Shown here: positions 1-64,000 of the stretch, in pieces | How the letters are laid out: every line of letters begins with the position of its first letter | Position numbering within the stretch: the first letter of the stretch is position 1 | Origin: Micromonospora siamensis | Lineage (GTDB): Bacteria; Actinomycetota; Actinomycetes; Mycobacteriales; Micromonosporaceae | Length of the DNA stretch: 64,000 bases | NCBI RefSeq assembly: GCF_900090305.1 | Contig: NZ_LT607751.1 | Span: 2,232,001-2,296,000 of the forward strand | Direction of reading: 5' to 3' | Translations under genes and position numbers: made by a program | Notes under the pieces: generated by a model | The model's database searches: none | What the model saw: only the letters and a program-made list of their open reading frames with translations | What the model was told of the DNA's origin: nothing

Positions 1-3000
1 GAAGGCGTCCGTCTGCACCCAGGCCTGGCGCTGGGGCCTGGACTACGTCGAGGACGTCCACGGCAACGCCATGAGCCTGTGGTGGGGCAAGGAGAAGAAC
101 TACTACGCCCGCGACTTCAACTTCAAGGCGCCGGTGGAGTACGACCGCGGTGGCTACCTGACCCGGATCGACTACGGCCAGCGCAAGGACAGCATCTTCT
201 CGGCCGAGGCGCCGGCCCGCGTCCGCTTCATCACGGCGGAGCGCTGCTTCACCGAGGGCACCCTCACCTGCAGCGAGGAGAACTTCACCGCCAAGGACCC
301 GGGCAAGTACCGGATCTGGTACGACACCCCGGCCGACCTGCGCTGCGGCCCGGGCAGCAACACGGTGAAGTGCTGGAACGCGGGCCCGTCCTTCTTCACC
401 CGCAAGCGGCTCGACATGATCAGCACGTCGGCCCAGCGGCGCACCGACACCACCGCCCGCCAGGTGGTCGACGAGTACCAGCTCAAGCAGTCGTTCCCGG
501 TGCTGCGGACCGGTCCGAACACCGCCCTCTGGCTGGAGTCGATCACCCGCACCGGCTACGGCCGTAACGGCACCACGGACGCGAAGGTCACCCTCAACCC
601 GGTGCGCTTCGAGGCCAACGCCGAGGACATGCCCAACCGGGTCAAGAACGACAACCGGCCCGGCTTCTCCCGCCTGCGCATCGCCCGCGTCATCAACGAG
701 TACGGCGGCGAGACGGTCATCACCTACAAGGCGCCGGTCGGTGACTGCGCCACCGGCACCGGCCTGCCCACCAAGGCCGACACCGCCCAGCTGAGGTCCA
801 ACACCCGGCTCTGCTACCCCTCCTTCTGGCACCCGGACCCGGAGGCCGAGGAGATCGACTGGTTCCACAAGTACGTGGTGGACACCGTCGAGGAGCTCCC
901 CGCGATCGACGGCACGCAGCCCACCGTGACGCACTACGACTACGCCACTCCGGGTTGGAAGCTCGCCGAGCAGGAGTTCACCAAGAAGTCCACCCGGACC
1001 TGGTCGCAGTTCGCCGGCTTCGCGCAGACCACCGTCCTCACCGGCGCCGACGACCCCGCGTTCAACAGCAAGCGCACCAAGGCGGTCACCCGCTACTTCC
1101 GCGGCATGGGCGACACGGTGCCGGTCAACGACATCACCGGTGCCGAGATCGCCAAGGACAAGGAGCCGTTCGCCGGCCGGGTCGCCGAGGAGCTGACCTA
1201 CAGCGAGGCCACCGACGCCGACACCAACTGGCTCACCCGCAGCGTCACCTACCCGGCGGCGCAGCTGCTGGCCAGCCGCACCCGCGACGACGGGCTGAGC
1301 CCGCTGGAGGCGTGGCGGGTCACCGAGCCGCGCACGGTGTCCTGGACGAAGTCCTCGGGCACCGGCGACGACACCCGGACGCTGCGCGCGGTCGAGACCA
1401 AGACGACGTTCGAGTCGACGTACGGGCTGCCGACGTACGTGGAGTCGCTCGGCGACACCGGCAAGACCGGCGACGAGTCCTGCACCTTCAACGAGTACGT
1501 GCACCGGACCGACAAGAACATGATCGGTCTCACGCTGCAGTCTCGTACCAGTCCGACGACCTGCGCCGCGGCCACCTTCGACAACCTGACCACGCTAAGT
1601 GCGGCGAACCGGGTGGCTTACGACAGCCTGGCCTACGGCACCGCCCTGGGTGCCACCACCCGTGGCCTCGCCACCCAGACCTGGTCGCTGAAGGGTGACG
1701 GCTCGGGCTTCCAGCCCGGCGGCACCACCAGCTTCGACGCCGTCGGTCGGGTCACCTCCGCCACCGACCCGGACGGCAAGTCCTCCACGATCACCTACAC
1801 CCCGTCCATCGGCCAGACCTTCACCATCACCGAGCAGAACTCGCTCGGCCACCAGCAGGTCCAGGAGCTTGAACCGGGCCGGGGGACCGCGGTCAAGACC
1901 ACCGACGCCAACAACCGGGTCAGCGAGGGCAGGTACGACCCGCTGGGCCGCCTCGTCGAGGCCTGGGGCGCGGGTCGCACTCCGTCGGCCACGGCAGTGC
2001 CGGACTTCAAGGCGGAGTACGCCACTCCCGTCGGCAAGCCGCCGTACGTCACCACCTTCAGCCGTGGGCACGACAACAAGATCCAGACCTCGGTAACCCT
2101 CTACGACGGCCTGGGCCGGGAGCGGCAGTCCCAGGAGGAGGCCACCGGCGGCGGCCGCCTGATCACCGACACGCTCTACAACAGCTCCGGTGAGGTGTGG
2201 CAGACCAACAACGCCTACTTCGCCGAGGGCGGTCCGGTCGGCACGATCTTCACGCCGCTGGCCGACACGGCGATCCCGAACGCCACCCGCTACACCTATG
2301 ACGGCCTCGGCCGGGTCACCCAGGAGATGCCGGTCCTGCGCGGCGTGGACCAACCGTCCCGGGCCACCAACTACACCTATGGCGCCGACTCCTCCTCGGT
2401 GATCAACCCGGCGGGGGCCTCGTCCTACCGGATGTACAGCGACGCTCTGGGCCGGACCAACCGGCTGGACACCTTCACCAACGCTGGCCGCAGCGAGTTC
2501 ACCACCATGCGCTACCAGTACGACGCGCGTGGTCAGATGGCCCAGGCGACCCACTCCGCCGATCCGACCCACCCGTGGACGTGGACGTACGACCAGCGTG
2601 GTCGAGTGGAGACCGCCACCGACCCGGACAGCGGGACCACCCGGTTCACCTACGACCACCGCGACCGGCAGTTGACGGCCACCAACGCCCGTGGTGTCAC
2701 CGTCTGGAACGGCTACGACCAACTGTCCCGCCCGGTCCAGCAGCGGCTGGGCGGCAGCACCGGGGCGGTGCTCTCCGAGTACACCTACGACACGGCCGCG
2801 GGTGGCAAGGGCCTTCCCGCCACCGCCACCCGGTACACCGACGGCCTGGCGTACACGCAGACGGTCGGCGGCTACACCACCGACTACCAGCCGACGTCGA
2901 CCACGCTCACGCTGCCGCAGTCCATCGCCGACACGTGGGGCCTGCGGACCTCCTACACCTACGACTACACGTATACGGACACCGGCCTCTCCGAGTCGGT

Positions 3001-6000
3001 CAGCCTGCCGTCCGTCGGCAGCCTCCCCTCCGAGAAGATCCTGGTCCGCTACACCAAGGACGGCCTGCCGCTCTCGGTCTCCGGCAAGGACTGGTACGGC
3101 GCGGAGACGGTCTACTCGCCGTACGGGCAGGTGCTGCGATCGACCCTCGGCGCGCAGCCCTACCGGGTGTGGACGATGGCGACCTACGACGACGCGAGCG
3201 GTGCCCTCACCGACCAGCAGGTCTACCGGGAGCAGACCGGCGACAAGTCGCTCGTCGGCGCCAACCTGGTCTCCCACCGCTCCTACTGGTACGACAGCGC
3301 CGGCAACGTCACCTCGATCCGCGAGCGCTCGCTCGGCATTGAGGAGCGGCAGTGCTTCCGGTACGACACGCTCGGCCAGCTGGCCACGGCCTGGACGGCC
3401 AAGGACCAGGCGTCGTGCCAGGCGGATCCGACCGCTACCACCGTGACGGCCGGCACCGACGGCGCGGGCTACTGGCAGGAGTACGAGTACGACCTGCTCG
3501 GCAACCGCAAGAAGCTGGTGGAGAAGGACCTCACCGGCAGCACCGCCAAGGACGCCACCACCACCTACGACTACGGCAAGGCGGACGGCAGCCAGCCGCG
3601 GACTCTGACGAAGGTGACGAAGAACTACGTCACCCCGGCGGGTGCGGCCGTCACCGCGGCTGCCGAGCGGCTCTACGAGTTGACCGGTGAGACGAAGTCC
3701 GTCACGTCCGTTCAGAACGGCGACCAGCAGACGCTCTCCTGGACCTACGACGGTCAGGTCGAGCGCGTCGTCGGACAGGGCGGCAAGGGGAAGACGGCAT
3801 ACGTCGGCCTGGGGAACAAGTGCATCGACCTCAGCGCCGGTACGGCGGTGGCGAGCCAGCCCATCCAGCTGTACTCGTGCAACGGCACGATCGCGCAGAA
3901 GTGGAACTTCACCCCGGCCCCGAACCAGGCCAACGCGAACCTGGGCACCCTGTCGATCGTCGACAACTGGTGCGTCCAGCCGGCGGCCAACACGGCCGGT
4001 TCGGCCTTCCGGATCCAGAAGTGCGACGGCTCAACCGGCCAGATCCTGGAGCGCAACTCCACCGGCCAGCTCAAGCACACGGACTCGGGCCTGTGCCTCG
4101 CGGTCAAGGACGCCAACACCGCCAGCGGCACTCCGCTGGTGCTGGCGGCCTGTGACAGCGCCGCCGCGGCGCAGCAGTGGGAGGCGCAGAACGAGACCCG
4201 CCACATCTACGGGCCCGGTGGCAACCGCCTGCTGACGGTCCAGGGCCGGCAGGCCACGCTGGACCTGGGTGAGTCCCAGGTGGTGGTGCAGAAGGGTGGA
4301 ACGCTGGTCAACAGCCAGCGGACCTACGCCGCTCCTGGTGGTGCCGTCCTCCGCTATTCGCACGGCACCAGCGCTTCGGCCCTGGTCGCCCTCGCGGGTG
4401 ACCACCAGGGCAGCCCTTACGCAGAGATCGGGCTCTATGGCTCGATGCCGGTCCGGATCCGCAAGCAGGACCCGTTCGGCAACCAGCGGGGCGCGGACAA
4501 GCTCGCGAGCAACATGCAGACCAACGCCGGCTTCCTCGGCGCCAACCGCGATGACGCCTCCGGCTACACCCCGCTCGGCGCGCGACTGTACGACCCCGTG
4601 GTCGGGCGATTCATCTCCGCCGACCCGGTGCTGGACCTGACGGACCCACTCCAGTCCAACGGCTACGCCTACGCCCACAACAACCCGGTGACCCTGTCGG
4701 ACCCGTCGGGCCTGTCGGTGTCCCTGAACGCCTCGGAGATGGCGTCGGCGCTGGCCGGTGCGGGACTGTCCGCCGCGCAGGTTGCCCAGGCGCAGTCCAC
4801 CATGGGCCGCTCGCTGACGTCCGTGATCCTGGAGACCGCCTGGTCGATGCTGAAGGACTTCATCGGCATCACCGACGCGATCAACTGCTTCGGCGGTGAC
4901 ATGTGGTCCTGTGGCAGCCTGATCATCGGGGCGATCCCGTGGGCCAAGCTCGGCAAGATCCCGGGCGTGATTAAGGCCGTCAACCGGACGATCGAGGCAA
5001 TCCAGGCGTTCTTCAAGGCGAAGAAGGCGGCGCAGGCGGTCCTAGCGGCCGCTCGTGCCGCGGAGGCGGCGGCGCTCACGGCCAAAAAGCTGGCCATGGA
5101 GCGGGCGAAGAAGGCCGCGCAGGCTGCGGCGAAGAAGGCGGCCGAGAAGGCTAAAAGGACCAGCGACAGGGTCGTCAACCAGACGAAGAAAACGGGCAAC
5201 CCGGTCCACAAACAGGCCCAGGCCAAGGCGAATCCGAGGGGCTCGTCGGCTGCCTCCTCGGGGGGCGGCAAGGGTTCTGGCGGTGGCGGCAAGGGAAACT
5301 CCAAGCCGGGTGGCGCCTCCGGTGGCACGGCTCGGGGCAAGGGTGGCTCCAGCGCCAGCGGCAACGCCGGCAAGGCGAGTGGTGAATCCTGCCCCATCAG
5401 TAACAGCTTCGTTCCCGGCACCAAGGTTCTGATGGCGGACGGTTCCACCAAGTCGATCGAGGATGTGAAGCCGGGCGACAAGGTCCTGGTTACCGATCCC
5501 GAGACGGGACGCACCAAGGCGGAGAAGGTTTCTGCGGCGATCAAGGGTGACGGCGTCAAGCATCTGGTGAAGGTCACTGTCGACACCGATGGTGAGCAGG
5601 GTGCACGGACGGCTTCGGTCACCGCGACCGATGGTCATCCGTTCTGGGTGCCGGAGTTGAACGCGTGGGTCGATGCCACCGATCTGCGGGCCGGGGAATG
5701 GCTGCGAACCAGCGCCGGGACGTTCGTCCAGGTCGCGGCGATCGAGCGATGGACCACGCCGCGAGCGACTGTGCACAACTTGACGGTCGCGAACATCCAC
5801 ACGTACTACGTGTTGGCTGGCTCGGCGCCGCTGCTGGTGCACAACTGCGGCGTGGTCGACGCAGTCGAGGCGGAGGCGGAAGCCGTCGCCGACAAGACGA
5901 AGTCCCAGCGTCCGAATGTGATCGAAGCCCTCCAAGTCCCCGGCCACGATCCCATCGTTGCCCACAGCGACGGCGGGGCAGGTAACCGACGGGTGCACCC

Positions 6001-6238
6001 TGACGTGCAGGCTGTCCTAGACTCGATCCCGGCTGCTAACCGCGGCAACAATCACGGAGGCTGTGGTCTCGTGCAGTGCCTTACAGAAGCACTGGACTCC
6101 GGACTCGATCCAACCGGTGCCACGGCCGCCGCAACGCTGGGACGGGCGAGGACGAATGCGAACTTCAAGGTGCTGATCGGACCATGCCCGAGCTGTCAGG
6201 TACTGGTTCGGCACTTCGAGATCGATTTCAAAAAGTAG
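1..6238 (+). CDS. RHS/YD-repeat polymorphic toxin with ricin-type lectin, HINT and YwqJ-like deaminase tip (5' partial)
   Basis: The frame is open to the window edge (first full codon at 2), so the N-terminus lies upstream; the ATG at 71 is internal. Residues are counted from that ATG. YD repeats (for example YTYDGLGRV, YTYDYTYTD) fill about 540-1200. A ricin-B-type beta-trefoil with QKW and QQW motifs occupies about 1243-1373. The RHS core end (YDPVVGRFISADP) is near 1506. A lysine/alanine-rich stretch and a glycine-rich linker precede a HINT domain at about 1778-1925 (SFVPGTKVLMADG to LLVHNC). The last 130 residues fit YwqJ-like deaminases: HPDVQAVLDSIP, NNHGGCGLVQC and PCPSC. Such proteins are exported or cell-surface antibacterial toxins in which HINT is thought to release the tip. 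The residue after HGGC that is normally part of a C-x-E motif is leucine here. The tip and the next gene look less GC-rich than the core, as expected for exchangeable modules. Confident for RHS and HINT, fairly confident for the toxin family. Confidence 0.93.
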   Translation, partial: KASVCTQAWRWGLDYVEDVHGNAMSLWWGKEKNYYARDFNFKAPVEYDRGGYLTRIDYGQRKDSIFSAEAPARVRFITAERCFTEGTLTCSEENFTAKDPGKYRIWYDTPADLRCGPGSNTVKCWNAGPSFFTRKRLDMISTSAQRRTDTTARQVVDEYQLKQSFPVLRTGPNTALWLESITRTGYGRNGTTDAKVTLNPVRFEANAEDMPNRVKNDNRPGFSRLRIARVINEYGGETVITYKAPVGDCATGTGLPTKADTAQLRSNTRLCYPSFWHPDPEAEEIDWFHKYVVDTVEELPAIDGTQPTVTHYDYATPGWKLAEQEFTKKSTRTWSQFAGFAQTTVLTGADDPAFNSKRTKAVTRYFRGMGDTVPVNDITGAEIAKDKEPFAGRVAEELTYSEATDADTNWLTRSVTYPAAQLLASRTRDDGLSPLEAWRVTEPRTVSWTKSSGTGDDTRTLRAVETKTTFESTYGLPTYVESLGDTGKTGDESCTFNEYVHRTDKNMIGLTLQSRTSPTTCAAATFDNLTTLSAANRVAYDSLAYGTALGATTRGLATQTWSLKGDGSGFQPGGTTSFDAVGRVTSATDPDGKSSTITYTPSIGQTFTITEQNSLGHQQVQELEPGRGTAVKTTDANNRVSEGRYDPLGRLVEAWGAGRTPSATAVPDFKAEYATPVGKPPYVTTFSRGHDNKIQTSVTLYDGLGRERQSQEEATGGGRLITDTLYNSSGEVWQTNNAYFAEGGPVGTIFTPLADTAIPNATRYTYDGLGRVTQEMPVLRGVDQPSRATNYTYGADSSSVINPAGASSYRMYSDALGRTNRLDTFTNAGRSEFTTMRYQYDARGQMAQATHSADPTHPWTWTYDQRGRVETATDPDSGTTRFTYDHRDRQLTATNARGVTVWNGYDQLSRPVQQRLGGSTGAVLSEYTYDTAAGGKGLPATATRYTDGLAYTQTVGGYTTDYQPTSTTLTLPQSIADTWGLRTSYTYDYTYTDTGLSESVSLPSVGSLPSEKILVRYTKDGLPLSVSGKDWYGAETVYSPYGQVLRSTLGAQPYRVWTMATYDDASGALTDQQVYREQTGDKSLVGANLVSHRSYWYDSAGNVTSIRERSLGIEERQCFRYDTLGQLATAWTAKDQASCQADPTATTVTAGTDGAGYWQEYEYDLLGNRKKLVEKDLTGSTAKDATTTYDYGKADGSQPRTLTKVTKNYVTPAGAAVTAAAERLYELTGETKSVTSVQNGDQQTLSWTYDGQVERVVGQGGKGKTAYVGLGNKCIDLSAGTAVASQPIQLYSCNGTIAQKWNFTPAPNQANANLGTLSIVDNWCVQPAANTAGSAFRIQKCDGSTGQILERNSTGQLKHTDSGLCLAVKDANTASGTPLVLAACDSAAAAQQWEAQNETRHIYGPGGNRLLTVQGRQATLDLGESQVVVQKGGTLVNSQRTYAAPGGAVLRYSHGTSASALVALAGDHQGSPYAEIGLYGSMPVRIRKQDPFGNQRGADKLASNMQTNAGFLGANRDDASGYTPLGARLYDPVVGRFISADPVLDLTDPLQSNGYAYAHNNPVTLSDPSGLSVSLNASEMASALAGAGLSAAQVAQAQSTMGRSLTSVILETAWSMLKDFIGITDAINCFGGDMWSCGSLIIGAIPWAKLGKIPGVIKAVNRTIEAIQAFFKAKKAAQAVLAAARAAEAAALTAKKLAMERAKKAAQAAAKKAAEKAKRTSDRVVNQTKKTGNPVHKQAQAKANPRGSSAASSGGGKGSGGGGKGNSKPGGASGGTARGKGGSSASGNAGKASGESCPISNSFVPGTKVLMADGSTKSIEDVKPGDKVLVTDPETGRTKAEKVSAAIKGDGVKHLVKVTVDTDGEQGARTASVTATDGHPFWVPELNAWVDATDLRAGEWLRTSAGTFVQVAAIERWTTPRATVHNLTVANIHTYYVLAGSAPLLVHNCGVVDAVEAEAEAVADKTKSQRPNVIEALQVPGHDPIVAHSDGGAGNRRVHPDVQAVLDSIPAANRGNNHGGCGLVQCLTEALDSGLDPTGATAAATLGRARTNANFKVLIGPCPSCQVLVRHFEIDFKK

Positions 6239-6691
6239 ATGTCCCGTTTCTCTCCAGAGGTGGAGGCCGTCCTTCGGCAGGCCGGCTGGTTCCCGCAGCG
6301 CCGAATCGACCTCGGCGCGTGGCAAATCAGCATGCGGGAATTCAGCTGGCATGCCGCGGCGACGCGATTCCTTCAGGAGTTTGGTGGGATCAGGGTGGAA
6401 GTCAGCGGTCCTGGGGTCAGCTGCGCGCGTGTGCCGTTTGAGTTCGACCCGGAGCTCGCAGTGGGGGAGGAGGAGCGGTTCGCCGAGTTCTCTGAGGTAT
6501 TCGGCCGGCGCTTTTTTCCTGTGGGGGAACTGGGTCAGGGGGAGTTCTTCCTCGCCATCGATGATGAGGCCGTCCTGTACTACCTCTCCGCTCGGCTGTT
6601 TCGCTTAGGACAGGTGGATTCGGCGTTGGCGTGCTTGGCCTCGGGCGTGGCAGCCGAACGACTCGATCCGCCTGCGGCAAACGGCGCCTGA
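6239..6691 (+). CDS. SUKH-3 family immunity protein
   Basis: The 150-residue product has the SUKH-3 pattern: an N-terminal helix followed by LRQAGWFPQRRID, then FLQEFGGIRV and an acidic middle containing FFPVGELGQGEFFLAID, where the family normally has a G-E-x-F segment. SUKH proteins are cytoplasmic immunity factors that bind and neutralise the toxin encoded by the preceding gene. The ATG follows the toxin TAG with no intervening base, so translation is almost certainly coupled; no good ribosome binding site is seen. The position directly after a deaminase-tipped RHS gene fits the known pairing of YwqJ-type toxins with SUKH proteins. Base composition is somewhat less GC-biased than in the surrounding genes. 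Confidence 0.88.
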   Translation: MSRFSPEVEAVLRQAGWFPQRRIDLGAWQISMREFSWHAAATRFLQEFGGIRVEVSGPGVSCARVPFEFDPELAVGEEERFAEFSEVFGRRFFPVGELGQGEFFLAIDDEAVLYYLSARLFRLGQVDSALACLASGVAAERLDPPAANGA

Positions 6692-6700
6692 TCGGTCCGC

Positions 6701-6734
6701 GCCCCCCGTGGTGGCTTTTGCTACTGCGGGGGGC
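6701..6734. terminator. Bidirectional hairpin terminator
   Basis: GCCCCCCG at 6701-6708 pairs perfectly with CGGGGGGC at 6727-6734. The stem continues inward through G-U pairs to a TTTT loop, giving about 15 pairs. It lies between the convergent SUKH-3 gene and the small minus-strand gene and covers the latter's stop codon, so it can end transcription from both sides. Confidence 0.7.
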
Positions 6735-6999
6735 CTACCCGTACTGGGCGCGTCCAGCCGATGAACCGGGTAAAGAACTCCGCCGGATCCACCTCGTCGG
6801 GCCGTAGCCGCAACCGGTCCGCCACCGCCTCGTGCAGCAGCCCGCACAGATACACCGCCAACCCCACCCGGTCCCCGGCGTACTCCGCCCGCAGCCCGAG
6901 CTTCGCCGGCTGGCACGGCCACGGCGCGCCGCACGCCCGGCACAGCCAGACCGGCCGCGCGGCGACGTGCCGCCGCAGCTCGGCCCGGGACACGCTCAC
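6721..6999 (-). CDS. Conserved small actinobacterial protein of unknown function
   Basis: The 92-residue protein begins MSVSRAELRRHVAARP and carries a CRACGAPWPC motif at about 19-29, which could form a small metal site with C20, C23 and C29, then a predicted helical C-terminal half. I recognise the type as a short protein common beside Xre/DUF397 loci in Micromonosporaceae but know no function. Its start overlaps the end of the upstream gene by ATGA (6996-6999), so the two form a minus-strand operon divergent from the Xre gene. The stop codon lies inside the hairpin at 6701-6734. Confidence 0.72.
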   Translation of the reverse strand: MSVSRAELRRHVAARPVWLCRACGAPWPCQPAKLGLRAEYAGDRVGLAVYLCGLLHEAVADRLRLRPDEVDPAEFFTRFIGWTRPVRVGPPQ

Positions 7000-7247
7000 C
7001 GCGGCTCACCCGCCGCGCCCCGTCGCAGCGCCGCGACCCGCACCAGCGCTCTGCGGGTACGCCCACCGCCCGCCTCGGCGCCGTCGGGTCGCAGCTCAAC
7101 GCCGGTCAGCTCCACCCACTCGATCCGGGGATGGTCCAGCCCGACCGGCTCCTCGGTGAGCCGCAGCCGCAGCGGCCCGGCGCCGTAGCAGTAGTCCGCC
7201 TCGGGCACGGTCACCACCTCCCCGAGATGCGGAAAACGGTGGTCCAT
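6996..7247 (-). CDS. Conserved small protein upstream of the CRACG protein
   Basis: About 83 residues from the ATG at 7247 (MDHRFPHLGEVVTVPEADYC). I chose this start over the longer frame opening at 7277 because GGGGAG sits 8 bases upstream. The product contains alternating strand-like segments (LRLRLTEEPVGL, RIEWVELTGVELR) and a basic C-terminus. No family is recognised with certainty. It is the first gene of a two-gene operon with the next one (4-base overlap) and diverges from the Xre regulator, suggesting a shared control region at 7248-7400. Confidence 0.65.
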   Translation of the reverse strand: MDHRFPHLGEVVTVPEADYCYGAGPLRLRLTEEPVGLDHPRIEWVELTGVELRPDGAEAGGGRTRRALVRVAALRRGAAGEPR

Positions 7248-7400
7248 CGGCTTGCTCCCCTCGCCGCTCCTGGTCACACTCTGCTGTGGACGTGACTACG
7301 GTCGGAAGGTGCCGCGGGCCCTCACTGCCGCCTGTGCCGGTGGGATGCGACCCCGTGGCGCGGCTGTGGTGACCGGCGGGTGGGCTGTGGTGGAGGTGTG

Positions 7401-8207
7401 ATGGGCGGTGCGGCGATGTCGACGCTGGAGTTCCTGGGCGCGGAGCTGCGCCGGGCGCGCAAGGAGGCCGGGCTGAGCCAGGAGGAGTTGGCCCAGCGGA
7501 TCAGCTACTCCTCGTCGCTGGTGGGGATGGTGGAGATCGGCCACCGCACCCCGTCGCAGGACTTCATCGCCCGGGCCGACGCCGCCCTGACTGCTGGCGG
7601 TCTCTTCGAGCGGCTGCTCGCCCTGGTCCGCGCCGACGCTGCGCCACCCTGGTTCAGGGAGTGGATCAGCGTGGAACGGGAAGCCACCCTTATCCGCTGG
7701 TTCGAGCCGTCACTGTTCCCCGGCCTGTTGCAGACCGAGGCATATGCCCGGGCGGTGCTGCGCGGCGGGCGGATGCTGCGGGAGACCGAGGTGGAGCAGC
7801 GGATCACCTCGCGGATGGAGCGCCAGGCGGTGTTGCGCCGGGAGACACCGCCCGAGTTCGTGGCGGTGATCGACGAGGCGGTGCTACGCCGGGCGGTGGG
7901 GGAGCCGGCGGTGATGGTGGAGCAGTTCGAGCACCTGCTCCGACTTACCGAGCAGCCGCACGTCACGCTGCACGTGGTCCCCGCCGACGCCGGCATGCAC
8001 GCCGGCTTGGCTGGCGCGTTCATCCTGGCTCGCACCCCCGAGGGCGGCGAGGTGGCCCACCTGGATACACCGTTGAGAGCGCACGTCACGGACCGGCCGG
8101 ACGACGTTGATAGCCTTCAACACAGGTGGGAGAGCCTGCGGGGCGAGGCGTTGCCCCGCCGGGCCTCCCGGGAGCTGATCCGGGAGTTGGCGAAGTCATG
8201 GACCTGA
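7401..8207 (+). CDS. Xre-family regulator with DUF5753 domain
   Basis: The N-terminal helix-turn-helix (about residues 8-65) reads [20 protein letters not shown] and then [16 protein letters not shown], a typical Xre/Cro DNA-binding fold. The remaining 200 residues fit DUF5753: [35 protein letters not shown], and the conserved [19 protein letters not shown]. This architecture is that of WhiJ-like regulators of Streptomyces, which pair with DUF397 proteins. The ATG at 7401 was chosen because GGAGG lies at 7392-7396; the ATG at 7416 is an alternative. The stop overlaps the DUF397 gene by 10 bases. TACGGT at 7297-7302 is a possible -10 element, which would give a leader of about 90 bases. Confidence 0.9.
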
Positions 8208-8404
8208 CCGGCGCGGTCTGGCGCAAGTCAACCCGCAGCGACAACGGCGGTGCCACCTGCGTCGAGGTGGCCACCAACCTGCCCGGCGTGGTCGGCGTAC
8301 GAGACAGCAAGGACCGCCGCGGCCCGGCGCTCACCTTCCCGCCCGGCGCCTGGACGGCCTTCGCCCACGCCGCCGCCACCGGCCGCCTCGCCGGACCCCA
8401 CTGA
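8198..8404 (+). CDS. DUF397 domain protein
   Basis: A 68-residue protein with the DUF397 signature: [17 protein letters not shown], a central [14 protein letters not shown], and a terminal [11 protein letters not shown]397 proteins are usually encoded next to Xre/DUF5753 regulators and are thought to modulate them; the best-known example is the whiJ locus of Streptomyces. The ATG lies 10 bases inside the end of the regulator gene, so the two are translationally coupled. Confidence 0.92.
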
Positions 8405-8429
8405 CCCGGAACCACTGGCCGCCTCTGTT

Positions 8430-8615
8430 ATGGACACCGAGTCTGAGTGGGCGACGTCCGGGCATGTGCCGGCAGCTGAGTTGGCGCGGCGGCAGGGCGT
8501 CGGACCGGTCGACTCGGTCGGTGACCTGAGCTGCCCACATCTCATCGAGTCGGACGAGGAACTTGATGAGTTCCTGGCAGACCTGTGTTCGTCCAGGCAT
8601 CCGGAAGCCGCGTGA
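8430..8615 (+). CDS. Small acidic protein, antitoxin-like C-terminus
   Basis: From the ATG at 8430 the frame encodes 61 residues. The end, GPVDSVGDLSCPHLIESDEE followed by LDEFLADL, resembles the acidic tail of short actinobacterial antitoxin-like proteins that read PxESVDDL then FESDEEL. No toxin partner follows: the next gene is map on the other strand. The gap to the DUF397 stop is only 25 bases, so it may be the third gene of that operon. No strong ribosome binding site is visible. Call is tentative. Confidence 0.5.
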   Translation: MDTESEWATSGHVPAAELARRQGVGPVDSVGDLSCPHLIESDEELDEFLADLCSSRHPEAA

Positions 8616-8679
8616 GTCCCGTTTGTCCTGAACGCCGACATGGCGGCCCCGGCCGCCGAGCGCGCAGGATGTCGCGGAC

Positions 8680-8720
8680 CTTGGACACTTTCCGTTCACC
8701 ACGAACCGAAAGTGTCCAAG
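8680..8720. repeat. Long hairpin (18-base arms) between convergent genes
   Basis: CTTGGACACTTTC at 8680-8692 is repeated in perfect inversion at 8708-8720. The arms continue inward as GTTC/GAAC with one C-C mismatch, leaving a 5-base loop. It stands between the plus-strand small gene ending at 8615 and map ending at 8761, so it can act as a terminator for both. Its extreme symmetry and low similarity to its surroundings suggest a dispersed genomic repeat; that cannot be checked here. Confidence 0.8.
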
Positions 8721-8760
8721 ATCCGGAGCCGGCCGCCACCGGGCGGCCCAACCGAGGCGG

Positions 8761-9543
8761 TTACGCGGGCAGGGTGAGGATCTCGGCTCCGTCGTCGGTG
8801 ATGGCGATGGTGTGCTCGCTGTGCGCCGTCCGGCAGCCGGTCACGCTGCGCAGCGTCCAGCCGTCGGCGTCGGTGACCAACTCGGCGGTGTCCGCCATCA
8901 CCCACGGTTCCAGGGCCAGCAGCAGCCCCGGACGCAGCCGGTAGCCCCGGCCCGCTCGACCGGTGTTCGACACATGCGGGTCCTGATGCATAGTCGAGCC
9001 GACCCCGTGACCGCCGAACTCGGTGTTCACCGAGTACCCCGCCTCGCGCAGCACCGTGCCGATGGCGTGGGAGATGTCGCCGATCGGCACGCCAGGACCA
9101 GCCGCGGCGATACCGGCGTGCAGGGCACGCTGCGTCGCCTCGATCAGCGCGACGCTCTCCGGCGGGTGCCTGTCGCCCACGATGAAGCTGATGGCCGAGT
9201 CGGCGACGACTCCGCCCAGGTTGACAGCCAGGTCGAGGGAGAGCAGGTCACCGTCGACGAGCTGGTAGTCGTGCGGCAGGCCGTGCAGCACCGCGTCGTT
9301 GACCGACGTGCAGATGTAGTGGCCGAACGGCCCGCGCCCGAACGACGGCTCGTAGTCGACGTAGCAGGACGCCGCCCCGGCCTCGGTGATCATGTCGCGG
9401 GTCCACCGGTCGATGTCCAGCAGGTTCGTGCCCACCGTGACGCGGCTCTTCAAGGTCTGGAGCATCCTGGCGACCAGGGTGCCGGTGTCCCTCGCGCGCA
9501 GCAGCTGGGTGGGGTTCAGGATCTCGATCACGCGGCGCCTCAC
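8761..9543 (-). CDS. map: Type I methionine aminopeptidase (second copy)
   Basis: The enzyme removes the initiator methionine from nascent proteins using two metal ions. All five family ligands are present: D and D in LSLDLAVNLGGVVADSA, H in GGHGVGSTMHQDPHV, E in LALEPWV and E in SEHTIAIT. Length is 260 residues with no N-terminal zinc-finger or SH3-binding extension. A second type I copy lies at 53048, in the position of the mapB-like gene. This copy diverges from a small Xre regulator with only 52 bases between starts, which suggests it is specifically regulated. The start is taken as the GTG at 9543; a GTG 12 bases further in (9531) is possible. Confidence 0.92.
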   Translation of the reverse strand: MRRRVIEILNPTQLLRARDTGTLVARMLQTLKSRVTVGTNLLDIDRWTRDMITEAGAASCYVDYEPSFGRGPFGHYICTSVNDAVLHGLPHDYQLVDGDLLSLDLAVNLGGVVADSAISFIVGDRHPPESVALIEATQRALHAGIAAAGPGVPIGDISHAIGTVLREAGYSVNTEFGGHGVGSTMHQDPHVSNTGRAGRGYRLRPGLLLALEPWVMADTAELVTDADGWTLRSVTGCRTAHSEHTIAITDDGAEILTLPA

Positions 9544-9552
9544 TCACGACCA

Positions 9553-9595
9553 ATAAGTATCCCGGCCATACTATCCCGGTACTAGAATACGGGCC
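9553..9595. promoter_or_regulatory. Divergent promoter and operator between map and xre
   Basis: The 52 bases between the two starts hold two direct copies of TATCCCGG (9558-9565 and 9572-9579, 14 bases apart). TAGAAT at 9583-9588 is a good -10 for xre and puts transcription start at or one base before its ATG. On the minus strand GATACT (9561-9556) is a -10 for map. The repeats overlap or adjoin both -10 regions, where a dimeric Xre repressor would be expected to bind. Confidence 0.6.
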
Positions 9596-9898
9596 ATGGT
9601 CAGGTTGCCACTCACCCCCGCGGAGGTCGAACGCGGGCAGCGCCTCGGCGCCCTCCTGCGGCGCGCCCGGGGGGAGCGTTCGATGCTGCTCACCGCGCTG
9701 GAGGCCGGCGTGTCGCCAGAGACCCTGCGAAAGATCGAGTCCGGTCGGGTGGCCACCCCCGCGTTCCCCACCATCGCCGCGATCGCCGACGTCCTCGGCC
9801 TCTCCCTCGACACCGTCTGGTCGGAGATCAACCGGTCCGACGACGGCGTCGGACCCGCCCGTCCGGCCCGCCACCCGGCCCAACGCCTGGCCTCGTGA
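9596..9898 (+). CDS. Xre-family helix-turn-helix regulator
   Basis: A 100-residue protein with one helix-turn-helix (about residues 12-80): GQRLGALLRRARGERS, then GVSPETLRKIESGRVATPAF and a last helix IAAIADVLGLSLDTVWSEI. There is no effector domain, only a disordered proline-rich tail. Probably represses itself and the divergent map copy through the TATCCCGG repeats. The mRNA looks leaderless, since TAGAAT lies 7 bases before the ATG and no ribosome binding site is present. Confidence 0.88.
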   Translation: MVRLPLTPAEVERGQRLGALLRRARGERSMLLTALEAGVSPETLRKIESGRVATPAFPTIAAIADVLGLSLDTVWSEINRSDDGVGPARPARHPAQRLAS

Positions 9899-10003
9899 AC
9901 CCACCCCCGGCTCCCGACGGACACCCGGTGCGATCCGGCCGTCCGCGGGGCAGCGCGACTAGGCTGGTCGGCGGCAGGATCTTCCGCTGAGGGGGTGAGC
10001 CTG

Positions 10004-10684
10004 ATGGCCCAGGCCGCATACGCGCCCGAGCCGGCGCCGGAGCAGATGCCCGAGCCGACCGAGCCGTCGTTCGACGTGCTGCGCTGGCGCGACGAGCCGT
10101 GGACCGCCCAGCTCGCCCTCGACCTGTTGCCGGAGACCAACGGTCCCAAGGTCGAGGTCCTGAGCGGAAGCGTGATCGTGACACCACATGCCGGAATCGA
10201 CCACCAGTCGGTCGAGCGTGAACTGCCCTACCTCCTGCACCGAGCCGCCCGCCGGGCCGGGCTCTGGGTGTATCCCGAGATCAACGTGGTCTCCGGGAAG
10301 GAACTCTTCATCCCGGACATCAGCGTCCTGCGGTCGTCCGGCGGCGGCCGGCCTGCCGTCGACATCGCCGATGCCGTTCTCCTGGCGGAGATCGTCTCGC
10401 CGGGCAACCGGCGCAAGGACGTCATCGACCGACCCCGGGAGTACGCCGCCGCCGGTGTGCCCTTCTTCCTTCGTGTCGATCTGCGCAACCGGATCCCCGC
10501 ACTCGCGCTCTACGAGCTGGTCGAGGGGGAGTACCAGCCGGTGTCGGCGGCCGCCGCTGGCACTACCTTCGTGATGCACCAGCCCTTCGCCTTCTCCGTC
10601 GACCCGGCCGACCTGCTCGACGAGGAGGCGACCGAGGACCAGGCCGAGGAGCGGGACGGGGAGCAGGCGGACGGCGAGGGCTGA
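10004..10684 (+). CDS. Uma2-family (DUF820) putative endonuclease
   Basis: The protein has the PD-(D/E)xK-like fold of the Uma2/DUF820 family: [12 protein letters not shown], the acidic pair in [21 protein letters not shown] and a segment ending [16 protein letters not shown], where the usual form is K-x-x-x-Y-x-x-A-G-V-x-x-Y-W-x-V-D. The family is expanded in actinobacteria and cyanobacteria; its substrate is unknown. The N-terminal 30 residues are proline- and glutamate-rich and the C-terminus is highly acidic. The ATG at 10004 is preferred to the GTG at 9995 because the GAGGGGG run lies 8-9 bases before it. Stands alone before dxr. Confidence 0.85.
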
Positions 10685-10727
10685 GGCTCCCAGCGGGCGC
10701 ACAGCACCGCCGGGGCAGAATGACCCC

Positions 10728-11939
10728 GTGACATCTCCCCGAGACCTCGTGCTGCTCGGCTCGACCGGCTCGATCGGTACCCAGGCCATCGACATCGTCC
10801 GGCGCAACCCCGACCGGTTCCGGGTGGTCGCGCTCGGCGCCGGCGGCGGCAACGTGGAGCTGCTCGCCGCGCAGGCCCTGGAGTTGGGCGTCGAGGCGGT
10901 CGGCGTCGCCAAGGCCTCCGCCGCCCAGGACCTCCAGCTGGCGTTCTACGCCGAGGCCAGCCGCCGGGGGTACGCCACCGGCGACTTCAAGATCCCCAAG
11001 ATCGTGGCCGGCCCGGACGCCATGACCGAGCTGGCGCAGTGGCCCTGCGACGTGGTCCTCAACGGGGTGGTCGGCTCGCTGGGCCTCGCTCCCACGCTGG
11101 CCGCGCTGGGTGCTGGTCGTACCCTCGCGTTGGCCAACAAGGAGTCGCTGGTGGCCGGCGGCCCGCTGGTCAAGGCCGCGGTGACGCGGCCGGGGCAGAT
11201 CGTCCCGGTGGACTCCGAGCACTCCGCGCTGGCCCAGTGCCTGCGCGGCGGCACCCGGGCGGAGGTACGCCGGCTGATCGTCACCGCCAGCGGCGGGCCG
11301 TTCCGCGGCAAGCGGCGCGACGAGCTGACCGAGGTCACGCGAGAGCAGGCGCTGGCCCACCCGACCTGGAACATGGGGCCGGTCGTCACGATCAACTCAG
11401 CCACCATGGTCAACAAGGCGCTCGAGGTGATCGAGGCGCACGAGCTGTTCGACGTGCCCTACGCCGACATCCAGGTGATGGTGCACCCGCAGTCGGTGAT
11501 CCACTCGATGGTCGAGTTCGTCGACGGTTCCACGATCGCCCAGGCCAGCCCGCCGGACATGCGGCTGCCCATCGCGCTGGGCCTCGGCTGGCCGGACCGG
11601 GTCGGTGACGCCGCCGCCGCGGTCGACTGGACGAAGGCGCACACCTGGGAGTTCGCGCCGCTGGACGACGCGGCGTTCCCGGCCGTGGCGCTGGCGAAGG
11701 CGGCCGGCGAGGCGGGGCGCTGCCGGCCGGCGATCTACAACGCCGCCAACGAGGAGTGCGTCGCGGCGTTCGTCGCCGGGCGGCTGCCGTTCCTCGGCAT
11801 CGTCGACACCCTCGCGCGGGTGCTGGAGGACGCTCCCGACTTCACCGAACCAGGTACCGTCGAGGACGTGCTCGCCGCCGAGTCGTGGGCGCGCGCGCAC
11901 GCGCAGGAGATCATCGCGGGTTCGGTGGAAGGAGCTTGA
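10728..11939 (+). CDS. dxr: 1-deoxy-D-xylulose 5-phosphate reductoisomerase
   Basis: Catalyses the committed MEP-pathway step, NADPH-dependent conversion of DXP to [19 protein letters not shown] at about residues 6-21 is the NADPH-binding motif; [11 protein letters not shown] and [11 protein letters not shown] supply the metal and substrate site; TASGGPF and the [15 protein letters not shown] region follow. The 403-residue length is normal. Start is the GTG at 10728. The stop overlaps the ATG of the site-2 protease gene by one base, and ispG follows, the standard actinobacterial arrangement. Confidence 0.98.
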
Positions 11940-13189
11940 TGGCGTACCTGCTCGGGGTGGTGCTCTTCGCCCTCGCGATCCTCATCTCGGTGAGCCTGCA
12001 CGAGGCGGGGCACATGGCCACCGCCAAGGCCTTCGGGATGAAGGTCACGAAATACTTCGTCGGCTTCGGCCCGACCCTCTGGTCGACCCAGCGGGGCGAG
12101 ACCGAGTACGGCGTCAAGGGCGTCCCGCTCGGCGGCTTCTGCAAGATCGTCGGGATGACGCCGCAGGACGACGACGTCGACCCGGCCGACGAGCCGCGCG
12201 CGATGTGGCGCTACCCGGTCTGGAAGCGGACGATCGTGATGTCCGCCGGCTCGATCACCCACTTCGCCCTCGCCCTGATCGCCCTCTGGATCATGGCGGT
12301 CTCGGTCGGCCTGCCCAACCCGAAGTTCCCCTCCACCGACGCCCAGGCCCGCCAGGAGCCGGCGGTGATCGGCCTGGCCCCGTGCGTGGTCCCCGAGGCC
12401 GCCGCCCGGGCCTGCCAGGCCGGCGACCCGGCGAGCCCGGCCGCCCAGGCCAAGCTGCGCGACGGCGACCGGATCACCTCGCTCAACGGAAAGCCGATCG
12501 CCAACTACGGCGACCTGCTCACCGCGCTGCGGGCAGTCAAGCCCGGCGACCGCGCCGAGATCGGGTACGTCCGCGACGGCCAGCCCGGCACCACCAGCAC
12601 CGTGCTGGCGCAGACCCAGCGCCCGCCGCTGGACGACCCGAAGGGCACCGTCGGTCCGGTCGCCGCGCTCGGCGTCGGCCTCCAGTTCAGCACCCCCGCC
12701 CGGGTCAGTTACGGCCCGGTCGGCGCGTTCGGGGCGACCGCCGACTACACCGGCCAGATGGCCGTGGGCACGTACGAGGCGATGAAGCGCATCCCGCAGA
12801 AGGTGCCCGCCCTGTGGACCGCCATCACCGGCGGCGAGCGGGACGTCGACACCCCGATCAGCGTGGTCGGCGCCAGCCGGCTCGGCGGCGAGGCGGTGGA
12901 GAACAACGCCTGGTACCTCTTCTTCATGTTGTTCGTGTCGCTGAACTTCTTCATCGGCGTTTTCAACCTGCTGCCCCTGCTGCCGCTGGACGGCGGCCAC
13001 ATCGCCATCGCCTGGTTCGAGCGGGCCCGCTCCTGGCTCTATGCGAAGATCGGCCGCCGCGACCCCGGCCGCGTCGACTACCTCAAGCTCATGCCCCTGA
13101 CGTACGCGGTGATCCTGATCGGTGGCGCGTTCACGCTGCTGACCATCACCGCGGACGTCATCAACCCGATCACGCTCTTCTCAAGGTGA
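11939..13189 (+). CDS. rip1: Site-2 intramembrane metalloprotease (RseP/Rip1 type)
   Basis: An M50 zinc protease that cleaves membrane-bound anti-sigma factors and other substrates inside the bilayer. HEAGH at about residues 21-25 lies in the first transmembrane segment. A PDZ domain covers roughly 145-230 (KLRDGDRITSLNGKPI). The second metal-ligand motif, NLLPLLPLDGGHIAIAW, is near 345-360, followed by a last transmembrane helix. The ATG at 11939 has GGAAGGAG upstream. The 416-residue length is typical. Encoded between dxr and ispG as in mycobacteria; the linkage is of gene order, not an obvious pathway link. Confidence 0.96.
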   Translation: MAYLLGVVLFALAILISVSLHEAGHMATAKAFGMKVTKYFVGFGPTLWSTQRGETEYGVKGVPLGGFCKIVGMTPQDDDVDPADEPRAMWRYPVWKRTIVMSAGSITHFALALIALWIMAVSVGLPNPKFPSTDAQARQEPAVIGLAPCVVPEAAARACQAGDPASPAAQAKLRDGDRITSLNGKPIANYGDLLTALRAVKPGDRAEIGYVRDGQPGTTSTVLAQTQRPPLDDPKGTVGPVAALGVGLQFSTPARVSYGPVGAFGATADYTGQMAVGTYEAMKRIPQKVPALWTAITGGERDVDTPISVVGASRLGGEAVENNAWYLFFMLFVSLNFFIGVFNLLPLLPLDGGHIAIAWFERARSWLYAKIGRRDPGRVDYLKLMPLTYAVILIGGAFTLLTITADVINPITLFSR

Positions 13190-13198
13190 GTGCCTGAA

Positions 13199-14371
13199 GT
13201 GACCTCGATCAGTCTCGGTATGCCGGCCGTACCGCCCCCGCCGCTGGCCCCGCGCCGCGCCAGCCGCCAGATCATGGTCGGCTCGGTGCCGGTCGGTGGC
13301 GGAGCACCCGTGTCGGTGCAGTCGATGACCACCACCCTCACCTCCGACGTCAACGCCACCCTCCAGCAGATCGCCGAGCTGACCGCCTCCGGCTGCCAGA
13401 TCGTCCGGGTCGCCGTGCCGTCGCAGGACGACGTGGAGGCGCTGCCGGCGATCGCCCGCAAGTCGCAGATCCCGGTGATCGCCGACATCCACTTCCAGCC
13501 GAAGTACGTCTTCGCCGCGATCGACGCCGGCTGCGCGGCCGTCCGGGTCAACCCGGGCAACATCCGCCAGTTCGACGACAAGGTCAAGGAGATCGCCAAG
13601 GCGGCCGGCGACGCGGGCGTGCCGATCCGGATCGGCGTCAACGCCGGCTCGCTGGACAAGCGGCTGCTCGCCAAGTACGGCAAGGCCACCGCCGAGGCGC
13701 TCGTCGAGTCGGCGCTCTGGGAGTGCTCGCTCTTCGAGGAGCACGGCTTCCGGGACATCAAGATCTCCGTCAAGCACAACGACCCGGTGGTGATGATCCG
13801 GGCGTACCGGCAGCTCGCCGCGCAGTGCGACTACCCGCTGCACCTGGGCGTCACCGAGGCCGGCCCGGCCTTCCAGGGCACCATCAAGTCGGCGGTCGCC
13901 TTCGGCGCGCTGCTCGCCGAGGGGATCGGCGACACCATCCGGGTGTCGCTGTCGGCCCCGCCGGTCGAGGAGATCAAGGTCGGCAACCAGATCCTCGAGT
14001 CGCTGGGCCTGCGCGAGCGAGGCCTGGAGATCGTCTCCTGCCCGTCCTGCGGACGGGCACAGGTCGACGTCTACAAGCTCGCCGAGGAGGTCACCGCCGG
14101 CCTGGAGGGGCTGCCGGTGCCGCTGCGCGTCGCCGTCATGGGCTGCGTGGTGAACGGCCCCGGCGAGGCCCGCGAGGCCGACCTGGGTGTCGCCTCCGGC
14201 AACGGCAAGGGCCAGATCTTCGTCAAGGGGCAGGTCATCAAGACCGTGCCCGAGGGGCAGATCGTGGAGACGCTGATCGAGGAGGCGCTGCGGCTGGCCG
14301 ACGAGATGGGCGCGGAGATCCCCGAGGAGCTGCGCGACCTCGTCCCCGGCGCCACCGTCACCGTGCACTGA
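13199..14371 (+). CDS. ispG: 4-hydroxy-3-methylbut-2-enyl diphosphate synthase
   Basis: The [4Fe-4S] enzyme that converts MEcPP to HMBPP, the penultimate MEP step. The TIM-barrel part includes [14 protein letters not shown] and [10 protein letters not shown]. The cluster ligands are in [12 protein letters not shown] (two cysteines) and [10 protein letters not shown] (third), with the usual glutamate just after. I chose the GTG at 13199 ([12 protein letters not shown]) because AAGGTGAG lies 8 bases upstream; a GTG at 13190 would add three residues. 390 residues, normal for the short actinobacterial form. Followed by a strong terminator. Confidence 0.97.
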
Positions 14372-14385
14372 CGCCCGCGTTGCCG

Positions 14386-14420
14386 TAAGGGCGGCCTTCC
14401 CGTCGGGGAGGCCGCCTTTC
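14386..14420 (+). terminator. Rho-independent-type terminator after ispG
   Basis: GGCGGCCTTCCC at 14390-14401 pairs with GGGGAGGCCGCC at 14405-14416 around a 3-base loop with a single mismatch, followed by TTT. Located 15 bases after the ispG stop, it closes the dxr-rip1-ispG operon. Confidence 0.85.
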
Positions 14421-14499
14421 GCGTACGCGGGCACGGTACGCCGGGGCTGTCGCCGGGTCCGGCCGCCGGGCGGTCGGCTGGTCTGGCAGGCTGGTAGCC

Positions 14500-15339
14500 G
14501 TGCTGACGGTGCCGGTACGGCAACTCGGGGAGTCGGAGCGCCGCGCGGTCGAGCGGCTGCTCGACCGCGACCCGTACGCGGGCGCGCAGGTCGCCGAGCG
14601 GGTCGCCGCGCGCGGGCTGGCCTGGTGGCGGTCCGAGGGCCGGATCCTGGGGTACGGCAACCGGCGCAACCTGGAGTCGATCTGCTGGCTGGGTGGCAAC
14701 CTCACCCCGGTGCTGGCCTCCGAGCCGGCCGTCGACGCGTACGCCGACCTGCTGGCCTCAGAGGAGCGGCTCTGCTCCTCCATCGTCGGCCGGGCCGACG
14801 CCGTGCTCGGCCTCTGGGACCGGCTGCGCGGGCACTGGGGGCCGGCCCGGGACGTACGCGCCAACCAGCCGCTGCTGGCCGTCGACCGGCTTCCCGAGCT
14901 GCCCGCCGACCCGCAGGTGCGGCCGGTCCGCCCGCACGAGGTGGACCGGCTCTTCCCGGCGGCGGTGGCCATGTACACCGAGGAGGTCGGCGTCTCGCCG
15001 CTGGCCGAGGACGGTGGGCGGGGCTACCGGCGGCGGGTCACCGACCTGGTCCGCGCCGGTCGGGCGTACGCCCGGTTCGTCGACGGCAAGGTGGTCTTCA
15101 AGGCGGAGCTGGCGGTGGTGACCCGGCGCACCGCGCAGATCCAGGGGGTGTGGGTGGCGCCGGAGTGGCGCGGGCGCGGCATCGCCACCGCGGCGATGGC
15201 GGCCGTGGTCCGCGACGCGCTGATCCGGGTCGCCCCGACGGTCAGCCTCTACGTCAACGACTTCAACCTGCCGGCCCGCCGGGTCTACGCCCGCTGCGGC
15301 TTCCGCCCGGTCGGCACCCTGGCCACCGTCCTGTTCTGA
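14500..15339 (+). CDS. GNAT acetyltransferase with N-terminal DUF4081
   Basis: The N-terminal ~130 residues (VERLLDRDPYAGAQVAERV, GNRRNLESICWLGGNL, SSIVGRADAVLGLWDRL) match DUF4081. The C-terminal GNAT domain has the acetyl-CoA motif VWVAPEWRGRGIATAAMAAV near 215-235 and a terminal LYVNDFNLPARRVYARCGF. The gene follows ispG in many actinobacteria (Rv2867c in M. tuberculosis), but the acceptor substrate is unknown. Start GTG at 14500. It is separated from ispG by the terminator, so it has its own promoter. Confidence 0.92.
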   Translation: MLTVPVRQLGESERRAVERLLDRDPYAGAQVAERVAARGLAWWRSEGRILGYGNRRNLESICWLGGNLTPVLASEPAVDAYADLLASEERLCSSIVGRADAVLGLWDRLRGHWGPARDVRANQPLLAVDRLPELPADPQVRPVRPHEVDRLFPAAVAMYTEEVGVSPLAEDGGRGYRRRVTDLVRAGRAYARFVDGKVVFKAELAVVTRRTAQIQGVWVAPEWRGRGIATAAMAAVVRDALIRVAPTVSLYVNDFNLPARRVYARCGFRPVGTLATVLF

Positions 15340-15403
15340 GGCGTCCCGCCCGGGTGGGGTGGGTCACGTGCGTCCGGCTTGAGGTGAACGGGACACCGGG
15401 GAC

Positions 15404-15437
15404 TATGCTGGTCATGTTTTTGTACTGACCGGTCAGT
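15404..15437 (+). promoter_or_regulatory. Promoter with perfect TetR-type operator
   Basis: TATGCT at 15404-15409 is a likely -10; TTGAGG at 15379-15384 is a possible -35, although the spacing of 19 is long. ACTGACCGGTCAGT at 15424-15437 is a perfect 14-base palindrome that would lie just after the start of transcription. It sits 15 bases upstream of the ATG of an operon whose last gene encodes a TetR regulator, the natural candidate to bind it. Confidence 0.72.
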
Positions 15438-15452
15438 TTAGTTAGGGGAGTG

Positions 15453-16187
15453 ATGAGCGTCGTCGTGGAGGCCAGCGGGCTGGGACTGCGTACCCGCCGG
15501 GGCTGGGTGTTCCGGGACGTCGACCTCAGCGCCGCCGAGGGCGAGCTGCACGCGATCACCGGGCCACCCGGCAGCGGGCGTACCTCCCTGCTGCTCGCCC
15601 TGGCCGGCCGGTTCCCGGTCGGGGAGGGTCGGGTCGTCCGGCACGGGCCGGCAGCGCTCGGCCAGGTGGCCGGGGTGCACGAACCCGACCCGGCGCTCAC
15701 CGTCGGCGAGCACATCCAGGAACGGCTGCTGCTGCTCGGCCCGGTGCCCCGCCGCCGCCGGCAACTCGTCCCCGTCGCCGCGGTCCGCGCCCGGCGCGCC
15801 TACCGGCGCGACGCCTTCGCCACCGCCATCTCCGGCGCCGGCTTCACCGGCGACGTCCCCTTCGACCCGGACACCCGCGGCCGCGACCTCACCCCGCTGC
15901 AACGCCAGGTGCTCGGCCTGGTCCTCGCCACCCTCAGCGGGCCCAAGCTGATCGTCGCCGACGACGTGGACAGCGGCTCCGACGCCCCCGAACGGGCCTG
16001 GCTCTGGGCCGCGATGGCCCGCCTCGCCGAACAGGGGTACGCCGTCGTGGCCAGCGCCCGCGCCGTCGAACCCGGCAGCCCGGCGATCGAACACCGCCTC
16101 GCCGACCCGGCGGACGTCCCCGCCCGCCCCACCCTGATCCTGCCCCGGCCCACCCCGGCCCGCACCCCCGCGGAGGTCACCCGATGA
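15453..16187 (+). CDS. ABC-type ATPase, degenerate, partner of YhgE/Pip protein
   Basis: The fold is that of an ABC nucleotide-binding domain: RRGWVFRDVDLSAAEGELHA, a P-loop at about 37-46 and a Walker B-like LIVADDVDSG near 170. Key motifs are altered. The P-loop reads GPPGSGRTS, with arginine for the catalytic lysine. The signature position reads LTPLQRQ instead of LSGGQ. The residue after the Walker B aspartate is Asp, not Glu. No H-loop histidine is obvious. It may bind but not efficiently hydrolyse ATP. The ATG at 15453 follows AGGGGAG. Its end overlaps the YhgE-like gene by ATGA, so they form one unit. Confidence 0.87.
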   Translation: MSVVVEASGLGLRTRRGWVFRDVDLSAAEGELHAITGPPGSGRTSLLLALAGRFPVGEGRVVRHGPAALGQVAGVHEPDPALTVGEHIQERLLLLGPVPRRRRQLVPVAAVRARRAYRRDAFATAISGAGFTGDVPFDPDTRGRDLTPLQRQVLGLVLATLSGPKLIVADDVDSGSDAPERAWLWAAMARLAEQGYAVVASARAVEPGSPAIEHRLADPADVPARPTLILPRPTPARTPAEVTR

Positions 16188-18334
16188 GCGTCTTCCGCCT
16201 CGCCCGCTTCGAGCTGCGCCGGATGACCCGGGGCCGGCTGCCGCGCGCGGCGCTGGCCGTGCTCACCATCGTCCCGCTGCTCTACGGCGCCCTCTACCTC
16301 TACGCCTTCTGGGATCCCTACGGGAACCTCAACCGGATCCCGGTGGCGATGGTCGTCGCCGACCGGCCCGCCGAGGCGAGCGACGGCAGCGTCGTGCACG
16401 CCGGCCAGGACCTCGCCGACGAACTGCTGGACCGCAAGGTCTTCGGCTGGACGGTCACCGACGAGCGGGACGCCCAGGTCGGTCTGCGCGACGGCCGCTA
16501 CCACCTGGTCTTCGAGATCCCGGCAGACTTCTCCGCCAGCCTCGCCGCCGGCCCCGAACCGGAGCGGGCCGCCCACCGGGGCGAACTCAAGGTGGTCAAC
16601 GACGACGCCACCAACTACCTGTCCGGGCTGCTCGCCCGCTCCGCGTTCGCCGAGATCCGGGCCGCCGCCGGGGAGAGCGCCTCCGCGTCGTACTTCGAGA
16701 AGATGCTGATCGGCTTCACCGACCTCAAGGCCGAGACCGGCAAGGCCGCCGACGGCGCCGGGCAGATCCAACACGGGCTGGGTGACGCCGGGTCCGGGGC
16801 CGGGAAGATCGCCGGCGGGATCGACCAGTCCGAACAGGGCGCCGGGCAGCTCGCCGCCGGGCTGGGCAGCGCCGCCAAGGGCGCCGACGAACTGGCCGAC
16901 GGCATCGGGCAGCTGCGTACCGGGGCGGCGAAGATCGCCGACGGCACCGCCCGGGCGGCCACCGAGACCAGCGCCGCCGCCAAGAAGGTCGACTCGGCGG
17001 CGAACCGGATCGAGCCGGTGCTGCGGGACAACGCCGAGGAGATCCAGCGCGCCGCAACCGCCGTCGCCACCGGCGCCCAGGCGCTCGCCGACAACATCGA
17101 CGCGCTGCCGCAGACCGCCCGGCAGGCCGCCACCGACGCGCAGCAGGTCCGCGACCGGCTGGCCGCGCTGGTCGCCGCCCACCCGGAACTCGCCGACGAC
17201 CCCGACGTCGTCGCCGCCCGGCAGGCCGCCGACGAGGCGGCCACCGCGGCCCAGAAGGTGGTGACCGGCCTGGACGGCGCCGACCTGGCCGGACTGAAGA
17301 GCCGGATGAACGAGGTGGCCGCCACCGCCCGGGAGATCGCCGCCGCCGCGCCGCACCTCGCCGACGACGTGGCCGCCGCCCGGGCCAAGGTCGACCAACT
17401 CGCCGCCGGCCTGAACACCCTCGCCGACGGCAGCGCCCAGCTCCGCGACGGGCTCGGCGACGCCGCCACCGGCGCCGAGCAGCTGCGCGGCGGGCTCTTC
17501 CGGCTCGCCACCGGCGCCCGCGAACTGGACAGCGGGCTGAACCGGCTCACCGGCGCCCAGCAGCAGCTGGTCGGCGGGCTGAGCAAGCTGGAGGGTGGCG
17601 CCGGCGACCTCGCCGACGGGCTCGCCGCCGGGGAGAAGAAGATCCCCGGGTACGACGACGCGGGCACCCGCTCCGACGTGCTCGGCGACCCGGTCGCCCT
17701 GGACCGGCAGGCGCACCACCCCGCCGCCTCGTACGGGGTCGGCTTCGCCCCGTACTTCCTCGGGCTGGCGCTCTGGGTCGGCGCGATGATCACGTACATG
17801 CTGCTGCGGCCGGTCAACCGGCGGCACGTGATGTCCGGCGCGGCCGGCTGGCGGGTCGCGCTCGCCGGCTGGCTGCCCGCCGCGGCCATCGGCCTGGCCC
17901 AGGCCGGGGTGCTCTTCGTGGTGGTCACCCAGGTCCTCGGCCTGGACCCGGTCCGCCCGGCGGCCACCCTCGGACTGCTCGCGCTGGTGTCGCTGGCGTT
18001 CACCGCGATCATGCAGTGGCTCGGCGCCCAGCTCGGCCCGGCCGGGCGGCTCGCCGCGCTGGCCCTGCTGATGCTCCAGCTGACCTCCTCCGGCGGCACC
18101 TACCCGGTGCAGACCTCGCCCGGCTTCTTCCAGGCCATCCACCCGTGGCTGCCGATGAGCTACGTGGTCGCCGGCCTGCGGCACACCATCAACGGCGGCC
18201 CCACCGGCCCGGTGCTCACCGGCGCGCTCGTGCTCGCCGGCTTCGGCCTCGGGGCGCTCGCGCTGACCGTCGCGGCGACCCGCCGGTCCCGGCGGCTCAC
18301 CCCGTCGAAGCTGCACCCCGAACTGACCATGTGA
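16184..18334 (+). CDS. YhgE/Pip-family ABC-2-type membrane protein
   Basis: A 716-residue membrane protein. One N-terminal transmembrane helix (about 18-40: LTIVPLLYGALYLYAFW) is followed by a large outer domain. This contains a long run of 7-residue-like repeats rich in A, G and D (about 185-490: AGQLAAGLGSAAKGADELAD and variants), typical of the predicted coiled rod in YhgE/Pip proteins. About five transmembrane helices follow at 520-710, with the family motif SSGGTYPVQTSPGFFQ before the penultimate one. Such proteins include phage-infection and type VII (Esx) secretion accessory proteins and presumed efflux components. Overlaps the ATPase gene and is followed closely by the TetR gene. Confidence 0.93.
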   Translation: MSVFRLARFELRRMTRGRLPRAALAVLTIVPLLYGALYLYAFWDPYGNLNRIPVAMVVADRPAEASDGSVVHAGQDLADELLDRKVFGWTVTDERDAQVGLRDGRYHLVFEIPADFSASLAAGPEPERAAHRGELKVVNDDATNYLSGLLARSAFAEIRAAAGESASASYFEKMLIGFTDLKAETGKAADGAGQIQHGLGDAGSGAGKIAGGIDQSEQGAGQLAAGLGSAAKGADELADGIGQLRTGAAKIADGTARAATETSAAAKKVDSAANRIEPVLRDNAEEIQRAATAVATGAQALADNIDALPQTARQAATDAQQVRDRLAALVAAHPELADDPDVVAARQAADEAATAAQKVVTGLDGADLAGLKSRMNEVAATAREIAAAAPHLADDVAAARAKVDQLAAGLNTLADGSAQLRDGLGDAATGAEQLRGGLFRLATGARELDSGLNRLTGAQQQLVGGLSKLEGGAGDLADGLAAGEKKIPGYDDAGTRSDVLGDPVALDRQAHHPAASYGVGFAPYFLGLALWVGAMITYMLLRPVNRRHVMSGAAGWRVALAGWLPAAAIGLAQAGVLFVVVTQVLGLDPVRPAATLGLLALVSLAFTAIMQWLGAQLGPAGRLAALALLMLQLTSSGGTYPVQTSPGFFQAIHPWLPMSYVVAGLRHTINGGPTGPVLTGALVLAGFGLGALALTVAATRRSRRLTPSKLHPELTM

Positions 18335-18411
18335 GGATGCTGATGACCCGGGCGGCGACGCACCGGTGCGGCGCCGGCCGCGCCGGCCGGGCGGTGGGAC
18401 GGGGAGGTTCG

Positions 18412-19005
18412 GTGGCGGACGGACGGTCACGGCGGCGGGAGGACACCCGGCAACGCCTCTTCGAGGCGGCCGTGCAGCTCATCGCCGAGCAGGGCTTCTC
18501 CGCCACCACCGTGGAGGACATCGCGGCCCGGGCCGGGGTGGCGAAGGGGACGGTCTACTACAACTTCGAGTCCAAGACCGTCCTCTTCGAGGAGCTGCTC
18601 CGGCACGGCATCGGGCTGCTCACCGCCGAGTTCCGGGCCGCCGTCGACGGCCTGCCGCCCCGCGAGGCGCTGGCCGCGCTGGTCCGCGCCGAGCTGGAGT
18701 ACATCCGTCGCTACCGGGCCTTCGCCCAGTTGCTGCTCTCGGAGATGTGGCGGACCAACCGGGAGTGGCAGCAGACGCTGCGGCTGCTGCGCGGCGAGGC
18801 CATCGAGGTGATCGCCGAGACCGTCCGGGCCGGGGTGGCCAGCGGTGACCTGCCCGCCGACCTGGACGTGCCGACCGCCTCGTCGGCGCTGTTCGGGGTG
18901 GGTCTGGTGGTGGCCGTCGACTGGCTGGTGTTCCAGCCGGACCGGCCGATCGCCGACGTGCAGGACGCGCTGCTCGGCATCGTCCGCCGGGTCGCCCAGA
19001 CCTGA
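18412..19005 (+). CDS. TetR-family repressor
   Basis: The N-terminal domain is classic TetR: RQRLFEAAVQLIAEQGFSAT followed by TVEDIAARAGVAKGTVYYNF and ESKTVLFEELL. The C-terminal ligand-binding domain is all-helical and otherwise unassigned. I chose the GTG at 18412 since GGGGAGG lies 4 bases upstream; the ATGs at 18337 and 18343 would add 23-25 arginine-rich residues. Third gene of the ATPase-YhgE operon; probably autoregulates it through the palindrome at 15424-15437. Confidence 0.93.
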   Translation: MADGRSRRREDTRQRLFEAAVQLIAEQGFSATTVEDIAARAGVAKGTVYYNFESKTVLFEELLRHGIGLLTAEFRAAVDGLPPREALAALVRAELEYIRRYRAFAQLLLSEMWRTNREWQQTLRLLRGEAIEVIAETVRAGVASGDLPADLDVPTASSALFGVGLVVAVDWLVFQPDRPIADVQDALLGIVRRVAQT

Positions 19006-19037
19006 GCCACGGGCTCTGCCGGCGGCGAAATTGCGTT

Positions 19038-19052
19038 GAACCGTACGGGTTC
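19038..19052 (+). promoter_or_regulatory. Inverted repeat upstream of the fused ABC exporter
   Basis: GAACC-GTACG-GGTTC forms a 5-base inverted repeat overlapping a possible -35 (TTGAAC, 19036-19041). It lies 50 bases before the exporter ATG and 32 bases after the TetR stop. It may be an operator or an ECF-like promoter element; no convincing -10 can be named. Confidence 0.35.
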
Positions 19053-19102
19053 GCGGACCAAGCTGGGAGTACCGCCCCCCAACCGAGTCCGGAGGACCCT
19101 CC

Positions 19103-22100
19103 ATGCGCCTGCTCCGAGACTTCTGGATCGCCGCGCCCCGGCGGGTGGCGGCCGCGTTCCTGCTGATCCTGCTCAGCGCCGGCGGGCAGGTCGGCGCGGC
19201 GGCCCTGGCCGGACCGGTTCTGGTGCACCGGGCGACCGGCTGGTTCGTGGCGCTCGCCGCCGCGCTGGCCGCCGCCGTCCTCGCCGACCTGGCCGTCGGC
19301 CTGCTGATGGCCGGGCTCACCGCCGACTGGTCCGCCGACGTCCGCCGCCGGTTGTGCCGGGTGGCGCTCGGGCAGGACCTGCCCACCCTGGAGACCACCC
19401 CGGTCGGCGAGCTGCTCGACCGGATCGACGGCGACGTCTACCAGGTGGCCGCCGAGATCCGCAACACCGGCTGGCGGATGATCCAGGCGCTCGCCGGCGG
19501 GGCACTGTCCACCGTGCTGGCCCTCTACGTCTGGTGGCCCGCCGGGCTGGGCATGCTGGCCCTGGTCGGCCTGCTGGTGCTCACCCTGCGCCGCCCGGCG
19601 GCCCGGATCAGGCCCGCCCGGATGGCCGAGGAGGAGGCCTGGTCGGACCTGGCCGCCGTGATGGAGGAGGCGGTGCACGGCCAGGACGACGTGCGTACCA
19701 GCCTGGCCCGGCCGTACGTGCTGCGCCTCTACGCCCAGCGGGCGGCCGAGGTGCTCGCCCGTGGCCGGCGGGTCTTCCGGCTCAACGCCCGGTTCACCCT
19801 CTCGGCCGTCGCCACCACCCGCACCGCCGTCGCCCTGGTGGTGCTCGGCGGGGCGTGGGCGCTGACCACCGGCCGGATCGACCCGGCCCGGCTCACCGCC
19901 GTCTGGCTGCTGGTGATCGGCTTCGGCGCCCTGATGGAGCACATCACCCGGATGCTGCCCCACCTCCAGTTCGCGCTGGGCGCCTGGGGCCGGGTGCGAC
20001 TGCTGCACGACTCCGCGCAGGAACCCTCCGGCGGCGCCGCACCGGTCGAGGGCGACCTGACCGTACGCGGGCTGACCTTCCGCTACCCGGCCGGCGGGGA
20101 GGGCGAACGCGGGCCCGCCCTGCGCGACGTGCACCTGAGCTTCGTCCGGGGTCGCTCGTACGCCCTGGTGGGGCGGACCGGCTCGGGCAAGTCGACGCTG
20201 GCCAAGGTGCTCACCCGGGCGGTGGACGTGCCCCACGGCACGGTCACCCTGGCCGGTGCCGACCTGGTCGACCTCGACGTCGAGCAGCTGCGCCGCTGGA
20301 TCGCGGTGGTGCCGCAGCGCACCGAGATCCTCGCCGGCACCCTCGCCGAGAACGTCGCCCTCTTCGACCCCGACCTGCTCGCCGCCGTCCCCGAGGCGCT
20401 GGCCGAGCTGGGGTTGACCGGTTGGGTCGCCGAGCTGCCCGACGGGGTGCACACCCGGCTCGGCGAGGGCGGGCACGTGCTCTCCGCCGGCCAGGAGCAG
20501 CTGGTGGCGTTCGCCCGGATCCTGGTCCGCGACCCGCACGTGGTGATCCTCGACGAGGCCACCGCCCGCCTCGACCCGGTCACCGAGACCCGGGTCCGCC
20601 GGGCCACCGAACGGCTGCTCGCCGACCGGATCGGCATCCTCATCGCGCACCGGCTCTCCTCGGTGCGGCGCTGTGACGAGGTGGTCGTGATGGCCGACGG
20701 GGCAGTGCTGGAGGCCGGCCCGATGAAGGAGTCCGCCCGCTTCGCCGAGCTGCTGGCCACCAGCCACGCCGGCGCGTACGCGGGGGTGGGCACCGGCCGG
20801 GGCGGCGTGGACCTGCTGCCCGCGCCGGACGCCGACCCGGCCGACGACCCGGTCGAGGTGGCGGCTCCCGATCCGGCGCCGCGGCCGGTGGTGGCGCTGC
20901 CGCGCACCGACCCGCCGCCGCTGCCGCCGGCCCCGCGCGCCGGGACACTGCGGGAGATCCTCCGGTTGGGCACCAACGACCGACGGTACGGCCTGGTCTC
21001 CATCGTCATGTTCGCCCTGATGACCCTGCTGGGGCTGGACGGCGCGGTGCTGCCCTGGCTCTGGGCCGACCTGATTGGCGGGGGAGACCCGTGGCTGCCG
21101 GCGCTGGGCATCGTGGCCGCACTGCTGGTGATCCTGCCGATGCCCTACCTGACGAACCTGCTCTTCCCGCAGTGGTGGGTGCGGCAGCTGCTGCGGATCA
21201 GCCTGCGCCTGGTGCACGGGCAGACCGGGCCGCGCCGGGTCAGCGCGCACACCCCGGCCGAGGTGGTCGCCCAGGGCGGCGACACCGAACGGGTGGTGCA
21301 GCTGGCCGACAACCTGATGGACCAGTTCATCGCCCTGTTCATGGTGGTGGCGATGACCGCGGTGACCGGCAGCGTCGTACCCGGGCTGTTCTTCCTCGGC
21401 ACGATGGTGGTCTCCGGGCTGGCCGCTACCCTGTTCGGGCCGCGGCTGGAACGCTCGGCGCAGGCCACGGTCAGCGCCCGGGCGGCGTTCGCCACCGCGC
21501 TGGTCTCCGCGCTCTCCGCCGCCCGTACGGTGAAGCTGGCCGGCGCGACCCGTCCGGTGCTGGACCATCTGGCCCGACTGGACACCGTGCGCAGCGACCG
21601 GCAGCGGCGGGAGATCGCCATGCAGGTCTGGTCGCGGTCGACGCCCGCGGTCACCACCGGGCTGCTGCCGATCGTCGCGTGGGCGCTCTACCTGGGCGGG
21701 ACGCTCTCCGCGGGCGCCACGCTGGTGGTGGTCTCCACCCTCGGCACGGCCCGGTGGTTCGCCTGGACCAGCGCCGCCCTGGTCTCGCAGTACCCGTCGG
21801 CCCGGGTGTGGACCCACCGGACGGTGGCGATGACCGGGGTGGGGGCGTACTCGGCGGCGGTGCCCGGGGTGGACCTGGCCGCCGGCACCGCGCCGGCGCC
21901 CGTGCCAGCGGCCCGACGTCCGCTGCGCCGGCTGGAGCTGGCCGGCTTCGGGGCGCTGCACACCGACGGGACCCTCGCGGTGCGCGACGTCGACCTGACC
22001 GTCGAACGCGGGCAGCTGGTGCTGGTGGTCGGGCCGGTGGGCAGCGGCAAGTCGTCGCTGCTGCGGGCGCTGGCCGGAATCGTGCACCACACCGGCGAGC

Positions 22101-22606
22101 TGCGGTGGAACGGCGAGCCGGTCACCGAGCCGGAGCTGTTCCTGCGCCCGCAGCAGGTCGGCTACGTCGGGCAGCTGCCCCGGGTGCTCTCCGGCACCGT
22201 CGCCGACAACATCGCCCTCGGCCACCAGGTGGACGCGGCCGGCGCGGTCGCCACCGCCCAGCTCGAACACGACCTGGCCGCCGCCGTCGGCGGGCTCGGG
22301 CTGCTGATCGGGCACAAGGGCACCCGGCTCTCCGGCGGTCAGCTGCAACGACTGGCGCTGGCCCGGGCGCTCGCGCCGCGTACCGAGCTGCTGGTCGCCG
22401 ACGACGTGTCGTCCGCCCTGGACGTCACCACCGAGCTGGCGCTCTGGGCGGCGCTGCGCGAACACGGCGTCACCGTGGTCGGCTCGACCTCGAAGCGGGC
22501 GGCGCTGATCCGGGCCGACCACGTGGTGGTGCTGGTCGACGGCGTGGTGGCCGCCCAGGGCCCCTGGCACACCCTGGAACCCACCTGGTCCCACCTGGCC
22601 GGCTGA
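19103..22606 (+). CDS. Fused ABC exporter (TMD-NBD-TMD-NBD)
   Basis: One 1167-residue chain carries two complete half-exporters. TMD1 spans about 10-310. NBD1 (about 316-545) has the P-loop GRTGSGKST near 357, LSAGQEQL near 460, Walker B VVILDEATARLD and an H-loop histidine in LIAHRLSS. TMD2 spans about 630-915. NBD2 (about 943-1165) has GPVGSGKSS and a perfect LSGGQLQR, but the Walker B reads LLVADDVSSALD (Asp in place of the catalytic Glu) and the H-loop position reads GSTSKR. Site asymmetry of this type is known in heterodimeric exporters. A proline-rich linker joins the halves. ATG 19103 has GGAGGA upstream. Substrate unknown. Confidence 0.93.
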   Translation: MRLLRDFWIAAPRRVAAAFLLILLSAGGQVGAAALAGPVLVHRATGWFVALAAALAAAVLADLAVGLLMAGLTADWSADVRRRLCRVALGQDLPTLETTPVGELLDRIDGDVYQVAAEIRNTGWRMIQALAGGALSTVLALYVWWPAGLGMLALVGLLVLTLRRPAARIRPARMAEEEAWSDLAAVMEEAVHGQDDVRTSLARPYVLRLYAQRAAEVLARGRRVFRLNARFTLSAVATTRTAVALVVLGGAWALTTGRIDPARLTAVWLLVIGFGALMEHITRMLPHLQFALGAWGRVRLLHDSAQEPSGGAAPVEGDLTVRGLTFRYPAGGEGERGPALRDVHLSFVRGRSYALVGRTGSGKSTLAKVLTRAVDVPHGTVTLAGADLVDLDVEQLRRWIAVVPQRTEILAGTLAENVALFDPDLLAAVPEALAELGLTGWVAELPDGVHTRLGEGGHVLSAGQEQLVAFARILVRDPHVVILDEATARLDPVTETRVRRATERLLADRIGILIAHRLSSVRRCDEVVVMADGAVLEAGPMKESARFAELLATSHAGAYAGVGTGRGGVDLLPAPDADPADDPVEVAAPDPAPRPVVALPRTDPPPLPPAPRAGTLREILRLGTNDRRYGLVSIVMFALMTLLGLDGAVLPWLWADLIGGGDPWLPALGIVAALLVILPMPYLTNLLFPQWWVRQLLRISLRLVHGQTGPRRVSAHTPAEVVAQGGDTERVVQLADNLMDQFIALFMVVAMTAVTGSVVPGLFFLGTMVVSGLAATLFGPRLERSAQATVSARAAFATALVSALSAARTVKLAGATRPVLDHLARLDTVRSDRQRREIAMQVWSRSTPAVTTGLLPIVAWALYLGGTLSAGATLVVVSTLGTARWFAWTSAALVSQYPSARVWTHRTVAMTGVGAYSAAVPGVDLAAGTAPAPVPAARRPLRRLELAGFGALHTDGTLAVRDVDLTVERGQLVLVVGPVGSGKSSLLRALAGIVHHTGELRWNGEPVTEPELFLRPQQVGYVGQLPRVLSGTVADNIALGHQVDAAGAVATAQLEHDLAAAVGGLGLLIGHKGTRLSGGQLQRLALARALAPRTELLVADDVSSALDVTTELALWAALREHGVTVVGSTSKRAALIRADHVVVLVDGVVAAQGPWHTLEPTWSHLAG

Positions 22607-22637
22607 CCCCCCTCGGGCCCCCCACCCCGGTCATCGC

Positions 22638-22701
22638 CGTTGATCATGAAGTTTGCCGTAGCGGAACGGGACGAAACGACCCGCTAACTTCATGATCAAC
22701 G
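22638..22701. repeat. Long inverted repeat (16-base arms) between convergent genes
   Basis: CGTTGATCATGAAGTT at 22638-22653 and its exact complement AACTTCATGATCAACG at 22686-22701 flank 32 bases. A second pair, AGCGG at 22660-22664 and CCGCT at 22681-22685, extends the stem with a 6-base bulge. The AT-rich arms stand out strongly from the local GC content. It lies between the ends of the ABC exporter and the Old Yellow Enzyme genes and may serve as a two-way terminator. From general familiarity I believe this motif is common in Micromonospora intergenic DNA; not verified. Confidence 0.85.
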
Positions 22702-22745
22702 ACGCGGGCCAAGGCCGGGCGCGGGGGTGGGGTCGGGGTCGGGGG

Positions 22746-23813
22746 TCAGTGGGCGCGGGTGTACTGGTTGGGCCAGGTGGGGGTGGCGGTCAGCTTGGCG
22801 GCGGCGCGGTTGGGCCAGTAGGGGTCGCGCAGCAGTTCGCGGCCGAGCAGGACCAGGTCGGCCTCCCCGGCGGCGACGATCTGCTCCGCCTGCTCCGGCT
22901 CGACGATCAGCCCGACCGCACCGGTCAGCACCCCCGCCTCCCGGCGGATCCGGGCGGCGAGCGGCACCTGGTAGCCGGGGCCGACCGGGACGGTCGCCGT
23001 GGCCGCGGCGCCGCCGGACGAGGTGTCGACCAGGTCGACGCCGGCCGCGGCGAGTTCCCCGGCCAGCACCACGCTGTCCTCGACGGTCCAGCCGCCCTCG
23101 ACCCAGTCGGTGGCGGAGATCCGGGTCAGCACCGGCACGTCCTCCCCGACGGCCGCCCGGACGGCGCGGGCCACCTCCAGGGTGAGCCGCATCCGCCCGG
23201 CCCGGTCGCCGCCGTAGCCGTCGCCACGGTGGTTGGTCAGCGGTGACAGGAACTCGTGCAGCAGGTAGCCGTGCGCGGCGTGGATCTCCACGGCGGCGAA
23301 GCCGGCGTCCAGCGCCCGGCTGGCGGCGGTGGCGAACGCGGCCACCACGGCGGCGATGCCGCGCTCGTCCAGCGCGGTGGGCCGCCGGTAGTCGGGCACG
23401 AACGGCTCGGTGCCCGGACCGACCGGGGTCCAGCCGCCCTCGGTGTCGGCCACCCCGCCGCGCTGCGCGTCCCAGGGGCGGTGGGTGGAGGCCTTGAAAC
23501 CGGCGTGGGCCAGCTGCACGGCCGGCACCGCGCCGTGCTCGGCGAGGAAGCGGGTGATCGGCCGCCAGGCGTCGACGTGCGCGCCGGACCAGAGGCCGGT
23601 GTCCTGCGGGCTGATCCGGCCCTCGGGCACCACGGCGGTCGCCTCGGTGACGATCAGACCGACCCCGCCGACGGCCCGGGAGCCGAGGTGGACGCGGTGC
23701 CAGTCGGTGGGCAGGCCGTCGGGACCGGCGCTGTACTGGCACATCGGGGCCATGGCGACCCGGTTGGGCAGGGTGACACCGCGCAGGGTGAGCGGGGAGA
23801 ACAGGGCACTCAT
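22746..23813 (-). CDS. Old Yellow Enzyme family NADH:flavin oxidoreductase (YqjM type)
   Basis: An FMN-dependent ene-reductase of about 355 residues. The FMN region begins LTLRGVTLPNRVAMAPMCQY; the catalytic pair lies in FAAVEIHAAHGYLLHEFLSP; the barrel continues with SPLTNHRGDGYGGDR and VLTRISATDWVEGGWT. The segment VGLIVEPEQAEQIVAAGEAD followed by LVLLGRELLRDPYWP closes the barrel. Cys in PMCQY fits the YqjM-like class, where it tunes the flavin. The ATG at 23813 is preceded by GGAGGATC; the longer open frame up to 24005 is not needed. It stands alone and its natural substrate is unknown. Confidence 0.95.
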   Translation of the reverse strand: MSALFSPLTLRGVTLPNRVAMAPMCQYSAGPDGLPTDWHRVHLGSRAVGGVGLIVTEATAVVPEGRISPQDTGLWSGAHVDAWRPITRFLAEHGAVPAVQLAHAGFKASTHRPWDAQRGGVADTEGGWTPVGPGTEPFVPDYRRPTALDERGIAAVVAAFATAASRALDAGFAAVEIHAAHGYLLHEFLSPLTNHRGDGYGGDRAGRMRLTLEVARAVRAAVGEDVPVLTRISATDWVEGGWTVEDSVVLAGELAAAGVDLVDTSSGGAAATATVPVGPGYQVPLAARIRREAGVLTGAVGLIVEPEQAEQIVAAGEADLVLLGRELLRDPYWPNRAAAKLTATPTWPNQYTRAH

Positions 23814-23963
23814 GGGGGTGATCCTCCGGGACGGTCGGTGGGCCGGCGCCTCCGGGGAGGTCGGCCGGGCGGGCGGGTCGTGGGCGCGGCGCCGTCGACG
23901 GCGCGGGCGGGCGCGGAACAGGGCGGCGGCTCGCAGCGAGCGCGGAACCCACCGGAACGCGGC

Positions 23964-23992
23964 GGCGACCCGCCGGAGACCGGCGGGTCGCC
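23964..23992 (-). terminator. Hairpin terminator after the SLC1 symporter gene
   Basis: GGCGACCCGCCGG at 23964-23976 pairs perfectly with CCGGCGGGTCGCC at 23980-23992 around a 3-base loop. Located 16 bases after the symporter stop on the minus strand, with no T-tract. The remaining 150 bases to the Old Yellow Enzyme ATG presumably hold that gene's promoter; no clear -10 was seen. Confidence 0.7.
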
Positions 23993-24008
23993 ACTGCGCG
24001 GCCACGGA

Positions 24009-25313
24009 TCAGGCGGGGACCGGCTCCAGCCGCTCCGCCGGGCGGTCCGCCGGGTCCGGCTCGATCAGGTCGCGCTTGCCGGCCGTGTCGTACGCGGCCC
24101 GGTCCAGGGTGCCCTCCCGGGCGGCGACGATGGTCGGCACCAGCGCCTGCCCGGCGACGTTGGTCGCGGTGCGGATCATGTCGAGGATCGGGTCGATGGC
24201 CAGCAGCAGGCCGGCGCCGGCCAGCGGCAGGCCCAGCGTGCTCAGGGTCAGGGTCAGCATCACCAGCGCGCCGGTCAGGCCGGCGGTCGCCGCGGAGCCG
24301 ACCACCGAGACGAAGGCGATCAGCAGGTAGTCGCCGACGCCCAGCTGGACGCCGAAGACCTGCGCCACGAAGATCGCCGCCAGCGCCGGGTAGATCGCGG
24401 CGCAGCCGTCCATCTTCGTGGTGGCGCCGAACGGCACGGCGAAGGAGGCGTACTCGCGGGGGACGCCGAGCCGCTCGACGGAACGCTGGGTCACCGGCAT
24501 GGTGCCCACCGAGGAGCGGGAGACGAAGGCCAGCTCGATGGCGGGCCAGGCGCCGGCGTAGAAGCGCAGCGGGTTGAGCCGGCCGGCGGCCAGCAGCACC
24601 ACCGGGTAGACGACGAGCAGCACGATCGCGCAGCCGACGTAGACGGCGGTGGTGAACTTGGCGAGCGGGGCCAGCAGGTCCCAGCCGTACGAGGCGACGG
24701 CGTTCCCGATCAGACCCAGCGTGCCGATCGGGGCGAGCCGGATCACCCACCACAGCGCCTTCTGCACGATGGCCAGCACCGAGCGGTTCAGGGTGACGAA
24801 CGGCTCGGCGGCCTCGCCGATCAGCAGCGCGGCGGCGCCGACCACCAGGGCCAGGAAGACGATCTGGAGCACGTTGTTGTCGACGAACGCGCCGACCGGG
24901 TTGGTCGGGACGATCCCGGTGAGGAAGTCGGTCCACGAGCCGGTCTTGGTGGGCGCCTCGGCGCCGGCCACGTTCAGGCTGACCCCGCGGCCCGGGTCGA
25001 CCAGCAGGCCGAGGCCGATGCCGACGGTCACCGCGATCAGCGCGGTGATGCCGAACCAGAGCAGCGTCCTGACCGCCAGCCGGGCGGCGTTGGCGACGCC
25101 GCGCAGGCTGACCACGCTGACCACGATGGCGGTGAAGACCAGGGGCGGGACGGCCAGCTTGAGCAGCTGGACGAAGAGTCCGCCGACCGTGTCGAGGGTG
25201 GTGGTGAGCCAGCTCAGGTCGTTGGCCCGGGCAACGAAGCCGAGGGCCACGCCGAGCACGAGGCCGAGGAGGATCTGAACGGAGAAGGGGATCTTGCGCA
25301 GGGCGGAAGCCAT
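24009..25313 (-). CDS. SLC1/DAACS-family symporter (dicarboxylate, amino acid or cystine type)
   Basis: A 434-residue secondary transporter with about eight transmembrane segments and two hairpins. HP1 contains VSRSSVGTMPVTQRSVERLG, where the family has a serine-rich SSSAGT-like tip. The TM7 motif reads PFGATTKMDG, matching P-x-GAT-x-NMDG except that Lys replaces the usual Asn before MDG. Then come AAIYPALAAIFVAQ and, in TM8, DPILDMIRTATNVAGQ, where the family has D-x-x-x-T-x-x-N-V. Members import glutamate, C4-dicarboxylates, serine or cystine with H+ or Na+. The leader peptide ending 38 bases upstream suggests a sulfur-amino-acid link, so cystine (TcyP-like) is possible. Confidence 0.9.
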   Translation of the reverse strand: MASALRKIPFSVQILLGLVLGVALGFVARANDLSWLTTTLDTVGGLFVQLLKLAVPPLVFTAIVVSVVSLRGVANAARLAVRTLLWFGITALIAVTVGIGLGLLVDPGRGVSLNVAGAEAPTKTGSWTDFLTGIVPTNPVGAFVDNNVLQIVFLALVVGAAALLIGEAAEPFVTLNRSVLAIVQKALWWVIRLAPIGTLGLIGNAVASYGWDLLAPLAKFTTAVYVGCAIVLLVVYPVVLLAAGRLNPLRFYAGAWPAIELAFVSRSSVGTMPVTQRSVERLGVPREYASFAVPFGATTKMDGCAAIYPALAAIFVAQVFGVQLGVGDYLLIAFVSVVGSAATAGLTGALVMLTLTLSTLGLPLAGAGLLLAIDPILDMIRTATNVAGQALVPTIVAAREGTLDRAAYDTAGKRDLIEPDPADRPAERLEPVPA

Positions 25314-25351
25314 GGGACGTCCAAGGTCGGGAGGGCGGAACGGGGGCAGCG

Positions 25352-25441
25352 TCAGGAGAGTGGCTGCGCCGGACAGACGCCGCTGGCCTGCAGTCGGAGG
25401 TCGACATACAGGCGCACGGTCAGGTCCCAGACGTTGGTCAT
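25352..25441 (-). CDS. Putative cysteine-responsive leader peptide
   Basis: A 29-codon frame from the ATG at 25441 encodes MTNVWDLTVRLYVDLRLQAS then GVCPAQPLS. The R-x-Y/H-V-D-L core followed by a small-residue stretch and a single Cys resembles the short actinobacterial leader peptides found before cysteine and sulfur metabolism genes, where the ribosome is thought to sense cysteinyl-tRNA. It ends 38 bases before the symporter ATG on the same strand. No clear terminator/antiterminator pair was seen in those 38 bases, so control could be translational. Only the peptide sequence and position support it. Confidence 0.6.
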   Translation of the reverse strand: MTNVWDLTVRLYVDLRLQASGVCPAQPLS

Positions 25442-25502
25442 CGCCTGCCGACGGTACTCCCGGCCGGTCCGCAGGTGGAAGGAGCGGTGCCCGTGACGCT
25501 CC

Positions 25503-26160
25503 TTACACGTGCTGTTTGTCGGCCGGTGACCCGTTCGTCACGTCCGGGGCGGAGCGGGCCCGTCCGAGCGCCGTCGCGGTGCCCAGGCCCCAGGCCGCGC
25601 CGACCGCCAGCAGCAGCCGCTCCAGCCCGCCCAGCAGGCTGCCCCGGCCCACCGTCACCAGCCCGACGGCGATCGCCCCGGCCACCGGCAGCGCCACCGC
25701 CACCGCCAGCCGGGCCACCCGCCGCAGCCCGGGCGCCGCGTGCGGGGAAAGCGCGATCACCAGCATCGCGAAGACCGTCGACGCCATCGCCACGATGCTC
25801 GCCCCGCCGTGCACCAGGTCCGCCACGGTCGACGACTCGAACGGCGGCAGCGGGCAGCCGGCGCTGCACGTCACCGCCCCCGACAGCACCGTGAAGACCG
25901 CGCCGGCGCCGAGCAGCCCGGCCGCGACCGGCAACGCCGGGGGCAGCGCCGCGGCGAGCAGCAGCAACGACGCGGCCAAGGCGAACACCCCGATCCGGTA
26001 CGTCGAGGCGTACCTGCTGCTGGCGATGCCCGCCTCGCTGACGTACCCGGTCAGGCCAGCGCCCGTGCCGGCGACCACGGCGAACGTGACCGCGACCGTG
26101 CCGGCCAGCACGCAGCAGGCGGCGACCGACGCGGCGGCGACCCGGGCCACGGTGCCCCGC

Positions 26161-26168
<8 letters not shown>
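25503..26168 (-). CDS. DUF998-type membrane protein
   Basis: A 221-residue protein with about six hydrophobic segments. The first, CCVLAGTVAVTFAVVAGTG, is followed by the short polar loop SEAGIASSRYASTYRIG, then paired helices, a loop with CSAGCPLPPFESSTVADLVH and further helices. The S-x-x-G-x-x-x-S-x-x-Y pattern and the histidine in ADLVHGGAS fit DUF998. Function unknown. Its start overlaps the end of the GST-like gene by 8 bases, so it is the second gene of that operon. Confidence 0.8.
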
Positions 26169-27126
<958 letters not shown>

Positions 27127-27237
27127 GCCGCAAACCTATCCGGTCGCCGCGCGGATATCCTGGCGCCGGGCGTGCCCGTGACCCGGACAACGCCGCGACC
27201 GCCAGCCCCTTCCCACCCCCGAAGGACGTGAGCGCCG

Positions 27238-28440
<1,203 letters not shown>

Positions 28441-28585
28441 GAAAGGCCTCTTCTCCACGCCCGGTCACGCCCGGCTCGGGGTGGCGCCGCTTCCGGCACC
28501 ACCCTGGCCCCTCCCGGCTCGGGGATGGGCCGGGCTTGCAGCATCGCGCCAGCCCACCGGCCTTCGCCGGGCCTGCGAAACATTT

Positions 28586-28633
28586 GAGCGCGATACCACG
28601 GAGGTATTTTGATGACTCTCAGGTATCACGCTC
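28586..28633. repeat. Inverted repeat with a third internal half-site
   Basis: GAGCGCGATACC at 28586-28597 pairs with GGTATCACGCTC at 28622-28633 with one mismatch. A further GGTAT at 28603-28607 can pair with the same left arm, so two mutually exclusive hairpins are possible. The flanks (GCGAAACATTT and GAAACGTCTGTCGC) continue partial pairing. Lower GC than the surroundings; looks like a dispersed repeat, unverified. Confidence 0.7.
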
Positions 28634-28775
28634 GAAACGTCTGTCGCTTCCGGCGCTGCCCCGGTGGGGCTGGGGCGGCTAGTGGCGTTGCGGGCCTTCG
28701 GGCGGGGCCCGAGGCGGCCGGTCGGTCGGCCCGGGGCGGCGAAAAGTGGATCTCCCGTTGGTGGCCGGGCGCGCA

Positions 28776-28795
28776 TAGAGTGGTCACCACCACTC
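28776..28795 (+). promoter_or_regulatory. Probable promoter and dyad of the methyltransferase-GGDEF operon
   Basis: TAGAGT at 28776-28781 resembles a -10 element. Overlapping it, GAGTGGT-CACC-ACCACTC (28778-28795) is a perfect 7-base inverted repeat, well placed for a repressor. The methyltransferase ATG is 91 bases downstream. No good -35 is seen. Confidence 0.45.
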
Positions 28796-28886
28796 GATCC
28801 GCGGGTCGGCCGGTTCCCCTCGCGCGCTGCGCCGCGCCCGACGACCGGGGCCCTCCCGCGCCGCGGCGACGACCAGGGGCGAAGCC

Positions 28887-29705
28887 ATGCAGAAGCCGGA
28901 GAACATCCCCACCGAGATCGACCTGACGCGGCCCAGCGCCGCCCGGGTCTACGACTACTTCCTCGGCGGGGCGCACAACTTCGAGATCGACCGGCAGCTC
29001 GCCGAGCAGATCGCCGCGATGACCCCCAACCTGGCGGCCACCATGCGCTCCGGTCGGGAGTTCCTGCGCCGCGCCGTCCGGGTGCTGCTGGACGCCGGCA
29101 TCGACCAGTTCCTCGACATCGGCTCCGGCATCCCCACCGTCGGCAACGTGCACGAGGTGGCCCAGGCCGCCAACCCGGAGGCCCGGATCGTCTACGTCGA
29201 CATCGATCCGGTGGCGGTGGCGCACAGCCGGGAACTGCTCGCCGGCAACGACCGGGCCGTCGCCGTCCACGCCGACCTGCGGGATCCGAAGCTGATCCTG
29301 GACGGGGCCCGCGACAGCGGGCTGATCGACTTCGGCCGGCCGGTGGGCATCCTGCTCGCCGGGGTGGTGCACTTCGTGCCGGACGCCGACCGCCCCGGCG
29401 ACATCCTGGCCACCCTGCGGGCCGCCGCCGCCCCCGGCAGCTTCCTGGTGATCTCCCACTCCACCTTCGAGGACCAGCCGCAGGAGATGCTCGACGCGCA
29501 GCGGCTGTCGGCGCGTACCGCCACCGAGATCACGCTGCGCTCGCGGGCCGAGATCAGCGGCTTCTTCGGCGACTGGACGATCCTGGAGCCGGGCGTGGTG
29601 CACATGCCGCTGTGGCGGCCCGACTCGCCGTCCGACGTCGACGAGCACCCCGAACGGTTCGGCGCGTTCGGCGGGGTCGCCCGCCACGACCGTCCGGGCG
29701 GCTGA
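28887..29705 (+). CDS. DUF574-family SAM-dependent methyltransferase
   Basis: A 272-residue protein with the PF04672 signature of actinobacteria: PTEIDLTRPSAARVYDYFLG, GGAHNFEIDR and the SAM-binding FLDIGSGIPTVGNVHEVAQ near 72-90. VYVDIDPVAVAHS follows, and ILLAGVVHFVPD marks the substrate side. Family members are very numerous in Streptomyces and Micromonospora, with substrates mostly unknown. The next gene starts 9 bases later, so the two are co-transcribed; such pairing with a cyclic-di-GMP enzyme hints at a signalling role, which is inference. Confidence 0.93.
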   Translation: MQKPENIPTEIDLTRPSAARVYDYFLGGAHNFEIDRQLAEQIAAMTPNLAATMRSGREFLRRAVRVLLDAGIDQFLDIGSGIPTVGNVHEVAQAANPEARIVYVDIDPVAVAHSRELLAGNDRAVAVHADLRDPKLILDGARDSGLIDFGRPVGILLAGVVHFVPDADRPGDILATLRAAAAPGSFLVISHSTFEDQPQEMLDAQRLSARTATEITLRSRAEISGFFGDWTILEPGVVHMPLWRPDSPSDVDEHPERFGAFGGVARHDRPGG

Positions 29706-29714
29706 GGCAGCGCC

Positions 29715-31889
29715 GTGGCTCCCGGCGAGGAGGACGTCAGCCGACCGGGCGCCCACGAGTACGCCTCGGCGTGGGCCCGCGCGGTGCGTCGGCTCGGGTT
29801 CGTGCCGTTGAGCGCGGAGGAGACCGAGCGGCTGCTGCTGGCCCACACGGTACGACTCGCGCAGGCTGCCCTGGCCGAACCGTTCTCCGTCCGGCCGGGC
29901 CGGGACGTGGGGCGGGCGCTGGTCGAGGCGCACCTGACCGAGCCTGGCGTACTCGACTGGTCGGTGCGGGCGCTCGGCGAGCGCTTCGTACCCCTGGTGC
30001 TGCCGGAGCGGGGCGGGCCCGGCGGTGTGGCCGACCGGGTCGACGCGTTGCAGGCGGCGCTGGCCGCCGGCTTCGCCGCGGCCCTGCGCGACCGGACCTT
30101 CAGCCAGCAGGAGCGGATCGCCCGGTCGGCCTGGCAGGCCCGGGACGCGGTCGAGCAGGCGTTGCGCGACAGCGAGGCGCGGTTCCGGGCGGTCTTCACC
30201 GGCGCGGCCATCGGCATCGGCATCGCCGACACCGACGGCGTGATCATCGACGTGAACCAGTCGTTCGCCGACATGCTCGGCTACACGATCGGTGAGCTGC
30301 GGCAGACGAACGTGGCGGCGCTCTTCCACGCCGACGACGCGGCCGGCATGTGGGAGCTCTACCAGGAGCTGATCGAGGGCAAGCACGACTCGGTCCGGGT
30401 GGAGAAGCGCTACCACCGCAAGGACGGCAGCGTCGTCTGGACCGACCTGGCGGTCTCGCTGATCCGGTACGACGACGGCCGGCCCCGGTTCACCGTGGCG
30501 ATGATCGAGGACATCACCGAACGCTACGAGCTCCAGCAACGGCTGCGGTTCCAGGCGTTGCACGACCCGCTCACCGGCCTGCCCAACCGGACGCTGTTCT
30601 TCGAGACCCTCGGTCACGTCCTGCAGGCCGCCCCGCCGGACCAGCCGGTCGGGGTCTGCTTCCTCGACCTGGACGGCTTCAAGGCGGTCAACGACAGCCT
30701 CGGCCACGACCTGGGTGACCGGCTGCTGGTGGTGATCGCCCGGCGGCTCGCCGAGTGCGTCGCCGCGCAGGGTCACCTGGTGGCGCGGATGGGCGGCGAC
30801 GAGTTCGTCATCCTGGTCCGCGCCGGCACGGGCAACGACCGGGCGGTGGCGGTGGCCGAGTCGGCGCTCGCGGCGGTGGCCACCCCGGTGGTGATCGGCG
30901 ACCAGCAGCTGGCCGTCTCGGCCAGCATCGGCATCGTGGAGTGCCCGGCCGGGGAGACCAGCGCGTCGGACCTGATGAAGGCCGCCGACACCACGCTCTA
31001 CTGGGCCAAGGCGGAGGGTCGCGGCCGGTGGGCGGTGTACGACCCGGAGCGCAGCGCCCGGGACCTCGCCCGGTCGGCGCTGGCCGCCGGCCTGCCCGCG
31101 GCCCTGGACCGGGGCGAGTTCGTGCTGCACTACCAGCCGATCGTGTCCCTGCTGGACGGTTCGATGCGGGCCGTCGAGGCCCTGGTCCGCTGGCGTCACC
31201 CGGAGCTGGGCCTGATCGGCCCGGACCGGTTCATCGGCCTGGCCGAGGAGACCGGGCTGATCGTCCGGCTCGGCGCCTGGGTGCTCGACCGGTCCTGCCG
31301 GGACGCCGAGGCGTGGCGGCGGGCCTTCCCCGACGCCCGGCTGGTGGTGAGCGTCAACCTGGCCGCCCGCCAGGTGGAGGAGCCGGCCGTGGTGGAGATG
31401 GTGGCGGGTGCGCTCGCCAGCAGCGGCCTGCCCGCGGAGCTGCTCCAGCTGGAGCTGACCGAGAGCGCGGTGATGGGCACCGCGGGGGAGCCGCTGCGCG
31501 CGCTGCACCGGCTGGCGGCGCTTGGGGTGCGGCTGGCCGTGGACGACTTCGGCACCGGCTACTCCAACCTGGCGTACCTGCGGCGGCTGCCGATCCACTG
31601 CCTCAAGCTGGCCGGGCCGTTCGTCGAGGGGATCCGGGCCGGGGACGCCGACGGGCCCGCCGACCATCGAGACGAGCGGATCGTGGACGCGCTGGTGCGG
31701 CTGGCGCACGCGCTGGAGCTGTGGGTGACCGCCGAGGCGGTGGAGACCGCGACGCAGGCCGAACGGTTGCGGGCGCTGCGCTGCGACACCGGGCAGGGAC
31801 GCTGGTTCGGCGGCCCGGTACCGGCCGAGGAGATCACCGCGCGGTTGCGCGGCGACGACGGCAACGGACGGGAGCGGGCGTGGGGTTGA
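29715..31889 (+). CDS. PAS-GGDEF-EAL cyclic-di-GMP synthase/phosphodiesterase
   Basis: A 724-residue cytoplasmic protein with no transmembrane segments. An uncharacterised helical N-terminus (1-150) precedes a PAS domain (about 152-275: FRAVFTGAAIGIGIADTDG, YHRKDGSVVWTDLAVSL). The GGDEF domain (about 282-445) begins DPLTGLPNRTLFFE and has an intact RMGGDEFVIL near 358, so cyclase activity is expected. The EAL domain (about 459-715) retains E in VEALVRWRHP, N in VSVNLAARQ, E in LELTES, both Asp in VDDFGTGYSN, K in CLKLAGPFV and E in AEAVET, so phosphodiesterase activity is also likely. Start GTG at 29715. It overlaps the DUF456 gene by 10 bases. Confidence 0.94.
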   Translation: MAPGEEDVSRPGAHEYASAWARAVRRLGFVPLSAEETERLLLAHTVRLAQAALAEPFSVRPGRDVGRALVEAHLTEPGVLDWSVRALGERFVPLVLPERGGPGGVADRVDALQAALAAGFAAALRDRTFSQQERIARSAWQARDAVEQALRDSEARFRAVFTGAAIGIGIADTDGVIIDVNQSFADMLGYTIGELRQTNVAALFHADDAAGMWELYQELIEGKHDSVRVEKRYHRKDGSVVWTDLAVSLIRYDDGRPRFTVAMIEDITERYELQQRLRFQALHDPLTGLPNRTLFFETLGHVLQAAPPDQPVGVCFLDLDGFKAVNDSLGHDLGDRLLVVIARRLAECVAAQGHLVARMGGDEFVILVRAGTGNDRAVAVAESALAAVATPVVIGDQQLAVSASIGIVECPAGETSASDLMKAADTTLYWAKAEGRGRWAVYDPERSARDLARSALAAGLPAALDRGEFVLHYQPIVSLLDGSMRAVEALVRWRHPELGLIGPDRFIGLAEETGLIVRLGAWVLDRSCRDAEAWRRAFPDARLVVSVNLAARQVEEPAVVEMVAGALASSGLPAELLQLELTESAVMGTAGEPLRALHRLAALGVRLAVDDFGTGYSNLAYLRRLPIHCLKLAGPFVEGIRAGDADGPADHRDERIVDALVRLAHALELWVTAEAVETATQAERLRALRCDTGQGRWFGGPVPAEEITARLRGDDGNGRERAWG

Positions 31890-32380
31890 CGGATTCGCAG
31901 GCGGCGGTGTCGTTGGTGGCGGCGCTGGCCATCCTGGCCGGGCTGGCCGGGGTGCTGGTGCCGGGGCTGCCGGCGCTGCCGTTGTGCTGGGGCGGCGTGC
32001 TGGTCTGGGCGGTCTTCGGCGGCGCCGGGCCGGGCCGCTGGGCGGTGCTGGCCGCCGCGACGGTGGTTGCCGCCGGTGGCACGATCGTCAAGTACGCCTG
32101 GCCGGGCCGGAACCTGAAGCGGACCGGCGTGCCCACCTCGTCGCTGCTCGCCGGTGGCCTGCTGGGACTGGTCGGCTTCTTCGTGATCCCGGTGGTCGGT
32201 CTGATCCTCGGCTTCGTCGCCGGGGTGTGGGGCGCCGAGCGGCTGCGGCTGGGCAGCAACCAGCTGGCCTGGCCGGCGACCCGGCAGGCGCTGGGCGCGG
32301 CGGGACTGGCCCTGCTGGTCGAGTTCACCGCGGGCGTGGTGGTCGGCACCATCTGGGTCTTCGGCCTGCTCTTCACCTGA
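31880..32380 (+). CDS. DUF456 membrane protein
   Basis: A 166-residue hydrophobic protein with about five transmembrane segments. The DUF456 pattern is visible: an N-terminal helix followed by LAGVLVPGLPALPLCWGGVL, a conserved GTIVKYAWPGRNLKRTGVPT loop, then GLVGFFVIPVVGLILGFVAG. Function unknown. I took the GTG at 31880, which has GGACGGGAG upstream; a TTG at 31886 is an alternative. It overlaps the end of the GGDEF-EAL gene and is followed by a hairpin, closing the three-gene operon. Confidence 0.85.
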   Translation: MGLTDSQAAVSLVAALAILAGLAGVLVPGLPALPLCWGGVLVWAVFGGAGPGRWAVLAAATVVAAGGTIVKYAWPGRNLKRTGVPTSSLLAGGLLGLVGFFVIPVVGLILGFVAGVWGAERLRLGSNQLAWPATRQALGAAGLALLVEFTAGVVVGTIWVFGLLFT

Positions 32381-32408
32381 GCGGGACGGCGGCACGGGGT
32401 GTCCGGGT

Positions 32409-32429
32409 GGTACGGCGGACCGCCGTACC
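32409..32429 (+). terminator. Hairpin after the DUF456 gene
   Basis: GGTACGGCGG at 32409-32418 and CCGCCGTACC at 32420-32429 are perfect complements separated by one base, forming a stem of 8 with a 5-base loop. It begins 29 bases after the stop. No T-tract follows, so termination is probable rather than certain. Confidence 0.6.
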
Positions 32430-32583
32430 CGAGAGAGAGGTGGACGCCCCGCGCCGCCGCGCACCGGGCGGTGCCGAGCGCCCGGGGGAGGGCCCGTCGC
32501 GATCGGGCCTGGTCACGGCTTCAAGCATGCGTCCGACGGGACGTCGCGGCAACGCAATTAGCGAGCCCGGTACGGGCGACGGA

Positions 32584-32612
32584 TTGACCATCGTCAGCGG
32601 CGGGAGCAGACT
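32584..32612 (+). promoter_or_regulatory. Promoter of the APC permease gene
   Basis: TTGACC at 32584-32589 and CAGACT at 32607-32612 are separated by 17 bases. The arrangement resembles the TTGACG-18-TAGACC promoter at 44518-44547 in front of the GlnA-like gene. A small dyad CCCGGTACGGG sits just upstream. The permease GTG is 40 bases after the -10. Confidence 0.5.
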
Positions 32613-32652
32613 CGGGCCACTCGTACCGGGGACCACCTCCAGGAGGTGTGCA

Positions 32653-34203
32653 GTGGCCACGACGCCCGCGCCGACCGCCGAGCAACCGATGGACGACGAC
32701 GCCCGACGGCTCGCCGAACTCGGTTACCGACAGGAGTTGCACCGCAAGTGGAGCGGCTTCTCCAACTTCGCCATCTCGTTCTCGATCATCTCGATCCTGG
32801 CCGGCTGCTTCACCACGTTCGGCCAGGCGTGGAACAACGGCGGCCCGGTCGCCATCTCCTGGGGCTGGCCGTTGATCTCACTGTTCATCCTGATCATCGG
32901 CTTCTGCCTGGCGGAGCTGGTGTCGGCGTACCCGACGGCGGGCGGGATCTACTGGTGGGCGGCGACCATGGGTCGCCCGGTGCACGGCTGGTTCACCGGC
33001 TGGCTCAACCTGATCGGCCTGGTGGCGGTCACCGCGTCGGTCGACTACGGCTGCGCCACCTTCCTCAACCTGACCCTGTCGGCGCTCTTCGACGGCTGGG
33101 CCGGGACACTCACCCAGACCTTCGGGCTCTTCGTCGTCATCCTGGCCCTGCACGGGCTGATCAACATCTTCGGGCACCGGATCATCGACGTACTCCAGAA
33201 CGTCTCGGTCTGGTGGCACGTGGCCGGCGCGGCGGCCGTGGTGGCGATCCTGCTGCTGGTCCCGGACGACCACCAGAGCTTCCGCTTCGTGTTCACCGAG
33301 CGGTTCAACAACTCGGGCTTCGGCGACGGCGACACCGGCGGGCTGACCTTCTGGTTCTACGTCCTGCCGCTGGGCTTCCTGCTCACCCAGTACACGATCA
33401 CCGGCTTCGACGCCTGCGCGCACGTCTCCGAGGAGACCCGGGGCGCCTCCAAGACCGCCGCCCAGGGGCTCTGGCGGTCGATCGCCTACTCCGCGGTCGG
33501 CGGCTGGATCCTGTTGCTGGCGTTCCTCTTCGCCGCCACCGACGTGGACGCGATCAACGACGCGGGCGGCTTCTCCGGGGCGATCTTCGAATCCGCGCTG
33601 ACCCCGTTCTTCTTCAAGACGGTCATCATCATCTCGACGATCGGGCAGTTCTTCTGCGGGATGAGCTGCGTGACCTCGATGAGCCGGATGGCGTACGCGT
33701 TCAGCCGCGACCGGGCGGTGCCCGGCTGGCGGCTCTGGTCCAGGGTGGACCGCAACGGCACCCCGGTCAACGCCATCATCGGCGCGACCCTGGCCGGGCT
33801 GGTGCTCACTGTGCCCGCGCTGTACCAGTCCGGCGGCGTGCCGGTCGCCTTCTACGCGGTGGTCTCGGTGGCGGTGATCGGGCTCTACCTGTCCTTCCTG
33901 ATCCCGATCTTCCTGCGGCTGCGGATGGGCGACCGGTTCGTCCCCGGGCCGTGGACGCTGGGCCGGCGCTACCAGTTGCTCGGCTGGATCGCGGTGATCG
34001 AGATTGTGGTCATCTCCGTCTACTTCGTGCTGCCGATCGTGCCGGCCGGGGTGCCCGGGCACGCCGACTTCAGCTGGACGGCGGTGAACTACGCGCCGCT
34101 GGCCGTGGGCGGGGTGCTGCTCGGGGTGGCGGTGTGGTGGTGGGCGTCGGCGCGGAGGTGGTTCACCGGACCGCGTCGTACCGTCGACGCCCCGCCGTCA
34201 TGA
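32653..34203 (+). CDS. APC-family amino acid/polyamine permease
   Basis: A 516-residue permease with about 12 transmembrane segments. The start of TM1, HRKWSGFSNFAISFSIISIL, with its G-C-F-T-T-F end and the NNGGPVAISWGWPLI loop, matches the GABA/choline-permease-like branch of the APC superfamily. SEETRGASKTAAQGLWRSI is the conserved cytoplasmic loop after TM6 and SRDRAVPGWRLWSRVD follows TM8. The GTG at 32653 has AGGAGG upstream. Homologues often lie next to gamma-glutamyl-amine catabolic genes like those at 44.6-48.8 kb, so uptake of an amine or GABA-like substrate is a reasonable inference. Its end overlaps the next, convergent, gene by 6 bases. Confidence 0.92.
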   Translation: MATTPAPTAEQPMDDDARRLAELGYRQELHRKWSGFSNFAISFSIISILAGCFTTFGQAWNNGGPVAISWGWPLISLFILIIGFCLAELVSAYPTAGGIYWWAATMGRPVHGWFTGWLNLIGLVAVTASVDYGCATFLNLTLSALFDGWAGTLTQTFGLFVVILALHGLINIFGHRIIDVLQNVSVWWHVAGAAAVVAILLLVPDDHQSFRFVFTERFNNSGFGDGDTGGLTFWFYVLPLGFLLTQYTITGFDACAHVSEETRGASKTAAQGLWRSIAYSAVGGWILLLAFLFAATDVDAINDAGGFSGAIFESALTPFFFKTVIIISTIGQFFCGMSCVTSMSRMAYAFSRDRAVPGWRLWSRVDRNGTPVNAIIGATLAGLVLTVPALYQSGGVPVAFYAVVSVAVIGLYLSFLIPIFLRLRMGDRFVPGPWTLGRRYQLLGWIAVIEIVVISVYFVLPIVPAGVPGHADFSWTAVNYAPLAVGGVLLGVAVWWWASARRWFTGPRRTVDAPPS

Positions 34204-34689
34204 CGGGGTGTGCGGGAGCAGCCCACGCTCGGCCATGAAGGCGCGCAGCGTCTCGGCGTCCTCGGTGGACATCAGGTCGCGGGGGATCACGGTGGCCGGC
34301 ATCCGGCCCACGTACACGATCCAGAAGCCGGGGGTGTCGCGGACCTCGGTGACCCCGTCCCAGGCGATGCCGCTGGACTCCGAGCCGCTGCGCATCATGA
34401 TGTTGTGTTCGGTGATCTCGTAGCCGCCCTCGACGGCGTAGTCACCGGAGCGGCGCCGGGCGCGCCAGCGTACCCACGTCGGATAGAACATCGACAGCAC
34501 GCCGGCCACGAGCAGCGTCGTCCACAGCGACGAGAACCGGCCGCCGGGCGCGAACGCGAAGCCGACGACGCCGGCCGCGGCCAGTGCCGCGCCGATCCGG
34601 GCGAACCGGCGCAACCGGACGGCGCTGAGAGCGGCGGCCACCCGGCCCGGATAGGCGGGATCGGCGGGTACGTCGAAACGGATCTGCAC
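34198..34689 (-). CDS. YcxB-like membrane protein
   Basis: A 163-residue protein with two adjacent transmembrane helices (about 30-70: FARIGAALAAAGVVGFAFAP and SLWTTLLVAGVLSMFYP). A C-terminal domain follows, containing YEITEHNIMMRSGSESSGIA then WDGVTEVRDTPGFWIVYVG and MPATVIPRDLM. This order is that of YcxB-like proteins. Function unknown. Start GTG at 34689; TACCGT 7-12 bases before it suggests a leaderless mRNA. Tail-to-tail overlap with the permease gene. Confidence 0.82.
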   Translation of the reverse strand: MQIRFDVPADPAYPGRVAAALSAVRLRRFARIGAALAAAGVVGFAFAPGGRFSSLWTTLLVAGVLSMFYPTWVRWRARRRSGDYAVEGGYEITEHNIMMRSGSESSGIAWDGVTEVRDTPGFWIVYVGRMPATVIPRDLMSTEDAETLRAFMAERGLLPHTPS

Positions 34690-34737
34690 GCCGCAACGGT
34701 AGTGCCCGCGCCGCGCCCCGGGTGGCGAAGGTGCCGA

Positions 34738-35343
34738 CTACGGCGTCTGTGCGGGTCGGGCCTTCTGCGGGTGGATGGTCTCCTGGCGGGCCAGCATGGC
34801 GACGAACTCGGCGATCTTCCGTTCCCGGGTCTCGGCCCGCTTGACGGCGTTGAGGCGGTGGATGAGGGAGAACCGGTTGGTCCTGGTGAGTACGTCGAAC
34901 ATGGCCTGGGCGGCCGGGTTCGCGGCGATGGCGGCCAGGAGATCCGCCGGCACCACCGCCTCCGACGGCGGCGCGTAGGCCGCCGCCCACCGCCCGTCCG
35001 CCTTGGCGGCCTCCACCGCGGCCCGGCCCGCCGGCCGCATCCGGCCCTGCTCCTCCAGCCGGGCCACGTGGGTGACGTTGCGCTGGGACCAGGAGCTGCC
35101 GGGCCGGCGGGGGGTGAACCGGATCCAGGAGGTCTCCTCGTCCCGCTTGCGGGCCTGCCCGTCGATCCAGCCGAAGCACAGCGCCTCGTCGACCGCCTGC
35201 TGCCAGGTCAGCGTGGTGACCGTGCCACCCTTCTTCGTCAGGGCCAGCCACACTCCGGGGGAGGTGGCGTGGTTGGCCGACAGCCAGTCGCGCAGCGCGG
35301 CGGCGTCCGCGACGATCAACTCATCCAGCTCGGCGCTCGGCAT
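34738..35343 (-). CDS. YdeI/OmpD-associated (bacteriocin-protection-like) protein
   Basis: A 201-residue protein with the YdeI/OmdA pattern. The N-terminal half reads WLSANHATSPGVWLALTKKG, LTWQQAVDEALCFGWIDGQA and WIRFTPRRPGSSWSQRNVTH. The C-terminal half carries PADLLAAIAANPAAQAMFDV and the closing RLNAVKRAETRERKIAEFVA. Family members are linked in a few bacteria to resistance to peptides, but the molecular role is not settled. Monocistronic. Confidence 0.9.
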   Translation of the reverse strand: MPSAELDELIVADAAALRDWLSANHATSPGVWLALTKKGGTVTTLTWQQAVDEALCFGWIDGQARKRDEETSWIRFTPRRPGSSWSQRNVTHVARLEEQGRMRPAGRAAVEAAKADGRWAAAYAPPSEAVVPADLLAAIAANPAAQAMFDVLTRTNRFSLIHRLNAVKRAETRERKIAEFVAMLARQETIHPQKARPAQTP

Positions 35344-35399
35344 GACGGCAGGCTATCGCCACCCCACGACAGCGGAGCGACGGACGGGTGCGGGTGGTG

Positions 35400-36272
35400 T
35401 CAGCTGTGCTGGTCCACGACCTGGCGCAGCCTGGCCGCGAAGGCCTCCGGCTGGCCCGGGTAGCCCGAGTCGGCCCCGAGGAACCCGCCGTGGTGGCTGG
35501 GGAACACCGTCGTCTCCTGTCCGAGCAGCGCCGCCATGGCCGCCGCCGTACGCGCGGTGAAGGTGCCGGCGGACTCCTCACCGACGGCTATCACGATGCG
35601 GGTCGGCGCGGCGGTCAGGGCGTCGACCCAGGGGTGGTAACCGCTGACAGTCCGGGACCGGTCGGAGAGCAGCGGATCGTCCCGGGAGCCGTCGTCCTCG
35701 CGGGGCATGCCGAACTGGGTCGGGTCCGGCACGGGCGCGGCGAAGTACTCCTCGGTGAACTCGCCCGGCCACGACGTCATGGCGATGAAGGCGGCCATGC
35801 CGGCGTTTGCCCCGCCGGCCTGGTAGGCGCTCCGGACGCGGCCGAAGGCCCGCTCGGCGGCCTCGGCGTCCGGGAGCACGGGGATCAGTGGCGGCTCGTG
35901 CGCCACCAGGGTGCTCACGTCGTGCGGATGCGCCGTCACCAGCGCCAGTGCGGTCACCGCACCACCGCTGCTGGCGAACATCTCCACCGGTCCGCCGCCG
36001 AGCGCCTCGACGAGGGCGTGGACGTCGGTCGCCTGGACCTCGGGATCGTGGTCGTCCCGGCCGTCCTTGCGGACGCTGCGGCCGAGGCCGCGGGGGTCGT
36101 ACGTGACCACAGTGCGGTCGGGCAGCTGCGCGGCCAGGGCGGCGAAGCCGTCGGCGGTCATCGGCTGCGCGATCAGGAACAGCGGTGGCCGCCCGTCGAC
36201 GGTGGGCAGCGGGCCGCGCACGTCGTACACGATGTCGGCGCCGGCGGTCTCCAGGATGTGCGTCCTCGTCAT
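35400..36272 (-). CDS. Alpha/beta hydrolase
   Basis: A 290-residue alpha/beta-hydrolase fold: LFLIAQPMTADGFAALAAQL (strand and oxyanion region), TVVTYDPRGLGRSV and the nucleophile elbow MFASSGGAVTALAL, with Ser in an S-S-G-G variant of the G-x-S-x-G rule. The final His is in FPSHHGGFLG. It lies 39 bases downstream of the NADP oxidoreductase gene on the same strand and is probably the third gene of the MerR-controlled unit. Substrate unknown. Confidence 0.88.
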   Translation of the reverse strand: MTRTHILETAGADIVYDVRGPLPTVDGRPPLFLIAQPMTADGFAALAAQLPDRTVVTYDPRGLGRSVRKDGRDDHDPEVQATDVHALVEALGGGPVEMFASSGGAVTALALVTAHPHDVSTLVAHEPPLIPVLPDAEAAERAFGRVRSAYQAGGANAGMAAFIAMTSWPGEFTEEYFAAPVPDPTQFGMPREDDGSRDDPLLSDRSRTVSGYHPWVDALTAAPTRIVIAVGEESAGTFTARTAAAMAALLGQETTVFPSHHGGFLGADSGYPGQPEAFAARLRQVVDQHS

Positions 36273-36311
36273 GACCGGGTCGACTTCTCCGGGACGCGGA
36301 ACTCATCGCCC

Positions 36312-37286
36312 TCATCCGAAAATCCGCGCAGGCTGGGGCGGCGGGATCGTCACGACCAGCTTGCCGGTGACCCGGCCGCTGTCCGAGTGGGCGTGCGCGG
36401 CCGCCAGGTCCGACAGCGGATAGGTCCGCTGCACGTGGACGGTGAGCCGGCCGGCGTCCACGAGGTCGCGCACCACGTCGAGGGGGCGGACGGTCCGCAC
36501 CTCGCCCAGCCACCGGTACCGCCGGCCCCGCAGGTCGGCCTCCTCCCCGGTCACGCCCGGGTCGAGGGTCGCGCCGATCAGCAGGCCGCCCGGCCGCAGA
36601 CAGTCCAGGGACCGCCGCCCGTACCCGCCGCCGACCAGGTCGAGCACGACGTCGACCTCCCCCGCCACGGTGCGGAAGTCCACCCTGGTGTAGTCGACCG
36701 GCTCGTGCACCCCGAGGCGGCGCAGGAACGCATGGTGCACGGCCCGGCCCGTGCCGATGACGTACGCGCCCCGGTGCCGGGCGAGCTGCACGGCGAGGTG
36801 GCCGACGCCGCCGGCCGCGGCGTGGACCAGGATCCGCTGGCCGGCGCGCAGGTCGGCGTACTCGACGACGGCGGCGAGCGCGGTACGCGCCGCGACCGGC
36901 AGTGCCGCCGCGGCCACGTGGTCCACGGATCGCGGTTTGGTGGCCAGGGCCGCCTCGGGCACCGAGACGTACTCGGCGTAGGTGCCGATGAAGTGGATGC
37001 CGTAGACCTCGTCGCCGGCGCGGAACCGGCCACCCGGATCGGCCTGCACGACGGTGCCGGAGAGGTCCGAGCCGAGCACCAGCGGCGGCGGCCCGAGCTC
37101 CGGTACGAGGCCGCGCCGGATCTTCGTCTCCCCGTGGTTGACCGACGCCGCGTGCACCCGCACCAGGACGTGGCCGGCCGCGCGCACCGGTCGGGGAATC
37201 CGGACGGTACGCAGCACCTCCGGGCCGCCGAACCGTTCGACGACACCGGCGCGGATCAGGTCGGGCAGGGGCGCGCTGGTCGTCAC
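36312..37286 (-). CDS. NADP-dependent quinone-oxidoreductase-like enzyme
   Basis: A zinc-free medium-chain dehydrogenase/reductase of about 324 residues. The GroES-like half includes VRVHAASVNHGETKIRRG and LGSDLSGTVVQADPGGRFRA, then GDEVYGIHFIGTYAEYVSVP. The Rossmann half has ILVHAAAGGVGHLAVQLARH. The C-terminus, GRVTGKLVVTIP, is the usual family ending. The GTG start at 37286 overlaps the MFS gene stop (GTGA); a much longer open frame upstream on this strand is not coding. Second gene of the MFS-oxidoreductase-hydrolase operon, suggesting reductive detoxification of whatever the pump exports. Confidence 0.9.
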   Translation of the reverse strand: MTTSAPLPDLIRAGVVERFGGPEVLRTVRIPRPVRAAGHVLVRVHAASVNHGETKIRRGLVPELGPPPLVLGSDLSGTVVQADPGGRFRAGDEVYGIHFIGTYAEYVSVPEAALATKPRSVDHVAAAALPVAARTALAAVVEYADLRAGQRILVHAAAGGVGHLAVQLARHRGAYVIGTGRAVHHAFLRRLGVHEPVDYTRVDFRTVAGEVDVVLDLVGGGYGRRSLDCLRPGGLLIGATLDPGVTGEEADLRGRRYRWLGEVRTVRPLDVVRDLVDAGRLTVHVQRTYPLSDLAAAHAHSDSGRVTGKLVVTIPPPQPARIFG

Positions 37287-38500
37287 GGCCGTACCCCGCC
37301 GGCCGTGGCGGCGTCGGCGCGGCTGTCCCGGCGGCCGGTGACCAGGAGCCAGCCGGTGGCGACGGCGATGGTGGCGGCGGCGACGGCGGGCAGGGCTTGG
37401 GCCTGCCAACGGTCGAGCACCTCCCCGCCGAGCGTCGCCCCGCCCGCGATACCGAGGTTGAGCACGGTGATGCCGATCGCCCCGGAGACCGCTTCCCGGC
37501 CGGGTGGGGCGATCCGCAGCAGGTGGGTCTGGAAGACCGGTGGCAGCAGGCCGATGAGCACACCCCAGCCGGCGACGACGACGATCGCCACGGCGAGGTG
37601 CGCGGCGAGCAGCAGTAGCGCGGCGGCGGCAGCGGCCAGGCCGGCGCAGATCCAGCTGAGCGCCTGCCGTGGGTACCGGTCGGAGAGCGCCCCGGCCCCG
37701 GCGGTGCCGGCCACCCCGGCCACCCCGAAGACGAGCAGCAGCAGGCCGGTGGTGGTGACGTCGTAGCCACCGAACTGGCGCAACAGCGGCGCGATGTAGG
37801 TGTAGAGCAGGAAGTGTCCGGTGAGGACGAGACCGCCGGCGAGCGCCACGGCGAGCACGGCCCGCAGCGCCGGGTCCGGGCCGTCCCGTCGTACGGCCGG
37901 CCCGGTCGCGTCGGGCAGCGGCAGGCTCGCGATGCCCAGGGCCGCCACCGCGAGCAGACCGGCGAGCGCGGCGACGCAGACCCGCCAGCCGAGCGCGGCG
38001 CCGACGGTGGCGCCGGCCGGGATGCCGACGATTCCGGCCAGCGCCGGGCCGGCCAGCACCACGGAGACCGCCCGGCCGACCCGCGCCGGCGGGACGAGCA
38101 TGGCCACCAGGGGCACGAGCAGGGACCAGAAGAGACCGTGCGCGACGGCGGCGGTGATCCGGCCGGTGAGGGCCCAGCCGTACGAGGGGGCGAGGGCGGT
38201 GCCGGCGGTCGCCAGGGCGAGCAGCAGCAGGACGCCGGGGACGAGCCGTCGGCGGGGCGTCCGGCTGGTCAGCCGGGTCAGCGGGACGCTGGCGACGGCG
38301 ATCGTCAACGCCCACGCCCCGACCAGCCGCCCGGCGGCGGCAGGGGTGACGTCGAGGTCGTCGCCGATCTGGAGCAGCAGGCTCGCCGGCAGCAGTTCGG
38401 TGGTCACGGTGGCGAAGGCGGCGCCGGCGAGCAGCAGGAGCGTCCGCCAGGGCAGGCGGTACGCCACCTCCTCGACGGTCGCGGTGGGTTGAGGGCTCAT
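37283..38500 (-). CDS. MFS efflux transporter (12 TM)
   Basis: A 405-residue major-facilitator protein. TM1 reads LLLAGAAFATVTTELLPASL, as in the AraJ/Cml-like drug and sugar efflux subgroup (T-T-E-x-L-P). The TM2-TM3 loop holds LTSRTPRRRLVPG, and TM5 carries the antiporter motif C-like GPALAGIVGIPAGATVG. Divergent from the merR gene, with the MerR-type promoter between them. The mRNA seems to be leaderless, since the predicted start lies 1-2 bases before the ATG. Probably exports a toxic compound sensed by the MerR protein. Confidence 0.93.
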   Translation of the reverse strand: MSPQPTATVEEVAYRLPWRTLLLLAGAAFATVTTELLPASLLLQIGDDLDVTPAAAGRLVGAWALTIAVASVPLTRLTSRTPRRRLVPGVLLLLALATAGTALAPSYGWALTGRITAAVAHGLFWSLLVPLVAMLVPPARVGRAVSVVLAGPALAGIVGIPAGATVGAALGWRVCVAALAGLLAVAALGIASLPLPDATGPAVRRDGPDPALRAVLAVALAGGLVLTGHFLLYTYIAPLLRQFGGYDVTTTGLLLLVFGVAGVAGTAGAGALSDRYPRQALSWICAGLAAAAAALLLLAAHLAVAIVVVAGWGVLIGLLPPVFQTHLLRIAPPGREAVSGAIGITVLNLGIAGGATLGGEVLDRWQAQALPAVAAATIAVATGWLLVTGRRDSRADAATAGGVRP

Positions 38501-38508
38501 GGCGGGAA

Positions 38509-38539
38509 CCGTAAAGTCTCACACTGATGTGAGAGTCAA
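38509..38539 (-). promoter_or_regulatory. MerR-type promoter with 19-base spacer
   Basis: On the minus strand TTGACT (38539-38534) and TTACGG (38514-38509) are separated by exactly 19 bases, the overlong spacer on which MerR activators act. The spacer holds a perfect dyad, TCTCACA-CTGA-TGTGAGA (38517-38534). The MFS ATG begins 9 bases after the -10, so the transcript is leaderless or nearly so. The same dyad lies just upstream of merR and can also serve autoregulation. Confidence 0.8.
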
Positions 38540-38549
38540 GGAGCGGCGG

Positions 38550-38933
38550 ATGCGGATCGGTGAGCTGTCCCGGCGTACCCGGATCCCGGTACGGATGCTG
38601 AGGTACTACGAGGAGCGCGGGCTGCTGACGCCGCAGCGCACCGCGAGCGGCTACCGGACGTACCAGGAGTCGGATGTCGGGCGGGCGACGCTGGTCAGCA
38701 GCCTGGTCAGGTCGGGGCTGCCCACCAGGCTGATCCTGCCGCTGCTCGCCGACCTGCGGTCTGAGCCGGCGGAGGCGACCGACGCCGCCGACCGGGACGA
38801 GTTGGTCGACCTGTTCGCCGCCGAGTTCGCGCGGCTCGACAGCCAGGTCCGGTGTCTGAGCCTCAGCCGCGACGTCGTCGAGCGGCACCTGCGCCGGTTG
38901 CGCGCCGCCCGGGGCTGTCATACCCCTGTGTGA
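38550..38933 (+). CDS. MerR-family regulator
   Basis: A 127-residue protein beginning MRIGELSRRTRIPVRMLRYY followed by EERGLLTPQRTASGYRTYQE, the winged helix-turn-helix of the family. Then comes a coiled dimerisation helix (LVDLFAAEFARLDSQVRCLS). There is no long effector domain, only a short tail with Cys at 122. The ATG at 38550 has AAGGAG upstream; earlier in-frame starts are ignored. It probably activates the divergent MFS-oxidoreductase-hydrolase operon by twisting the 19-base spacer. Confidence 0.92.
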   Translation: MRIGELSRRTRIPVRMLRYYEERGLLTPQRTASGYRTYQESDVGRATLVSSLVRSGLPTRLILPLLADLRSEPAEATDAADRDELVDLFAAEFARLDSQVRCLSLSRDVVERHLRRLRAARGCHTPV

Positions 38934-38944
38934 GGCTGCGGTGC

Positions 38945-39595
38945 ATGGCCACTTTCGTTCTGATCCACGGAGGCGGGGGCAGCGCCTGGGACTGGCACCT
39001 GCTGGCCGCCGAGCTGACCGCCCGCGGGCACGACGTGGTCGTGCCGGAGCTGCCCATCGACGACGAGGCGGCGGGGTTGACCGAGTTCCGCGACACGGTC
39101 GTCGAGGCGATCGGCAACCGCCGCGACCTGGTGGTCGTCGGCCAGTCGTACGGCGCGTTCACCGCGCCTCTGGTCGCCGACCGGCTGCCGGTGCGGCTGC
39201 TGGTCCTGCTCACCCCGATGATCCCGCGACCGGGCGAGAAGCCGGGGGACTGGTGGGACGCCACCGGCTACCGCGGTCCGGAGGGGCTCAGCGAGGAGGA
39301 GCAGTTCTACACCGGCGTGCCGGCCGAGCTGGTCGCGCAGGCCCCGGCGCACGTCCGCCAGCAGGTCAGCGCGGAGTGGGACGAACCGTGGCCGCTGGCC
39401 GCCTGGCCGGACGTGCCGACGAAGGTGCTCATCGCCCGCGACGACAGGTTCTTCCCGGCCGACTTCCTGCGCGGGGTGGCCGCCGACCGGCTCGGCCTCG
39501 TGCCGGACGAGGTCGACGGCGGCCACACCGTGGCGCTCAGCCACCCGCGTCAGCTCGCCGACCGGCTCACCGGCTACCTGACCGGTGACTCCTAG
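38945..39595 (+). CDS. Alpha/beta hydrolase (EstA/SalA-like)
   Basis: A 216-residue hydrolase with FVLIHGGGGSAWDWHLLAAE (oxyanion hole), a nucleophile elbow VVVGQSYGAFTAPLVADR with Ser in GQSYG, an acid region KVLIARDDRFFPADF and the catalytic His in EVDGGHTVALSHPRQLA. The small size and missing cap match the Pfam Abhydrolase_6 esterases common in actinobacteria. Starts 11 bases after the merR stop; a TGAGGCT element at that junction may give a separate promoter. Confidence 0.87.
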   Translation: MATFVLIHGGGGSAWDWHLLAAELTARGHDVVVPELPIDDEAAGLTEFRDTVVEAIGNRRDLVVVGQSYGAFTAPLVADRLPVRLLVLLTPMIPRPGEKPGDWWDATGYRGPEGLSEEEQFYTGVPAELVAQAPAHVRQQVSAEWDEPWPLAAWPDVPTKVLIARDDRFFPADFLRGVAADRLGLVPDEVDGGHTVALSHPRQLADRLTGYLTGDS

Positions 39596-39735
39596 GGGCG
39601 AGCGGCTGGGCCGGCCCGTCACTACGGTGCGGAGGATGGACGGTTCTCATCCGCCGGTGGCCGGCATCGTGCACGAGGTGCCCGGCTCGACCGGGCCGGC
39701 TTTCGGGACGCCGCCGCGCCGGCCCGCCGCAGGCC

Positions 39736-40173
39736 CTAGTCGAGGCAGAACTCGTTGCCCTCGACGTCCTGCATGACCAGGCAGGACTCGTTCTCCTCGT
39801 CGGCGAGCATGAGTCGTACGCGCCTCGCGCCGATGGCTTCCAGGCGGGCGGATTCGGACTCGAGCACGGCCAGGCGCTCCTCGCCCACCAACCCGGTGAC
39901 CACCCGGACGTCAAGGTGCAGCCGGTTCTTGGTGACCTTGCTCTCCGGGACGCGCTGGAAGTACAGGCGGGGGCCGGCTCCGGTGGGGTCCTGGGCCACC
40001 GCCCAGGCCCCGCGCTGCTCCTGCGGCAGCGTGAGCTCGTAGTCGTCCCAGGAGTCGAACCCCTCCGGCGACGGCGGCGGGACGTACCCGAGCGCCGCAC
40101 ACCAGAAGCGGGCGACGCGCCGGGGGTCGGCGCAGTCGAAGGTGATCTGGACCTGCTTGATCGGGCTAGCCAT
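39736..40173 (-). CDS. VOC-superfamily (glyoxalase-like) protein
   Basis: About 145 residues from the ATG at 40173 (MASPIKQVQITFDCADPRRV). Two beta-alpha-beta-beta-beta units are visible: the first ends in LYFQRVPESKVTKNRLHLDV and the second in MQDVEGNEFCLD, the usual terminus of this class (N-E-F-C-L). His in RLHLDV and Glu in GNEF are the expected metal ligands. Substrate unknown. The longer frame from 40215 has no ribosome binding site, so it was shortened. Confidence 0.88.
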   Translation of the reverse strand: MASPIKQVQITFDCADPRRVARFWCAALGYVPPPSPEGFDSWDDYELTLPQEQRGAWAVAQDPTGAGPRLYFQRVPESKVTKNRLHLDVRVVTGLVGEERLAVLESESARLEAIGARRVRLMLADEENESCLVMQDVEGNEFCLD

Positions 40174-40230
40174 GGCGCCACCGTAGGTGAAGATCCTTTG
40201 CCGTCGCCAGATCATTTCGGAGTGCCGGTC

Positions 40231-40809
40231 TCAGCCCGGCTGACTCAGCCGCTTCATCGGCTCGGCGCCGGCCCGGAGCGGCTCGACGGTCGGGATGACC
40301 CGGCGGCGGTAGCGGACCTCGACGTAGGGGAAGCCCCGGGAGTCGTCGGTCTTCCGCGAGCCGTCGGCGCGCCAGCCGTCGGCCTCGTAGAAGCGTCGGG
40401 CGCGGTCGTTCGTCTCCAGCACCCACAGGACGAGCTCCCGGTAGCCGGCGTTCGCCAGCCGGCGCACCCCGGCCGCCATCAGGAGCCGGCCGGCGCCCCG
40501 TCCCCAGTGCTCCGGCAGCAGATAGAGGGCCTGGATCTCGCCCACCAGGTCGGGATCCGTGTCGGGGTCGCGGCTCGGTGAGACGTTGACCAACCCGATC
40601 ACGCCGTCGGTGTCGTGGACGAGCACCAGGGTGCCGGCCGGTGGACGGTCCTCGCGGATCCAGTCCCGCCAGCCCTGCCGGCGCTGGGTCGGGTCCAGCT
40701 GGTCGAGGTAGTCCTGCGGGACCTTGCCCCGGTACGCCTCCTGCCAGCTGCGGATGTGGACGACGGCCAGTGCCTCGGCGTCCCGCTCGGTGGCGGTTCG
40801 GACGATCAT
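40231..40809 (-). CDS. GNAT-family N-acetyltransferase
   Basis: A 192-residue protein starting MIVRTATERDAEALAVVHIR. Motif A reads IQALYLLPEHWGRGAGRLLM (Q/R-x-x-G-x-G/A variant), followed by LVLWVLETNDRARRFYEADG, both diagnostic of GNAT enzymes. The acceptor is not predictable. Its start is 134 bases from the divergent ArsR promoter. The frame extends upstream to 41022 but the extra part reads as antisense to arsR and is rejected. Confidence 0.92.
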   Translation of the reverse strand: MIVRTATERDAEALAVVHIRSWQEAYRGKVPQDYLDQLDPTQRRQGWRDWIREDRPPAGTLVLVHDTDGVIGLVNVSPSRDPDTDPDLVGEIQALYLLPEHWGRGAGRLLMAAGVRRLANAGYRELVLWVLETNDRARRFYEADGWRADGSRKTDDSRGFPYVEVRYRRRVIPTVEPLRAGAEPMKRLSQPG

Positions 40810-40868
40810 GCCCCGACACGATGCCAGGTCCTGCTCTCGTCGTCGTCCCGAAAAGCCGCTGGCTGGGC

Positions 40869-40934
40869 TTTCAACATTCTGGTTGACAGCGCCGGGCGGC
40901 GCGAATACGGTCCTTTTCAACCGAATGGTAGAAA
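40869..40934 (+). promoter_or_regulatory. Consensus promoter flanked by two similar dyads
   Basis: TTGACA at 40883-40888, a 17-base spacer and TACGGT at 40906-40911 form the best promoter in the window. Two related 20-base elements flank it: TTTCAACATTCTGGTTGACA at 40869-40888, ending on the -35, and TTTCAACCGAATGGTAGAAA at 40915-40934, just after the start point. Each contains an inverted repeat (TCAAC/GTTGA in the first, TTTCAACC/GGTAGAAA in the second). An ArsR dimer on each would block the polymerase. Confidence 0.75.
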
Positions 40935-40949
40935 GTGGGGGAGATGGCG

Positions 40950-41306
40950 GTGGACACCCTGTCGCGGGTCTTCGCGGCGCTCGCGGACCCGACCAGGCGG
41001 GACATGGTGGCCCGGCTCGCATCCGGGGACGCCACCGTGGGCCAGCTCGCCGAGCCCTACCCGATGACCCTCCAGGCGATCTACAAGCACCTCAAGGTGC
41101 TGGAGGACGCCGGCGTGGTGAGCCGACCGGCGGGGCCGCAGCCCCGACCGGTGCGGCTGGAGGCGGAGGTCTTCGACCTGATGGACACGTGGATCGAGCG
41201 CTACCGGCGCGAGGCCGAGGCACGCTACCGCCGCCTCGACGCCGTGCTGGCGCGGATGGACCAGGACCCGGCCAACGACCGGACCGAGGAGGAAGGCGCG
41301 GCATGA
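40950..41306 (+). CDS. ArsR/SmtB-family winged-helix regulator
   Basis: About 118 residues. VFAALADPTRRDMVARLA, the recognition region QLAEPYPMTLQAIYKHLKVL and a wing follow the ArsR pattern of the metal-independent subgroup that controls SRPBCC proteins. No metal-binding cysteine pair is seen. The GTG at 40950 is preferred since GGGGGAG is 6 bases upstream; the ATG at 40944 abuts that sequence. The stop overlaps the SRPBCC gene (ATGA). Confidence 0.9.
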   Translation: MDTLSRVFAALADPTRRDMVARLASGDATVGQLAEPYPMTLQAIYKHLKVLEDAGVVSRPAGPQPRPVRLEAEVFDLMDTWIERYRREAEARYRRLDAVLARMDQDPANDRTEEEGAA

Positions 41307-41785
41307 GCACCAGCAAACAGGCCACCATCGAGGCCGACCCCAAGCTGCCGATCATCCGGATCAGCCGGGAGTTCGACGCCACCCCCGCGCAGCTGTTCCG
41401 GGCGCACACCGACCCGCAGCTGTTCGCCCAGTGGATCGGCCCCGACCGGATGGCCAACCGGATCGAGGAGTGGGACGCCCGCCCGGGCGGCAGCTGGCGC
41501 TACGTCGCCACCCGCGACGGCCAGGAGTACGCGTTCCGCGGCTGCTTCCACGACGTACGACCGGACCGGATCGTGCAGACGTTCACCTTCGAGGGGCAAC
41601 CCGACGGCGTGGCGCTGGAGACGCTCTGGTTCGACGACCTCGGCGACGGCCGTACGCTGCTGCGCACCCAGTCGCTGGTCGACAGCTTCGAGGCCCGGGA
41701 CGCGTGGCTGGCCAGCGGCATGGAGACCGGGGTCGACCAGGGCTACGCCAAACTCGACGGGATGCTCGCCGATGGCACTGTCTGA
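41303..41785 (+). CDS. SRPBCC (AHSA1-like) domain protein
   Basis: A 160-residue START-like fold of the AHSA1 group. IIRISREFDATPAQLFRAHT begins the domain, followed by FAQWIGPDRMANRIEEWDAR, PGGSWRYVATRDGQEYAFRG and the closing GMETGVDQGYAKLDGML. The cavity is presumed to bind a hydrophobic ligand. Such genes are almost always paired with an ArsR regulator in this order. It overlaps arsR by 4 bases and the next gene by 14. Confidence 0.93.
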   Translation: MSTSKQATIEADPKLPIIRISREFDATPAQLFRAHTDPQLFAQWIGPDRMANRIEEWDARPGGSWRYVATRDGQEYAFRGCFHDVRPDRIVQTFTFEGQPDGVALETLWFDDLGDGRTLLRTQSLVDSFEARDAWLASGMETGVDQGYAKLDGMLADGTV

Positions 41786-42344
41786 ACACCCCGCGCAGCG
41801 GCACCGGCAGGTCAGCGGCGCCTTCACCGACCGGGTCCGGGGCGTCCGGGCGTGGGACGTCCCCGCACCTGTCCCGGGGTGGACCGCCCGCGACGTCGTA
41901 CGCCATCTGGTCGAGTGGTTGCCGCCGTTCCTGGCCGGCGGCGCCGGCGTGCGGCTGCCCGCCGGGCCGTCGGTCGACGACGACCCGGTGGCCGCGTGGC
42001 AGGTGCACTGCGAAGGCGTTCAGGCCCTGCTCGACGATCCGGCCACCGCCGGTCGCCTGCTGACGGACCGGCACGTCGGCGAACTGCCGCTGGACCGGGC
42101 GATCGACCAGTTCTACACCAGCGACGTGTTCATGCACACCTGGGACCTGGCCCGCGCCACCGGCCAGGACGAACGTCTCGACCAGGATTTCTGCGCGCAG
42201 CTGCTGGCCGGCATGGAGCCGATGGAGGAGCTGATCCGCTCCTCCGGGCAGTACGGTCCCCGGGTGCCGGTGAAGGAGGACGCCGACCCGCAGACCCGGC
42301 TGCTGGGCTTCATCGGCCGCGATCCGGCCGCCCGGGTCAGCTAG
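41772..42344 (+). CDS. Mycothiol-dependent maleylpyruvate isomerase-like (TIGR03086/DinB-like) protein
   Basis: A 190-residue four-helix protein. VPGWTARDVVRHLVEWLPPF carries the first metal-ligand His and FMHTWDLARATGQDERL the second (H-x-W-D-L-A-R-A-T), as in MDMPI-N/TIGR03086 proteins, which use mycothiol or other small thiols. Third gene of the ArsR operon, overlapping the SRPBCC gene by 14 bases. The pair probably handles a small toxic or aromatic compound; this is inference. Tail-to-tail overlap of 8 bases with the following gene. Confidence 0.88.
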   Translation: MALSEHPAQRHRQVSGAFTDRVRGVRAWDVPAPVPGWTARDVVRHLVEWLPPFLAGGAGVRLPAGPSVDDDPVAAWQVHCEGVQALLDDPATAGRLLTDRHVGELPLDRAIDQFYTSDVFMHTWDLARATGQDERLDQDFCAQLLAGMEPMEELIRSSGQYGPRVPVKEDADPQTRLLGFIGRDPAARVS

Positions 42345-42948
42345 CCGGCGACCGCCGGCCACCGTGCGAGGCGACCAGGGCGTCGGCCACGATCGCGGCG
42401 TCCGCCTCGGCGACGTCGGCGGGATATTCCGGCAGCAGGTCGTCCCAGACGGGCAGCCACGAACCGAAGAACTGGGCCTGGCCCTCGGGCCGGGCGAAGA
42501 ACCAGATGTGCAGGTGGGCCGCCCCGTCGCCGACGCGGTAGACGTGGGCGCGGGAGATGTGCGGCAGGGCCTGCACGTGGCGGGCGATGCGGGTGGTCAG
42601 CAGCCCCAGCTCGGCGGCGAGCTCGTCCGGCAGGTCCGCCAGGTCGTGGTGGTCCAGGGGGTAGAGCATCAGCACCAGCGGGACACCCACCCCCGCAACC
42701 CGCGCCAGCCGCCACCGGTCGTTGAACCAGATGCCCTTGTCGCGGCCCCGGCACGGCCCGCAGTCCGCCGGGTCCTCGCCGTGCCGGGCGCCCTCGGGCA
42801 GCACCGGCGGGCGCAGCGGCGTGACCCTCAGCCCCTGCTGCTCGAACGGGCTGATCTCCCAGGCCGTCATCCGGGCCAGGGGAAGCCGCCGCTCGTCGTC
42901 CGCGGCGGAGAGCGCGTGCTGGTGGAACTCTTCGGGACTCAAGGCCAT
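42337..42948 (-). CDS. HIT-like domain protein
   Basis: A 203-residue protein. The segment VYRVGDGAAHLHIWFFARPE supplies a H-x-H-x-x motif like the HIT superfamily active site, and DHHDLADLPDELAAELGLLT is the preceding helix. CGPCRGRDKGIWFNDRWRLA is a further conserved patch with a Cys pair. This layout suggests a nucleotide hydrolase or transferase, but the third histidine of a classic HIT triad is not present. Family assignment is by motif only. Confidence 0.65.
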   Translation of the reverse strand: MALSPEEFHQHALSAADDERRLPLARMTAWEISPFEQQGLRVTPLRPPVLPEGARHGEDPADCGPCRGRDKGIWFNDRWRLARVAGVGVPLVLMLYPLDHHDLADLPDELAAELGLLTTRIARHVQALPHISRAHVYRVGDGAAHLHIWFFARPEGQAQFFGSWLPVWDDLLPEYPADVAEADAAIVADALVASHGGRRSPAS

Positions 42949-43007
42949 GCCGGGCAGGCTAGTACGACCAAGATCTCTTCGTTGCCCCGCCGACTAGGGT
43001 GCGGTGC

Positions 43008-43646
43008 ATGGGCGACCGTGACTGGCTCGACGACACCCGCACCTCCTACGACACCGTGGCGGCGAGCTACGCCGACCTGCTGCGCGACGCGCTCGCCGAC
43101 GCACCGTTCGAGCGGGGCGTCCTCGGGCTCTTCGCCGAGCTGGTCCGGGCCCAGGGGATCGGGGAGGTGGCCGACGTCGGCTGCGGTCCGGGCCGGCTCA
43201 CCGCGTACCTGCACGGCCTCGGACTGGACGCGTTCGGCGTGGACCTGTCGCCCGCGATGGTCGACGTGGCCCGGCGGGACCACCCGGACCTGCGGTTCGA
43301 GGTGGGCTCCATGACCCGCCTGGAGATCGCCGACGGGAGCCTGAGCGGGCTGCTGGCCTGGTTCTCGCTGATCCACGTCCCCGACGAGGAGGTGCCGGCG
43401 GTCCTCGCCGAGTTCCGCCGGGTGCTGCGACCCGGCGGGGTGGCGCTGCTCGGCTTCTTCGCCGGTGACGGCAGCAGGCTGAAGACGCAGGGCTACGGCG
43501 GCCACCCCATGCACGTGTACGTCCACCGCCGTCCGCCGGCCCGGGTGGCGGCCTGGCTGGAGGCCGCCGGGCTCACCGTCGACGCGGAGATGACGCACCG
43601 GCCGTCCCCGGACGTCGAGGGCGGGTTCGTCTTCGCCCACCGCTGA
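43008..43646 (+). CDS. Class I SAM-dependent methyltransferase (UbiE-like)
   Basis: A 212-residue protein with motif I VADVGCGPGRLTAYLHGLG, acidic loop FGVDLSPAMVDVARRD, motif II GLLAWFSLIHVPD and post-motif VLRPGGVALLGFFAGDG. These match the Methyltransf_11/25 group. ATG 43008 is favoured over the GTG at 42999. TAGGGT at 42995-43000 ends 7 bases before the ATG, so the mRNA is likely leaderless. Substrate unknown. Confidence 0.93.
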   Translation: MGDRDWLDDTRTSYDTVAASYADLLRDALADAPFERGVLGLFAELVRAQGIGEVADVGCGPGRLTAYLHGLGLDAFGVDLSPAMVDVARRDHPDLRFEVGSMTRLEIADGSLSGLLAWFSLIHVPDEEVPAVLAEFRRVLRPGGVALLGFFAGDGSRLKTQGYGGHPMHVYVHRRPPARVAAWLEAAGLTVDAEMTHRPSPDVEGGFVFAHR

Positions 43647-43709
43647 CGCCCTCGGTCCCGCCCTGTCGCGGGACCACGGGCGAGGGGCGGTTGGGGAAGA
43701 CTGGCGGCC

Positions 43710-44300
43710 ATGGCAGACATGACCGATCCGAAGACCGCACTGCTCCACTACCTCCGTGGGAACCGCGACGACCTCATCGCCAAGCTGGACGGGCTGACCG
43801 AACGCGAGGCCCGGCTCCCCGGCACCCCGACGGGCACCAACCTGCTGGGCATCGTCAAGCACTGCCTGAACGTCGAGGCCGGCTACTTCGGACCGACCTT
43901 CGGGCGTCGCTTCCCCACGCCCGAGGAACTGGTCAGCGACGAGGAGTTCGAGGCCGACCCGCAGGCGGACTGGTACGCCCGGGAGGACGAGACCAAGGAC
44001 GGGCTGATCGACCTGTACCGCCGGGTCGCGGCATTCGCGGACGAGACGATCGAGCAGCTGCCGCTGGACGCGCCGGGGCAGGTGCCGTGGTGGCGGCCGG
44101 GTTCACCGCCGGTGACCCTGCACCGGGTCATCGTCCACGTGATCACCGACGTCGCCCGGCACGCCGGTCACGCCGACATCGTGCGCGAGCAGCGCGACGG
44201 CGCGGTCGGCTGGCAGGGCGCGAACGGCAGCCTCCCGGACGGCTACGACTGGCCGGCGTACGTGGCGCGGCTGACGAAGCTCGCGGACCGGTTCAGCTGA
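43710..44300 (+). CDS. DinB-family (DUF664) protein
   Basis: A 196-residue four-helix bundle with all three metal-ligand histidines: IVKHCLNVEAGYF near residue 52 and the pair in HVITDVARHAGHADIVRE near 145-155. Starts MADMTDPKTALLHYLRGNRD. DUF664 proteins are probable thiol-dependent enzymes (bacillithiol or mycothiol S-transferase type). Monocistronic; ends 267 bases before the GlnA-like gene. Confidence 0.92.
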   Translation: MADMTDPKTALLHYLRGNRDDLIAKLDGLTEREARLPGTPTGTNLLGIVKHCLNVEAGYFGPTFGRRFPTPEELVSDEEFEADPQADWYAREDETKDGLIDLYRRVAAFADETIEQLPLDAPGQVPWWRPGSPPVTLHRVIVHVITDVARHAGHADIVREQRDGAVGWQGANGSLPDGYDWPAYVARLTKLADRFS

Positions 44301-44517
44301 CGGCAGGGTGACGCGGGACCCTGGTGAAGGCACGGCGGCGACGAGGATGCGTCGGCGGTCGTGCCGACGGTGTTGAGCAGTGCACATCGCGCTCCTCCCC
44401 ATCATGACCTGGCGCCTCCGTTGGCGCCCGACCCGTCTCGCCCGCTTGCCATCGACGAACATCAAGAGAAGAAGTGCGCGGCGTCGATCGGGTTTGCCGA
44501 CGTGTCGACCAGGGGCA

Positions 44518-44547
44518 TTGACGGTGATCGGGTCCGGCCAGTAGACC
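44518..44547 (+). promoter_or_regulatory. Promoter of the GlnA-like operon
   Basis: TTGACG at 44518-44523 and TAGACC at 44542-44547, spaced 18 bases, precede the ligase ATG by 20 bases. The rest of the gene-free stretch 44301-44517 holds a short dyad CAGGGT/ACCCTG soon after the DinB stop and otherwise nothing I can identify. Confidence 0.6.
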
Positions 44548-44567
44548 TTGGTGATGGAGGCGCACCC

Positions 44568-45932
44568 ATGAGGAAAGCTCCGCTCACGCTGGAACAGCTC
44601 CGCGTCGCCGTCGCCGAGGGCGAGATCGACACGGTGGTGCTGGCCCTGACCGACATGCAGGGCCGTCTGCAGGGCAAACGCATCCACGCGCCGTACTTCC
44701 TCGACCAGGTGGTCGCCAACGGCAGCGAGGGCTGCAACTACCTGCTCGCCGTCGACGTCGACATGAACACCGTCGACGGGTACGCGATGTCCAGCTGGGA
44801 ACGCGGCTACGGCGACTTCGCCATGAAGCCCGACTTCGCCACGCTGCGCCGCACGCCCTGGCAACCGGGCAGCGCGCTGGTCCTGGCCGACCTGGAGTGG
44901 CTGGACGGCTCCGGTCCGGTGGTCGCCTCGCCCCGGCAGATCCTGCGCCGGCAGCTCGACCGGCTCGCCGCCCACGGGCTGACCGCGTACGCGGGCACCG
45001 AGCTGGAGTTCGTCCTCTACCGCGACTCGTACGAGGACGCCTGGCGGCGCGGCTACCGGGACCTCACCCCGGCCAACCAGTACAACGTCGACTACTCGCT
45101 GCTCGGCACCGCCCGGGTGGAGCCGCTGCTGCGGCGCATTCGCACCGAGATGGCCGGCGCGGGGCTCACCCCGGAGAGCGCCAAGGGGGAGTGCAACCTC
45201 GGTCAGCACGAGATCGCCTTCCGGTACGACGAGGCGGTGGCCTGCGCCGACCACCACGTCATCTACAAGAACGGGGCCAAGGAGATCGCCGCCCAGGAGG
45301 GCATGTCGATCACCTTCATGGCCAAGCCGAACGCCCGCGAGGGCAACTCCTGCCACATCCACTTCTCGCTGCGCGACGCCGACGGCCGCTCGGCGATGCT
45401 CGGCGACGGGCCGGCGCACCTGTCGGTCACGGGGCAGCGGGTGCTGGCCGGGCTGCTCGCCTCGATGCGCGAGTTCAGCCTCCTGTTCGCGCCGAACATC
45501 AACTCCTACAAGCGCTACCAGCCGGGTTCCTTCGCGCCCACCGCGCTGCGCTGGGGCACCGACAACCGCACCTGCGCCCTGCGCCTGGTCGGCCACGGCC
45601 AGGGGATGCGGGTGGAGAACCGGGTGCCCGGGGCGGACGTGAATCCCTACCTGGCGATCGCGGCGCTGGTCGCCGGGGCGGTGCACGGCATCGAGGCGGA
45701 GCTGGAGCTGGCCGACGAGTGCACCGGCAACGCGTACGACGACCCGGCCGCCGAGCGGGTCCCGGCCACCCTGCGCGACGCCCTCACCCTCTGGGAGGGC
45801 TCGTCGGTGGCCCGGGAGGCGTTCGGCGACGAGGTGGCCGCCCACTACGCCAACCAGGCGAAGGTCGAGCTGGCCGCGTTCGACGCCGCCGTGACCGACT
45901 GGGAACTGGTCCGTGGCTTCGAACGCCTCTGA
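44568..45932 (+). CDS. Glutamine-synthetase-like gamma-glutamyl-amine ligase
   Basis: A 454-residue GlnA paralogue. Features: TDMQGRLQGKRIHAPYFLDQ, GTELEFVLYRDSYEDAWRRG (metal-ligand glutamates), CNLGQHEIAF with the second ligand set, MAKPNAREGNSCHIHFSLRD (ATP site) and NINSYKRYQPGSFAPTALRW. The arginine motif is NRVPGADVNPYLAIAA. A GSI adenylylation loop is not seen. In Streptomyces and mycobacteria this branch (GlnA3/GlnA4) ligates glutamate to polyamines or ethanolamine rather than ammonia. GGAGG is 7 bases upstream of the ATG. First gene of a four-gene operon with ALDH, SDR and a gamma-glutamyl hydrolase. Confidence 0.92.
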   Translation: MRKAPLTLEQLRVAVAEGEIDTVVLALTDMQGRLQGKRIHAPYFLDQVVANGSEGCNYLLAVDVDMNTVDGYAMSSWERGYGDFAMKPDFATLRRTPWQPGSALVLADLEWLDGSGPVVASPRQILRRQLDRLAAHGLTAYAGTELEFVLYRDSYEDAWRRGYRDLTPANQYNVDYSLLGTARVEPLLRRIRTEMAGAGLTPESAKGECNLGQHEIAFRYDEAVACADHHVIYKNGAKEIAAQEGMSITFMAKPNAREGNSCHIHFSLRDADGRSAMLGDGPAHLSVTGQRVLAGLLASMREFSLLFAPNINSYKRYQPGSFAPTALRWGTDNRTCALRLVGHGQGMRVENRVPGADVNPYLAIAALVAGAVHGIEAELELADECTGNAYDDPAAERVPATLRDALTLWEGSSVAREAFGDEVAAHYANQAKVELAAFDAAVTDWELVRGFERL

Positions 45933-45948
45933 CCGGCAGGCTGGGCAC

Positions 45949-47304
45949 ATGACGAACGTGGTGGACCCGGCGACGGGCACGGTGCTGACCGAGGTCGCGG
46001 CGACGTCGGCGGCCCAGACGGACGCGGCGATCGAGCGGGCGGCCCGGGCGTACGAGTCGTGGCGGCACGTCGCGCCGGGGGACCGGGCGCGACTGCTGCG
46101 ACGGTTCGCCGCCGTGGTCGACGACCACCGGGAGGAGCTGGCCTGGCTGGAGGTGCGCAACTCCGGGCACACCATCGGCAACGCCCGGTGGGAGGCCGGC
46201 AACGTCCGGGACGTGCTCGACTACTACGCGGGCGCGCCGGAGCGGCTGACCGGCCGGCAGATCCCGGTGCCGGGCGGGCTGGACGTCACCTTCCACGAGC
46301 CGCTCGGCGTGGTCGGGGTGATCGTGCCGTGGAACTTCCCGATGCCGATCGCCGGCTGGGGGTTCGCCCCCGCGCTGGCCGCGGGCAACACGGTGGTGCT
46401 CAAGCCCGCCGAGCTGACCCCGCTCACCGCCCTGCGCCTGGCCGAGCTGGCCCTCGACGCGGGCCTGCCGGAGGGCGTGTTCACCGTGCTGCCCGGCAGT
46501 GGCAGCGTGGTCGGCGAGCGGTTCGTCACCCATCCGGCGGTGCGTAAGGTCTGCTTCACCGGCTCCACCGAGGTCGGGACCCGGATCATGGCCGGCTGCG
46601 CCGAGCAGGTGAAGCGGGTGACGCTGGAGCTGGGCGGCAAGTCGGCCAACCTGGTCTTCGCCGACGCCGACCTGGAGCGGGCCGCCGCCACCGCGCCGTA
46701 CGCGGTCTTCGACAACGCCGGCCAGGACTGCTGCGCCCGCTCGCGGATCCTGGTGCAACGCCCGGTGTACGACCGCTTCCTGGAACTGCTCGAACCGGCC
46801 GTCCGCGCCTTCCGGGTGCAGGACCCGGCCACCGAGAACGCCGAGATGGGCCCGCTGATCTCCGCCGGCCACCGGGACCGGGTCGCCGGCTACGTCGACG
46901 GGTCGAAGGTCGCCTTCACCGGCAGCCGCCCCGACGGGCCCGGCTTCTGGTACCCGCCGACCGTGCTGCTCGCCGACTCCCCGGCCGACCGGCACTGGCG
47001 GGAGGAGGTCTTCGGCCCGGTGGTGTCGGTGCTGCCGTTCGACGACGAGGCCGACGCGGTCCGGCTGGCCAACGACACCGAGTACGGCCTCTCCGGCTCG
47101 ATCTGGACCCGGGACGTCGGTCGGGCGCTGCGGCTGGCCCGGGCGGTGGAGTCGGGCAACCTCAGCGTCAACTCGCACTCCTCGGTGCGCTACTGGACGC
47201 CGTTCGGCGGGATGAAGCGCTCCGGCCTCGGCCGTGAGCTGGGCCCGGACGCGCTGCACGCCTTCACCGACGTCAAGAACGTGTTCATCAGCACCGAGGA
47301 GTGA
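45949..47304 (+). CDS. NAD(P)-dependent aldehyde dehydrogenase
   Basis: A 451-residue ALDH. PLGVVGVIVPWNFPMPIAGW and KPAELTPLTALRLAELAL form the cofactor site; FTGSTEVGTRIM and the catalytic Glu in VTLELGGKSANLVF follow. The catalytic Cys lies in FDNAGQDCCARSRILVQRPV, with EEVFGPVVSVLPFDDEADAV near the end. The ATG at 45949 (MTNVVDPATGTVL) is chosen over the upstream in-frame start at 45913, which overlaps the ligase gene. By position it should oxidise the gamma-glutamyl aldehyde made from the amine (PuuC role; AldC in M. tuberculosis). Confidence 0.95.
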   Translation: MTNVVDPATGTVLTEVAATSAAQTDAAIERAARAYESWRHVAPGDRARLLRRFAAVVDDHREELAWLEVRNSGHTIGNARWEAGNVRDVLDYYAGAPERLTGRQIPVPGGLDVTFHEPLGVVGVIVPWNFPMPIAGWGFAPALAAGNTVVLKPAELTPLTALRLAELALDAGLPEGVFTVLPGSGSVVGERFVTHPAVRKVCFTGSTEVGTRIMAGCAEQVKRVTLELGGKSANLVFADADLERAAATAPYAVFDNAGQDCCARSRILVQRPVYDRFLELLEPAVRAFRVQDPATENAEMGPLISAGHRDRVAGYVDGSKVAFTGSRPDGPGFWYPPTVLLADSPADRHWREEVFGPVVSVLPFDDEADAVRLANDTEYGLSGSIWTRDVGRALRLARAVESGNLSVNSHSSVRYWTPFGGMKRSGLGRELGPDALHAFTDVKNVFISTEE

Positions 47305-47309
47305 ACAGC

Positions 47310-48077
47310 ATGCAGGGACGACTGACGGACCGGGTCGCCGTGGTCACCGGGGCGGGCAGCGGGATCGGCCTGGCGACCGTACGCCGGTTCGCCGCCGAGG
47401 GGGCGACGGTGGTCTGCGTCGACATCGACGCCGAGGCGGGGAAGCGGGCCGCCGACGAGGTGGCCGGCGACTTCGTCGCCTGCGACGTGGCCGACGAGGC
47501 GTCGGTCCGGGACCTCTTCGACGGGGTGGTCGACCGGCACGGGCGGGTGGACGTGGCGTTCAACAACGCCGGCATCTCCCCGCCGGACGACGACTCGATC
47601 CTGGAGACCGGGCTGGACGCCTGGGAGCGGGTGCTCCGGGTCAACACCACGAGCGTCTATCTCTGCTGCAAGCACGCCATCCCGCACATGCGGCGGCAGG
47701 GGAAGGGCTCGATCATCAACACCGCCTCGTTCGTGGCGTTGATGGGCGCGGCCACCTCGCAGATCGCGTACACGGCGAGCAAGGGCGGGGTGCTGGCGAT
47801 GACCCGGGAGCTGGGCGTGCAGTTCGCTCGGGAGGGGATCCGGGTCAACGCGCTCTGTCCCGGTCCGGTCGCCACCCCGCTGCTGCTGGAGCTGTTCGCC
47901 AAGGACCCCGAGCGGGCCGCCCGCCGGCTGGTGCACGTGCCGATGGGCCGGTTCGGCCGGCCGGAGGAGATCGCCGCCGCGGTGGCCTTCCTGGCCAGCG
48001 ACGACTCCTCCTTCATGACCGCCAGCCAGTTCGTGGTCGACGGCGGGATCACCGGGGCGTACGTGACCCCCCTATGA
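47310..48077 (+). CDS. Short-chain dehydrogenase/reductase (SDR)
   Basis: A 255-residue classical SDR: VAVVTGAGSGIGLATVRRFA (NAD motif), VDVAFNNAGISPP, and the catalytic Ser..Tyr..Lys as S in TASFVALMGAATS then YTASKGGV (Y-x-x-x-K). The acidic D in VVCVDIDAEAGKRAA suggests NAD preference. Start ATG at 47310, 8 bases after GAGGAG. In the pathway context it may act on a hydroxy or aldehyde intermediate; the equivalent gene in M. tuberculosis is Rv2857c, of unknown substrate. Overlaps the next gene by ATGA. Confidence 0.94.
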   Translation: MQGRLTDRVAVVTGAGSGIGLATVRRFAAEGATVVCVDIDAEAGKRAADEVAGDFVACDVADEASVRDLFDGVVDRHGRVDVAFNNAGISPPDDDSILETGLDAWERVLRVNTTSVYLCCKHAIPHMRRQGKGSIINTASFVALMGAATSQIAYTASKGGVLAMTRELGVQFAREGIRVNALCPGPVATPLLLELFAKDPERAARRLVHVPMGRFGRPEEIAAAVAFLASDDSSFMTASQFVVDGGITGAYVTPL

Positions 48078-48829
48078 CCAGGCCGGTGATCGGGGTCACC
48101 GCGTACGTCGAGCCGGCCGGCTGGGCGGTCTGGCGGGACGTGCCCGCGGTGCTGGTGCCGCAGGCGTACACCCGGGCGGTCACCGCAGCCGGCGGCCGGG
48201 CGGTGGTGCTGCCCCCGGACGACGTGGACGCCCACGTGGTGGAGCTGCTCGACGGGCTGCTCGTGGCCGGCGGCGCCGACGTCGGTCCGGAGCGGTACGG
48301 CCAGCCGCCCGACCCGCGCACCGAGTCCCGGCCGGACCGGGACGCCGGCGAGCTGACCCTGCTCACCGCGGCGCTCGCCGCCGACCTGCCGGTGCTCGGC
48401 GTGTGCCGGGGGATGCAACTGCTCGCCGTCGCGGCCGGCGGGGCGCTGCACCAGCACCTGCCCGACGTGGTGGGCCACGACCGGCACCGCCCGGCACCCG
48501 GCCGGTACGGCAGCCACGGCGTCCGGTTCGCTCCGGGCAGTCTCGCCGCCGCGGTGATGGGCGAGGTGGACCGGGTCAACTCCTACCACCACCAGGCGGT
48601 CGCCGACCCGGGCCGGCTCACCGTGACCGGCTGGGCGGACGACGGGGTGATCGAGGCGGTCGAGGATTCCGGCCGCCGGTTCGTCCTCGGGGTGCAGTGG
48701 CATCCGGAGAACGAGCCCGATCCACGCCCGGTGACCGCCCTGGTACGCGCCGCTCGCTCCGACGCGCTCTCACCACACCCGTTCCCACCTGCCCGGGAGC
48801 CGCCGGCCCGGCCGGTGACGCCGAAGTGA
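48074..48829 (+). CDS. Class I glutamine-amidotransferase-like gamma-glutamyl hydrolase (PuuD-like)
   Basis: A 251-residue peptidase-C26-type protein. The catalytic Cys is in VLGVCRGMQLLAVAAGGALH near 112, and the His/Glu pair in GVQWHPENEPDPRP near 203-205. LLVAGGADVGPERYGQPPDP and VNSYHHQAVAD are the other hallmarks. PuuD hydrolyses gamma-glutamyl-GABA to glutamate and GABA, which suits the operon's first gene, the gamma-glutamyl ligase. The last 20 residues are proline-rich and possibly disordered. Confidence 0.93.
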   Translation: MTRPVIGVTAYVEPAGWAVWRDVPAVLVPQAYTRAVTAAGGRAVVLPPDDVDAHVVELLDGLLVAGGADVGPERYGQPPDPRTESRPDRDAGELTLLTAALAADLPVLGVCRGMQLLAVAAGGALHQHLPDVVGHDRHRPAPGRYGSHGVRFAPGSLAAAVMGEVDRVNSYHHQAVADPGRLTVTGWADDGVIEAVEDSGRRFVLGVQWHPENEPDPRPVTALVRAARSDALSPHPFPPAREPPARPVTPK

Positions 48830-48953
48830 GGCGCAGGTAACCAGCGCGCACCCGACTGAATGCGTTACGTTGCTGGTCCGTCGGGGTACATGGGCGGACG
48901 CGGCGAGCGGATCATCCTTGCTCGCCGTCGACGAGGCCGGAGCGGGAGGCTGC

Positions 48954-51900
48954 ATGAGCTCGGCCCTGGGGGGCGCGGACGGGGGACGACTGTCCCCGGA
49001 GGCCGGCCGGTCCGGCGCTGCCACGCTCCCGCCGCTGCTCACCGCCGCCTTCGCCGCCGGTGGCGAGATGGGGCGGCGGCTGGCCGACCTCGACTGGTCC
49101 GGCACCCCGATGGGTCACCCCGCCGACTGGTCCTCCGCGCTGCGGCACGCGGTGAGCATGATGCTCGGCTCGCGGGCGCAGATCGCCATGTTCTGGGGCG
49201 ACGAGCACCGCGCCTTCTACAACGACGCCTACCTGCCCACGATCGGCACCAAGCACCCGCAGGCGATCGGGCAGCCCGCCCGCGAACACTGGCCGGAGAC
49301 CTGGGACGTACTGGAGCCGCTGCTGGAGGGAGTGCACCGCACCGGCGAGCCCTACCGTGGCCAGGACCACCCCTTCGTCATCTACCGGCACGGCTTCCTG
49401 GAGGACGTCTTCTTCGACGTCTCCTACGACCCCGTCCGCGACGACGACGGCACCATCACCGGGGTCTTCTGCCTGGTGACGGAGACCACCGGTCGGGTCG
49501 TCGGCGAGCGCCGGCTGCGCGCCCTCGCCGAGCTCGGCTCCGAGCTCGGCGACGCGGTCAGCAGCGAGGAGCTGGGCCGGGCCGCCGCCCGGGTCCTCGA
49601 CGGCCATCGCGCCGACGTGCCGTTCGCGCTGTTCTACCTGCGGGACGCCGACGGCGGGCTGACCCTGGCCGGTCGCAGCGGTGTCACCGACGGTCAGGTC
49701 GTTTCGCAGCCACCGGCCGTCGTGGACGACGTCGCCGCCGGCCGGGTCGACGGCGGCACCGTGGCGGTGGCCGACCTGGTCGGCGACCTCCCGCCGGACG
49801 CCGCCGCGCAGGCGGTCGTGGTGCCGGTCACCGCGACCAGTGCACCGGCCGGGGCACTGGTGCTCGGCGTCTCCCGCCGGCTGCCGTTCACCAACGAGTA
49901 CCGCAACTTCCACGAGCTGGTCGCGGCACAGGTCTCCCGGGCCGTCGGCCGGCAGCAGGCGTACGAGCAGGAGATGGCCCGGGCCGCGGAACTGGCCGCC
50001 CTGGACCGGGCCAAGACCAACTTCTTCGCCAACGTCAGCCACGAGTTCCGCACCCCGCTGACCCTGGTCCTCGGCCCGCTGGAGGACATGCTGGCCGATC
50101 CGCAGCTCCCGCCGCAGCTGACCGACCGGTTGGCCATGATGCACCGCAACGCGCTGCGGCTGCTGAAGCTGGTCAACACCGTCCTCGACTTCTCCCGGCT
50201 GGAGTCGGGCCGGCTGGCCGCCCGCTACCGCCCGACCGACCTGGCCGACTACTCCGCCCGGCTGGCCAGCACCTTCCGCTCGGCCACCGAGCGGGCCGGG
50301 CTGCGCCTGGTGGTGGACTGCCCGCCGCTGCCCGCGCCCGTCTTCGTCGACCGGGACATGTGGGAGAAGATCGTCCTCAACCTGGTCTCCAACGCCGTGA
50401 AGTTCACCTTCGACGGCGAGATCCGGGTCCGGGTCCGGGCGGTGGACGGCACCGCCCGGCTGGAGGTCAGCGACACCGGCGTCGGCATCGCCGCCGACGA
50501 GCTGCCGCACGTCTTCGAACGGTTCCACCGGGTGGCGGGCGTCCGGTCGCGTACCCACGAGGGCACCGGCATCGGGCTGGCGCTGGTCCGTGAGCTGGTC
50601 GAGATGCACGGCGGCCGGGTCGAGGCGCACAGTCAGGTGGAGCGGGGCAGCACGTTCACGGTGACGGTGCCGTTCGGCTCCGGCCACCTGCCGCCCGACC
50701 GGGTGGAAGCCGGCGCCGAGGTGGCCCTGGCCGAGCCGGAGCAGGCCCGGCTCTGGGTCGCCGAGACGGCGCTGTGGACCGACGGCGACACCCACACCAT
50801 GGAGTCCTCCCGGCCGGGGGACGCGGCCGGCGGGTCCGGCCGGATCCTGCTCGCCGACGACAACGCCGACCTGCGCGAGCACGTCACCCGGCTGCTCGCC
50901 CCCTCGTACGAGGTGGTCGCCGTACCGGACGGCCTGGAGGCGCTGCGGCTGGCCGTCGAGTCCCCGTTCGACCTGGTGCTGACCGACGTGATGATGCCCC
51001 GGCTGGACGGGTTCGGCCTGGTCACCGCGCTGCGCGCCGACCCGGGCACCCGGCACGTGCCGATCGTGCTGCTCTCCGCCCGGGCCGGTTCCGCCGAGGC
51101 GGTCGCCGGCCTGGCCGTGGGCGCCGACGACTACCTCACCAAGCCGTTCTCCGGGCAGGAGCTGATCGCCCGGGTCCGGGCCAACGTGGAGCTGGGCCAG
51201 CTGCGCGGGCAGATCATCCGCCGGCTCAGCGGGCTGGCCGACGCCGCCGTCGCGGTGAACACCGCCCGGTCCACGACCGAGGTGGTGCGGGTGGCCGCCC
51301 AGCACGCCCTGCACCTCGCCGAGGCCGCCCGGGTCGTGGTCACCGCGACCGGGGCGCGGCACGAGGCGGACGCCGGCGGCGACAGCGGCGCCGAACCGTC
51401 GTTCGTGCTGCCGCTGACCGGGACCACCGGCGAGCGGCTGGGCGAGCTGCGGGTGTGGCGCCGCGACGGTGACGGCACCGAGCAGGCCGCCCTCACCCAG
51501 CTCGCCCGCCTGGTCGGGGTGCGGCTGGAGAACGCCCAGCTCTACGAGGCCGAGCACCGCATCGCCACCACGTTGCAGCACAGCCTGCTGCCCCGCACAC
51601 TCCCGCAGCTGCCCGGCGCGGTGGTCGCCAGCCGCTACCTCCCCGGCAGCGCCGACGTCGAGGTCGGCGGCGACTGGTACGACGTGATCGGCCTGGACGA
51701 CGACGAGCTGGTGCTGGTCATCGGCGACGTGGTCGGCAAGGGCGTGCGCGCGGCCGCGGCCATGGGCCAGCTGCGCAACGCGCTGCGCGCGTACGTGATG
51801 GAGGGCTTCGACCCCGGCCTGTCGCTGACCCGGTTGAACCGGCTGGTCGGCTCCACCGAGAGCCGCTCCTTCGCCACCGTGGTCTGCCTGCACTTCAGCC

Positions 51901-52631
51901 CCCGCACCGGCCGGCTGCGCTACGCCAGCGCCGGGCATCCGTCCCCCCTGCTGATCCGAGGAGACGACGTGGTGTTCCTGCACGACCGTGCGCTCGGGCC
52001 GCCCGTCGGGGCGATTCCGGACGCGACGTACCGGACCGTGCAGGCGGAGCTGACTCCGGGCAGCCGGCTGCTGCTCTACACCGACGGCCTGATCGAGGAC
52101 CGGCGGCTCGGCATCGACGCCGCCCTGGACCAGCTGCGGGTCGACGCCGCCATCCCCGCCGAGCACGTGGCGGACGTGGTCGACGCCGTCGTCGAGCGGG
52201 TCGCCGGGCGGCCCCGGCACGACGACGTGGCGGTGCTCGCCCTGGAGGCGGCCGAGCTCAACCGGTTCGCGCTGCGGCTGCCCGCCGACCCGACCCGGTT
52301 GAGCGTGCTGCGCAAGCGGCTGGAGGACTTCCTCACGGCTCACCACGTCGGTGAGACGGACCTGTTCGACCTCACCGTCGCGGTCTCCGAGGCGGCGGCG
52401 AACGCCATCGAGCATCCGGTCGAGCCGACCGAGCCGACCATCGACGTCGAGGTGCGGCTCGAGGACCGCACCGTGGTGGCCACCGTCACCGACAGCGGCC
52501 GGTGGCGGGAGTCGACCGGCGCCGGGTTCCGGGGACGCGGACTGTCGTTGATCCGGGCGCTGGGTGAGTTGTCCGTGACCCGCACCGGGCGGGGCACCGA
52601 GGTGACGTTGCGCCGGCGCCTGGCGGACTGA
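48954..52631 (+). CDS. Hybrid sensor: PAS-GAF-HisKA-HATPase-receiver-GAF-SpoIIE phosphatase-HATPase
   Basis: One 1225-residue soluble protein with seven to eight domains. PAS-like (about 60-178), GAF (185-330), histidine kinase with H in NVSHEFRTPLTLVL near 361, and N box NLVSNAVKF near 477 with DTGVGIA. Then comes a receiver with phospho-Asp in LVLTDVMMPRLDGF near 677 and Lys in YLTKPFS. A short GAF-like segment precedes a PP2C/SpoIIE phosphatase (VGGDWYDVIGL, LVIGDVVGKG, about 870-1095). The C-terminal RsbW-like ATPase (about 1102-1225) has VAVSEAAANAIEHPVE. It can therefore sense, phosphorylate, dephosphorylate and act as a Ser kinase in one chain. ATG 48954 follows GGGAGG. Confidence 0.93.
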   Translation: MSSALGGADGGRLSPEAGRSGAATLPPLLTAAFAAGGEMGRRLADLDWSGTPMGHPADWSSALRHAVSMMLGSRAQIAMFWGDEHRAFYNDAYLPTIGTKHPQAIGQPAREHWPETWDVLEPLLEGVHRTGEPYRGQDHPFVIYRHGFLEDVFFDVSYDPVRDDDGTITGVFCLVTETTGRVVGERRLRALAELGSELGDAVSSEELGRAAARVLDGHRADVPFALFYLRDADGGLTLAGRSGVTDGQVVSQPPAVVDDVAAGRVDGGTVAVADLVGDLPPDAAAQAVVVPVTATSAPAGALVLGVSRRLPFTNEYRNFHELVAAQVSRAVGRQQAYEQEMARAAELAALDRAKTNFFANVSHEFRTPLTLVLGPLEDMLADPQLPPQLTDRLAMMHRNALRLLKLVNTVLDFSRLESGRLAARYRPTDLADYSARLASTFRSATERAGLRLVVDCPPLPAPVFVDRDMWEKIVLNLVSNAVKFTFDGEIRVRVRAVDGTARLEVSDTGVGIAADELPHVFERFHRVAGVRSRTHEGTGIGLALVRELVEMHGGRVEAHSQVERGSTFTVTVPFGSGHLPPDRVEAGAEVALAEPEQARLWVAETALWTDGDTHTMESSRPGDAAGGSGRILLADDNADLREHVTRLLAPSYEVVAVPDGLEALRLAVESPFDLVLTDVMMPRLDGFGLVTALRADPGTRHVPIVLLSARAGSAEAVAGLAVGADDYLTKPFSGQELIARVRANVELGQLRGQIIRRLSGLADAAVAVNTARSTTEVVRVAAQHALHLAEAARVVVTATGARHEADAGGDSGAEPSFVLPLTGTTGERLGELRVWRRDGDGTEQAALTQLARLVGVRLENAQLYEAEHRIATTLQHSLLPRTLPQLPGAVVASRYLPGSADVEVGGDWYDVIGLDDDELVLVIGDVVGKGVRAAAAMGQLRNALRAYVMEGFDPGLSLTRLNRLVGSTESRSFATVVCLHFSPRTGRLRYASAGHPSPLLIRGDDVVFLHDRALGPPVGAIPDATYRTVQAELTPGSRLLLYTDGLIEDRRLGIDAALDQLRVDAAIPAEHVADVVDAVVERVAGRPRHDDVAVLALEAAELNRFALRLPADPTRLSVLRKRLEDFLTAHHVGETDLFDLTVAVSEAAANAIEHPVEPTEPTIDVEVRLEDRTVVATVTDSGRWRESTGAGFRGRGLSLIRALGELSVTRTGRGTEVTLRRRLAD

Positions 52632-52638
52632 GCGGGGG

Positions 52639-52953
52639 CTAGAGCGGGCGCAGCCACTTCTGGTCGCCGAGACCGGAGATCTCCAGCACCCGGCCGACCT
52701 GGCGGGAGGGCAGGACGTCCAGCCGGTCCGGGAAGCGTTCGGCGAGCCGCACCACCGCGTGGATCGCGGCCGAGTCGAAGAAGGTCACCGCCCGCAGGTC
52801 GAGCAGGACGTGCCCGGCCGGCTCGCGCAGGGCGCTCTGAAGCATCGCGTCGGCAGTCGCCATGTCGACCTCGCCGGTCACCACCACCCGGAGCCGGTCG
52901 CCGTCCCGCTCCGAGCTGACGGAGAAGACGGGAGTTTCGCCCCCTAGATCCAC
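52639..52953 (-). CDS. STAS-domain anti-sigma factor antagonist
   Basis: About 104 residues with FSVSSERDGDRLRVVVTGEV, DMATADAMLQSALREPAGHV and the phospho-acceptor loop LLDLRAVTFFDSAAIHAVVR, where Ser in DSAA is the expected target. Such antagonists release sigma factors when dephosphorylated. The stop lies 7 bases from that of the kinase/phosphatase gene, whose SpoIIE and RsbW-like domains are the natural enzymes for it. The start is uncertain: GTG 52953 gives a compact domain, while the GTG at 52983 would add ten residues including two cysteines. Confidence 0.85.
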   Translation of the reverse strand: MDLGGETPVFSVSSERDGDRLRVVVTGEVDMATADAMLQSALREPAGHVLLDLRAVTFFDSAAIHAVVRLAERFPDRLDVLPSRQVGRVLEISGLGDQKWLRPL

Positions 52954-53035
52954 GCTGAAACAATGGCACAGGCGTTCTGCCACGGCAACAACCCGGCCGG
53001 GTCGACGGTGGCGGGGGTCACGCGGGGCCCGGCGA

Positions 53036-53041
53036 TAGGCT
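53036..53041 (+). promoter_or_regulatory. -10 element of a leaderless map transcript
   Basis: TAGGCT ends 6 bases before the ATG of map. No ribosome binding site lies between, so transcription probably begins at or next to the start codon. Confidence 0.5.
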
Positions 53042-53047
53042 GTGGGC

Positions 53048-53905
53048 ATGACCGTCCGTCCGCCGCTGACCCCGGGCACGCTGTCTGCGTGGCGACCGGT
53101 GCCCGCGCACATCCGCCGCCCCGAGTACGTGGGGAAGAAGAGCCCCCAGGAGTGGCGCGGCTCGCACGTGCAGACGCCCGGGACGATCGAGCGGATGCGG
53201 GTCGCCGGCCGCCTCGCGGCGCAGGCCACCCAGCTCGCCGGTGAGCACGCCAAGCCCGGGGTGACCACGGACGAGATCGACCGGGTGGTGCACGAGTTCC
53301 TCTGCGACCACGACGCCTACCCGTCGACGTTGGGTTACCGGGGCTTCCCGAAGTCCTGCTGCACCAGCCTCAACGAGGTCATCTGCCATGGCATCCCGGA
53401 CTCGACGGTCCTGCAGGACGGCGACATCCTCAACGTGGACGTCACGGCGTACCTCGACGGGGTGCACGGGGACACCAACGCGACGTTCCTCGTTGGCGAG
53501 GTGGGCGAGGAGGCCCGGCTGCTGGTGGAGCGGACCCGCGAGGCCACCATGCGGGGGATCAGGGCGGTCCGGCCGGGCCGGCAGATCAACGTGATCGGTC
53601 GGGTCATCGAGTCGTACGCCAAGCGGTTCGGCTACGGGGTGGTACGCGACTTCACCGGTCACGGCATCGGCGAGTCCTTCCACAGCGGCCTCTACGTGCC
53701 GCACTACGACAGCCCGCGGCCGACCGACGTGATGGAGCCGGGCATGACGTTCACCATCGAGCCGATGATCACCCTCGGCACCTACCAGTACGACATGTGG
53801 GACGACGGCTGGACGGTCGTCACCAAGGACCGGCGCTGGACGGCCCAGTTCGAGCACACCGTCGTCGTGACCGACGACGGCCACGAGATCCTGACCCTGC
53901 CGTGA
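53048..53905 (+). CDS. map: Type I methionine aminopeptidase (housekeeping-like)
   Basis: A 285-residue enzyme with the N-terminal extension typical of MapB-type proteins: [10 protein letters not shown] is a polyproline-like segment contacting the ribosome or SH3 partners in related proteins. Metal ligands: both Asp in [20 protein letters not shown], His in [13 protein letters not shown], Glu in FTIEPMI and Glu in QFEHTVVVT. Upstream divergent gene is the STAS antagonist, downstream is the VIT transporter. It occupies the position of mapB in the mycobacterial order, after the GlnA-like cluster. Confidence 0.96.
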
Positions 53906-53960
53906 GCGCGAGGAACACAGCGAAGCGGAGTCCCGCAGTCGCGAACGAAAGGCAGGCCCC
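53906..53960 (+). repeat. Possible dispersed intergenic element
   Basis: The gap between map and the VIT gene contains AGCGAAGCGGAGTCCCGCAG next to TCGCGAACGAAAGGC. From memory this phrase occurs repeatedly in Micromonospora intergenic sequences; only one copy is present here, so the call rests on recall and needs a genome-wide count. The tail AAAGGCAGG supplies the ribosome binding site of the next gene. Confidence 0.3.
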
Positions 53961-54677
53961 GTGACCGACACCCCGGCGGCGCTGCGCGAGGCGCACCACG
54001 CGGACGTGTCCGGCGGCTGGCTGCGGCCGGCCGTGTTCGGCGCGATGGACGGCCTGGTCACCAACATCGCCCTGATCGCCGGCGTGGGCGGCGGCGGGGT
54101 CTCGCCGCGCAGCGTCGTGCTGACCGGCGCGGCCGGCCTGGTCGCCGGCGCCATCTCGATGGGGCTGGGCGAGTACACCAGCGTCCGGTCGGCCAACGAG
54201 CAGGTGGCCGCCGAGGTGGCCAAGGAGCGCCGGGAGCTGGAACGGCACCCGGAGGCGGAGGCCCGCGAGCTGGCCGACGCGTGGGTGGCCCGGGGCCTGC
54301 CCCGGGACCTGGCCATGCAGGTCGCCGACGCGGTCCGGCGCAACCCCGAGGAGGCGCTGCGGGTGCACGTCCGCGAGGAGTTGGGCGTCGACCCGGACGA
54401 GCAGCCCAGCCCCTGGGCCGCGGCGGTGTCGTCGTTCGTCTGCTTCTCCATCGGGGCGCTGGTGCCGCTGCTGACCTACCTGCTCGGCTTCACCAGCCTC
54501 TGGCTGGCGCTCGCCGTGGGCGGGGTCGGGCTCTTCCTGGCCGGGGCGATCGTCGCCCGCTTCACCTACCGGCCCTGGTGGTCCAGCGGCCTGCGGCAGC
54601 TGCTGCTGGGCGCGGCCGCGGCCGGCGCGACGTATCTGGTGGGCTCCCTGATCGGCATCCAGGGCGGGCTGGGCTGA
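53961..54677 (+). CDS. VIT1/CCC1-family iron or manganese transporter
   Basis: A 238-residue membrane protein. RPAVFGAMDGLVTNIALIAG is the signature first helix, and AAGLVAGAISMGLGEYTSVR carries the conserved metal-site Gly/Met/Glu helix. Then come a charged cytoplasmic helix pair (about 80-150) and three C-terminal transmembrane helices. Members move Fe(II) or Mn(II) out of the cytosol. The start is the GTG at 53961, 55 bases after map, with AAAGGCAGG upstream. Confidence 0.93.
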   Translation: MTDTPAALREAHHADVSGGWLRPAVFGAMDGLVTNIALIAGVGGGGVSPRSVVLTGAAGLVAGAISMGLGEYTSVRSANEQVAAEVAKERRELERHPEAEARELADAWVARGLPRDLAMQVADAVRRNPEEALRVHVREELGVDPDEQPSPWAAAVSSFVCFSIGALVPLLTYLLGFTSLWLALAVGGVGLFLAGAIVARFTYRPWWSSGLRQLLLGAAAAGATYLVGSLIGIQGGLG

Positions 54678-54686
54678 CGAGGCCGC

Positions 54687-54708
54687 CCGGCCGGCGCGCG
54701 CCGGCCGG
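54687..54708. terminator. Perfect 22-base palindrome between convergent genes
   Basis: CCGGCCGGCGC followed by its exact complement GCGCCGGCCGG forms a 9-pair stem with a 4-base loop. Lying between the stops of the VIT gene (54677) and the F420-type gene (54716), it can terminate both transcripts. Confidence 0.65.
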
Positions 54709-54715
54709 ACCCCGG

Positions 54716-55216
54716 TCACCGGTCCGGGGCGCCGCCGTCCGGGGGGCCGCCGGGCACCGGCACCAGCCGGAAGATGCGGATCTCCCGGCCGCCGGCCCGC
54801 TCGACGTACGTCCGGTACGCCGGCCACTCGGTCACCAGCAGCTGCCACAGCCGGTCCCGCTCGGCGCCGGTGGCCACCTCGGCGCGCACCCTCGTCCGGC
54901 GGCCCTTGACGTCGACCTCGGCGGCCGGGTCGGCGAGCAGGTTCATCGCCCAGCCGGGCTGGTGCTGCTGCCCCCAGTTCGATCCGATCACCACGTACGC
55001 GTCGCCGTCCGGCACGTACAGCAGGGGGTTGCTGCGGGGTTTGCCGGAGCGCCGGCCGGTGGTGGTGATGACCAGGGAGGGAATCAGCCCGAGCGCGACC
55101 ACCCGCCCCCGGGTGAGCCGGCCGACCAGCCGGTCGGCGGGCACGAGCAGGCGGGCGGCGGCGCCGAACCAGCGGTGGTGGCCGACCCGGCGGGTGAGGC
55201 TTCCCAACACGGACAC
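54716..55216 (-). CDS. Ddn-like deazaflavin (F420)-dependent nitroreductase family protein
   Basis: A 166-residue split-barrel protein with the family core: LVITTTGRRSGKPRSNPLLY, VPDGDAYVVIGSNWG, HQPGWAMNLLADPAAEVDVK and a closing REIRIFRLVPV. Homologues include Rv3547 (Ddn), which activates nitroimidazoles with F420H2, but most are of unknown substrate. The GTG at 55216 has GGAGGGC upstream and CAGACT as a possible -10. The C-terminal tail is proline/glycine-rich. Confidence 0.92.
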   Translation of the reverse strand: MSVLGSLTRRVGHHRWFGAAARLLVPADRLVGRLTRGRVVALGLIPSLVITTTGRRSGKPRSNPLLYVPDGDAYVVIGSNWGQQHQPGWAMNLLADPAAEVDVKGRRTRVRAEVATGAERDRLWQLLVTEWPAYRTYVERAGGREIRIFRLVPVPGGPPDGGAPDR

Positions 55217-55274
55217 GCCCTCCAGTCTGCCCGTTCCCGGCCCGCCGCGGCACCCCCCGATCGATCGATGCCGG

Positions 55275-58046
55275 TCAGTCGAGTCGCCGTTCGACGGGCA
55301 GCCGGGAGCGGGTGAACAAGCCGGCGCCGAGCATCGCCACCAGGGGCACCACCACCGCGACGGCGGCGACCGAGCCCGGCACCACCAGCGGATACGGCGG
55401 CTCCACCGGCCACGACTCGGCGTACCGGCGGTTGACGGCGGTGAGGATGATCACGGCGGTGCCGAGGCCGGCCGCGATGCCCAGCACCGAGCCGGTTCCG
55501 GCGATCACCCCGGCCTGGCAGAGCGAGAGCAGCCGGCGTACGCCTGGGCTGGCCCCGACCGCGGCCAGGGTGGACAGGTCGGCGCGGCCCTCGGCGGCGG
55601 CGAGCCCGGTGGCGATCGCCGACGCGCCCACGGTGACCACCCCGGCGGCCAGGGCCAGCAGGAGCAGCTGCGGGGAGCGGTCCTCTTCGGACGGTCCGCG
55701 CTCCACGTCCACCTGGACCCGCAGGTGCGCCCGCAGCGCCCGGGTGAACCGGTCCTGCTCGCCCCGGTTCGGTGTGCGGTCGGTGGCGACGACCCAGCCG
55801 GACTGCCGACCGACCAGCCCCACCCGGGCGGCCGCGGCGGGGGAGAGGATCAGCCGGTCGGCCGGGACGCCGTTGGTCAGCGCGTACCCGGGCACCGTGG
55901 CGGTGGTCGTGGCGACCGGTTCCGGCCGGTCGTCGGTCCGGTTCGCGACCAGGGTGACCCGCCCGGCCACGACCTGGCGCGGGTCCCCGACCACCACCCC
56001 GCCGGCCCGCAGCACCGCGGTGGCCGCCGCCACCGCCTCCGGGCCGGCCCCGGTGAGGCCGGGCAGGGCGCTCCCGTCGTCGACGACGGCCGTCCCCGCC
56101 GACGGCCCGGAGTAGTAACCGTCGGACCGGTCGCAGCGCGGGTCGGCCAGGGCGGCGTGCTGCTCGGCCCGGCTCAGCGGCGGGCCCAGGGCGTACGGGC
56201 AGGCCCGGCCCGGCGGCAGCGGCGCGGAGACGTAGCAGTTGCCGGTGCCGTCGGCGCAGACCGGGTAGGCGAGCGGGGCCGGGTGGCCGCCCGGCAGCTC
56301 GGTGCGGGCCAGCTCGGCGACCAGGGACAGCGGCGGTAGCGGGCCGGTGTCGTCGATCCGGGTGACCAGGACGTGCCCGGGCGGCAGCGCGGGCCGGTAC
56401 CGGCCCGCGTCCCGCTCGACGCCACCGGCCAGGTAGACCCCGACGGCGACGCTCCCGGCCACGGCGGCCATCACCGCGGAGATGGCCGGCGCCGCCGACG
56501 AGCGGTTGCGGCTGGCGTCGCGCAGCGCGATCCGGGGTGCCAGCGGAAGGAGCCGGCCGGCCCGGGCCAGCGCGCCGAGCAGGGCCGGGGTGGCGAAGAC
56601 CAGGCCCAGCTCGCCGAGAACGAGGCCGGCCAGGACTCCGGTCGAATTGATCCGGGCCGCGCCGAGCGCGGCCAGGCCGGTGCCGGCGAGGGTGAGGGCC
56701 GCCCCGATCAGCAACCACCGGCGGCGGTGCGGCGGCGCCGACCGGCGACCGGCCAGCCCCGCCACCACGTCGTGGCGGGCCGCCGTCCAGGCCGGGGCCA
56801 GTGCCGCCAGCACGCCGGCCACCACCGCCACCAGCGCGATGGTGGCCAGCGCCGCCGGGAAGCAGCGGTACCCGCCGGATCGGGCCTGCATCAGGTACTG
56901 CTCGACCAGTGGCCGCCCGGCGAAGGCCGCCGTCACACCCAGCGCCAGGCCGGCCGCGGCCCCGAGGGCGCCCAGCACCACGCCGTCGGCGAGCACCACC
57001 CGGCGTAGCTGGGCGGCGTCCCCGCCGGCGACCGCCACCAGCGCCAGGTCCCGGCGTCGACGCCGGACGCCGACGGCGAAGGCGGGCCCGACCAGCAGCA
57101 CCACCTCCAGCAGTCCCAACCCGCCGACCAGCACTCCGTTGCCCCAGTCGGTGGCGTCCGATCCGGCGTCGGTACGCGGCAGCGGGGCGCCCGGCACCGG
57201 GGCCCGGGCGGCGACCAGGACGCCGTGGGCGTTGAGCCGCCGGACCAGGTCGTCGTCGACGCCGCCGGGCAGGTCGACCAGCCAGCCGGCCTCGCCGTCG
57301 AGCCCGACCCGGCCGACGGCCGACGGGTGCAGCGCGATCACCACGCCCAGGTCGTCGGGGAACTCGACGGTGCCCACCACCCGGTAGGAGCGGGAGCCGT
57401 CGGCCACCGTCACCCGGCCGCCGATCCGGGTGGGCAGGTCGGTCAGGGCGGCCCGGCTGACCGCGATCTCGTCGGCGCCGGCCGGCGCGCGACCGGACAG
57501 CAGCCGGGCGTGCGCCCGGGCGAGCGGGTCGGTCAGGTCCAGGGCCCGGGCGCGGATCGTCTCGTCGCGGTCGCCGCGGCGGACGTCGAACGGCACCCAC
57601 CGGTGCACCGGCACCGCACGGCTCCCCGGCGGGAGCAGCGCGGTCACCTCCTCGACGGTGCCGGGCCGATCGACCCGCCGCTCCCGGTCGCCGATGTCCG
57701 CCGGGCCGGTGCCCCAGGCGTCCTGTCGGATCGCCCGGTCGGCGATCGGCCGCAGCTCCACGTCGGCGACCCCCAGCCGGCGATCCAGCTCCTCGTCCCG
57801 GGTCAGCCGGGCCATGTCGTAGCTGACCGCGACGAAGGTCAGCGCCAGCACCGGCAACGCGATCATCGCGAGCACCAGCGCGGTCCGTCCCCGCGCCCGG
57901 TGGGCCTCCCGGCGGGCGATCCGCAACGCGGCCCGCCAGGAGCCGAACCACGCGGCGAGGCGCGGCCTCCGGCGGCCCTCGACGAGCCGCCGGCTCGCGG
58001 CGGACGGGCGGTCCACCGGGGAACGCGCGGCTGCCGGTCGGCTCAC
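55275..58046 (-). CDS. FtsX-like ABC permease (two FtsX domains)
   Basis: A 923-residue protein. TM1 (LVLAMIALPVLALTFVAVSY, about 57-76) is followed by an extracytoplasmic domain, then FtsX block 1 near 310-450 (LGLLEVVLLVGPAFAVGVRR, VALVAVAGGDAAQLRRVVLA). A second hydrophobic group (about 500-560) and a second large outer domain follow, and the C-terminal FtsX block reads LSTLAAVGASPGVRRLLSLC with its last helices to 920. Such proteins are mechanotransmission or efflux permeases. The GTG start at 58046 overlaps the ATPase gene (GTGA). Arginine-rich cytoplasmic N-terminus. Confidence 0.92.
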   Translation of the reverse strand: MSRPAAARSPVDRPSAASRRLVEGRRRPRLAAWFGSWRAALRIARREAHRARGRTALVLAMIALPVLALTFVAVSYDMARLTRDEELDRRLGVADVELRPIADRAIRQDAWGTGPADIGDRERRVDRPGTVEEVTALLPPGSRAVPVHRWVPFDVRRGDRDETIRARALDLTDPLARAHARLLSGRAPAGADEIAVSRAALTDLPTRIGGRVTVADGSRSYRVVGTVEFPDDLGVVIALHPSAVGRVGLDGEAGWLVDLPGGVDDDLVRRLNAHGVLVAARAPVPGAPLPRTDAGSDATDWGNGVLVGGLGLLEVVLLVGPAFAVGVRRRRRDLALVAVAGGDAAQLRRVVLADGVVLGALGAAAGLALGVTAAFAGRPLVEQYLMQARSGGYRCFPAALATIALVAVVAGVLAALAPAWTAARHDVVAGLAGRRSAPPHRRRWLLIGAALTLAGTGLAALGAARINSTGVLAGLVLGELGLVFATPALLGALARAGRLLPLAPRIALRDASRNRSSAAPAISAVMAAVAGSVAVGVYLAGGVERDAGRYRPALPPGHVLVTRIDDTGPLPPLSLVAELARTELPGGHPAPLAYPVCADGTGNCYVSAPLPPGRACPYALGPPLSRAEQHAALADPRCDRSDGYYSGPSAGTAVVDDGSALPGLTGAGPEAVAAATAVLRAGGVVVGDPRQVVAGRVTLVANRTDDRPEPVATTTATVPGYALTNGVPADRLILSPAAAARVGLVGRQSGWVVATDRTPNRGEQDRFTRALRAHLRVQVDVERGPSEEDRSPQLLLLALAAGVVTVGASAIATGLAAAEGRADLSTLAAVGASPGVRRLLSLCQAGVIAGTGSVLGIAAGLGTAVIILTAVNRRYAESWPVEPPYPLVVPGSVAAVAVVVPLVAMLGAGLFTRSRLPVERRLD

Positions 58047-58777
58047 CGGTGGCTGCCGGACAGCAGCTGCTCGACGCTGCCCAGCGGGGCGGTCGAGTCG
58101 ACCAGCACCCCGTCCCGCAGGAAGACCACCCGGTCGGCCCAGCCGGCGTGCCGCGCCTCGTGGGTGACCAGCACGCCGGCCGCCCCGGCGTCGACCCGTC
58201 GCCGCAGCAGGTGCAGCACCGCCTCCCCGGTACGCGAGTCCAGCGCGCCGGTCGGCTCGTCGGCCAGCACCAACCGGCGCTCACCGACCAGCGCCCGGGC
58301 GATCGCCACCCGCTGCTGCTGGCCGCCGGAGAGCTGGTCGGGGAAGCGGTCGCCCAGCCCGTCCAGCTCCACCTCGGCCAGGGCGACCCGGGCCTGCCGC
58401 CGGGCCGTCCGGACGCCCACGCCGTCCAGCTCCAGGGGAAGGGCCACGTTCTCCGCCGCGGTCAGGCTGCCCAGCAGGTTCAGCTCCTGGAAGATGTAGC
58501 CGATCCGGCGGCGGCGGACCCGGGCCAGCTGCCGGCGGTCCAGCGCGCCGAGGCACTCGCCCTCGACGCGTACCTCGCCGGCCGTCGGGCCGTCCAGGCC
58601 GCCGGCCAGCGCCAGCAGCGTCGACTTGCCGGAGCCGGAGGGCCCCATCACGGCGACCAGCTCACCGGGTGCGACGGTGAGACTCACCCCACGCAGCGCG
58701 CGTACCGCCGCCGGGCCGGCGCCGTGGGTGCGGTGCACGTCGCGGACGTCGAGCACCGGTTCGGCCGTACCGCTCAC
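58043..58777 (-). CDS. ABC transporter ATPase (MacB/LolD type)
   Basis: A 244-residue ATPase with all motifs intact: P-loop AVMGPSGSGKSTLLALAGGL, Q-loop YIFQELNLLGSLTA, signature FPDQLSGGQQQRVAIARAL, Walker B RLVLADEPTGALD and H-loop LVTHEARHAG. It powers the FtsX-like permease encoded downstream. GTG 58777 has AGGAGG upstream and overlaps the padR stop by GTGA; the long open frame further upstream is padR in another frame. Second gene of the PadR operon. Confidence 0.96.
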   Translation of the reverse strand: MSGTAEPVLDVRDVHRTHGAGPAAVRALRGVSLTVAPGELVAVMGPSGSGKSTLLALAGGLDGPTAGEVRVEGECLGALDRRQLARVRRRRIGYIFQELNLLGSLTAAENVALPLELDGVGVRTARRQARVALAEVELDGLGDRFPDQLSGGQQQRVAIARALVGERRLVLADEPTGALDSRTGEAVLHLLRRRVDAGAAGVLVTHEARHAGWADRVVFLRDGVLVDSTAPLGSVEQLLSGSHR

Positions 58778-59364
58778 CGTCGGGCCTCCTGGTCTGCGCG
58801 GTCCACCGCCTCGTCCACCCCGGGGCCGGGCGCCGGACGCCCCGGAGCCGGCCGGTACCGGACCAGGCTCGTCTCGCAGTGGTCCAGCCAGCGGATCTCG
58901 GCCTCCGACTGGAACACCATCGCGTCCAGCACCAGCCGCCAGGGCAGGTCCTCCGGGCGGTCGCTGGCGAACTTCAACCGGGTCAACTCCTGCAGGGTCC
59001 GCATGGTGGCGGTGCGCTGCGCCTGGACCACCGAGCGCACGTCGACACCCGGGGTGGTCAGCGCGAGGGCCAGCTTGATCGCCAGCTCGTCGCGGGGCCG
59101 GTCGGTACGGCTGATCGGGGTCGCGAACCAGAGCGCGAGGTCGGCCCGGCCGGCGTCGGTGATCTCGTACGGCCGCTGGCCGCCCTCGCCCTCGGGCAGC
59201 GGTCGGACCAGGCCGTCGCGCTCCAGCCGGGCGAGGGTGGTGTAGACCTGCCCGATGTTCAGCGGCCAGGTCGAGCCGGTGGACTCCTCGAACGCGGCGC
59301 GGAGCTGGTAGCCGTACATGTGGCCGCGTTCGAGCAGGGCGAGCAGGCCGTGTCGGATGGACAT
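58774..59364 (-). CDS. PadR-family transcriptional regulator
   Basis: A 196-residue protein beginning MSIRHGLLALLERGHMYGYQ, followed by LRAAFEESTGSTWPLNIGQV and YTTLARLERDGLVRPLPEGE, the PadR winged helix-turn-helix. GQRPYEITDAGRADLALWFA leads into the helical PadR C-terminal dimer domain (about 95-165). The ATG at 59364 is chosen because the earlier in-frame ATG at 59400 lies upstream of the operator. First gene of the operon padR-ATPase-FtsX, a common autoregulated drug- or peptide-response unit. Confidence 0.95.
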   Translation of the reverse strand: MSIRHGLLALLERGHMYGYQLRAAFEESTGSTWPLNIGQVYTTLARLERDGLVRPLPEGEGGQRPYEITDAGRADLALWFATPISRTDRPRDELAIKLALALTTPGVDVRSVVQAQRTATMRTLQELTRLKFASDRPEDLPWRLVLDAMVFQSEAEIRWLDHCETSLVRYRPAPGRPAPGPGVDEAVDRADQEARR

Positions 59365-59371
59365 GGCCCGG

Positions 59372-59389
59372 AGTATGCATACCTGGTAT
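59372..59389 (-). promoter_or_regulatory. PadR operator: two overlapping palindromes
   Basis: GTATGCATAC at 59373-59382 and ATACCTGGTAT at 59379-59389 are both perfect dyads sharing four bases. CATACT (59377-59372) can serve as the -10, putting the transcript start at or next to the padR ATG. An 11-base ATACC-T-GGTAT dyad is a plausible site for a PadR dimer. Confidence 0.7.
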
Positions 59390-59431
59390 GGGACCCGCAA
59401 CCGGGCCGGCGACAGTCCGGCCCGGCCGGCG

Positions 59432-59881
59432 TCAGGTGGAGCGGCCGGGGAACGGCACCGTGAGCGGGGTCACCCCCGCGACCCGGCGCCAGCGGGTGGC
59501 CCGCAACGCGCAGTCGGTGAGGGCGGCCAGCGCCCGGTTCCGGTCGGCGCCCTCCGTCTCGGCCAACGCCGCCCGCCAGAACCCGGCCGTCCGGTCCTCG
59601 ATCTCGACGGCCAGCCGCAGGGCGCTCGCCCGGTCGGTCACCGGGAAGGGCAGGGCGTAGCCGGCGTGGTCCGCCGGCACCTCGGCCCCGCCGGCGCTGA
59701 GCTGGAGGACCAGGGCGTCGCGGCGGTTGCGGTGGGCCGCCTCGGCGGCGCGGGCGGCGGACCGGGCGGCGTCGCTGAGGCGTACCCCGATCGGGCCGTA
59801 GGCGTAGATGGCCGCGTACTCGGCGGTCAGCGCGGCGGTCAGCGCCGGCGTGGGCCCGGCGGCGGGCGCGCGGCGGGTCAT
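59432..59881 (-). CDS. DUF4439 ferritin-like protein
   Basis: A 149-residue helical protein: LTAEYAAIYAYGPIGVRLSD, AAEAAHRNRRDALVLQLSAG, YALPFPVTDRASALRLAVEI and EDRTAGFWRAALAETEGADR. The E-Y-x-x-I-Y and H-R-x-R-D-x-L patterns match DUF4439, which has a ferritin-like four-helix fold, although a full di-iron set is not obvious. The ATG at 59881 overlaps the stop of the lipoprotein gene (ATGA). Homologous genes stand near nusA in other actinobacteria (Rv2844 neighbourhood). Confidence 0.88.
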   Translation of the reverse strand: MTRRAPAAGPTPALTAALTAEYAAIYAYGPIGVRLSDAARSAARAAEAAHRNRRDALVLQLSAGGAEVPADHAGYALPFPVTDRASALRLAVEIEDRTAGFWRAALAETEGADRNRALAALTDCALRATRWRRVAGVTPLTVPFPGRST

Positions 59882-60393
59882 GCCAGCACCTCCACGTGGG
59901 TGGCCCGGGCGGCGGTGATCGAGCCGAGCAGCGCGGCCCGCTCGCCGGGCGCGGCGGCGCACGCCTTCGCGGCCGCGACCTGCCCGGCGCGCTCGGCCGC
60001 GCGCAGCTCGGCGACCAGGGCCGCGCCGGTTGCGGTCGGCGCGCTCGCGCCGGGTGTGGGGGACGGCGACCCCGACGGCGGGGTACGCCCGATCACCCGG
60101 CGCAGCTCGGCGGCGTGCGCCTCGTGGGCCTCGGCGATCGGGGTGAGCCGTTCGGTCAGGCTCGGATCGGCGGCGAGCGCCGCGCGATGCCGGCCGGCCA
60201 GCTCCTCCGCCCCGGCGGCGAGCGGTTCCAGCGGGTCCGGCGGGGGTGGCGGGTCGTCGCCCCGGTCGAAAAGATCACAACCGGCCAGCGGCGCGGTCGC
60301 CCCGCCGAGCGCCAGCAGGGCGCCGGCCCGGAGCAGGTTTCGTCGGGAATGACTGGTTGTCTCGTCGCGCTGTGTCGTTCTGCCCGTCGCCAC
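59878..60393 (-). CDS. Tat-type ferritin-like lipoprotein
   Basis: About 171 residues. [20 protein letters not shown] then LAGC gives a twin-arginine-like signal and a lipobox (L-A-G-C near residue 37), so the protein should be exported and lipidated. A proline-rich stretch follows, and the rest is helical ([44 protein letters not shown]) in a ferritin-like bundle paired with the next gene's product. Start uncertain: GTG 60393 or ATG 60411, neither with a good ribosome binding site. Divergent from rimP. Confidence 0.8.
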
Positions 60394-60569
60394 CGGACAA
60401 GTCAACACCATCCGTGCCGGCCGGTGGGCCACCACCGTCCGGTGCGCCGCCGGGTACGCCGACCGGTAGGCGCGTTACGCTCTGCGCAGCCACCGGGCGC
60501 GTCCGCCCCGGTGGCGTGCCGGCATGGCGGCCGACCGGGCCGCCGCCGATCGCAGAAGGGTTACGCCAG

Positions 60570-61274
60570 ATGACGCAGCGTGGCCGTGCCACCAGGTCGA
60601 CCGGCCCGTCGGGTCGACCCCGGCGCGCCGACGCCCCCCGCACCGACGCCCCCCGCACCGACGCCCCCCGGGCCGGCGGCCCGCGCGGTGGCGACCTCGG
60701 CGCCCGACGCGCCAAGTTGCGCGAGGTGGTCGAGCCGGTGGTGACCGAGGCCGGCTACGTCCTGGAGGACCTCTCCGTCTCCCGCGCCGGCCGCCGGCAC
60801 GTCGTACGCGTGATCGTCGACGCCGACGGCGGGATCAACCTGGACGCCGTCGCGGACGTCTCCCGGGCGGTCTCCGCGGCCCTGGACGCGGCCGAGGAGG
60901 CCGGTGGCGACCTGGTCGCCGGCGAGTACCAGCTCGAGGTCAGCTCTCCCGGGGTGGACCGGCCGCTGACCCTGCCCCGGCACTGGCGGCGCAACGTCGG
61001 CCGGCTGGTCAAGGTGACCGTGCGCGGCGCGGCGGGGGTGCCCGGGCAGCGGGCCGCCGGCGACCGGCAGCTCACCGGCCGGGTGGTCGAGGCCGACGAC
61101 GAGCGGGTGACGCTGGAGACCGACTCCGGCCGCGTGGAGCATTCCTACGCCGAGCTCGGCCCCGGCCGGGTGCAGGTGGAGTTCAGCCGGCTCGACGAGA
61201 TCGACGAGACCGAAGAGACCGGCGACATTGACGACATCGACGACGAAGATGATGTGGAGGACGAGGAGAGGTGA
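60570..61274 (+). CDS. rimP: Ribosome maturation factor RimP
   Basis: Needed for late 30S subunit assembly. The core reads [60 protein letters not shown] and RLVKVTVRG, all family features. An unusual N-terminal extension (about 45 residues) contains three near-repeats of DAPRT, and the C-terminus is a strongly acidic tail ([19 protein letters not shown]). ATG 60570 has AGAAGGG upstream, and TACGCT at 60476-60481 is a possible -10. The stop overlaps nusA (GTGA). The length of 234 exceeds the usual 150-180 because of the two tails. Confidence 0.96.
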
Positions 61275-62314
61275 ACATCGACCTCGCGGCGCTGCGCGCA
61301 CTCGAGCGCGAGCGGGAGATCCCGTTCGACACGATCCTCGCGGCGATCGAGACCGCGCTGCTGACCGCCTACCGGCACACCGAGGGCTCCGAGCCGCACG
61401 CCCGGGTGGAGATCGACCGCAGGTCGGGCGCCGCCTCGGTGTACGCCCAGGAGTTGGACGACGACGGCTCGGTGGCGCGGGAGTGGGACGACACCCCGCA
61501 CGACTTCGGCCGGATCGCCGCGATGACCGCCAAGCAGGTGATCCTCCAGCGGCTGCGGGAGGCCACCGACGAGGTGCACTTCGGCGAGTACGTGGGCCGC
61601 GACGGTGACCTGGTCACCGGCGTCGTGCAGGCGCACGAGACCCGGCGCGAGAAGGGCATCGTCAGCGTCGACCTGGGCAAGCTGGAGGGCGTGCTGCCCC
61701 AGTCCGAGCAGGTCCCCGGCGAGCGCTACGAGCACGGCGAGCGGATCCGCTGCGTGGTGGTGCACGTCGCCAAGGGAATGCGCGGGCCGCAGATCACGTT
61801 GTCCCGCTCGCACCCGGGGCTGGTGAAGAAGCTCTTCGCGCTGGAGGTGCCCGAGATCGCCGACGGCACCGTGGAGATCGGCGCCATCGCCCGCGAGGCC
61901 GGGCACCGCACCAAGATCGCCGTACGCTCGACCACCCAGGGCGTCAACGCCAAGGGCGCCTGCATCGGCCCGATGGGCCAGCGGGTGCGCGCGGTGATGA
62001 GCGAGCTGCACGGTGAGAAGATCGACATCATCGACTGGTCGGACGACCCGGCCACCTTCGTCGGCAACGCGCTGTCGCCGGCCAAGGCGCTGCGGGTCGA
62101 GGTGGTCGACCTGGCCACCCGGACCGCCCGGGTGACCGTTCCGGATTTCCAGCTCTCGCTGGCGATCGGGCGCGAGGGGCAGAACGCCCGACTGGCCGCC
62201 CGGTTGACCGGTTGGCGGATCGACATCCGGTCCGACGCCGAGCAGGCTGCGCCGGCCGCGCGGGGCGGGGCTGATCACGTCAAGGAGCCGGGCGGCGCGA
62301 TCTCGGGCAGCTAG
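61271..62314 (+). CDS. nusA: Transcription termination/antitermination factor NusA
   Basis: A 347-residue NusA of the short actinobacterial type: N-terminal polymerase-binding domain ([20 protein letters not shown]), S1 domain ([20 protein letters not shown]), and two KH domains ([40 protein letters not shown]). There is no C-terminal acidic repeat domain like that in E. coli. Start GTG 61271, inside the rimP stop. The operon order rimP-nusA-ylxR-infB is conserved across bacteria. Confidence 0.98.
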
Positions 62315-62317
62315 GGG

Positions 62318-62323
62318 TAGACT
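62318..62323 (+). promoter_or_regulatory. Possible internal -10 before ylxR
   Basis: TAGACT lies 7 bases before the GTG of ylxR. Without a ribosome binding site, this would give an extra leaderless transcript for ylxR-infB. Confidence 0.35.
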
Positions 62324-62330
62324 TCCTCCG

Positions 62331-62642
62331 GTGGTACGACGCGCGCTGCCGGAGCGCACCTGTGTGGGTTGCCGGCGTCGTGCGCCGGCCAACGAACTGC
62401 TGCGGATCGTCGCGGTCGGCGACGAGGCTGGTCACAGCCTCAAACCCGATCCGACCCGCAGGCTGCCGGGTCGGGGAGCGAACATGCACCCGGATCCGGC
62501 CTGCTTCGCGCAGGCGGTGCGGCGCCGCGCCTTCGGGCGGGCACTGCGCATCACCGGGATCGTCGATCACGGGGAGCTGGCGGAGCACGTTGACGCGCCA
62601 ACCTCTACGTCCGGTCAGCCCGACCGGACGAGGGATCGCTAG
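62331..62642 (+). CDS. ylxR: YlxR-family (DUF448) RNA-binding protein
   Basis: A 103-residue protein: ALPERTCVGCRRRAPANELL (the C-V-G-C motif and R-rich turn), then VAVGDEAG, and the hallmark PGRGANMHPDPACFAQAVRR (P-G-R-G-A-x-x-H). It binds RNA and in some bacteria RNase P RNA. Its C-terminal 20 residues are polar and poorly conserved. Start GTG 62331. Lies between nusA and infB as usual. Confidence 0.94.
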   Translation: MVRRALPERTCVGCRRRAPANELLRIVAVGDEAGHSLKPDPTRRLPGRGANMHPDPACFAQAVRRRAFGRALRITGIVDHGELAEHVDAPTSTSGQPDRTRDR

Positions 62643-62710
62643 CAAGGTAGGACGACCAACATGAGCACACGATGAAGTCCCTGAAATGACCAGGCTTCAA
62701 GTGCACGAGT

Positions 62711-62742
62711 GAGGTCGCTGCGGGTGCTGCCCGCACGACCTC
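62711..62742 (+). ncRNA. Strong hairpin in the infB leader
   Basis: GAGGTCG (62711-62717) pairs with CGACCTC (62736-62742), and TGCGGG (62719-62724) with CCCGCA (62730-62735), around a TGCTG loop: 13 pairs with one bulged C. It ends 5 bases before the GAGGAG ribosome binding site of infB. The 116-base leader also contains mini-frames of 4-8 codons, among them MKSLK (62671-62688) and MTRLQVHE (62687-62713), the latter ending in the left arm. A regulatory RNA element is possible; no known family is recognised. Confidence 0.5.
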
Positions 62743-62757
62743 GGAGTGAGGAGTGCA

Positions 62758-64000
<1,243 letters not shown>

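Follow-up and report, generated by a model that had tools for sequence, protein, structure and literature searches.

Leaderless short ORFs with polycysteine stretches have reportedly been described in mycobacteria by Canestrari et al. in 2020. The leader described here resembles these mycobacterial polycysteine ORFs in being a short ORF with a Cys codon in an upstream position, and it is probably leaderless as well; unlike them, it carries one Cys codon and no contiguous run, has a conserved core and precedes an SLC1 target. According to passages of three reports, leaderless ORFs with Cys codons control downstream genes in M. smegmatis via cysteine-dependent attenuation (PMC9031893, PMC13236596, PMC9094748). 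Actinobacterial cys operons are likewise preceded by Cys leader peptides without obvious terminators, as outlined in part of Seliverstov et al. 2005 (PMC1262725), where the leaders contain runs of Cys codons and the portion concerned mentions no SLC1-type transporter, whereas the present leader combines a single Cys codon with an SLC1 gene. Eight leader peptides are recorded for S. lividans, none of them before an SLC1 gene in the relevant excerpt of the report (PMC8079986). A further described system is the NCBIfam family NF042934 ("putative leader peptide"; cis_reg_atten), whose members share with the present leader an R-x-x-V-D-L core and a Cys before the stop, and are located mainly upstream of sulfur genes. 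The core of the present leader is distinct, reading RLYVDLRLQASG-C-P with only one UGU, and the Micromonosporaceae SLC1 forms fall below the curated cut-off of this model.

The leader is located on the minus strand of a 64,000-nucleotide stretch of Micromonospora siamensis DNA, the whole of which is referred to here as the window. The preliminary description had reported a 29-codon frame with one Cys near its end, followed after 38 nucleotides by a co-oriented SLC1 (SDF) symporter gene, and this arrangement was confirmed from the sequence. The features of the locus are as follows:

25352..25441, minus strand: leader peptide ORF of 29 codons with an ATG start and a TGA stop, encoding MTNVWDLTVRLYVDLRLQASGVCPAQPLS
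25373..25375, minus strand: TGT, codon 23, the sole Cys codon of the window leader, from sequence and conservation
25314..25351, minus strand: C-rich spacer of 38 nt between the leader stop and the symporter ATG, without a TTTT run
25320..25324, minus strand: weak SD-like TTGGA of the symporter, from sequence and alignment
24009..25313, minus strand: SLC1/SDF symporter gene (PF00375), 434 aa, with the TcyP-type motifs SRSS and GCAAIYPA
22746..23813, minus strand: OYE/NamA-like flavin oxidoreductase, the next gene after the symporter (PF00724, scanned from 23993; start placed by eye, MSALF)
25451..25456, minus strand: -10-like TACCGT, 9 nt 5′ of the leader ATG, suggesting a leaderless start
25475..25480, minus strand: putative -35-like TTCCAC at 18-nt spacing, from reading of the sequence
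25479..25504, minus strand: palindrome AAGGAGCG...CGCTCCTT over the -35 region, a possible operator, from the sequence and related sites in relatives

When scored against NF042934, the window leader reaches 11.8 bits, below the curated cut-off of 27. The Micromonospora leader form with LTERLYVDLRRQASGVCPA reaches 24.5 bits, a sulfatase leader (VELTRLFTARLHVDLRRQASALCPRAPRA) 32.9 bits and the Streptoalloteichus SLC1 leader MDTGWLLTERLHVDLRRQASAICPV 35.0 bits, and because intermediates up to 35 bits thus bridge the gap, the window leader can be tied to this family. Seven SLC1 leaders from outside the Micromonosporaceae score between 20.5 and 35.0 bits and the Micromonosporaceae SLC1 forms between 11.5 and 24.5 bits; four of the nine SLC1 leaders scanned beside that of the window, and five of the ten leaders scored in total, exceed the cut-off. 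Weak matches to the NCBIfam leader families Ms4527A and Ms5788A were also obtained when the leaders were scanned. By these scores the window leader is a divergent relative of the NF042934 class, a type of cysteine attenuator already known. Leaders of the form VELTRLFTARLHVDLRRQAS[SA]LCPR are found before a sulfatase-type gene in a different genus of the Micromonosporaceae (L079-L081; Pfam PF00884 in L079).

Matches to NF042934 at E <= 0.01 are present in 81/98 genomes sampled from the class and exceed the cut-off in 68. The targets of the class were surveyed at 91 high-scoring loci, of which 84 gave both a leader and a downstream gene and seven lacked a leader by the pattern used; these are the best-scoring matches and not a random sample, and one match was skipped, its contig ending before any gene. 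By their Pfam domains, the genes downstream of the 84 class leaders encode rhodaneses (24), DUF4395 proteins (14), sulfite/nitrite reductases (13), PLP enzymes (6), luciferase-like proteins (5), PAPS reductases (4), SBP_bac_5 (3) and NMT1 (3) proteins, an APS kinase (1), a TauD protein (1) and others. By our reading, the six PLP enzymes are of the cysteine-synthase type, and 49/84 of the downstream genes belong to plain sulfur-pathway types (rhodanese, sulfite reductase, PLP, PAPS reductase, APS kinase, TauD). The DUF4395 genes (those at L162, L165 and L167 among them) are probably sulfur-linked. In the genome of the window itself, two leaders exceed the cut-off; one stands before the gene for a rhodanese-type sulfurtransferase, the other before that for an amino-acid ABC binding protein. 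The earlier claim that similar leaders precede sulfur- and cysteine-related genes in actinobacteria is thus borne out both by the 84 class loci and by this genome.

We consider it likely that the ORF is a cysteine-responsive, cis-acting attenuator of the SLC1 symporter, probably leaderless, in which a shortage of Cys-tRNA leads to a pause at UGU codon 23 and to translation of the symporter. We infer that the leader is translated and that, when Cys-tRNA is low, the ribosome would pause at the one invariant UGU while making a conserved peptide (L-x-x-R-L-Y-V-D-L). Base pairing between the leader RNA and the weak symporter SD would be blocked by the paused ribosome, with any queue behind it, and the freed SD would permit translation of the symporter, which is probably an importer of the cystine or cysteine type. 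With cysteine plentiful, ribosomes would run off the leader and symporter levels would stay low. The 11.8 bits on NF042934 and the presence of one Cys codon, not a run, count against this reading.

The geometry of the leader was compared across 68 distinct Micromonosporaceae leaders, derived from 89 leader loci after seven without a TGGA element or a start by rule were dropped; gene and leader starts in all censuses are rule-based choices, and one alignment of this family took in 67/68 of the leaders, leaving out L049. A TANCGT element lies at -15 in 61/68 of these leaders, and an SD-like 5-mer within the 18 nt 5′ of the leader ATG is found in 0/68, suggesting that the mRNA starts at or beside the leader ATG and that it is probably leaderless in the Micromonosporaceae. 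In a second set of 46 leaders (L103-L161, of which only L105 is from Micromonospora), TAnnnT occurs at -16 to -12 in 20/46, so that by this test the leaderless geometry is not general; an SD-like 5-mer is present in 2/46 of this set, for which the start choices are our own.

The palindrome over the -35 region consists of AAGGA...TCCTT with an embedded TGTAA-N6-TCAC, and a loose form of this pattern matches 49/68 relatives. In the same-genus locus L041, GGGGAG...CTCCCC is found in its place, altered on both sides, and since both arms have changed, a transcription-factor site may be superimposed on the leader. As a regulon site the palindrome was rejected: GTAAGGANNNTCAC occurs exactly once in its own genome, with 19 further sites at one mismatch against 11 for a reversed-pattern control.

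Two elements within the leader were considered as parts of an RNA switch:

25386..25413, minus strand: predicted RNA hairpin within the RLYVDLRLQA codons (leader nt 29-56), with 96.9% of cells paired
25427..25437, minus strand: 5′ arm (leader nt 5-15), with predicted partial complementarity to the region of the symporter SD

The hairpin shows no two-sided changes in the alignment. Codon 16 (25394..25396, minus strand), seven codons before Cys codon 23, lies within it and is CGA in 65/68 leaders; CGA serves 13/336 Arg residues in the genes of the window. Pairing is possible between leader nt 5-15 and the conserved CCAGAC..TTGG that immediately precedes the symporter start, and the outer half of this pairing is complete (6/6, G-U counted) in 47/68 leaders vs 3.1 expected from composition shuffles. 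In 37/68 leaders, the SD region pairs best with the leader 5′ end, and the Cys-Pro codons (TGTCCGG) were accordingly rejected as the only arm sequestering the SD (TTGGACA). Among the remaining 31 leaders, the best-pairing segment holds the whole Cys codon in 26, which include the leader of the window; here the Cys-codon region pairs with the SD better than the 5′ arm does (-16.4 vs -15.0 kcal/mol), and 12/100 shuffles pair with the SD as well as the 5′ arm. Support for the 5′ arm is therefore weaker in the sequence of the window than across the 68 leaders, which slightly lowers confidence in the proposed mechanism. The proposed structure has 93.4% of cells paired, compared to 19-39% when slid, and the value is still 93.2% when partners are shuffled among sequences; in the alignment of the 68 leaders, the proposed helices have 0 pairs altered on both sides and no compensatory changes, so that support from covariation is absent. 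Mean SD accessibility across the 68 leaders in partition-function models is 0.27 free, 0.27 stalled and 0.27 with a queue, an imposed queue raising accessibility in 23/68 and lowering it in 19/68, while the window's own values are 0.26, 0.26 and 0.38, respectively. The trend is similar in a subset of 40 distinct sequences defined by a narrower leader pattern. Release of the SD by a stalled ribosome, by a queue or by a ribosome at the start or stop was rejected as an RNA model, there being no gain in mean SD accessibility; as ribosome masking gave no such gain, we infer the RNA switch rather than derive it from the folding models. No Rfam family reaches its gathering threshold within the window, and when 28 leaders with long spacers, mostly from Streptomyces, were folded to a consensus, no clear terminator or SD helix emerged.

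A real cysteine attenuator that acts through transcription termination, with Rho loading at the C-rich spacer, and not through freeing of the SD, is a less probable account that nevertheless merits attention. The spacers of the 68 Micromonosporaceae relatives contain 47% C and 20% G, and runs of four T are rare in them (4/68, and 1/46 in the set L103-L161), making an ordinary intrinsic (U-tract) terminator unlikely; together with the SD-release models, which gave no switch, and the suggestion of Rho for mycobacterial cys leaders in part of Seliverstov et al. 2005 (PMC1262725), this composition speaks for Rho. A length of 34-52 nt, as determined at the 24 same-genus loci where the symporter start was found, is, however, short for a rut site, and the enrichment of the SD-complementary motif fits translational control.

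The symporter is assigned to the SLC1/SDF family by its PF00375 score (350 bits, E 2.2e-104, cut-off 27.9). The distribution of leaders over this family was determined in a 98-genome sample of the class, in which PF00375 genes occur at 50 places in 33 genomes; 49 loci were read and 48 genes retained, two of the 50 places (fragments) being left out and L323 being a duplicate of L281. L321 provided only 39 nt of upstream sequence, and L305 (HP1 motif TRSS, GltP-like) was grouped with the other SLC1 genes. A leader precedes 15/19 genes of the window's SLC1 clade, its own gene included, and none is detectable before the other 4/19; among the 29 other SLC1 genes, 0/28 with scannable upstream sequence have a leader (Fisher p 5e-9, uncorrected for relatedness). 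The second SLC1 gene of the window's genome, which is DctA-like (L308), likewise has no leader upstream. The leaders of the clade include the Streptomyces-type MKTAVRLRHAASIPLVARLHVDLCRCMSAVCCREV and the Micromonospora-like MVNIWGLTQRLHVDLRRQASSACRG. Furthermore, of the best 80 symporter loci in named genomes, which are not a random sample, 66 have a leader by regular expression and L124 has one by its peptide and NF042934 score, while 13 have no detectable leader. The link between SLC1 genes and leaders is thus general and clade-specific.

The symporter shares 33.7% amino acid identity with E. coli TcyP, 33.4% with GltP, 28.5% with SstT and 27.0% with DctA, and given the first two values whole-protein identity cannot tell TcyP from GltP. 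In the alignment, its HP1 motif (FVSRSS) corresponds to FTSRSS in TcyP, YSTASS in GltP, LGTSSS in DctA and FFTRSS in SstT, and its TM7 motif (MDGCAAIYPA) to QNGCAGLYPA in TcyP and LDG-STLYQS in GltP. At these positions, the best-matching relative with a solved structure, an aspartate transporter, carries FSTCSS and MDGTALYQG and lacks both TcyP-like motifs. The symporter shares with E. coli TcyP, annotated as a cystine/sulfocysteine:cation symporter, the SLC1 family, HP1 SRSS and TM7 GCAxxYPA, and differs from it in overall identity and in the weak tree join. The two motifs were chosen once the alignment had been viewed and derive from a single TcyP; they do not constitute an established test of the family. 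In the tree, from which L321-L323 and four of the eight named loci were left out, the clade of 24 is recovered at 100/99 and is joined to E. coli TcyP at 94/35, a join flagged as long-branch. The interpretation in the preliminary description, in which ribosome stalling at the Cys codon would control cystine uptake, is supported in part: leaders go with one clade bearing TcyP-like motifs, whereas identity does not decide the matter and the connection of the clade to TcyP in the tree is weak. The SLC1 target, seen there as extending this class of control, is not a one-off and recurs in many genera.

Based on the TcyP-like motifs and the company the leader keeps, our best guess for the substrate is cystine or cysteine. 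It is rather unlikely that the symporter instead carries aspartate, glutamate or C4-dicarboxylates and that the Cys codon serves another role or one in general starvation. In favour of an acidic substrate, the NCBIfam matches of the symporter are to dicarboxylate, glutamate and serine transporter models, all below cut-off and with the DctA and GltP models best; the best-matching relative with a solved structure is named as an aspartate transporter; GltP and TcyP are equally identical to the symporter; and a conserved Arg, presumably at the position of R397 in GltPh numbering, is also compatible with acidic amino acids. The SRSS and GCAxxYPA motifs are, however, common to the symporter and TcyP and absent in GltP, DctA and the aspartate transporter (SstT having TRSS), and the leaders are confined to the window's clade in the 48-gene sample.

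Codon 23 is TGT in 68/68 distinct Micromonosporaceae leaders, and codon 6, where it specifies Cys, is TGC in 11/11 of them. The Cys codons of 21 Micromonosporaceae symporter genes comprise 0 TGT and 44 TGC, and those of eight window genes 1 TGT and 21 TGC, indicating that codon 23 is held fixed against the bias of the genome. The 46 leaders of the set L103-L161 contain 82 TGT and 66 TGC codons, and two adjacent Cys residues (CC) occur in some leaders from other Micromonosporaceae genera. The core Arg, Asp and Leu are constant in 80 class leaders while third bases vary, with Arg encoded by CGG, CGC, CGT, CGA and AGG, Asp by GAC (63) and GAT (17), and Leu by five codons; as these leaders were chosen by the class model, the conservation is partly imposed. 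Among 41 distinct SLC1 leaders, found via the symporter at 59 loci and derived mostly from Streptomyces relatives with one from Micromonospora, Leu -3, Leu +1 and Arg +7, which lie outside the search motif, are 98-100% conserved with some synonymous variation; the Micromonosporaceae form has R-L or R-R at +6/+7 instead of C-R. It is plausible from these patterns that selection acts on the nascent peptide, and such selection would account for the sufficiency of one Cys codon. That the ORF itself is not regulatory, its conservation reflecting a promoter, an operator, mRNA signals or an independent small protein, is by comparison very unlikely: non-coding conservation upstream is strong, with a palindrome at the -35, and the predicted hairpin overlaps leader codons, but the peptide is conserved with varying third bases in the model-selected class leaders, and the same type of peptide precedes many unrelated sulfur genes.

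Symporter matches at E <= 1e-50 were found in 34/61 genomes, 30 of these being among the 37 same-genus genomes (own included), of which 7/37 have no such match. The leader lies upstream of the symporter in 30/30 same-genus loci fetched, and so is not a chance ORF; the head and core of its peptide are nearly invariant, while the tail beyond Cys-Pro varies in length and sequence. Querying 200 genomes of the family with the leader matched 45, in 6/44 genera, and the symporter is present at 35/37 of the further leader loci obtained (L042-L078), being absent in L049 and L068; the three matches from a sixth genus (L079-L081) are those preceding a sulfatase-type gene. At the phylum level, the leader query matched just 2/396 genomes, and wider homologues were therefore sought via the symporter. 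A motif scan of 294 non-overlapping 435-nt tiles covering both strands of the window gave two loose matches, one of them also strict, the strict match being the leader before the symporter; no match was obtained in 940 antisense tiles from 80 related loci. Short ORFs are common in high-GC DNA, but the conservation in 30/30 same-genus loci, the invariant TGT and the tile-scan controls leave a chance origin with practically no likelihood.

The OYE/NamA-like gene is found near the symporter in 33/37 same-genus loci (L012-L048) and in 18 of the best 80 named loci, all 18 being from Micromonospora or Plantactinospora. In the same-genus loci L049 (leader at 1501-1590) and L068 (1501-1578), an OYE-type oxidoreductase gene follows the leader and the symporter was not found; by our reading, L049 retains a remnant of the symporter start.

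Among the open-licence PMC papers listed, no title or abstract opening describes an SLC1 or TcyP gene as the target of such leaders, and this SLC1 clade appears, from the sequences compared, to be a widespread and apparently unreported target of leaders of the cysteine-attenuator type. We tentatively raise the possibility that the class consists of arrest peptides and not of plain codon counters, the conserved chain L-x-x-R-x-x-V/I-D-L-x-R sensitising the ribosome and one UGU sensing cysteine, with the clade of SLC1 cystine importers a standard member of a ribosome-run sulfur regulon across actinobacteria. Because the NCBIfam matches of the symporter all lie below cut-off, the leader supplies it with a testable substrate, cystine, and the single conserved Cys codon makes the question of codon or peptide directly testable. 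The leaders would link one clade of SLC1 transporters to control by cysteine across many genera of actinobacteria, and would extend to uptake a regulon whose known role lies mainly in biosynthesis.
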